A stretch of 34,580 nt of DNA, taken from contig CALWRS010000004.1 of assembly GCA_944384025.1 (NCBI GenBank), forward strand, positions 1 through 34,580. Reading direction: 5' to 3'. This DNA comes from an uncultured Lachnospiraceae bacterium. Its GTDB lineage: Bacteria > Bacillota > Clostridia > Lachnospirales > Lachnospiraceae. The notes beneath the pieces were generated by a model, which was given only the letters and a program-made list of their open reading frames with translations, was not told where the DNA came from and searched no databases. Shown piece by piece: positions 1 through 34,580 of this stretch. How positions within the stretch are numbered: the first letter of the stretch is position 1; the number at the start of each line of letters is the position of its first letter. The position numbers and the translations under genes were made by a program.

Positions 1-1
1 G

Positions 2-1069
2 TCTGTCTATGCCGATAAGCTAATTAGCTACAGCGCTGCAAATCCGCTTAGAAGCCTGGACGGCGAGGGCAACCGCCTTACGCTAACCGTGGACGCTACG
101 CTAAATAAAACCGCCTACGAAGCCCTAAACGGGCATTCCGGGACAATTGCGCTATACAACTATAAAACCGGCGCACTGCTTTGTCTGGTGTCCTCTCCTG
201 CGTACGACCCTGTAAGCGTACCGGACGACTTGGAGACAAATCCCTTATACGACGGCGCTTATTTAAACCGCTTTTTCTCTTCCACGTTTCGTCCCGGCTC
301 CGTTATGAAAATCGTAACGCTTCACGCCGCGCTTTCCGAATTGCCGGGCGTAGAAAATCGGCAGTTTGTCTGCACCGGCGAGCTTAAAATCGGCGACAAT
401 ACCGTTACGTGCGAACACGCGCATGGCACAATGACCCTTTCGGAAGCCTTTGCGAGATCCTGCAACGTTACGTTTGCTTCTCTTGCGACCGAACTTGGCG
501 GAGAGACGCTTCAGGAATATGTCCAAAAAGCAGGGCTTACGCAAAGTTATGCGCTTGGAACAATTCGGACGGCGAAAGGAAGCTTTGCGCTTGTTACGGT
601 ATCGGATTACCAATTAGGGTGGGCCGGCGTCGGTCTGTACCAAGACCTTGTAAACCCCTGCTCCCTGCTTATATATTTAGGCGCAATCGCAAACGGAGGA
701 AGCGCGGCGCTGCCTACTTATCTAGAGAAAATATCGGACGGAAACGGAAACGTGATTTACCAGACACAAACAGCAAAATCCGGTCTTCTCGTGAAACCGG
801 AAATTGCGCAAAAGCTGACGGCTTATATGAAGGCCAACTGTGCGCTTACTTACGACCTCTCCCGCTTTCCTACCGAAAACATCGGGGCAAAATCCGGCAC
901 AATCGAAACAAAAACCGGCAAATCCAACTGCTGGTTTGCCGGCTTTTTAACCGAGGAAGAATATCCTTATGCTTTTGTCGTATATATGGAAAACGCCGGT
1001 TCCGGAAACCGCGTTGCGGGAGAAGCAGCCGCCAAACTATTGCATGCGCTCTACCGCTCGGAGCGCTGA
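2..1069 (+). CDS. Penicillin-binding protein transpeptidase domain (5' end outside window)
   Basis: Peptidoglycan D,D-transpeptidase, class B type, acting outside the membrane in cross-linking. The frame is open from base 2, so the N-terminal anchor and dimerisation region lie upstream of the window; an internal ATG at 89 is not a convincing start. All three penicilloyl-serine transferase motifs are visible: SxxK as SVMK at 299-310, SxN as SCN at 458-466, and KSGT at 890-901. Their spacing fits a PbpA/FtsI-like transpeptidase domain. The stop codon lies 19 bases inside the 3' end of the convergent queH gene. Whether it serves division, elongation or sporulation cannot be told without the N-terminus and upstream neighbours. 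The family call is secure; the exact paralogue is not. Confidence 0.93.
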   Translation, partial: SVYADKLISYSAANPLRSLDGEGNRLTLTVDATLNKTAYEALNGHSGTIALYNYKTGALLCLVSSPAYDPVSVPDDLETNPLYDGAYLNRFFSSTFRPGSVMKIVTLHAALSELPGVENRQFVCTGELKIGDNTVTCEHAHGTMTLSEAFARSCNVTFASLATELGGETLQEYVQKAGLTQSYALGTIRTAKGSFALVTVSDYQLGWAGVGLYQDLVNPCSLLIYLGAIANGGSAALPTYLEKISDGNGNVIYQTQTAKSGLLVKPEIAQKLTAYMKANCALTYDLSRFPTENIGAKSGTIETKTGKSNCWFAGFLTEEEYPYAFVVYMENAGSGNRVAGEAAAKLLHALYRSER

Positions 1070-1680
1070 GCGCTCGCTTTTGAAAAAACGCACCCACAGA
1101 AGTTTTGCCGGTACAGCTGATACGCACAAGACAGCTCTATCGAGCGCTGGTATCCTCCTTTTTTCTTAAAGTCGGAAAACAAATACGGAATTCCAAATTG
1201 TTCGGAAAGCTCTTTGCCAATAGCATTGAGCTTTTCTGCTTTTTTTAGAGGGCTAATGCTAAGCGTCGTTGTGACATAATCAAACCCGCGTTTTTTTGCT
1301 TCCGAAAACGCTTCCAAAAGCCGGAGCCGATAGCAGATTTCGCAGCGCGCTCCTCCTTCCGGTTCCTTCTCCAATCCCCGAACCGCTTCGCAAAACCGCT
1401 CCGGACAATACTCGCCTACAAGCAGCTGAACCGGGTTTACAAGCGGCATCTCCTGCAAAAGCCGCGCAAGCTCCTGTGTCCGCTTTTCAAACTCGTCCTG
1501 CGGTGCAATATTCGGATTATAATAAAACAACGTGATGGAAAAGTATCGGCTTAAAAGTTCAAGCACATAGCTGGCGCACGGAGCGCAGCAAGCGTGCAAA
1601 AACAGCCGGGGCGTTCGCCCGGACGCTTCCACACGCGTAAGCTCCTCCTCCATTTTCTTTTGGTAATTGACTTTTTGCAA
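1051..1680 (-). CDS. queH: Epoxyqueuosine reductase QueH
   Basis: Cobalamin-independent enzyme that reduces epoxyqueuosine to queuosine in tRNA, the last step of queuosine synthesis. The 209-residue protein has the family cysteine pattern: CCAPC at residues 31-35, then CEIC followed by YRLRL near residue 115, and a C-terminal GCVFS segment; these cysteines are expected to hold a metal and an iron-sulfur cluster. The start is a TTG at 1678-1680, chosen because AGGAGG sits 7 bases upstream and itself overlaps the TAG stop of hisC, suggesting translational coupling. It is the last gene of the aminotransferase-hisC-queH operon. Its 3' end overlaps the convergent penicillin-binding protein gene. 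No other queuosine gene is in the window. Confidence 0.92.
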   Translation of the reverse strand: MQKVNYQKKMEEELTRVEASGRTPRLFLHACCAPCASYVLELLSRYFSITLFYYNPNIAPQDEFEKRTQELARLLQEMPLVNPVQLLVGEYCPERFCEAVRGLEKEPEGGARCEICYRLRLLEAFSEAKKRGFDYVTTTLSISPLKKAEKLNAIGKELSEQFGIPYLFSDFKKKGGYQRSIELSCAYQLYRQNFCGCVFSKASAQRSER

Positions 1681-1692
1681 AACGCTTTCCTC

Positions 1693-2751
1693 CTAGCGCT
1701 CACCGACAATGTCTTTAAGCGCGGCAAGCAGAGCCTGCATTTCTTCGCGCGTTCCGATTGTAATCCGCAAATAATTGTCAATATGCGGCTGAGCAAAGTA
1801 CCGAACATAGATTTTCCTTTGCCGAAGCTGCTCAAAAATATCTTTTGCCGGAACGCGGCTGTGCGTAACAAACAAAAAGTTGGCGCTGGAATTCGTAGAA
1901 GAAAAAGAAAGCTTCTTTAGTTCCTCTCGCGTCCATTCTCTTGTTTGCATAATTCGCGCACACGTATCCGAAAAATAAGCCTCGTCCTCAAGCGCTGCCT
2001 TTCCGGCAAGGATAGACGCCTCGTTCATCGTATACGAATTGTACGAATACTTTACGCTTTGAAGCGCGGCAATTAACGGTTCCGCTGCCATACAAAAGCC
2101 GATGCGCATTCCTGCCATGGAGCGGGATTTGGAAAACGTCTGAACGATGACAAGATTTTCGTATTTATCAAGAAGACATTGGCACGATACAGCGCCAAAA
2201 TCCACATATGCTTCGTCGATAATAACGACCGAGTCCGGATTGTTAGCAACAATCGTCTCCACTTCCGAAACCGACAGCGCAATGCCTGTTGGCGCGTTCG
2301 GATTGGCTATAACAATCCCGCCGTTCTCCGCTATATAATCCTGCGGATCAACGCGAAACCCTTCCCGCAGCGGCACCGCGCGGTACGGAACGCGAAACAG
2401 CCCCGCCCAGACCGGATAAAACGAATACGTCACTTCCGGGAACAAAATTGGGCGATCGCTGTTAAAAAAGGTCAAAAAGCACATGCCTAAGACGTCGTCG
2501 GAGCCAACTCCAACAAAAATCTGCGAACTTTTTACTCCGTATCTTTTTGCAAGCGCGTCCACAAGCAGCGTGGCAGCAGGGTCGGGATACTTTCTCGTAT
2601 TTGCTCCGCCAATTTCCCGAAGGGCCGAAGCGACATGCGGCGACGGAGGATACGGATTTTCATTTGTGTTTAATTTAATAATATTCTTTTCCCGTGGCTG
2701 CTCCCCCGGCACATAAGGCGTGACCTCTCGAAAATAGTTCTGATAATTCAT
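1693..2751 (-). CDS. hisC: Histidinol-phosphate aminotransferase
   Basis: PLP-dependent class II aminotransferase converting imidazole acetol-phosphate and glutamate to histidinol-phosphate in histidine synthesis. The 352-residue length is normal for the family. Visible motifs are LNTNENPYPPSP near residue 27, NPNAPTG at 150-156, DEAYVDF at 179-185, the PLP lysine K208 in TFSKSRSMAG, and MRIGF after it. ATG at 2751 is preceded by GGAGGAAAG at good spacing. It lies 18 bases downstream of another aminotransferase and 12 bases upstream of queH, with no other his gene nearby, so it may have a broader role in aromatic amino acid transamination, as some clostridial HisC proteins are thought to have. 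That second role is only inference. Confidence 0.92.
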   Translation of the reverse strand: MNYQNYFREVTPYVPGEQPREKNIIKLNTNENPYPPSPHVASALREIGGANTRKYPDPAATLLVDALAKRYGVKSSQIFVGVGSDDVLGMCFLTFFNSDRPILFPEVTYSFYPVWAGLFRVPYRAVPLREGFRVDPQDYIAENGGIVIANPNAPTGIALSVSEVETIVANNPDSVVIIDEAYVDFGAVSCQCLLDKYENLVIVQTFSKSRSMAGMRIGFCMAAEPLIAALQSVKYSYNSYTMNEASILAGKAALEDEAYFSDTCARIMQTREWTREELKKLSFSSTNSSANFLFVTHSRVPAKDIFEQLRQRKIYVRYFAQPHIDNYLRITIGTREEMQALLAALKDIVGER

Positions 2752-2769
2752 TTCTCTTTCCTCCGTGTG

Positions 2770-3978
2770 TTATTCGGCGCTCTTTGCTCCCTCCAGTCCG
2801 AATTCCTCTGCCAGCTTTGCAAAGCCTGGAAGGGAGCGAAGAATCATGTCGTAATCCACGCAATACGCAAGCCGCACATAGCCCGGGCCTCCAAAGCTGC
2901 TTCCAGGAACAAGCAAAATCCGGTGCCTCTTAGCAGCGGCAACAAATGCCCGGTCGTCTCCGCCCGGAGCTTTTACAAACAAATAAAACGCACCCTGCGG
3001 CTTTACGCAGGAGTAGCCGTATCCCGTCAACTTTCCGTACAAAAGCTCGCGGTTTCGATTATAACTTTCCACCGACACCGTAGCGTCTTGGCAGCGTCCT
3101 ACGACTCTTTGAATCAAAGACGGCGCGTTTACAAAGCCCAAAATCCGGTTTGCTACCGCTGCGCCGGGAAGGATTTCGTCTGCGTCGTCCAAAAAGTCCG
3201 GCAATACCAAATAGCCGATGCGCTCTCCCGGAAGCGAGAGCGATTTGCTGTAGGAATAGCCGACAATCGTATTATGGTAATACTTGGTAAGGTACGGAAC
3301 CTGAACGCCGTCGTACACAAGTTCGCGGTAAGGTTCGTCTGCAAGCAAATAAATGCTTGTATTAAACTCCTGTTCTTTTTCACGGAGCAGCTCGGCGATT
3401 TCGCAAATAACCGACTCCGGATAAACAACGCCTGTAGGATTGTTCGGATTGTTAATGAGCATCACTTTCGTCTTTGGCGTAATTGCCTTTGCAAGCGCCG
3501 CTAAATCCGGCTGAAACGTCTCCGGCAGCGTATTTACGACAACTAAGTCAGCGTCAAAGTTTGCAACGTAATTCCGGTACTCGCCAAAAAACGGCGCAAA
3601 GGTAATTACTTCATCGCCGGGATTTAAAAGCGTCTTGAAAGCTACGTTCAAGCCTCCGGCAGCGCCGACGGTCATCAGGATATTTCTTGCCGAAAAAGAC
3701 GTGCCAAACGACGCGTTCAATTTTTCAGCAATGGCCTCCCGTACATCTTCGTATCCAGCGTTTAACATATATCCGTGGACGAGATTCGGACTCTCTTCTT
3801 CCAGAATTTGATAAACCGCCTCGCGAATTTTTGCAGGGGGTTCTACGCTTGGATTTCCCAAGCTGTAGTCGTACACATTTTCCGCACCAAATTCTGCGGC
3901 CATTCGCTTGCCGTCTTCGAACATTGCCCGAATTGCCGAACCGTTTTTGTTTAAATCCAGTATTTTTTTGCTAATCAT
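2770..3978 (-). CDS. PLP-dependent class I/II aminotransferase
   Basis: Aminotransferase of the aspartate aminotransferase fold, 402 residues. The motifs are clear: YSLGNPS near residue 38, NNPNNPTG at 176-183, ADEPYREL at 213-220, and the PLP-binding lysine K245 in YSYSKSLSLPGERIGY. Clostridial relatives are annotated only as pyridoxal phosphate-dependent aminotransferase; the substrate cannot be read from the sequence, and aspartate, aromatic or branched substrates are all possible. ATG at 3978 has GGAGGA at 3986-3991. It is the first gene of an operon with hisC and queH, transcribed from the promoter at 4021-4049 through a leader containing a 6-bp hairpin at 3995-4010. Confidence 0.9.
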   Translation of the reverse strand: MISKKILDLNKNGSAIRAMFEDGKRMAAEFGAENVYDYSLGNPSVEPPAKIREAVYQILEEESPNLVHGYMLNAGYEDVREAIAEKLNASFGTSFSARNILMTVGAAGGLNVAFKTLLNPGDEVITFAPFFGEYRNYVANFDADLVVVNTLPETFQPDLAALAKAITPKTKVMLINNPNNPTGVVYPESVICEIAELLREKEQEFNTSIYLLADEPYRELVYDGVQVPYLTKYYHNTIVGYSYSKSLSLPGERIGYLVLPDFLDDADEILPGAAVANRILGFVNAPSLIQRVVGRCQDATVSVESYNRNRELLYGKLTGYGYSCVKPQGAFYLFVKAPGGDDRAFVAAAKRHRILLVPGSSFGGPGYVRLAYCVDYDMILRSLPGFAKLAEEFGLEGAKSAE

Positions 3979-3994
3979 TATCTTTTCCTCCGTT

Positions 3995-4010
3995 AAGGGC
4001 GACAGCCCTT
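3995..4010 (-). other. Small leader hairpin before aminotransferase start
   Basis: AAGGGC-TGTC-GCCCTT forms a perfect 6-bp stem with a 4-base loop just upstream of the ribosome binding site. It is too short and lacks a U tract for a terminator. It may modulate translation or mRNA stability, or be chance. Confidence 0.35.
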
Positions 4011-4020
4011 TTCCTATCTG

Positions 4021-4049
4021 ATAATAACACTGAAAAAAACAAATGTAAA
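4021..4049 (-). promoter_or_regulatory. Sigma-A promoter of the aminotransferase-hisC-queH operon
   Basis: On the minus strand TTTACA (4044-4049) is followed by exactly 17 bases and TATTAT (4021-4026), each hexamer matching consensus at five of six positions. Transcription would begin near 4014 and give a short leader of about 35 bases before the ATG at 3978. It lies directly downstream of the S8 protease stop. Confidence 0.7.
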
Positions 4050-4059
4050 GCGCAAAGGC

Positions 4060-5718
4060 TTAACGGATTTCAGAAAGCGTTCCGTATAAATCGAGGTTGC
4101 CGTACCCCCACTGCGGATTTGGGAACCTCCGGTTTTCCTCTCTTCTCGCTCCGTTAATGAAAAACGACTTTATCTGCGTGCCGTTTAGAAACGGACGGTT
4201 TCCGCGAACAATTCCCCACTCCATAAATAAGATTGCCGCGCCTGCCGCACAGGCGGCCGCACTGGACGTTCCCGTACGAAAGACATACTCCTGCGTATCG
4301 CTAAGAATCCCCGGAATTTCCGCGCCCGGCGCAACCAAATCCGGCTTTACAACCCCAGTTCGTGTAAACCCTCTTCCGCTTTCCGGTAAAACGCCTTCCG
4401 TCAAGTCGTCGTACGCGCCAAAAGTCATTGCCAAATTTGCGTTTCCAGGCTCCGTTACCGTAACATCCGGCTCCGGGCGAAGAAAGTATGCCTCGCCGCG
4501 TAAAAACTGCCGTACGGGGAGCCAGATATGAAACTGCGACTGTACGGACAATAACCGCTCCGGATAAACAAAAAGCGTCCAGATTCCGTCCGTCAGTCCC
4601 TCAAACTTTAATAAAATTACTGCCTCTCCGCTTCGCCGCTCCACCGTCTGGTACCCAACTGTAACGGTTGTGCCCTCTAAAAGAAAGCTTCTTGTCAGCG
4701 TTCCTTCGCTCACCGGAGGAATGCGTCCAAGCCTTCCGCCGCCCGGCGAAAGAAGATCAATGGAATAAAGATCTCCCACGTTTCCCCATAGCTCTGCCGT
4801 TAGCCCTAAGGCGCCGCGAACGGTAAACTGCACTTCTTCTGCCTCGCTGTATTCTCCTGCCTGCCGCATACGGCTCTCGTAGTGGTGTGCCGCGTTTGCC
4901 TCGTTGCCGGCCGCAATAACGACTGCCGTGCTTCTTTGGCGGCTTAAGCGATCCAAATACGCCTGAAAAAGCCCCTCCCCTGTATGCGGGCCGCTGTTGG
5001 TTTCCAGGGCAAGCAAAAGAACAAGCGGCAGATTTTTTTGCTGCGCCAGCCTTACAAGGTACGCAATCCCAAGAAGAACGTCCGTTTCGCTGTAGCAGGG
5101 CGCATCCGTGTCAATGCGCCAATACGCCTTCAAATCTTCCGGCGCCTGCCTTAAGCGAACAGCGGCGATTTTGCATTCCGGCGCCACGCCGCGGTACGCT
5201 CCGTTTGCATTACCGGCCGCAACCGACGCCAAATACGTCCCGTGCCCAATCGAGTCGCCTGTCTTTGCGCTCCCATCCTCTAGCTCTTCCTGTTCATACG
5301 CTCTGCCAAAGGGAACGCCGGATAACGTCTCCTCTTCGCCTTGTGCCTCCTCCGTCTGATCCCAGATCCCGATAATCCGCGAACTTCCGTCACGATTTTG
5401 GAAGATCTCCTGTCTGTAATCAATTCCCGTATCTACAATCCCGAGAAGTACTCCCTGCCCGTACAAGTCAAAGCCGGGCAGGCTCTCCACCGCCAGCACC
5501 CCCATTTCACTTAAGTGCCCTATATCCGCAAGCCCTAAGCATTTAGGTACCGAACTGTAGGGCAGGTTTTCTCCTGCAAGCTCGTAAGTATTCTCGTCGC
5601 AGTAAACAACGACGGCAAGCTGGTCGCCGACTTGAAAAATATCGCTTGGAGGCGCAATACTCTCCGCCAGCGCAAGGTATTCGGGATACTGTACTAAAAA
5701 AGAAAGACAGCGGTTCAT
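4060..5718 (-). CDS. S8 family subtilisin-like serine protease (clostridial Csp type)
   Basis: Predicted subtilisin-family endopeptidase of 552 residues. The catalytic triad appears intact: D96 in GIVDTGID, H159 in SIGHGTYLAS, and S485 in TGTSSAAACAAG; the oxyanion asparagine is in VVIAAGNEA. There is no signal peptide or membrane segment, so it is probably cytoplasmic or packaged. A jelly-roll-like insertion between the N and S motifs (about residues 290-420) and the overall length resemble the CspA/B/C proteins that act in clostridial spore germination, but here no pseudoprotease partner is adjacent and the N-terminal prodomain is short. The gene stands alone between the aminotransferase promoter and the intron remnant. 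ATG at 5718 has a modest AGAGGG site. The S8 assignment is firm; a germination role is speculative. Confidence 0.9.
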   Translation of the reverse strand: MNRCLSFLVQYPEYLALAESIAPPSDIFQVGDQLAVVVYCDENTYELAGENLPYSSVPKCLGLADIGHLSEMGVLAVESLPGFDLYGQGVLLGIVDTGIDYRQEIFQNRDGSSRIIGIWDQTEEAQGEEETLSGVPFGRAYEQEELEDGSAKTGDSIGHGTYLASVAAGNANGAYRGVAPECKIAAVRLRQAPEDLKAYWRIDTDAPCYSETDVLLGIAYLVRLAQQKNLPLVLLLALETNSGPHTGEGLFQAYLDRLSRQRSTAVVIAAGNEANAAHHYESRMRQAGEYSEAEEVQFTVRGALGLTAELWGNVGDLYSIDLLSPGGGRLGRIPPVSEGTLTRSFLLEGTTVTVGYQTVERRSGEAVILLKFEGLTDGIWTLFVYPERLLSVQSQFHIWLPVRQFLRGEAYFLRPEPDVTVTEPGNANLAMTFGAYDDLTEGVLPESGRGFTRTGVVKPDLVAPGAEIPGILSDTQEYVFRTGTSSAAACAAGAAILFMEWGIVRGNRPFLNGTQIKSFFINGARREENRRFPNPQWGYGNLDLYGTLSEIR

Positions 5719-5788
5719 AACAAGCCCTCTTTTCTTCTCTTCTGTATCCTATGTAAAAAGCTTCCGTCGTGCGCCTGCGCCAAAGAAA

Positions 5789-5870
5789 ATCGAGTAGGAG
5801 GAAATTCCTCTAATTGAGGAATTTCCGACCTCTCACACCACCGCTCATGCGGTTCCGCAAGCGGCGGTTC
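5789..5870 (-). mobile_element. Group II intron 3' end: domains V and VI, no reverse transcriptase
   Basis: On the minus strand, 5837-5868 folds as a textbook domain V: 9-bp lower stem, a 2-base bulge (TG) on the 3' side, 4-bp upper stem and GAAC loop, with a CGC triad in the lower stem. The linker GTGTGAGAGG follows. Domain VI then forms: GAG and AGG at its base pair with CTC and CCT around a single unpaired A (complement of base 5795), capped by a perfect 11-bp stem of GGAAATTCCTC with GAGGAATTTCC. The sequence ends CTCGAT at 5789, so the unpaired A is 7 bases from the 3' end, as expected for the lariat branch point. Domains I-IV and any intron-encoded protein are absent from this window; the region upstream is too short to hold them. 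Confidence 0.78.
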
Positions 5871-6001
5871 AATCAACTTAACAAGTGACACGCCTCTCGG
5901 CGTAGTAGTTGCTCATGGAGACTAGCCCAAATGCGGCTAGTCTTTCATGTTCGCCCGCCATGGGCGGGCGAACATAAAAGGGACGCAGCCAATTAGCTGC
6001 G
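5871..6001 (-). other. Hairpin-rich non-coding stretch between cpsD and the intron domains
   Basis: No gene is seen. Three strong hairpins sit in series: a 9-bp stem at 5919-5943 (AGACTAGCC with GGCTAGTCT), a 13-bp perfect stem with a 3-base loop at 5947-5975, and an 8-bp stem at 5982-6003. A small CGCC/GGCG stem lies at 5891-5902. They may be remnants of intron domain IV or an older insertion scar; only the last looks like a transcription terminator. Confidence 0.6.
5947..5975. repeat. 29-bp near-perfect palindrome
   Basis: ATGTTCGCCCGCC and its exact complement are separated by three bases, giving a 13-bp GC-rich stem readable on both strands. No U tract follows directly on either strand. 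It could be a hairpin of the intron remnant, a protein-binding operator or an mRNA-stabilising 3' structure. Confidence 0.6.
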
Positions 6002-6003
6002 TC
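5982..6003 (-). terminator. Putative Rho-independent terminator of the cpsBCD operon
   Basis: GACGCAGC and GCTGCGTC form an 8-bp stem with a 6-base loop, starting inside the TGA stop codon of cpsD and followed on the minus strand by CCCTTTTATG. The U tract is short, so termination may be partial. Confidence 0.5.
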
Positions 6004-6676
6004 ATTCGTGAACGTAATATTCTCCGTAGTACTTATCTTTATGATTTTTCGGAACTCCGTTTAAGACGACGCCAAGTGTTTTGCAGCCCGTTCTCTCCAG
6101 CTGACGAACACCCTTTTGCGCCAAGCGTGCCTTCACTTTAGAGTGCCGAACTATCATCACGGCCCCGTCGCTATGCTGCGCTAAAATCGCAGCGTCAATT
6201 ACCGAGCCAAGAGGCGGTGTGTCAAGGATAATATAATCGTAGTGCTTTTTAAGCGCTCCCATCAAAGCATCAAACGCCTTTGAGCTTAGTAATTCAGCGG
6301 GGTTTGGCGGGAACATCCCGGAAAAGATAATGTGAAGATTTTTTGTATCCGTCTCACATATGCATTGGTCAAGCGTTTGCATTCCTGTCAGAAAATGACT
6401 TAAACCGTATACTTCGCTTTCGCAATAAAATTTTCTCGGAAGATAGCTTTTCCTCAGGTCACAGTCCACTAAAAGCACGCGCTTTCCAAGCTCTGCAAAG
6501 GACTTTGCCAAGTGATACGAACAGGACGATTTCCCTTCGCTCATAACAGTGCTCGTAATCAAAACCGTCTGAATACCTGTTCCGCTCAGCTGAATATTCA
6601 TTCTAAGGTTTTTGAACGCCTCCACAGCGAAGAAGTCCGACATTTCCGTTTTGTTTATATACTCAACTCGCTGCAT
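6002..6676 (-). CDS. cpsD: CpsD/CapB-family tyrosine autokinase (BY-kinase)
   Basis: Cytoplasmic bacterial tyrosine kinase that partners the CpsC membrane adaptor to control capsule or exopolysaccharide polymer length and export. From ATG 6676 it is 224 residues. Visible motifs: Walker A variant TSTVMSEGKSS (41-51), Walker A' VLLVDCDLRK (67-76), Walker B YIILDTPPLGS, and a C-terminal tyrosine cluster KYYGEYYVHE that is the usual autophosphorylation site. A longer reading from 6730 is possible, but ATG 6676 has GGGAGAG upstream and lies one base after the cpsC stop, so it is preferred. It ends the cpsB-cpsC-cpsD cluster; no glycosyltransferase genes follow, as they would in a complete capsule operon, and the intron remnant lies just downstream. 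Confidence 0.92.
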   Translation of the reverse strand: MQRVEYINKTEMSDFFAVEAFKNLRMNIQLSGTGIQTVLITSTVMSEGKSSCSYHLAKSFAELGKRVLLVDCDLRKSYLPRKFYCESEVYGLSHFLTGMQTLDQCICETDTKNLHIIFSGMFPPNPAELLSSKAFDALMGALKKHYDYIILDTPPLGSVIDAAILAQHSDGAVMIVRHSKVKARLAQKGVRQLERTGCKTLGVVLNGVPKNHKDKYYGEYYVHE

Positions 6677-6677
6677 T

Positions 6678-7421
6678 TTAACGTCTCTCCCTTCCCTTTT
6701 TCCGCTTTTTCTTCTCGTCAGACTCTGCACAGTCTTCCTGCGGCACTACGGCAAGAACAGTCAGATTTAAGTACTTTTCAACATCCTTGTCCGTTTTAAT
6801 CGTATCGTCAAGCAAAAACCGAATGGTCACAATCGCAACGGCAAGCAGGGCGCCGACAAGGCAGCCAATTATCGTCCTTTTTGTGATGTTCGGACTCGAA
6901 GGATCCGTTGGCAGCGTTCCTTCGTCAATTTTTTCCAGATTCATATTAATGCGCTCTGCCACAACGTCCGATAATACCGCAACGAAAGCGTCTGCAAGCT
7001 TTTTCGCCATCTCCGGGTCAGGATCCGTAACCATAACGCGCAGCATTCGGGAATCGTTGTCTATGGAAACGCTTACATTGCTGCTAAGCTTCGAATAGGT
7101 ATAGGACTCGCTCAAATTCAAATCCGAAATTACGTGTTCAACAACCAAATGGCTGGTTGCCAAGTTCGCAAAGTCTTTTGCAAGAGCCGTACTCGTAGTG
7201 ATATCTGAACTCGTTATGTTTTCTTCGTTTGTTCGGTTAAGAACAAAGACAGATGCCGTGGATTGATACAGCGGCGTTACAAAGTTGCTGCTGTAAACAA
7301 ACATAATAGCTCCGCCAAGCAGTGTAAGCATTATAATCAGCCAGATGCGCCCAAGCAGAGCATAAAACAGGGCACCAAGGTCGATTTCGTCTTCCTGTCT
7401 GTTTAACTGCTCTTGTTCCAT
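6678..7421 (-). CDS. cpsC: Wzz/CpsC-family polysaccharide co-polymerase (BY-kinase adaptor)
   Basis: Membrane protein of 247 residues that sets polysaccharide chain length and activates the adjacent kinase. It has a first membrane segment at about residues 26-44, a large external domain, the usual proline-containing region (LPTDPSSPNITK) before a second membrane segment at about 187-207, and a C-terminal cytoplasmic tail with TVLAVVP that contacts the kinase. The C-terminus is unusually basic (Lys/Arg run). ATG 7421 has GGGAGG 8 bases upstream. It sits 23 bases after cpsB and 1 base before cpsD, a conserved order in Firmicutes. Confidence 0.9.
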   Translation of the reverse strand: MEQEQLNRQEDEIDLGALFYALLGRIWLIIMLTLLGGAIMFVYSSNFVTPLYQSTASVFVLNRTNEENITSSDITTSTALAKDFANLATSHLVVEHVISDLNLSESYTYSKLSSNVSVSIDNDSRMLRVMVTDPDPEMAKKLADAFVAVLSDVVAERINMNLEKIDEGTLPTDPSSPNITKRTIIGCLVGALLAVAIVTIRFLLDDTIKTDKDVEKYLNLTVLAVVPQEDCAESDEKKKRKKGRERR

Positions 7422-7444
7422 GTAGTGGCCTCCCTATCGTTTCG

Positions 7445-8164
7445 TTATATTTTTTCCCCTGCAATTACGTTTCTCGGATTTTCAAAAAACATCTTTTGCT
7501 GCATTTTGGCTCCAAAAGTTTCGTATATCCACTGAGCGGCTTCCCGCATTCTGGGCGCTCTGCGCCCGGTGCTGTGCGCATCCGTGGCGACAAACTGCAC
7601 CATACCTTTTTTTAAGAGCCGAACGGCCGTTTTTTTCTCTTCCCTGCCAAACACTCCCAGAAGCGACGCAGCGTTTACCTGAAAATAGGCCAGCTCGCTA
7701 ACTTCGCTATCTATGCGCCATCCCTGAAGACAGCGATAACGCTCTGCGTGCGCTAGAATCGGCCACATACCTACACCAATAACCCGGTACAATTCTTTTT
7801 TCATCGACTCCAAAGAGACATCTGGATGAAATTCCACAAGGAGGTATCTGCCATCCGCCATAGGAAGCACTTTTTTTTGATAAATCGCTTCCGTAACGTC
7901 TCCTCTCCCAAGAAAAACTTCGTTTCCCCGGTAAAGCCTCATCTCCGGCAAATACTCCTGCTGCCAACACACTACTTGTTTATAAACAGCATCGTAAACG
8001 TCTCTCTCCGGCATATACACACCCGGGTAGTAATGCGGCGTTGCAATGATTTCCCGAATTCCTTCCCCAAAAGCCATCCGAAGCATCGCCTGCGTATCCG
8101 AAAGCGTTTTTGCTCCGTCGTCCAGTCCAGGAAGCAAATGACAATGCAAATCAATGAAATGCAT
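7445..8164 (-). CDS. cpsB: CpsB/CapC-type tyrosine-protein phosphatase (PHP family)
   Basis: Manganese-dependent phosphatase that dephosphorylates the CpsD kinase. The PHP metal-binding motifs are present: DLHCHLLPGLDDGAK at the N-terminus (H7 and H9), ATPHYYPG, EVFLGRGD, LAHAERY and VATDAHSTGRR near the C-terminus. The 239-residue form from ATG 8164 is chosen because GGGAGGT lies 8 bases upstream; an alternative start at 8209 would add 15 residues that include the ribosome binding site. It leads the cpsB-cpsC-cpsD operon, with a candidate promoter at 8200-8228. Confidence 0.92.
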   Translation of the reverse strand: MHFIDLHCHLLPGLDDGAKTLSDTQAMLRMAFGEGIREIIATPHYYPGVYMPERDVYDAVYKQVVCWQQEYLPEMRLYRGNEVFLGRGDVTEAIYQKKVLPMADGRYLLVEFHPDVSLESMKKELYRVIGVGMWPILAHAERYRCLQGWRIDSEVSELAYFQVNAASLLGVFGREEKKTAVRLLKKGMVQFVATDAHSTGRRAPRMREAAQWIYETFGAKMQQKMFFENPRNVIAGEKI

Positions 8165-8199
8165 GAACGTACCTCCCATTTCTTGTGCATACGTAGGGT

Positions 8200-8228
8200 A
8201 ATTTATCACAGATATATCGGATTTGCAA
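8200..8228 (-). promoter_or_regulatory. Candidate promoter of the cpsBCD operon
   Basis: On the minus strand TTGCAA (8223-8228), 17 bases, then TAAATT (8200-8205), about 35 bases before the cpsB ATG. The -10 is imperfect, so this is a moderate prediction. It lies in the 72-base gap after the MORN protein gene. Confidence 0.4.
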
Positions 8229-8236
8229 TAGCAAAA

Positions 8237-9607
8237 TTATCCAAGAAACTCATCGTTTTCAAACGTTCCCTCGTGAATCTTCCCATTTGCGTATACCATT
8301 CTGCCCTTGCCGTGCCTTTTGTCGTCCTTCCATTCTCCCTCATAAGAAGCCCCGGAACTCCACGTATAGCTGCCAATCCCGTTTCTGCGCCCATCTTGAA
8401 AACTGCCTTCGTAAACTGCGCCGTTGGCGTATGTGTATACGCCAATGCCATCCGGCAGGAGGGATGCATTTACTTCGCCTTCGTAACGATTCCCGCTTTT
8501 ATACAAAAAACTGCGAAACTGCCGAATCGGCGCCGAAGAAACCTTTTTCCCTTCATCCCAAAGCTGCTCTTCCTGCTGTCCGTTTGAGAAAGTCAAAACG
8601 CCTCTTCCTTCTCGCCGGTTTTCACGCCAAAGACCTGTGTACTGATTTCCGTTTGCAAAATAATACGTGCCTTCGCCCGAAAAAACTCCGTTTGCGAACA
8701 TACCTTCGTAGCGATCGCCGTTTTGCAGGAACAAAGTGCCGATTCCGGACTTTTTGCTGTGTTCCCACTGTCCTTCGTAGCGGTTTCCGTTTGCGTACGT
8801 CATAACGCCCTGCCCGTGGCGCTTTCCGTATTGGTAATCTCCTTCATAGACGTCCCCGTTTGGATATGTCATGATTCCTTTTCCATGCCGTTTTCCGTCT
8901 AAAAATTCACCAAGATACCGCTCGCCTCTGGGATAAATTTCTTCCTGTATCTTACTCTGCGGCTCCGAAGAGGGAATATCCTCCTGCGCAATTTCTTCTT
9001 CCTGCGTAGGGGTATCTTCCTGAAAATTCTCCTGTCTTTGCGCAAGAAACGCCTGATTCTGTTCTTCTGTCGGCTTTTCCAGGAAAGCGCACACGCCGTC
9101 TACCCAGTAGCCTTCCTCCGCGTGTCCGTCACGGAAAAACATTTTGCCTTCACCGTTTGGAGCATCCTCGTGCCACTCGCCAATATACTCTCTGCCGTCT
9201 CCAAAATACACGTGCCCGCGAACCAGCTTTCCAGCTTCATAAACGCCGTCGATACTCGTGCCGCCAAGCCGCATTTCCTCTCCGTGTCCCTCGAAGCGGT
9301 CCTGGCTCCACTCGCCGTCGTAATACGCGCCGTTTTTATACGAGAGCTTGCCTGTGCCGTGGCGCATTCCGTTTTTAAAATCGCCCTGATAGCTAAGACG
9401 CGTGTCTGCTTCTTCGTAAGTAAGCTCGCCTTTTCCGTGAGGAATTCCGTTTCTCGTCTGGCCGAAATAACGTCCTTCCGGAAGCAGCAGCTCCACATCC
9501 TGCGGCGGCGCGGAAAGCTGCATATTGATCTTAAAACGGCACTTTACGCAAAGCCCGTCTCCGCCCGCTTTGTTTTCGTTGCACATTACGCATAATTTCT
9601 CTGCCAT
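8237..9607 (-). CDS. MORN-repeat protein with N-terminal zinc ribbon
   Basis: A 456-residue soluble protein. Residues 6-23 hold a CxxC...CxxC knuckle (CVMC and CVKC) likely to bind zinc. The rest is about 14-16 MORN repeats of about 23 residues with the pattern YEGxWxxGKRHGxGxxxYxNG, in two blocks: about residues 45-175 and 225-456, split by a Glu/Gln-rich acidic linker. MORN repeats form extended beta-hairpin sheets; bacterial ones have no settled function. There is no signal peptide. ATG 9607 directly abuts the TAA stop of the upstream lipoprotein, whose last codons contain the GGAGG site, so the two are translationally coupled. Substrate or partner is unknown. Confidence 0.85.
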   Translation of the reverse strand: MAEKLCVMCNENKAGGDGLCVKCRFKINMQLSAPPQDVELLLPEGRYFGQTRNGIPHGKGELTYEEADTRLSYQGDFKNGMRHGTGKLSYKNGAYYDGEWSQDRFEGHGEEMRLGGTSIDGVYEAGKLVRGHVYFGDGREYIGEWHEDAPNGEGKMFFRDGHAEEGYWVDGVCAFLEKPTEEQNQAFLAQRQENFQEDTPTQEEEIAQEDIPSSEPQSKIQEEIYPRGERYLGEFLDGKRHGKGIMTYPNGDVYEGDYQYGKRHGQGVMTYANGNRYEGQWEHSKKSGIGTLFLQNGDRYEGMFANGVFSGEGTYYFANGNQYTGLWRENRREGRGVLTFSNGQQEEQLWDEGKKVSSAPIRQFRSFLYKSGNRYEGEVNASLLPDGIGVYTYANGAVYEGSFQDGRRNGIGSYTWSSGASYEGEWKDDKRHGKGRMVYANGKIHEGTFENDEFLG

Positions 9608-10213
9608 TTACGCACCTCCTGTTGCCGTAGGCGTAGCCGACGGCACTTGCGTCGGCGGAACATAGTCCGCATCCAACTCGTAGGCATCGTATAGGACGCC
9701 ATCGCACACTATAAACGAGAAAACGCCGAAAATCTGAAAATCACAGGTGATTTTTTCTTCTTCACGCGTATACTTTCCTGAGATCCGCTGATTGGAAACA
9801 TTCGTAATGTAAATCTGCCGCGTTACCGTCCCGTCTTCGGAAAATTCCATAACGACTCCGGCATTTCTCTCCTCGTTTCTTACAGTTACCGAAAACTTGT
9901 CCGTTTGCGGAATTTCTCCGTCGTACGCGGTGCGAAGCACGTACTTTTCTAAGAACAGCCGGTGTTCGTATTCGTTTCCGACGTCCGAAACAAACGTAAT
10001 GGTTTCTCCTTTTATCTTATAGGTTCCCCTGTCGCCGCTGGACTGTGTCCCAAGCTCGTAGGTACCGTCTGCGCACAGCTGCAAAACGTTATTGTTTTGT
10101 CCGTCCCACGTGCCAATAAAATAGGTGTCGTTCTCCATTGCCGTCCGGCTGCATCCCGCCAGCAAAAAAACAATGCTCAGCGCCAGGCAGCCAAAGGAAA
10201 GTACGCGCTTCAT
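9608..10213 (-). CDS. Putative lipoprotein, function unknown
   Basis: A 201-residue protein with a type II signal peptide: basic start MKR, hydrophobic stretch, and lipobox LLAGC with the lipidated cysteine at residue 21. The mature part is predicted beta-rich, with two similar blocks: GTYKIKGETITF around residue 65 and GKYTREEEKITC around residue 145, each following a strand that reports on an input (DGTYELG; DGTVTRQIY). This resembles small lipocalin-like or DUF5640-like lipoproteins of Clostridia, but I cannot name the family with certainty. The C-terminus is a Pro/Thr tail. It is coupled to the MORN-repeat gene downstream and starts 17 bases after glyA. Confidence 0.75.
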   Translation of the reverse strand: MKRVLSFGCLALSIVFLLAGCSRTAMENDTYFIGTWDGQNNNVLQLCADGTYELGTQSSGDRGTYKIKGETITFVSDVGNEYEHRLFLEKYVLRTAYDGEIPQTDKFSVTVRNEERNAGVVMEFSEDGTVTRQIYITNVSNQRISGKYTREEEKITCDFQIFGVFSFIVCDGVLYDAYELDADYVPPTQVPSATPTATGGA

Positions 10214-10230
10214 TCTTACCTCACAAATTC

Positions 10231-11475
10231 TTAATCTTCATACAATGGGTATCTGTCCGTTAAGGACTTAACAAGAGACGCTGCCTTCTCCCGGTTTGCC
10301 TGCGGGTCCAAAACAGCAAGGTGAATTGCTTCCGCAATAACGTCCATATCCTCCTGTTTCATTCCGCGCGTCGTAACCGCAGCCGTACCTAAACGGATAC
10401 CGCTTGTAACAAACGCCGATGCCGGATCGTTCGGAATGGTATTTTTGTTACAGGTGATATATACGGAATCCAGAAGTTTTTCCGTCTCTTTTCCGGTAAC
10501 GCCCTTGTTTTGCAAATCCACAAGCATCAAGTGGTTGTCCGTACCGCCGGAAACAAGTTTAAAGCCTCTTTTCATAAGACCGTCTGCAAGCGACTGTGCA
10601 TTCGCTACAACGTTCTTTGCGTATTCGCGGAAGGAAGGCTGAAGCGCTTCCTTAAAGCAAACTGCTTTTGCCGCAATGACATGCATCAGCGGTCCACCCT
10701 GAATTCCCGGAAATACCGCCTTGTTAAATTTATGTTCGTCTGCAAACGCCTGCGAACTAAGAATCATTCCGCCTCTTGGACCGCGAAGCGTTTTATGCGT
10801 CGTAGTAGTTACAACGTGTGCGTAAGGAATCGGGCTTTCGTGCATGCCGCCGGCAACAAGGCCTGCGATATGTGCCATATCGACCATCAAATACGCGCCG
10901 ACGGTATCCGCAATTTCACGGAACCGCTTAAAGTCAATTTTTCTCGCATATGCGCTGGCGCCCGCAATAATCATTTTCGGACGGCACTCCTTGGCAATGC
11001 GCTCTACTTCCTCATAGTCGATGTATCCGTCGTCGTTAACACCGTAAGGCACAATGTTAAAGTAAGTTCCGGAGAAGTTAACCGGGCTTCCGTGTGTCAG
11101 ATGGCCGCCGTGCGCTAAGTTCATTCCCATAACCGTATCGCCGGGTTTTAAAAGCGCAAACTGTACCGCCATATTCGCCTGTGCTCCGGAATGTGGCTGT
11201 ACGTTAACATATTCGCAGCCAAACAGCTCTTTTGCGCGGGCAATCGCAAGATTTTCCGCGATATCTACAAATTCGCAGCCGCCGTAATACCTCTTTGCCG
11301 GATATCCTTCGGCGTACTTGTTTGTAAGCGGGCTGCCCATCGCCGCCATAACTGCCTTGCTGACAAGGTTTTCCGAGGCAATCAGTTCAATGTTTTCGCG
11401 CTGTCTTCCAAGCTCCAGCGTGATGCTCTGTGCAAGTTCTGGGTCAAATGCCTTAACGTCCTCAAATGAATACAT
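10231..11475 (-). CDS. glyA: Serine hydroxymethyltransferase
   Basis: PLP enzyme interconverting serine and glycine while loading tetrahydrofolate with a one-carbon unit. The 414-residue length is standard. Visible motifs: [13 protein letters not shown] near residue 27, [15 protein letters not shown] near 52-65, [10 protein letters not shown] at 92-101, [10 protein letters not shown] at 197-206, and the PLP lysine K228 in [17 protein letters not shown] 11475 has AAGGAG upstream. The gene is 13 bases after degV and 17 before the lipoprotein gene, so it probably shares the promoter at 12436-12464. No glycine riboswitch is seen in front of it. Confidence 0.97.
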
Positions 11476-11488
11476 TCCTTTTTTCTCC

Positions 11489-12367
11489 TTAAAAGTTATA
11501 GTTTTTCCCTTGATAAACGAGCGCGCACATTCCCATTCCTACGTGCGCCCCGATAATCGGTCCGATTTTGGTAATAAAAACCGTAATCCCCGGGTACTGC
11601 TTTTTAAGCAGCTCGGACAAATACTCGGCAGATTCCGGCGCGTTTGCGTGCGCAATGCCAACCACTGCCGTGCACGGGTCATCTCCTTCCGCCGCAAAGC
11701 GGTTCAAAAGATACCCAAGCGCTTTTTTAGTCCCGCGTTCCTTCGCAACTACAACGAGCTTGCCCTGCGCGTCTACCGAAAGAATCGGCTTGATTTTAAG
11801 CGCGGAACCGACAATTGCTTCCACGGAAGATACCCGTCCGCCCCGCCGCAAGTGATGCAAATCCTCCACCGTAAACCAGTGGCAGATTCTCGTCTTCACG
11901 GCTTCCACATATGCAAGCAGCTCGTCCATATCCGCCCCAGCCAGATATTTTTTCCCGGCCAAATATACAAGCAGTCCCTCGCCAACGGAAGCGCAAAGCG
12001 TGTCCACAACGGCAATACGCCTTTGCGGATACTTTTCCTTCATCTGTCCCGCAATCAGCACGGCGGTGTTAATAGTTCCGCTTAGTCCCGATGAGAAGCA
12101 GAGATAGAGAATATCTTTCCCCTCCTTTAACTCCCGCTCGAAGTATTCGATATAGGTGGCCGGATTAATTTGAGAGGTAACCGCATCCTCCCCTGCCTTT
12201 AGCCGGACGTAAAATTCCTCTAAGGTAATTTCCCTTTCGTCCGGGTAATGCTGATACGCGTTGCTGCCAAGCTGAAAAGCCATAGGCACGGCGCATACCT
12301 GCAATTCTTCCAGCATTTCTTTGCTTAAATCGCAGGTCATGTCGGTCATTAGCGTGTAAGAAGCCAT
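11489..12367 (-). CDS. DegV family fatty acid-binding protein
   Basis: DegV/FakB-type protein of 292 residues that binds a single fatty acid and, in relatives, presents it to the FakA kinase for phosphorylation. The N-terminal TDMTCDL element, the SQINPATY motif near residue 84 and the CFSSGLSGT motif near residue 110 match the family's ligand-carboxylate-binding segments. No kinase gene is nearby, which is common for the several DegV paralogues of Firmicutes. ATG 12367 follows GGAGG by five bases. It is the first gene of the degV-glyA-lipoprotein-MORN run. Confidence 0.93.
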
Positions 12368-12435
12368 GCGCTCCTCCTTCTGTCCGTTTTATGGATTTCG
12401 GGCACAGCGTCGCCTAGGACGCCACACCGAGACCT

Positions 12436-12464
12436 ATTATAACATAATTTCTTACAAATGGAAA
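12436..12464 (-). promoter_or_regulatory. Promoter of the degV-glyA operon
   Basis: On the minus strand a perfect TATAAT (12436-12441) is preceded by TG one base upstream (extended -10). TTTCCA (12459-12464) stands 17 bases away as a weak -35. It is arranged back-to-back with the promoter at 12479-12507. Confidence 0.6.
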
Positions 12465-12478
12465 CAATTTTCTTTCAG

Positions 12479-12507
12479 TTGCACATTATCTTCCAGACTG
12501 ATAAAAT
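12479..12507 (+). promoter_or_regulatory. Promoter of the dCMP deaminase gene
   Basis: TTGCAC (12479-12484), 17 bases, TAAAAT (12502-12507), about 40 bases before the ATG at 12547. The hexamer match and exact spacing make this a good sigma-A candidate. Confidence 0.65.
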
Positions 12508-12546
12508 AAAGCAGGAATTAAGCCAAAAGAAGGGAGCCATCAAGCC

Positions 12547-13026
12547 ATGAAACGCACCGATTATCTGACTTGGGACGAATATTTTATGGGCGTCGCTATG
12601 ATGTCCGCTATGCGAAGCAAAGATCCAAACACCTCTGTAGGAGCGTGTATTGTCAGCCAGGATAACCGAATTCTTTCGGTCGGCTACAACGGCATGCCGC
12701 GCGGCTGCTCCGACGACGAATATCCTTGGGAACGGGAGGGCGACGAACTGAACACAAAGTATTACTTTGTCTGCCACGCCGAGCTAAACGCTTTGTTAAA
12801 CTATTCCGGCACAGACATGAAAAATGCCCGCTGTTATTCTACGCTGTTTCCCTGCAACGAATGTACAAAAGCGCTGATTCAGGCAGGCATCAGCGAAATC
12901 GTCTATTTAAGCGACAAATACGACCAGACAAAGCCGAACATTGCCGCCAAACGCATGTTTCGCTCCGCTGGCGTAACGATGCGCCAGTTAAAGCCGTCCG
13001 GAAAACATCTGTGCTTTGATCTGTAA
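12547..13026 (+). CDS. comEB: Deoxycytidylate deaminase (ComEB type)
   Basis: Zinc enzyme that deaminates dCMP to dUMP, feeding thymidylate synthesis. The 159-residue protein has the cytidine deaminase signature: CHAEL with H77 and proton-shuttling E79, and PCNEC with C103 and C106 as zinc ligands. DPNTSVGACIV near residue 26 and the YNGMPRGCSDD loop near 47 are typical of dCMP deaminases. GAAGGGAG lies 11 bases before the ATG. It is transcribed alone on the plus strand, divergent from degV, with the ABC transporter gene following after 154 bases that carry a separate -10 element. Confidence 0.95.
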   Translation: MKRTDYLTWDEYFMGVAMMSAMRSKDPNTSVGACIVSQDNRILSVGYNGMPRGCSDDEYPWEREGDELNTKYYFVCHAELNALLNYSGTDMKNARCYSTLFPCNECTKALIQAGISEIVYLSDKYDQTKPNIAAKRMFRSAGVTMRQLKPSGKHLCFDL

Positions 13027-13115
13027 AAGCCGGCCGGCAGCGCAGACACGTGTAAATAATAATTAAAATCTCATTAATTTTTCGGCAACCGCTTTTATTT
13101 TTGCGTCTTCGATGG

Positions 13116-13121
13116 TACAAT
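13116..13121 (+). promoter_or_regulatory. Extended -10 element before the ABC transporter gene
   Basis: TGG-TACAAT, with TACAAT at 13116-13121, is an extended -10. No good -35 is seen at 16-18 bases. It lies about 60 bases before the ATG at 13181. Confidence 0.4.
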
Positions 13122-13180
13122 CAGAGCAATCGTACATTCTCTAGGAATGCAACTTTTCTCATCGGAGGAACAAAAAGAAG

Positions 13181-15856
13181 ATGCTTGAACTAAAAGACAT
13201 TACAAAAGACTACCCGGTCGGCGACGACGTCGTTCACGCGCTGCGGGGAGTTACGCTGTCTTTTCGCGAGAACGAGTTCGTATCTGTTCTCGGCCCGTCC
13301 GGCTGCGGAAAAACAACGCTTCTTAACATTATTGGCGGCCTTGATCAGTACACAAGCGGGGATCTGATCATTAATCAGCGCTCCACAAAGCAATTTAACC
13401 AGCACGACTGGGATGCGTATCGGAACCATTCGATCGGTTTTGTTTTCCAATCGTATAACCTGATCCCGCATCAAACCGTTCTTAGAAACGTAGAGCTTGC
13501 GCTTACGCTTTCGGGCGTTTCCAAAGCCGAACGAAAAAAACGCGCAATAGAAGCTCTGGAAAACGTAGGGCTTGGCGATCAACTTTACAAAAAACCCAAT
13601 CAAATGTCCGGAGGCCAGATGCAGCGCGTTGCCATTGCCAGAGCATTGGTGAACGATCCGGACATTCTGCTTGCCGACGAACCGACCGGCGCTCTAGATA
13701 CCGGAAACAGCGTCCAGATTATGGAGCTTTTGCGGGAAGTTTCCAAGAAAAAGCTTGTAATTATGGTTACGCATAACCCGGATCTTGCCGAACAGTATTC
13801 TACTCGAATTATTCGCCTGCTGGATGGCAAAATCACGGACGATACCCTTCCTTACCAGCCGGAGACGCCTACAGAGCCGGAAGTTGTCTTAAGCAAGAAA
13901 GAGGCAAAAAAACAGCATACTTCCATGTCGTTTTTCACGGCGCTCTCGCTCTCGCTTAACAACCTGATGACCAAAAAGGGACGGACGTTTTTGACTGCTT
14001 TTGCCGGAAGCATCGGCATTATCGGAATCGCTTTGATCCTCTCTTTAAGCAACGGCGTACAAGACTATATTGACCGCGTACAGGAAGAGACGCTCTCTAC
14101 GTACCCGATTACGATTGAAAGTCAGACAATCGATATGAGCGTCTTGTTAGGCGCGATGATGGGCATGTTGCCGGATGAGCAGCAGGAACATGACATGGAG
14201 AACGTCTACTCTGTCAACATTATGACGGACATGTTTAACACTCTGCTCTCCGAAGTGAAAATTAACGATCTGAAATCCTTTAAGGAATTTCTTGACGGCA
14301 GCCAGATTGCGCAAGATGCTACAACCGACATCAAATACACTTACAACATTAACCTAAACGTCTACAAAAGCGACACAAAAGACGGGATTGTTCAAGTAAA
14401 TCCGAGCACAATGCTGCAAAGCATGTGGACAGCTATGGGCATGTCCGAAGAAACCGCCGGTGAAGCTGCATCCCTCTCTTCCATGGCCGGAGGGACGAAC
14501 GCATTAAACGTCTGGACAGAGCTGTTAGACAACGATGAGCTTCTTGATTCTCAATACGAAATCGTTGCCGGAAAATGGCCAAGTGCCGCAAACGAAGTCG
14601 TTTTAATTGTTACGGAAGACAACGAAATTACCGACTATGCGCTTTATGCGCTTGGTCTAAAAAGCCAGGAAGAGCTGGAAACGCTCTTTAAAAATATGAT
14701 GGTGCCCGGCGCTTCGTTTGAGAGCAAGCAGGAAAAGTATACCTACGAAGACTTGCTGAATCTTTCCTACACGCTGGTTCTTCCTGCCGACTATTACTCT
14801 TACAACGAGCTGACGCACACCTGGGAAGATATGAGCAAAAACACGGCGTATATGAGCGAATTGCTAAGCGACCGCGACCGCTCTTTGCTGCTTGACGTTG
14901 TCGGCATTATCCGCCCAAGAGAAGACGCAGTGGCTGCTTCCGCAAACGGAACGATCGGCTATACGCACAAACTTACCGAATACGTTATCGAAGAAACCGC
15001 AAATCGGGAAATTGTAAAGCAACAGCTTGCCGCGCCGGAAACGGACGTATTTACCGGTCTTGCATTCGAAACGGGCGACTCTGGACTTACGATGGAGGAA
15101 ATGCAGGCATACATCGCAGCTCTTTCTGCGGAAGAACAAGCGCAGCTTATGCAAATGATGCAGGCGGCCGCAGGCAAGGAAGACCTTTCGGACGAAGAAA
15201 TGCTTGCGCTTTTTAATACCTACTACAAGCCCGAAGAAACGAACAACACTTACGACATGAATATCCTAAAGCTTGGATATGCAGACCTTCTGGTTCCTTA
15301 TTCCATCAGCATTTATCCAAAGGATTTTGAGTCGAAAGATCAGATTGTACAATTGATCAAGGATTACAACGAAGCCCACGAAGAGGAATCGCAAATCGAA
15401 TATACCGATTATATCGAGCTTCTGATGTCCTCTGTAAGCACGATTATTAACGCAATCACTTATATTCTGACTGCGTTTGTCGCAATTTCGCTTGTCGTAT
15501 CCTCGATTATGATTGGTATCATTACCTATATCTCCGTTTTGGAGCGGACAAAAGAAATTGGTATCTTGCGTGCGATTGGCGCATCCAAGCGCGACATAAG
15601 TCGCGTCTTTAACGCAGAGACAATGATTATTGGATTCGCCGCCGGTCTGCTTGGAATTAGCGTTACAGTGCTGCTTGACATCCCGATTAACATTGTTATC
15701 AAGCGCCTGACCGACATCTCCAACGTAGCGGCGCTGCCGGTAATCCCCGCCATTATTCTGATTATTATCAGCGTTCTTTTGACACTTATTGGCGGTCTGA
15801 TTCCTGCGAAACTTGCGGCTAAGAAGGATCCCGTTGCAGCGCTGCGAAGTGAGTAG
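13181..15856 (+). CDS. Fused ABC transporter ATPase-FtsX permease (MacB-like)
   Basis: An 891-residue single-chain half transporter. Residues 1-220 are an ATPase of the LolD/MacB class: Walker A GPSGCGKTT (38-46), signature MSGGQMQRVAIARAL (142-156), Walker B ILLADEPTGALD (162-173) and switch histidine in MVTHNPDL. A first membrane segment follows at about 266-288, then an external domain of about 470 residues rich in acidic residues, and three C-terminal membrane segments from about residue 755 on with the FtsX-family ERTKEIGILRAIGASKRDI loop. This mechanotransmission type does not pass substrate through the membrane; it usually exports peptides or lipoproteins or responds to antimicrobial peptides. 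No two-component system is adjacent. GGAGG lies 12 bases before the ATG. It ends immediately before the repeat array. Confidence 0.93.
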   Translation: MLELKDITKDYPVGDDVVHALRGVTLSFRENEFVSVLGPSGCGKTTLLNIIGGLDQYTSGDLIINQRSTKQFNQHDWDAYRNHSIGFVFQSYNLIPHQTVLRNVELALTLSGVSKAERKKRAIEALENVGLGDQLYKKPNQMSGGQMQRVAIARALVNDPDILLADEPTGALDTGNSVQIMELLREVSKKKLVIMVTHNPDLAEQYSTRIIRLLDGKITDDTLPYQPETPTEPEVVLSKKEAKKQHTSMSFFTALSLSLNNLMTKKGRTFLTAFAGSIGIIGIALILSLSNGVQDYIDRVQEETLSTYPITIESQTIDMSVLLGAMMGMLPDEQQEHDMENVYSVNIMTDMFNTLLSEVKINDLKSFKEFLDGSQIAQDATTDIKYTYNINLNVYKSDTKDGIVQVNPSTMLQSMWTAMGMSEETAGEAASLSSMAGGTNALNVWTELLDNDELLDSQYEIVAGKWPSAANEVVLIVTEDNEITDYALYALGLKSQEELETLFKNMMVPGASFESKQEKYTYEDLLNLSYTLVLPADYYSYNELTHTWEDMSKNTAYMSELLSDRDRSLLLDVVGIIRPREDAVAASANGTIGYTHKLTEYVIEETANREIVKQQLAAPETDVFTGLAFETGDSGLTMEEMQAYIAALSAEEQAQLMQMMQAAAGKEDLSDEEMLALFNTYYKPEETNNTYDMNILKLGYADLLVPYSISIYPKDFESKDQIVQLIKDYNEAHEEESQIEYTDYIELLMSSVSTIINAITYILTAFVAISLVVSSIMIGIITYISVLERTKEIGILRAIGASKRDISRVFNAETMIIGFAAGLLGISVTVLLDIPINIVIKRLTDISNVAALPVIPAIILIIISVLLTLIGGLIPAKLAAKKDPVAALRSE

Positions 15857-15965
15857 GGGAAAAAAGGCAAACCCCGCTGGGCAGGGATGGACAAAAATAG
15901 CAAACCCGCTGAGGCAATGGATGGACAAAAATAGCAAACCCGCTGAGGCAATGGACGGACAAAAA

Positions 15966-16012
15966 AGCAACCCCTGAATGTAGAGGAATACATTCAGGGG
16001 GTTGCTTTTTTT
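15966..16012 (+). terminator. Terminator hairpin copy 1 (ABC transporter 3' end)
   Basis: AGCAACCCCTGAATGTA pairs with TACATTCAGGGGGTTGCT around a GAGGAA loop, with one unpaired G. It is flanked by an A tract before and seven T after, so it can terminate transcription in both directions. It lies 110 bases after the transporter stop. Confidence 0.85.
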
Positions 16013-16130
16013 GCCTTGCTGCGGCGGGGGCTTTTGCCTACTACTGCAGGGGAGGGCTTTTGCTTTGCGACTACTGTGGCGGCGGGGTTTTTTGCCTTGC
16101 GCCTACTGCGGCAGAGGGCTTTTTCTTACT

Positions 16131-16320
16131 GCCTCGGGTGAAGTGGTAAACTAAAACTGGACACCATAAGACAATGGATGGGCAAAAAAAGCAAACCCCG
16201 CTGAGGCAATGGATGGGCAAAAAAGCATCTCCCTGCGACAATGGATGGACAAAAAGCAAACCCGCTGAGGCAATGGATGGACAAAAAAGCAACCCCTGAA
16301 TGTAGAGGAATACATTCAGG
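16131..16320 (+). repeat. Long direct repeat, copy A
   Basis: About 190 bases beginning GCCTCGGGTGAAGTGG and ending in the right arm of hairpin copy 2. I see no difference from the copy at 16416-16605 by eye. The offset between the two is 285 bases, which points to recent tandem duplication or ongoing homogenisation. Confidence 0.8.
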
Positions 16321-16333
16321 GATTGCTTTTTTT
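16288..16333 (+). terminator. Terminator hairpin copy 2
   Basis: Same hairpin as copy 1 but the right arm reads CAGGGATTGC instead of CAGGGGGTTGC, giving one C-A mismatch and losing the bulge. The T tract is kept. Confidence 0.75.
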
Positions 16334-16415
16334 GCCTTGCTGCGGCGGGGGGCTTTTGCCTTGCGCTTACTGCGACAGGTTTTTACCCCTACTGCGGCAG
16401 GGGCTTTTTCTTACT

Positions 16416-16605
16416 GCCTCGGGTGAAGTGGTAAACTAAAACTGGACACCATAAGACAATGGATGGGCAAAAAAAGCAAACCCCGCTGAGGCAATGGATG
16501 GGCAAAAAAGCATCTCCCTGCGACAATGGATGGACAAAAAGCAAACCCGCTGAGGCAATGGATGGACAAAAAAGCAACCCCTGAATGTAGAGGAATACAT
16601 TCAGG
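16416..16605 (+). repeat. Long direct repeat, copy B
   Basis: Second copy of the 190-base segment at 16131-16320. Its following T-rich part (16617-16757) is a mosaic: the left portion matches the segment after hairpin 1 and the right portion matches the segment after hairpin 2. A 57-base insertion relative to the latter makes the next interval 342 bases. Confidence 0.8.
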
Positions 16606-16619
16606 GGGTTGCTTTTTTT
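16573..16619 (+). terminator. Terminator hairpin copy 3
   Basis: Matches copy 1 in stem, bulge, loop and T tract, 285 bases after copy 2. Confidence 0.8.
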
Positions 16620-16757
16620 GCCTTGCTGCGGCGGGGGCTTTTGCCTACTACTGCAGGGGAGGGCTTTTGCTTTGCGACTACTGTGGTGGCGGGGCTTTTG
16701 CCTTGCGCTTACTGCGACAGGTTTTTACCCCTACTGCGGCAGGGGCTTTTTCTTACT

Positions 16758-16980
16758 GCCTCGGGTGAAGTGGTAAACTAAAACTGGACACCATAAGACA
16801 ATGGATGGGCAAAAAAAGCAAACCCCGCTGAGGCAATGGATGGGCAAAAAAGCAAACCCCCGCTGAGGCAATGGATGGGCAAAAAAGCATCTCCCTGCGA
16901 CAATGGATGGACAAAAAGCAAACCCCGCTGAGGCAAGGACGGGCAAAAAAAGCAAATCTCTGGGACAATTGAATAGGCAA
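16758..16980 (+). repeat. Long direct repeat, partial third copy (C)
   Basis: Begins like copies A and B (GCCTCGGGTGAAGTGG) but contains one extra 34-base A-rich unit. It diverges after about 16920 and ends in the inverted hairpin at 16984-17029 rather than in the standard one. Confidence 0.75.
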
Positions 16981-17029
16981 AAAAGCAGCCCCCTGAATGT
17001 ATTCCTCTACATTCAGGGGCTGCTTTTTT
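16979..17029 (-). terminator. Terminator hairpin copy 4, inverted (amidase 3' end)
   Basis: Read on the minus strand this is the same hairpin as copies 1-3, with loop GAGGAA and the bulged G in the same arm, so it is a reverse-complement copy. One stem pair has changed on both sides (A-T to G-C), keeping the stem paired. T tracts exist on both strands. It lies 25 bases past the amidase stop codon and suits that gene's transcript. Confidence 0.85.
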
Positions 17030-17053
17030 GCCTTTTATATACTTCTCGCGCAT

Positions 17054-17836
17054 CTACTCTGCCGGCGTTACGCTTGGCTCCGTGCTTGGCGTCGCACTCG
17101 GCTCGGCCGTAGGCGCGGGCGTGCTTGTGGGCTGTGCCACCGGCGCGCTTGTCACTTTGATTTCCTTTCCCTTTCTGGCTTGGGAAACATCTTCGCGGAA
17201 CTGCTCCCAGTTCGCTTCGTCCTGCACAAAAAAGGCAGGACAATTTACGCTTGTAATGTCGTAATGGCGAATCACGTCGTCCGTTTTCAGATCGTACTCC
17301 TCGCAGAGCATAGCTACAAGGGACACCAGCGCTTGGTACGTATCGGCAGTCATTGAGCCGTCCGCTCCGGTGTGACAATACTCAATAGATATCCCATATT
17401 CGTTATAGCGCATGGATGCGCAGGCAACTTCTTTTGTCGGAATAAGCTGATAAATCGTTCCATCCAAATCAACCAGAAAATGTACGCTCTCCGTCGTTTC
17501 TCTTGTGTCCTTTAGCGACTCGTAGTACGCGCGCTTTTCTTCCGCCGTCATATTCGGGACGCCCGTGTAGTGCAGCACAAGATTTGTTACGTTATCCAGC
17601 TCAATTCCCGGGCGGGAGTAATCGCTGACCGTCAGCAAATCTTGCTTGATTTTATAATTTCCGGCCTCGTCAAAAAGTCCGTCGTTTCCGGAGGAAACGA
17701 TTCCGGAGATTACTTTGATGATTAAAAGCAGAAGCAAAATTACGATGAGCGCAAATCCTGTCAGAATGCCGATTTTCTTCAGCTTTCTCTTCAGAATACG
17801 CCGCCTCCGCCACTGCTCTTTTGTTAAAACAGCCAT
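17054..17836 (-). CDS. Membrane-anchored N-acetylmuramoyl-L-alanine amidase (amidase_2 type)
   Basis: Peptidoglycan amidase of 260 residues. A short basic cytoplasmic start is followed by one membrane segment at about residues 22-42, then the zinc amidase domain at about 80-215. Likely zinc ligands are H89 (LVLHYTG), H191 (VIRHYDIT) and C199 (VNCPAFF); E152 in GISIEYCH fits the conserved strand. The C-terminal 35 residues are a Pro/Thr/Ser/Ala tail (repeats of the PTSTP, PSATP type) with no domain after it, perhaps a wall-spanning spacer. ATG 17836 has GGAGGGG upstream and sits 11 bases after guaB, whose transcript it should share. It is the last gene of the glnS operon. Confidence 0.9.
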   Translation of the reverse strand: MAVLTKEQWRRRRILKRKLKKIGILTGFALIVILLLLLIIKVISGIVSSGNDGLFDEAGNYKIKQDLLTVSDYSRPGIELDNVTNLVLHYTGVPNMTAEEKRAYYESLKDTRETTESVHFLVDLDGTIYQLIPTKEVACASMRYNEYGISIEYCHTGADGSMTADTYQALVSLVAMLCEEYDLKTDDVIRHYDITSVNCPAFFVQDEANWEQFREDVSQARKGKEIKVTSAPVAQPTSTPAPTAEPSATPSTEPSVTPAE

Positions 17837-17847
17837 TCGCTCCCCTC

Positions 17848-19323
<1,476 letters not shown>

Positions 19324-19345
19324 TTATTATTTTTTCGCAAAGCAG

Positions 19346-19855
19346 TTAGAACTCCACAATTTTTCTCGGAGCCTTGGATTTCATCAGGGCAAGCATTTTT
19401 TCGTTTGGCTCAAAACGAATCATTTCCTGTCCCTTTTCGGTATTATGGATGATGACATACACTTTGTGCGTCTCATCCGCAATCAAGGATGTGTAATCTC
19501 TTGTCGGCAGATTCCGGTACTTAAAAGAATCCAGCGAGTGGGAGTTATCCGGCGCAAGAATCTCTACGTGATCCAAATCAATCCGGTAAATATGTTTCCG
19601 CGCTTCTCCTCCAAGGATTTTATCAAAATCCAGCTGCCCGTCGCAAAAAACATATTCGTATGTTACGTGAAAGCGGGGCCAGAGCCAAAACGTCACATAG
19701 CCTGCGGCAAACGCAAACAAGAATACCCAACTTATCGCGAACCCAATGAGCGCCAGAATTGTCGTTGCAGCCAAAAGTCCTGCCTTGCAAAAGGCGCCGC
19801 TCATAGTTCCTCGCCGTTTTACAACACATTCGCAATAACAGCCATCCAAATTCAT
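19346..19855 (-). CDS. Small membrane protein (DUF6106-like), function unknown
   Basis: A 169-residue protein with two closely spaced membrane segments at about residues 24-42 and 44-62, followed by a soluble domain predicted to be mostly beta strands (TYEYVFCDGQLDFDKILGG, then IYRIDLDHVEILAP). That layout and the size resemble DUF6106 proteins of Lachnospiraceae, a match from memory and not checked. The N-terminus carries four cysteines in the first 23 residues, two of them as CYCEC. AGGAGGAAC precedes the ATG at 19855. It lies between groEL and guaB in the same operon. No function can be assigned. Confidence 0.75.
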   Translation of the reverse strand: MNLDGCYCECVVKRRGTMSGAFCKAGLLAATTILALIGFAISWVFLFAFAAGYVTFWLWPRFHVTYEYVFCDGQLDFDKILGGEARKHIYRIDLDHVEILAPDNSHSLDSFKYRNLPTRDYTSLIADETHKVYVIIHNTEKGQEMIRFEPNEKMLALMKSKAPRKIVEF

Positions 19856-19930
19856 ATCGTTCCTCCTGTTATTAAGCCCGGACGTCCTCGGAAATTTCTC
19901 CCGGAGGCGTCCGGACGCAGCTCTTTTGTT

Positions 19931-22314
<2,384 letters not shown>

Positions 22315-22328
22315 GTAAAACCTCGTTC

Positions 22329-24017
22329 CTAAGCGGGTTTGTAGCCGCTTTTTTGCGATGCAATGCGGTTAAAAACCAAGTGCTCCGGGGTCGTATCTTT
22401 GTAGTCAACGCAGAAGTAGCCGTTGCGCAAAAACTGGAAGCTGTCGTAAGGCTTTGCCGAAGCAATCGCCGGTTCCGCAACGCCCTTTACAACCGTAACC
22501 GAATTCGGGTTAATGTTCATCGTTCCGTCTTCGTTGTATACGCCCTTTTCTTCGTCAATCAGGTTTTCATACAGCCTTGCCGTAATCGAAACCGCATCCT
22601 CTGCATTTACCCAGTGAATCGTTCCCTTAACTTTGCGCGCGTTAAAGCCAGAGCCGCATTTTGTCTCCGGATCATACGTTGCATGTACTGCGGTCACGTT
22701 CCCTTCATCGTCTGTCTCGTAGCCGGTACAAGTTACGTAGTACGCGTTCATAAGGCGGACTTCATTCCCCGGGAAAAGCCGGAAATACTTTTTCGGCGGT
22801 TCAACCATAAAGTCTTCCTGTTCGATGTAGAGTTCTCTGCCAAAAGCAACCTGACGACTTCCCATTTCCGGAACTTCCGGATTATTCAGGACTTCCACCA
22901 TCTCGCTTTGTCCTTCCGGATAATTGTCAATTACCAGACGGAGCGGCCGCAAAACCACCATCAGGCGGGAACGCTTGCACTTTAAGTCTTCGCGAATGCA
23001 ATACTCTAGCATCGCATAATCAACCGAGCTGTTGCTCTTGGAAACTCCGCACAGCTCCATAAAAAGCTTCAAAGACTCCGGTGTAAAGCCTCTTCTTCGC
23101 AGTGCGGCAATCGTAACAAGGCGCGGGTCGTCCCAACCGTCTACAACGCCTTCTTCCACGAGCTTTTTGATATACCGTTTTCCTGTAACGACGTTTGTCA
23201 GATACATTTTTGCGAATTCAATCTGCCTTGGCGGCTGCGGGTACTCTAGCTCGCGCACAACCCAGTCGTACAGCGGCCGATGGTCTTCAAACTCCAGCGT
23301 ACAAATAGAGTGGCTGACGCCTTCAATCGCATCTTCGATGGGATGCGCAAAGTCGTACATCGGGTAAATGCACCATGCGTCTTTGGTGTTGTGGTGCGTC
23401 ATGTGCGCCACACGGTAAATAACCGGGTCGCGCATGTTAATATTTGGCGAGCTCATGTCAATTTTCGCCCGCAGCACACAAGCACCGTCCGCAAATTCTC
23501 CGTTTTTCATTTTTTCAAACAGCGCCAGGTTTTCCTCAACGCTTCGCTCCCGGTACGGACTGTTTTTTCCCGGCTCGGTAAGCGTTCCGCGGTATTCGCG
23601 GATTTCTTCCGCAGACAAGTCGCAAACAAACGCTTTCCCTTTCTTAATCAGGAAAACGGCTGCTTCGTACATCTGCCGAAAGTAGTTGGAAGCAAAAAAT
23701 ATACGGTCTTCAAAGTCGGCACCCAACCAGCGGACATCCTCCGCGATGGATTCCACAAACTCGGTTTTTTCTTTTGTCGGGTTTGTATCGTCAAAGCGCA
23801 GATTAAACTGGCCGTTATACTTTTTTGCAAGACCGTAATTCAATAATATAGATTTGGCGTGTCCAATATGCAGATATCCGTTCGGTTCCGGCGGAAACCG
23901 CGTGATAACACTTTTATACTTTCCTTCTTCTAAGTCCTTATCGATTATCTGTTCAATAAAGTTTTTCGAAACCGCCTCCTCCGGCATAACGTCGGAAGAT
24001 TTTGTAAGCTCGTCCAT
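22329..24017 (-). CDS. glnS: Glutaminyl-tRNA synthetase
   Basis: Class I synthetase charging tRNA-Gln directly with glutamine, 562 residues, the usual length for bacterial GlnRS without a YqeY extension. [16 protein letters not shown] (41-56) is the HIGH region and FDDTNP the GlnRS/GluRS substrate motif. The position of the MSK loop reads VVTGKR (276-281), so the usual MSKR is replaced; the following DGWDDPRL and [10 protein letters not shown] match GlnRS well. Most Firmicutes make Gln-tRNA with GatCAB, so a GlnRS suggests an older acquisition from other bacteria. ATG 24017 has AAGGAGG upstream. It is the first gene of a six-gene operon ending with the amidase. Confidence 0.95.
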
Positions 24018-24079
24018 TGCACTGTTCCTCCTTGTGCCTCAGAAAAAAGTGAATTTCCACCTCTTATCATATTTGAGCC

Positions 24080-24108
24080 ATTTTAGCACATTTCCGGGCA
24101 ATTGAAAA
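24080..24108 (-). promoter_or_regulatory. Promoter of the glnS-groEL-guaB operon
   Basis: On the minus strand TAAAAT (24080-24085) preceded by TGC (extended -10), with TTTTCA 17 bases upstream (24103-24108) as a weak -35. No inverted repeat of the CIRCE or CtsR type is seen around it. Confidence 0.5.
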
Positions 24109-24129
24109 GAGAAAAAAAGACAATTTTAT

Positions 24130-24171
24130 AAAAAAAGCGGCGGCAAATTCAGTTAGAATTCACCGTCCGCT
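24130..24171 (-). terminator. Rho-independent terminator of the esterase gene
   Basis: On the minus strand AGCGG-A-CGGTGAATTC pairs with GAATTTGCCGCCGCT over 15 pairs (one bulged A, two G-T pairs) around a TAACT loop, followed by seven T. It lies about 15 bases past the stop codon. Confidence 0.85.
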
Positions 24172-24186
24172 TATTCCTTTTCCGGT

Positions 24187-25280
<1,094 letters not shown>

Positions 25281-25291
25281 TCAGACGCAGT

Positions 25292-25336
25292 AAAAAAAAG
25301 ACATGGCAGAAACTCTCTAAACCATGTCTTTTTTTA
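25292..25336 (-). terminator. Bidirectional terminator after the Gly-rich protein gene
   Basis: AGACATGG and CCATGTCT (25299-25306 and 25322-25329) form a perfect 8-bp stem with a 15-base loop. A runs on one side and T runs on the other serve both strands. It closes the operon that begins with the sugar transferase. Confidence 0.8.
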
Positions 25337-25350
25337 TTTTCTCTTAATTT

Positions 25351-26388
25351 TTACTCATTTTTGGAGTCGTCTGCGGAATCGTATTTCTTTTGCAGATTCT
25401 CCAGTTCAATATCTCCGAAGGATTCCAGCGGCGTATTTAAAATTTTTGCCGTGTTCTCCGCCTCAATATTTTTTTGTTTCTTTTTCGCTTTCCAGAATTT
25501 AACAGCGATAACAGCAAGAACAACTACCGTTACGCAGATGATCACTACTTTGATGATTTTTGACAAAACGTTTGACGCTGTCGAGCTGGTATAATCGTCC
25601 GAGAAGCTGTCGTATTCCGTAGTAAGGATGTACATCTGAATGCCGGTCGCGTCATAAAACGCTTCCATTCCATCTTTTAACGTTGTGACTGTCGTAAAGT
25701 AATCCAGCTCATCTCGGTAAGAAGAGCTTCGAAAGCTCTGTCCGCGATAAGGCGTTACGTCATCGTCTTCCACGCGTTCCGCCGTTTTTAAAAGCGCAAG
25801 ACCAACCTGCTTTCCTACGTCGTCCTGATAATACTCGTCGTACGCGTCGTAGAAATAATCCACGTATTCGTCCATAATGTCCGCTACGTTCGTACGGTAT
25901 GCGCAGGAATAATACTCGTCGCTAGGAGAATCGCCAACAGCAATTACAAAAACCGCGCCGTAGTCGTTTTCGCCAAACTCATCTGCGCAGACGTCAATCG
26001 CATATTGCTCTACGACCTCTCCAGATACGAGATTGGACTCCCGGCTCATAAAAATGCCAATGATCGAACAAAAAAAGAGAATCGCAAAAATTAAAACGAA
26101 AATGCCGATTGCCGTACCGCAGCCGGCCGGACTTCCTGCGCCGCCGGACGTATAAACAACATTTCTTCTTGAACCGTGATGAAAATGGTGAACGACTCTT
26201 GGTCCTCTTGGTGGTCTAGGACCCCAAAAACCTCCGCCAAAGCCGCCCCCAAAGCCGCCGCTAAAACCTCCTTGGCGACCGCCGCCGCTTCTTCCGCTGC
26301 GAGACGAGCGCCCGCTGCTGCGGAAACCTCCGCCGCTTCTTCCACTGGAACGACCGCCTCCGCCGCCGCCTCTTCCTCCTCTGCCCAT
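25351..26388 (-). CDS. Gly/Arg-rich two-pass membrane protein, function unknown
   Basis: A 345-residue protein of unusual composition. Residues 1-60 are almost only Gly, Arg and Ser (GRGG, RSSGRSG and GGFGGGF repeats). A His/Arg patch (VVHHFHHGSRR) follows, then a membrane segment at about 91-113, an acidic extracellular-type domain of about 160 residues rich in Tyr and Asp, a second membrane segment at about 279-299, and a charged C-terminal tail (KFWKAKKKQK). The external part (ADEFGENDYGAVFVIAVGD) faintly recalls TPM/YgcG-type domains, often paired with Gly-rich tails, but I would not assign it. It is the last gene of the sugar transferase-clpX operon, 18 bases after its neighbour, and is followed by a terminator. 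Confidence 0.75.
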   Translation of the reverse strand: MGRGGRGGGGGGRSSGRSGGGFRSSGRSSRSGRSGGGRQGGFSGGFGGGFGGGFWGPRPPRGPRVVHHFHHGSRRNVVYTSGGAGSPAGCGTAIGIFVLIFAILFFCSIIGIFMSRESNLVSGEVVEQYAIDVCADEFGENDYGAVFVIAVGDSPSDEYYSCAYRTNVADIMDEYVDYFYDAYDEYYQDDVGKQVGLALLKTAERVEDDDVTPYRGQSFRSSSYRDELDYFTTVTTLKDGMEAFYDATGIQMYILTTEYDSFSDDYTSSTASNVLSKIIKVVIICVTVVVLAVIAVKFWKAKKKQKNIEAENTAKILNTPLESFGDIELENLQKKYDSADDSKNE

Positions 26389-26406
26389 AACTTTCCCCTT
26401 TCTTTT

Positions 26407-27144
26407 TTATTTGCCGGTCAGAAACTCAAGCACAGCCTGCTTCATTGCCATACGGTTTACGTAAGCTTCTCCATGCTGATAGAGAATTCCTTCCAGATCC
26501 TCTTCTGAAAAATTATTTTTTTCCACCCAGCGCAGTCGATGCGCATCGGTGATTTGCAAGCCTTCTTTTTCGTAAATTGCCTGAAAAATCAAGTAACTTC
26601 GCATTTCCTCTAACGAGGCTTGCGCTACGTACTCTTCGTACTCCCGCTCGGTTGTTCCGTACGCCTCGTACATGTCTTTAAACTGGTACTCTTCAAAGTA
26701 CGCGTAATAGTTTTCCTCGTTGTACTCATACATGTACTCTGCGTAAAACCGAAGACGCTCTTCAATGGCTTGGCGCAAACCTTCTAGGTCAGTCACCTTG
26801 CAGTTGTCCAAAAGATATTGCGTAAGCCACGTCTCTTCGTCTTCTCCTTCCGGAACTTCCAGCCCGCTGTAGTCGCATAGCTCTACAAGCTCGGATACGA
26901 CAACGTCCGATACCGTTCCGTCCGCATTTAGTCCCTTGCAAAAATGCGCAGAAAAATCATGCCAGCCAAGAGACTCTAACTCCTCTGTTTTGTCTGTCTG
27001 CGTCCCTTCGCTGCTGCGTTTGTCTCGGATTGCGTGCCCAAGCAGCAGAATCAAAACGGCAAGCAATGCAAAACCGGCAACAATCCCAAGAATCAGAAAC
27101 AGTTCCCTGTTGGAAGAAGCATACGTTCCTTTTTTTCTTCCCAC
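26407..27144 (-). CDS. Membrane-anchored protein resembling the trigger factor C-terminal region
   Basis: A 245-residue protein starting at GTG 27142-27144 (AGAGGA six bases upstream). One membrane segment lies at about residues 14-37; the rest is helical and acidic. The last 70 residues (RSYLIFQAIYEKEGLQITD ... VNRMAMKQAVLEFLTGK) match, by eye, the C-terminal chaperone domain of trigger factor, where the same VLxAIAxxExLxVTD and KxxVxxFL patterns recur. No prolyl isomerase or ribosome-binding domain is present. It may be an extracytoplasmic chaperone of the SurA/TF-C kind. Neighbours are the HD-GYP gene upstream and the Gly-rich protein downstream. The topology is clear; the family link is tentative. 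Confidence 0.75.
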   Translation of the reverse strand: MGRKKGTYASSNRELFLILGIVAGFALLAVLILLLGHAIRDKRSSEGTQTDKTEELESLGWHDFSAHFCKGLNADGTVSDVVVSELVELCDYSGLEVPEGEDEETWLTQYLLDNCKVTDLEGLRQAIEERLRFYAEYMYEYNEENYYAYFEEYQFKDMYEAYGTTEREYEEYVAQASLEEMRSYLIFQAIYEKEGLQITDAHRLRWVEKNNFSEEDLEGILYQHGEAYVNRMAMKQAVLEFLTGK

Positions 27145-27174
27145 GTTTTTTCCTCTTTTCTTTGTAAATTACTT

Positions 27175-29055
27175 CTAGCGGTACTGACGGTAGATTTTGT
27201 AATACAGCTCGGTTCTTGCCGCCTCGCCGGTGACTTCCGTAAGCTCCTTTGCAAGCTGTTTGTCCGTTTGCAAAAGCTCTACTAGTTCCGGCCGGTACCG
27301 TTTTCCCTTTTCGCTCTCAAATTCCGCAAGCATTTCCTCAAAGCCTTTTCCCGGAACGTAATTGCGTCCCAGCTTATCAGTTCCCGCGTCCAAACAATCG
27401 CAAAGCGTCAAAATATCGATTAAAATCCGGTAGCGCGACTTCGTATTGTCGAAAAATGCCGGATAACCGTACTTGCCGTCAAAGCTTTTGTGATGTCCCA
27501 GAGCAATTTCCGCGTATGCGGAAAGCTTTTCGTTTCGTCCAAGAATTTCATAGCTCCACTTTGAGTGCAAACGGATGTACGAATACTCCATGTCCGTCAA
27601 TTGGCGAATCTGTGTGTTGACAATGTTCGCAATCAGGATTTTCCCGATATCGTGCACTCTTGCCGCGTAATAAAGCATGTGATGCACTTCTTCTTTTCGC
27701 TTTATGACTTCCTGCGCATCCGTAACGCCAAGCACTTCGCAAAACAGCTCCGGATGCTTATGAATCATAGGCTCTAGCACAATCTCGCACAGCCGGGCGG
27801 TCATAACGGTATGAATCAAGGTTGCGAGCTGCCGGTTGATCGTCATCGTATCAATGAGCTCAAGCGCCATGCTCTCGTTGTCAATATAAGGAATCAGGTC
27901 GTACAAAATATGGTACAGCGTCTGATCCAAATACTCTTTGCAAGCGCACTCCTGCGGAATCGTCTCTATGTACGTTCGAATTTCGTAAAGAAGCTCCGCC
28001 TTATATTGCTGCTTCTTTGCATCGGCGCACGAAAATTCCGAAATAATCTGCAAAAGGAACGGCGCTACGTACCGAAACAGATACAAAAGCGAGTCTTCCG
28101 TTTGCTGACGCCACTCCGGTTTCGTAAAATCGAGCCGTTTTTTCACGCTCTTCCAGTATCCTCTCGCCAACAAAAACGCTTCCTCCGCCGTAAGCTGCTG
28201 CGTCCGGTAAGCATAAACGGCATATCCGACGTAAGATTGCAAGTTTCGCTCTTCCATCGGCTTTGTAAGCTCTTCTAAAAACGCCAGCGGAAACGCCGGG
28301 CCGATTTCCTGCTTTTTTGCTTCGTCTAGCTGTTCCCAAAGCAAGGCGGCGCGGAACAAAACATCCTTTCCCATCCGTCCAAGCATTTGCACAAGCGTGT
28401 TCCAAGTTTCTTCGGAAAAAGAAGCTTTATCCTTCCGAATCCGGAGCATTTTGTTAAAGCAGCTAAACAGGCGATTCATGTTGGGCTCGAACTTCTCGCC
28501 CTCCATTTCGTATTCGCGCTCCACGGTTTTAATAATCAGCATAATATCGTGGTCAAACTGACCGTCCTGCTGATGCAGCTCGCGCAAATGCGCAATTTGT
28601 CCGACATAACCGGAAACCCAGTCCGCCTGCTCTTTTCCAAGCTCCTGCAATTCGCCTTCAAAGTTAAGAAACGGGCTGTCGGAAAATGCGGAACGGCAGG
28701 CGCGCTCGTAATATTCGTTTCCCTGCTGGTGGAAAAAGTCCCAGAGCTTAACAAAAATCTGACTCTCTAACATCTGGTCGGACATAACGTTCATAAAGTA
28801 ATCGAACGCTCCCAAATAAAACTGTCCGGCTTTTTCGATGTCCATTTCGTCTGTTCCGTCTAAAATCGGACGAATAAACTTTCCCAGTTCCTCTTCCGTC
28901 ACGCGGTAATGCTCGCGGATAATTTCGGACTTCTTGCGAAACCGCTCAATCCACGCTGTCTTGTTGTCCATGTTAAGCAAATCGTGCTCCATGGAATCCA
29001 CATCCATCAATCGCTTTTTGTAATCCTCGTAAAGCTGAATAATCGAATCTGCCAT
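27175..29055 (-). CDS. HD-GYP domain protein with long helical N-terminal region
   Basis: A 626-residue soluble protein. The C-terminal 160 residues form an HD-GYP domain: HDIGK with H468 and D469, a further histidine in YIRLHSKWSYE, HH at 521-522, and the GYP at 530-532 in FDGKYGYP. A later CDCLDAGTD segment also fits. HD-GYP enzymes hydrolyse cyclic di-GMP or related dinucleotides, and the metal-binding residues look intact, although HHK replaces the usual HHE. The first 460 residues are predicted all-helical with no known sensor domain, no membrane segment and no repeats I recognise. It lies 23 bases after the zinc-ribbon gene and 30 bases before the trigger factor-like gene. Confidence 0.85.
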   Translation of the reverse strand: MADSIIQLYEDYKKRLMDVDSMEHDLLNMDNKTAWIERFRKKSEIIREHYRVTEEELGKFIRPILDGTDEMDIEKAGQFYLGAFDYFMNVMSDQMLESQIFVKLWDFFHQQGNEYYERACRSAFSDSPFLNFEGELQELGKEQADWVSGYVGQIAHLRELHQQDGQFDHDIMLIIKTVEREYEMEGEKFEPNMNRLFSCFNKMLRIRKDKASFSEETWNTLVQMLGRMGKDVLFRAALLWEQLDEAKKQEIGPAFPLAFLEELTKPMEERNLQSYVGYAVYAYRTQQLTAEEAFLLARGYWKSVKKRLDFTKPEWRQQTEDSLLYLFRYVAPFLLQIISEFSCADAKKQQYKAELLYEIRTYIETIPQECACKEYLDQTLYHILYDLIPYIDNESMALELIDTMTINRQLATLIHTVMTARLCEIVLEPMIHKHPELFCEVLGVTDAQEVIKRKEEVHHMLYYAARVHDIGKILIANIVNTQIRQLTDMEYSYIRLHSKWSYEILGRNEKLSAYAEIALGHHKSFDGKYGYPAFFDNTKSRYRILIDILTLCDCLDAGTDKLGRNYVPGKGFEEMLAEFESEKGKRYRPELVELLQTDKQLAKELTEVTGEAARTELYYKIYRQYR

Positions 29056-29078
29056 AACGGTTCCCCCTTTTTTGCTTT

Positions 29079-29879
29079 TTATAATCCGAAATCCTCCGGA
29101 TCCCTAACGAGAATCATACTCCACTCTCCATTCGTTTCGTAAAACAGATAGTAATCCGAGAGAAAAATCTTATCTTTGCTGCCCTCCACAGTCGTCGTGC
29201 AATAAACCAGATACGCCTCGTCAATTTGCAAGTTCTCTCCGGTCTGTCTGCGAATATTTTCTTCTAAGTCGTCCAAATCTTTTATCTTCTGCCGGACTTC
29301 GTACGCATCCTCCGCCTCAGCGTCTTCGCCGCACTTCTCGTAGCTGCTGTAATTCATCCACGAGAGGAAATGTTCTATACTTTGTGCATCGTAAGCATCG
29401 ATTATGTAAGAGTGTGCATAGGACGGAAAAGCTTCGCTAAAATACTGCGACGACTTATAAAAACAAGCCATATCCCAGTTGTGAAGCAGCGCAAGAAAGG
29501 CTTCTTCCTGCTCCTCTTTAAGCTTCGTTTTCCCGCCGTCTGTTAAGTCAAAAATTTCAAAAATCCCCTTGTCGCTTTGCTGATCGATAAACGAAAAGTA
29601 TACGAACAATCCAATGACGGCAAGGATAATAAAAATGACGAGACCAAGGATTATGCGCGGCAAAATCCGCTTTTTCTTTTTGCCTTCTTCCGGTTTTTCT
29701 CCTGCTTGTTCTTGGTCCTCCGCCTCTTTGCCGTCGCCCTGCGGCATTTCCCAGACCGCTTCAAATTCCGGTACGTTTCGCTCCTGTTCCTGCGTAACCG
29801 CTGCTGCTACCCGGCATCCGCACTGAGAACAAAACCGAGCGTCTTCTTCCAGCAACTTACCGCATTCTTTACAATACAT
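29079..29879 (-). CDS. Zinc-ribbon single-pass membrane protein, function unknown
   Basis: From ATG 29879 (GGGGAGGA eight bases upstream) the protein has 266 residues; a longer reading to 29927 overlaps clpX and is less likely. The N-terminus is a zinc-ribbon, CKEC...CSQC with cysteines 3, 6, 17 and 20, facing the cytoplasm. An acidic linker and a KKKKR stop-transfer stretch precede the membrane segment at about 74-97. The rest is external and contains a helical region (EEQEEAFLALLHNWDMAC) and a beta-rich end (IFLSDYYLFYETNGEWSMI). This zinc ribbon-TM-sensor layout is common in Clostridia. Its start overlaps the end of clpX's coupling region; it is part of the same operon. Confidence 0.82.
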   Translation of the reverse strand: MYCKECGKLLEEDARFCSQCGCRVAAAVTQEQERNVPEFEAVWEMPQGDGKEAEDQEQAGEKPEEGKKKKRILPRIILGLVIFIILAVIGLFVYFSFIDQQSDKGIFEIFDLTDGGKTKLKEEQEEAFLALLHNWDMACFYKSSQYFSEAFPSYAHSYIIDAYDAQSIEHFLSWMNYSSYEKCGEDAEAEDAYEVRQKIKDLDDLEENIRRQTGENLQIDEAYLVYCTTTVEGSKDKIFLSDYYLFYETNGEWSMILVRDPEDFGL

Positions 29880-29907
29880 AACTGCATCCTCCCCGTAAAT
29901 TCGTTCG

Positions 29908-31284
29908 TTAGCGGTTTCTAAGTTCAATCAGCGGCGCACCTTTGCCGTCGATATAGTCGGCAGTAATCGTTACGGTTCCAATGGAACTGTCCTTTGGTAT
30001 CTCGTACATGATATCTAGCATGAATTCTTCAAGAATAGAGCGGAGCGCTCTGGCGCCTGTCGTCTTTTTCAAAGCCTTTTCCGCAATTTTCTCAATCGCC
30101 TCTTTTTCAAAAAACAGCCGCACCTCGTCCATTGCCAGCAGCTTTTCGTATTGGCGGGTAATCGCGTTTTTAGGCTCAACCAAAATACGCATCAGGCTTT
30201 CTTTTGTCAGCCCCTGTAAGGAAAAAATAACCGGCAGGCGGCCAAGGAATTCCGGAATCATCCCGTACTCTCTAAGATCTTCCACCGTCACTTTGGAAAG
30301 AATATCCGGATCTTTGTCGTAAACATCCTTTAATTCGGAATTAAAGCCCATCGTGGACGATTTTGTCAGGCGCTGCTTAATAATATCGTCCAAATCCGGA
30401 AACGCGCCTCCGCAAATAAACAGAATATTTTTCGTGTTTACGGTTGTCATAGGAACCATTGCGTTTTTGCTGCTGGCTCCTACCGGCACTTCCACGTCCG
30501 CTCCTTCAAGCAGCTTCAAAAGCCCTTGCTGCACGCTCTCTCCGCTTACGTCGCGGCTGTTCGTATTTTTCTTTTTGGCGATTTTATCAATCTCATCAAT
30601 AAAGACAATGCCATGCTCCGCACGTTCCACGTCGTTGTCTGCGTTTTGTAAAAGCTTAGAGAGCACGCTTTCTACGTCGTCTCCGATGTATCCTGCCTCC
30701 GTCAAGGAGGTCGCATCCGTAATCGCTAACGGCACGTGCAAAAGCCGTGCAAGTGTCTGCACCAAATATGTTTTTCCGCAGCCGGTAGGCCCAATCATCA
30801 GCATGTTGGACTTCTCGATGACAACGTCGTCCTGATACTGCGGCAGATTTTGATTTTTAACGCGCTTATAGTGGTTATAAACGGCAACGCTAATTACTTT
30901 TTTTGCATTCTCCTGACCAACGACGTATTCGTCAAGACGCGCCTTGATTTCGTGCGGAGCAGGAAGTTTGGAAATATCCATCTTCGGTTCCGTCTCAGGA
31001 GACGTCTTTGGCGCTTCTTTCTTTTTCGGTTTGATTTGCGGCTGGTTTTGCATCAGCCCGTCGCCCGGCAAAACAAAACGGATATTCCCGGGAAATTTCT
31101 CCATGTCCTCCGGTTTGATGGTCGCGGATACCATATCAAAGGAACGCTGCAGACAGTCTTCGCACAGATAAATATTCTGCGGGAGCTTCATAAGCTTTCC
31201 GACCGCGCTCTCCGTTCTGCGGCACATTGCGCAGCAATTTTCGTACCCTTCTTTTTTCTCTTTATCGTCGTTTTCGTTCTGCAT
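29908..31284 (-). CDS. clpX: ClpX-family AAA+ unfoldase, divergent paralogue
   Basis: Cytoplasmic unfoldase subunit of 458 residues. The zinc-binding domain (CxxC...CxxC, CAMC and CEDC) is at the N-terminus. Walker A GPTGCGKT (165-172 from this start), pore loop GYIG, Walker B IVFIDEID, arginine finger IPEFLGRLPV and sensor 2 GARALRS are all present. Two hallmark loops differ: the RKH loop is replaced by GASSKNAMVP (30451-30483), and the ClpP-docking IGF tripeptide is MGF in SSTMGFNSE (30343-30351). It is therefore likely to be a paralogue of housekeeping ClpX with altered substrate or protease choice. The start is ATG 31284 since an ATG at 31296 would abut the GGAG site. It lies 15 bases after the sugar transferase stop, without clpP or tig nearby. 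Confidence 0.9.
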   Translation of the reverse strand: MQNENDDKEKKEGYENCCAMCRRTESAVGKLMKLPQNIYLCEDCLQRSFDMVSATIKPEDMEKFPGNIRFVLPGDGLMQNQPQIKPKKKEAPKTSPETEPKMDISKLPAPHEIKARLDEYVVGQENAKKVISVAVYNHYKRVKNQNLPQYQDDVVIEKSNMLMIGPTGCGKTYLVQTLARLLHVPLAITDATSLTEAGYIGDDVESVLSKLLQNADNDVERAEHGIVFIDEIDKIAKKKNTNSRDVSGESVQQGLLKLLEGADVEVPVGASSKNAMVPMTTVNTKNILFICGGAFPDLDDIIKQRLTKSSTMGFNSELKDVYDKDPDILSKVTVEDLREYGMIPEFLGRLPVIFSLQGLTKESLMRILVEPKNAITRQYEKLLAMDEVRLFFEKEAIEKIAEKALKKTTGARALRSILEEFMLDIMYEIPKDSSIGTVTITADYIDGKGAPLIELRNR

Positions 31285-31299
31285 TCGAAACTTCATCTC

Positions 31300-32715
31300 C
31301 TAATAGGCATTTTTATTTACAAAGCCGGTAAAAATTGTCATCCAAAGGATCTTAATATCTAAGATAACCGTCCAGTTTTCGATATAATACAAATCGTACT
31401 CGATACGCTTGCTTACCGACGTATCTCCCCGCAGACCATGCACCTGCGCCCAGCCGGTAATGCCCGGACGAACCTGATGCTTGATCATGTAGCGCGGAAT
31501 TTCCTCCCGGAATTTCTCTACGAAGAAAGGCCGCTCCGGCCGAGGGCCAACTAGGCTCATATCGCCTTTAATAACGTTAAAAATCTGCGGCAGTTCGTCT
31601 AGACTTGTGTGGCGGATAAATTTTCCTACTTTTGTCACGCGCTGGTTGTTCTGGTTCGACCACTCGTTTTCGTCTTCTCCCGCCTTTGCTTCCTCCATGG
31701 AGCAGAACTTGTACATCTTAAAAGGTTTGTTGTGCAGTCCTACCCGCTCCTGGCAGTAAATAATCTTGCCTTTGGTCGTAAGCTTAATTGCGGCGGCAAC
31801 CAAAAGCATGGGAACGGAAAATACGATGAGCGCCAAAATGGCGCCAACCAAATCGAACAATCGCTTGACCGCACGGTTTCCAAACGTCGCCAAAGGAACG
31901 TTTCGGATGTTGATCATCGGAAGCCCAAGGAAATCTTCAATAACCGGAATTGTCGGGATAATGTGGTTATAATCGGGAATAAATTTTGTATGTGTCCCGG
32001 ATTTTTCGCAAATCGCAACTACCCGACGCAGTTTGTAATAATCGTTAATCCGCAAGGATATAATAATTTCTTCAAAGCGGTTTTGCCGGAGAATTTCCTC
32101 TAATTCGCCAATGTTTCCAAGGATGGGGATGCCGTTATAGGCAAAGCCTTTCTCCTTTTCGTCGTCAATAATTCCGTGGATATAGTACCCCCACTGCGGA
32201 TTTGCCTTAATTCGGTCAATATAACCTCTGGCCGCGCCGCTGTAGCCAACCATAACAACGTGTTTTAAATTAATGCCTCTGGAGCGCAGCGTTTGCAGCA
32301 GGTAATGAAACAGGTGGCGAAAAGCAAGTCCAAGTCCGATGTTAAATACGAAAAACACCGAGAAGAAATGCCGGGAAATATCCAGCTCCTTCATGTAAAA
32401 CAGGACGAACGCAAAATAGAGCAAACCAATAATGTTTGCTTTCACCAAATTCCAAACTTCGATTCGTCTTCTTCTTTCCAACTGGTACAGACCACATTTG
32501 GAGTAGATAAACATATATCCGGGAACGACGGCAACTAAGTATCTTGCATACGCAGCCATGGAATAAAATTCCGCGTTTTCGCTCAGTTCGAAAATAGCGA
32601 GGTGCTGAAGTACGCCGAATCGCACCGTGTACGCCAGAATATATGCGATGACAATCAGAAACGCATCCGCTAGAATCCGGATGGTGCCGATTGATTTTTG
32701 ATTATCGTGGTTCAT
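31300..32715 (-). CDS. Polyprenyl-phosphate sugar-1-phosphate transferase (EPS initiating enzyme)
   Basis: Transfers a sugar-1-phosphate to undecaprenyl phosphate, starting an exopolysaccharide or glycan repeat unit. From ATG 32715 (TGGAGG upstream) it has 471 residues; the longer reading to 32814 runs through the promoter. It has four to five N-terminal membrane segments, a middle nucleotide-fold ([19 protein letters not shown]), a re-entrant helix, and the C-terminal bacterial sugar transferase domain: [11 protein letters not shown], the [12 protein letters not shown] and KMYKF motifs, [21 protein letters not shown], and [10 protein letters not shown]. It resembles WbaP/WcaJ/CpsE enzymes. 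It leads the operon containing the clpX paralogue. The initiating sugar is not readable from sequence. Confidence 0.92.
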
Positions 32716-32745
32716 GGTAACCTCCACAGTTATCTCACAACCGAT

Positions 32746-32774
32746 ATCATACATGATTTTCCGCGTGAATTCAA
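32746..32774 (-). promoter_or_regulatory. Promoter of the sugar transferase-clpX operon
   Basis: On the minus strand TTGAAT (32769-32774), exactly 17 bases, then TATGAT (32746-32751), about 30 bases before the ATG at 32715. It is the only good promoter seen upstream of the six genes ending at 25351. Confidence 0.6.
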
Positions 32775-32863
32775 CGATAAAATTATTAACCCTTTTGTCA
32801 CAATTCAGACACAATGCCGTGCTAGACTACCTGCATACCCTAGAAAAACAGGAGGAAGAACCG

Positions 32864-34114
32864 ATGAAACTGCTTAAAAAAGCATTTTTAGGCTTTCTGT
32901 TTATATTAATTTCCGCCGGCGTTTTTCTCACGCTGGTTCTCGTCCTGGACCTAGATTCCGCGTCCAAACAGCAGGCGTTTGATCCTTCGAAAAAAAAGCA
33001 GGAACAGGCTTTGCAGCCAAGCACAGCGCCTGAGGACTCCGTAAACAACGAAGACAACTACTCTCTTGATGAGCACACGCTTCTCGCGCTGACGGAAGAA
33101 ACTACGGCAAAGCTTCTCTCTGAAGTAAGCCTCTCGCAGCTTGTGGAGAAGATGCTGCCGTCCATGGTTGCCATAGACGCTAAAGTGTCCGGCTATAATA
33201 TTTTCGGGCAGGAGTCGCTTGCTACGTCGCAGGGCTCCGGCGTCATCATCAGCGAAGACGAGGAAAACTTTTATATTGTCACAAACGAGCATGTTATTGA
33301 CGGCGCAGATACAATTACCGCAACGCTTGCAACCGGTCAGGAAGTGGATGTTTCTGTTCGCGGTTCCGACGCCGTTGCCGACCTTGCCGTTTTGCTGCTT
33401 TCTAAAAATCAGCTCACGGAAGAGTCCTTGCAAGGCATTGGCATCGCGGCGCTTGCCGACTCTGCGCAGACAACGCCCGGCGAAATGGTCATTGCCCTTG
33501 GCAATTCCCTTGGTTACGGTACTTCTGTGACCGTTGGTTACGTCAGCGCCATCAACCGCACAATAACAACGGACAACGGCATCTCTATGACGCTAATTCA
33601 AACCGACGCCGCTATTAATCCCGGCAACAGCGGCGGAGCACTTATTAATCTTTCGGGCGAACTGATTGGCATCAATTCGTCCAAACTAAGCAGCGTATCC
33701 ATTGAGGGCATGGGATTCGCCATTCCAGCCTCCTTAGCGCTCCCTGTCCTGAATGAGCTGCAAAATATCGAAGATATTCCGGAAGAGGAAAAAGGCTACC
33801 TTGGCGTACGGATTTCTACCGTAACAAGCGCTATGGCGGAAGAATTTGATATGCCAACCGGCGTCTACTTAAACGAAGTAATTGCCGGAAGCGCCGCCGA
33901 AGAAGCTATGCTTCAAGCGGGCGATATTATCGTTGAAGTCAACGGCATCGCCATTGCAACGGCCGATCAGCTCTCGTCCCGCATTACTTGCTACCGCTAC
34001 CAAACGACGGTAACGCTTACCGTAATGCGGCGCATACAAGGCGAATACAAGCAGCTGCGGATTTCCGTTGTTTTAATGTCGGAAGCGGAAATAAACGCAC
34101 TCACCGGAAATTAA
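32864..34114 (+). CDS. htrA: HtrA/DegP-type serine protease, membrane-anchored
   Basis: Extracytoplasmic trypsin-like protease of 416 residues that degrades misfolded envelope proteins. A membrane anchor lies at residues 7-30, then a low-complexity linker, the protease domain with H143 (TNEHVIDG), D173 (AVADLAVL) and S256 (NPGNSGGAL), and one PDZ domain from about residue 312 (GYLGVRIS) to the end. ATG 32864 is chosen because AGGAGGAAG lies directly before it; the frame is open 50 codons further upstream but that part is not protein-like. Only a weak extended -10 (TGC-TAGACT, 32823-32828) is visible before it. It diverges from the sugar transferase operon, in a region with other possible envelope-stress functions. 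Confidence 0.95.
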   Translation: MKLLKKAFLGFLFILISAGVFLTLVLVLDLDSASKQQAFDPSKKKQEQALQPSTAPEDSVNNEDNYSLDEHTLLALTEETTAKLLSEVSLSQLVEKMLPSMVAIDAKVSGYNIFGQESLATSQGSGVIISEDEENFYIVTNEHVIDGADTITATLATGQEVDVSVRGSDAVADLAVLLLSKNQLTEESLQGIGIAALADSAQTTPGEMVIALGNSLGYGTSVTVGYVSAINRTITTDNGISMTLIQTDAAINPGNSGGALINLSGELIGINSSKLSSVSIEGMGFAIPASLALPVLNELQNIEDIPEEEKGYLGVRISTVTSAMAEEFDMPTGVYLNEVIAGSAAEEAMLQAGDIIVEVNGIAIATADQLSSRITCYRYQTTVTLTVMRRIQGEYKQLRISVVLMSEAEINALTGN

Positions 34115-34118
34115 GGAT

Positions 34119-34580
34119 TTACGGGCGCCCTTTCCCAGAAAGAAAGAGCGCCCAGATTTGTCCCGCCTTGCGGTTCCAGCCGGTCTTCCAAAAACCGAAG
34201 CGAAACAAAATCACCATCTTCTTCGGAAACGCTGCGTCTTCCATCCGAAGGTACTGCGTTACTATTTCCCGCGCTTCTCCTTGCAGTTCATCTTCGTAAA
34301 TGTCGCGAAACGCTTCCGCCTGCCGATAAGTCTTATTTATGGACGCAAGCATTGCGTCTGTTTTTTTTGCTCTGCGAAGCGTCGCCCGAACGGACGAATA
34401 ATCCTTCGCCCCTTCTACGTTTCCTCCGTGCATTCGGTAGAGAATGTACGGCGTTTTTATAAAGCCGATTTTCCCAAAGCAGGCAGCAACAAGCGCTATC
34501 CACCAATCGTGCATAATCGGATGCTCCGGAAGTACCGTCAGCCGGTTTAAAAGCGCTCGGTTGACAATAACTGTGCAGCC
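34119..34580 (-). CDS. Family 2 glycosyltransferase, C-terminal part (5' end outside window)
   Basis: The frame runs open to the window edge, so the gene starts beyond 34580 on the minus strand. The visible 153 residues begin GCTVIVNRALLNRL and contain the DWW motif in PIMHDWWIALVAA, typical of the catalytic base region of rhamnosyl/glycosyl family 2 transferases, followed by YRMHGGNVEG and a helical C-terminal extension. Such enzymes add a sugar in cell-surface polysaccharide synthesis, agreeing with the sugar transferase nearby. The stop is 4 bases after the convergent htrA stop. Confidence 0.85.
   Translation of the reverse strand, partial: GCTVIVNRALLNRLTVLPEHPIMHDWWIALVAACFGKIGFIKTPYILYRMHGGNVEGAKDYSSVRATLRRAKKTDAMLASINKTYRQAEAFRDIYEDELQGEAREIVTQYLRMEDAAFPKKMVILFRFGFWKTGWNRKAGQIWALFLSGKGRP
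34123..34153. terminator. Hairpin at the htrA/glycosyltransferase convergence
   Basis: GGGCGC and GCGCCC with inner CTTTC/GAAAG pairs form an 11-12 bp stem with one mismatch, inside the last codons of the glycosyltransferase. No T tract follows on either strand, so terminator function is doubtful; it may block read-through from either side. Confidence 0.35.

Follow-up and report, generated by a model that had tools for sequence, protein, structure and literature searches.

A repeat array between convergent genes of a Lachnospiraceae bacterium, likely grown from an inherited predicted terminator

What is the repeat array of ~1.2 kb that stands between two convergent genes of an uncultured Lachnospiraceae bacterium, how did it arise and does it serve any purpose? 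The array occupies positions 15857-17030 of the window, the whole stretch of 34,580 nucleotides analysed here, and lies in a host genome of 1.92 Mb in 19 contigs. It begins a few bases past the stop codon of an ABC-transporter gene (which ends at 15856), and its last hairpin ends at ~17030, close to the end of an amidase gene. A sequence-only reading had described a non-coding array of 1.2 kb at this place, and that observation is confirmed, with slightly wider boundaries (15857 to ~17030); the interpretation that came with it is partly supported. No coding potential was found in six frames, the longest stop-to-stop stretch of the array being 111 codons, and a coding repeat was rejected because successive units of 32, 34 or 35 bp fall in different frames.

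Architecture of the array

The blocks follow one another in the order A0-H1-T1-IS-A1-H2-T2-IS-A2-H3-T3-IS-A3-H4, where A-rich units of 32-35 bp are labelled A, T-rich units T, hairpins H and the 26-bp ends of an insertion sequence IS (Table 1). The A-type unit, which had been noted as ~34 bp repeated head to tail, is present in 17 copies with 62-100% identity to the reference, and 13 of the 16 spacings between copies are 32-35 nt; three of the 17 copies sit at junctions and include the IS end. The T-type unit occurs 12 times. TRF returned periods of 31-35, 64-65 and 285 within the array, the last with a 98% match and a score of 1060, and the long composite blocks are spaced by 285 and 342 bp. 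T1, T2 and T3 differ from one another by whole units, and A3 exceeds A1 and A2 and closes with a divergent unit; some blocks have therefore gained or lost units relative to others.

Table 1 Features of the repeat array and its flanking genes (window positions)
Feature	Positions	Strand	Remarks
ABC transporter (ATPase fused to FtsX-like permease)	13181..15856	+	toward array; Pfam ABC_tran 8.2e-35, FtsX 1.9e-18
A0, three A-type units	15857..15959
H1, terminator-like hairpin	15960..16011		T-runs on both strands; inverted relative to H4
T1, T-type units	16012..16138
IS3-family terminal repeat, copy 1	16139..16164	+	26 bp
A1, A-type units	16165..16281		restart mid-unit after IS end
H2, terminator-like hairpin	16282..16332		variant right arm; inverted relative to H4
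T2, T-type units	16333..16423		shorter than T1 and T3
IS3-family terminal repeat, copy 2	16424..16449	+
A2, A-type units	16450..16566		identical to A1
H3, terminator-like hairpin	16567..16618		sequence equals H1; inverted relative to H4
T3, T-type units	16619..16765
IS3-family terminal repeat, copy 3	16766..16791	+
A3, A-type units	16792..16978		longer than A1 and A2; last unit divergent
H4, terminator-like hairpin	16979..17030		adjoins amidase end; closer than H1 to the G017 hairpin (only these two tested)
N-acetylmuramoyl-L-alanine amidase (Amidase_2)	17054..17836	-	toward array; Pfam 4.9e-23
IMP dehydrogenase	17848..19305	-	same strand as amidase, upstream; TIGR01302 3e-194

This pattern is far beyond chance, given the 17 A-type units, the four hairpins, the excess of terminator-like sites and the z-scores of the hairpins. 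With periods of 31-35 bp the head-to-tail units fall in the range of minisatellites (~10-100 bp), and the best reading of the array is a minisatellite with higher-order structure. Like bacterial minisatellites or VNTRs it is built of tandem units of 32-35 bp in blocks that differ by gain and loss of units, a variation that in this case lies between blocks of one genome's assembly, with one genome representing the species. Unlike them it is nested, the monomers being arranged in 285/342-bp blocks around a palindrome. In a TRF sample of the host genome (400 kb in 20 stretches of contigs C3, C4 and C5), 30 rows had a period of at least 9, the longest being 72, and 29 of these 30 periods were divisible by three, a pattern that coding repeats would show.

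Searched against its own genome, the array matched only itself, at five places that all lie within it. The unit pattern, allowed up to three mismatches, gave 20 hits in the genome, of which 15 are in the array and the other five carry two or three mismatches; a reversed control pattern gave nine hits, exceeding those five. BIME, REP and ERIC elements are dispersed families of intergenic palindromes. The array resembles them in its intergenic palindromes but stands at one place only, and its unit pattern outside the array is at chance level, so a dispersed family of this type was rejected, and the suggestion of a new BIME- or ERIC-like family falls with it. A CRISPR array was rejected as well, in agreement with the sequence-only reading, since the units abut head to tail and no unique spacers separate constant repeats. 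An origin from phages or plasmids was discarded too: the array had no blastn match at E 0.01 among 50,697 phage and 72,556 plasmid records, and the unit, hairpin and IS-tip patterns had no exact match in viral_contigs.

The T-type units had been described as related to the reverse complement of the A-type units. The units themselves are present; the kinship is weak. The score of A1 against reverse-complemented T1 was reached by 21 of 1000 shuffles. When A and T blocks were compared without hairpins and IS ends, three of 12 pairs gave scores reached by 4 to 10 of 400 shuffles, all three involving T1 and two of them using identical A-blocks, and the remaining nine were unremarkable (37 to 175 of 400 shuffles). 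On these comparisons a reverse-complement kinship of A- and T-type units appears plausible, if weak.

Hairpins and the state of the locus in relatives

All four hairpins combine a stable, GC-containing stem with T-runs on both strands, as expected of bidirectional terminators; they fold at -28 to -32.6 kcal/mol each, with z-scores of -6.65 to -8.73 over both strands. A consensus terminator scan recovered seven of the eight hairpin strands as long stems, the minus strand of H2 giving only a 5-pair stem. Between 15500 and 17500 there are 23 terminator-like sites, overlapping sites being counted apart, compared with 3.2 (sd 1.6) in 50 shuffles. The single units contribute less: 14 hand-picked segments fold at -1.8 to -10.7 kcal/mol, and several of them pair the T-run itself and leave none free, so few single units would be more than weak terminators. 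The locus thus shares with bidirectional intrinsic (Rho-independent) terminators the stem and the T-runs on both strands between gene ends, together with a single homologous hairpin in a relative (genome G017, below), and differs from them in having four hairpins and many weaker stem-and-T sites instead of one.

Folded as a whole, the array reaches -481.6 kcal/mol on the plus strand (-389.4, sd 8.8, in 20 shuffles) and -458.7 kcal/mol on the minus strand (-354.4, sd 9.8, when shuffled). A surplus of pairing is what inverted repeats would give in any case, and it is not taken as evidence of RNA function; Rfam 15 gave no match in the window at gathering score.

One hairpin with T tracts had been reported to recur four times. 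Four hairpins are indeed present, with the correction that the fourth is inverted relative to the other three: against the reverse complement of H4, H1 and H3 reach a score of 48 of 52 and H2 one of 43, and against H4 itself all three reach 30. H1 and H3 depart from reverse-complemented H4 in a single base pair, of which both halves have changed, so that the change is compensated, and excerpts of PMC5381666 describe compensated change in terminator stems of Bacillus cereus. In yeast, template switching is described as able to invert the spacer that separates short inverted repeats (PMC8604942, in excerpt), and template switching has been put forward as a maker of RNA hairpins (PMC8794818, in excerpt).

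The A-type units resemble one part of the hairpin. Their consensus, drawn by eye, gave a 23-column alignment to the left arm of H4 and its A-run, with a score of 15, which none of 1000 shuffles reached whichever of the two was shuffled. A polymerase that slips on entering the hairpin could leave a likeness of this kind. The left arm of H4 matched reverse-complemented T1 no better than shuffled sequence (471 of 1000 as good), and descent of the T-type units from the right arm is therefore unsupported.

The ABC, amidase and IMPDH genes are grouped in relatives too. The amidase was found in all 21 other genomes of the genus, and in 12 of these the sequence fetched reached the ABC end as well; the array is absent from all 12 ABC-amidase spacers. 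Compared with 60 relatives, the 21 congeners included, the array had no foreign match below E 0.001 (best 0.0047). By a frame walk, in which the amidase end is uncertain wherever the match ran through stop codons, the spacer measures 43-220 nt in 10 of the 12 relatives, 526 in G015 and 1137 in G017. A simple terminator scan that merges overlaps marked one place in seven of the 12, none in four and four in G017, against eight in the spacer of the window.

G017, of the same genus, is the closest relative found (82% amidase identity). Downstream of the same ABC gene it carries one hairpin homologous to H4, without the array. The local score of the two hairpins is 29, a value reached by none of 500 shuffles (mean 10.5, maximum 17), in a homology test confined to G017, the hairpins of other relatives looking different by eye. 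The inner stem CCCCTGAATGTA/TACATTCAGGGG is kept, and an added A in one arm is matched by an added T in the other. Since the G017 hairpin scores 29 with H4 and 26 with H1, H4 would be the likelier ancestral orientation, although the difference is small. Because G017 has the homologous hairpin and lacks the array, a single bidirectional terminator was probably the ancestral state and the expansion is probably lineage-specific; the comparison makes descent of the hairpins from an inherited terminator appear well supported. The same hairpin lends support to two earlier proposals, namely that the array is a nested satellite with a predicted terminator at its core, and that a putative terminator became amplified between convergent transcripts.

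The spacer of G017 is not strictly equivalent to that of the window, as an extra minus-strand ORF lies between its hairpin and the amidase (locus L026). By eye this ORF has a lipoprotein-like start. A remnant of it in the window was considered and rejected, as the two matches given by tblastn were weak (E 0.24 and 0.78) and neither lay in the array. The same G017 locus has two copies of ATCTCGCTTGCGAGAT shortly after the ABC gene. Small repeats were also seen in other genomes. In G020, another species and one of the 12 relatives above, an unrelated 18-bp tandem repeat (L042, 1263-1330; 3.8 copies, 72% match) runs from the ABC end into the spacer and is an independent small repeat at the same place, and contig C38 of G010, of the same genus, holds a 34-bp tandem repeat (L008, 1757-1859; 3.0 copies, 76% match) whose period is not a multiple of three.

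A rival reading is a selected insulator, in which extra terminators are kept against antisense read-through from the IMPDH/amidase side into the ABC gene and the reverse. The flanking genes are convergent, and the minor sites are sorted by strand with several per direction, eight of nine on the minus strand lying within A-blocks and all seven on the plus strand within T-blocks (three of these begin in the T-run of the preceding hairpin). This sorting, however, follows from the positions of the T-runs. Among relatives with the same convergent pair, 10 of 12 have the short spacers given above, and 11 of 12 show no more than one terminator-like place. Short spacers suffice in relatives, so the extra copies need not have been selected for, and we regard a selected insulator as unlikely.

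An IS3-family end inside the array

The 26-bp stretch TGAAGTGGTAAACTAAAACTGGACAC is found in three exact copies in the array (mean 0.00 in 100 shuffles). Because these copies stand at all three T-to-A junctions, the tip was probably present before the last block duplications. When the whole array was searched against 397 genomes of the family, matches beyond its own genome came from three, all limited to this tip plus or minus 1-3 bases, and 392 genomes of the order, a sample overlapping that of the family, contributed one further genome, again matching at the tip. Across the 396 other family and 391 other order genomes, two samples that overlap, no part of the array but the IS end gave a match at E 1e-4, in searches that gave at most two candidate places per genome among the matches listed and that may miss weak matches. 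In a class-wide sample of 391 genomes the tip, at up to one mismatch, was found in its own genome only, and is therefore rare in that sample.

Outside the array the tip occurs at six places in four other genomes, with the same TGAAG start and different flanks, the copy in G317 having one mismatch. There it is followed by two ORFs, the second of which matched the IS3-family transposase model NF033516 (174.1 bits, cut-off 160); no Pfam or NCBIfam family matched the first. In G417 the tip is followed by a fragment with 45% identity over 56 residues to that first ORF of G317. In 31 plasmid records the first 27-28 bases were matched weakly (E 0.01-0.1), and among the 20 plasmid matches listed one has an annotated IS3 transposase at the match. 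Both ends of that plasmid element begin with the same eight bases, TGAAGTGG. The stretch is thus recognisable as an IS3-family terminal repeat.

Only this end of the element is present in the array. The match ends after 26 bp and the A-unit then restarts mid-unit, which means that the remainder of the IS is missing. No inverted partner of the tip was found in the window at up to three mismatches, and all copies have one orientation. An IS3 transposase was not detected in the host genome with NF033516 (8 of 14 controls were detected, four above the cut-off), and a query with the L061 transposase protein gave no match there, in a search run without a control. The sequence-only reading had stated that the array is not an identifiable insertion sequence; this holds as regards the transposase and is to be qualified by the three 26-bp IS3-family terminal repeats.

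These ends suggest that the array could have arrived together with its repeats as a mobile or MITE-like element, a decayed derivative of an IS3 element. The tip in triplicate points this way, and a precedent exists in BrickBuilt of Porphyromonas gingivalis, a minisatellite inside a MITE, which according to excerpts of PMC4596501 is likewise intergenic, has an IS-like terminal repeat and has no transposase. The same excerpts describe BrickBuilt as 19 copies (four with both ends) outside the coding genes of one genome, with 23-nt repeats, whereas the array here is one locus with one kind of end that is repeated inside it. MITEs have a pair of flanking terminal inverted repeats; the array has one tip, three times, on the same strand. 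The missing inverted partner, the absence of a second copy of the array from the genome and of a detectable IS3 transposase, and the core hairpin whose homologue stands without an array in G017 all argue against this explanation, which we consider quite improbable.

Proposed origin and function

In our view the array is likely to have expanded in place from a single bidirectional intrinsic terminator that was inherited, and to act now as a redundant two-way terminator, its extra copies probably being neutral or mildly insulating. Under local growth from a terminator, replication would stall at the hairpin, and slippage would re-copy half of the stem with its flank to give the A-type units. Template switching would invert the hairpin, an IS3-family element would insert and subsequently be deleted down to its tip, and the composite block would later be duplicated in tandem. 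The expansion would in this way be driven by replication errors that the terminator's own palindrome promotes.

As for function, the array may be a redundant predicted terminator that halts the ABC transcript on one side and the amidase-side transcript on the other. The ABC transcript would meet H1 after three A-type units, followed by the T-type units, and the amidase-side transcript would meet H4 and then the A-type units read from the other strand. Judged from the predicted stems and T-runs, redundant termination is plausible, and a dedicated new function of the extra copies is less likely than neutrality or mild insulation. That the copy number or the entire array is an assembly artefact is very improbable, since, although repeats with a 98% match come from a single assembly and tandem repeats are known to cause errors in assemblies (PMC6868369, in excerpt), the blocks differ by whole units and point changes (T1/T2/T3, the longer A3, the variant arm of H2) and both flanking gene ends, of the ABC and amidase genes, are unbroken.

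The ingredients of the locus are known: bidirectional terminators, minisatellites, template-switch inversions, IS remnants and a minisatellite with IS-like ends. A higher-order array grown from a terminator was not found in the open-licence PubMed Central literature among the matches listed, and the word 'tandem' is absent from a paper on stem-loop families (PMC2267715). The array resembles an emerging satellite more than a new kind of system. Tentatively, and with considerable doubt, we raise the idea that intrinsic terminators can seed bacterial satellites, a strong palindrome between convergent genes giving rise through repeated fork slippage and template switching to a class of arrays that shelters mobile-element debris. 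If this is true, half-stems and inverted hairpins would pile up into higher-order repeats that can be recognised as terminator-born satellites. The locus presents side by side a likely start (the single terminator of a relative), possible intermediates (half-stem-like units, inverted hairpins and the IS scar) and the present state of near-identical higher-order blocks, which makes a model of the origin of bacterial satellites testable. It also serves as a warning that loci of this sort can be encountered in terminator prediction and in assembly.

Three further observations concern other parts of the window. On the minus strand, the GroEL ORF at 19931-21706 begins ~54 residues upstream of its family match, probably a matter of start-codon choice, and 4060-5718 encodes a protease akin to the clostridial germination proteins CspBA/CspC, with a score under the curated cut-offs. 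A 12-bp tandem repeat, CCCCCAAAGCCG, is present in 3.2 copies at 26222-26259 (TRF).
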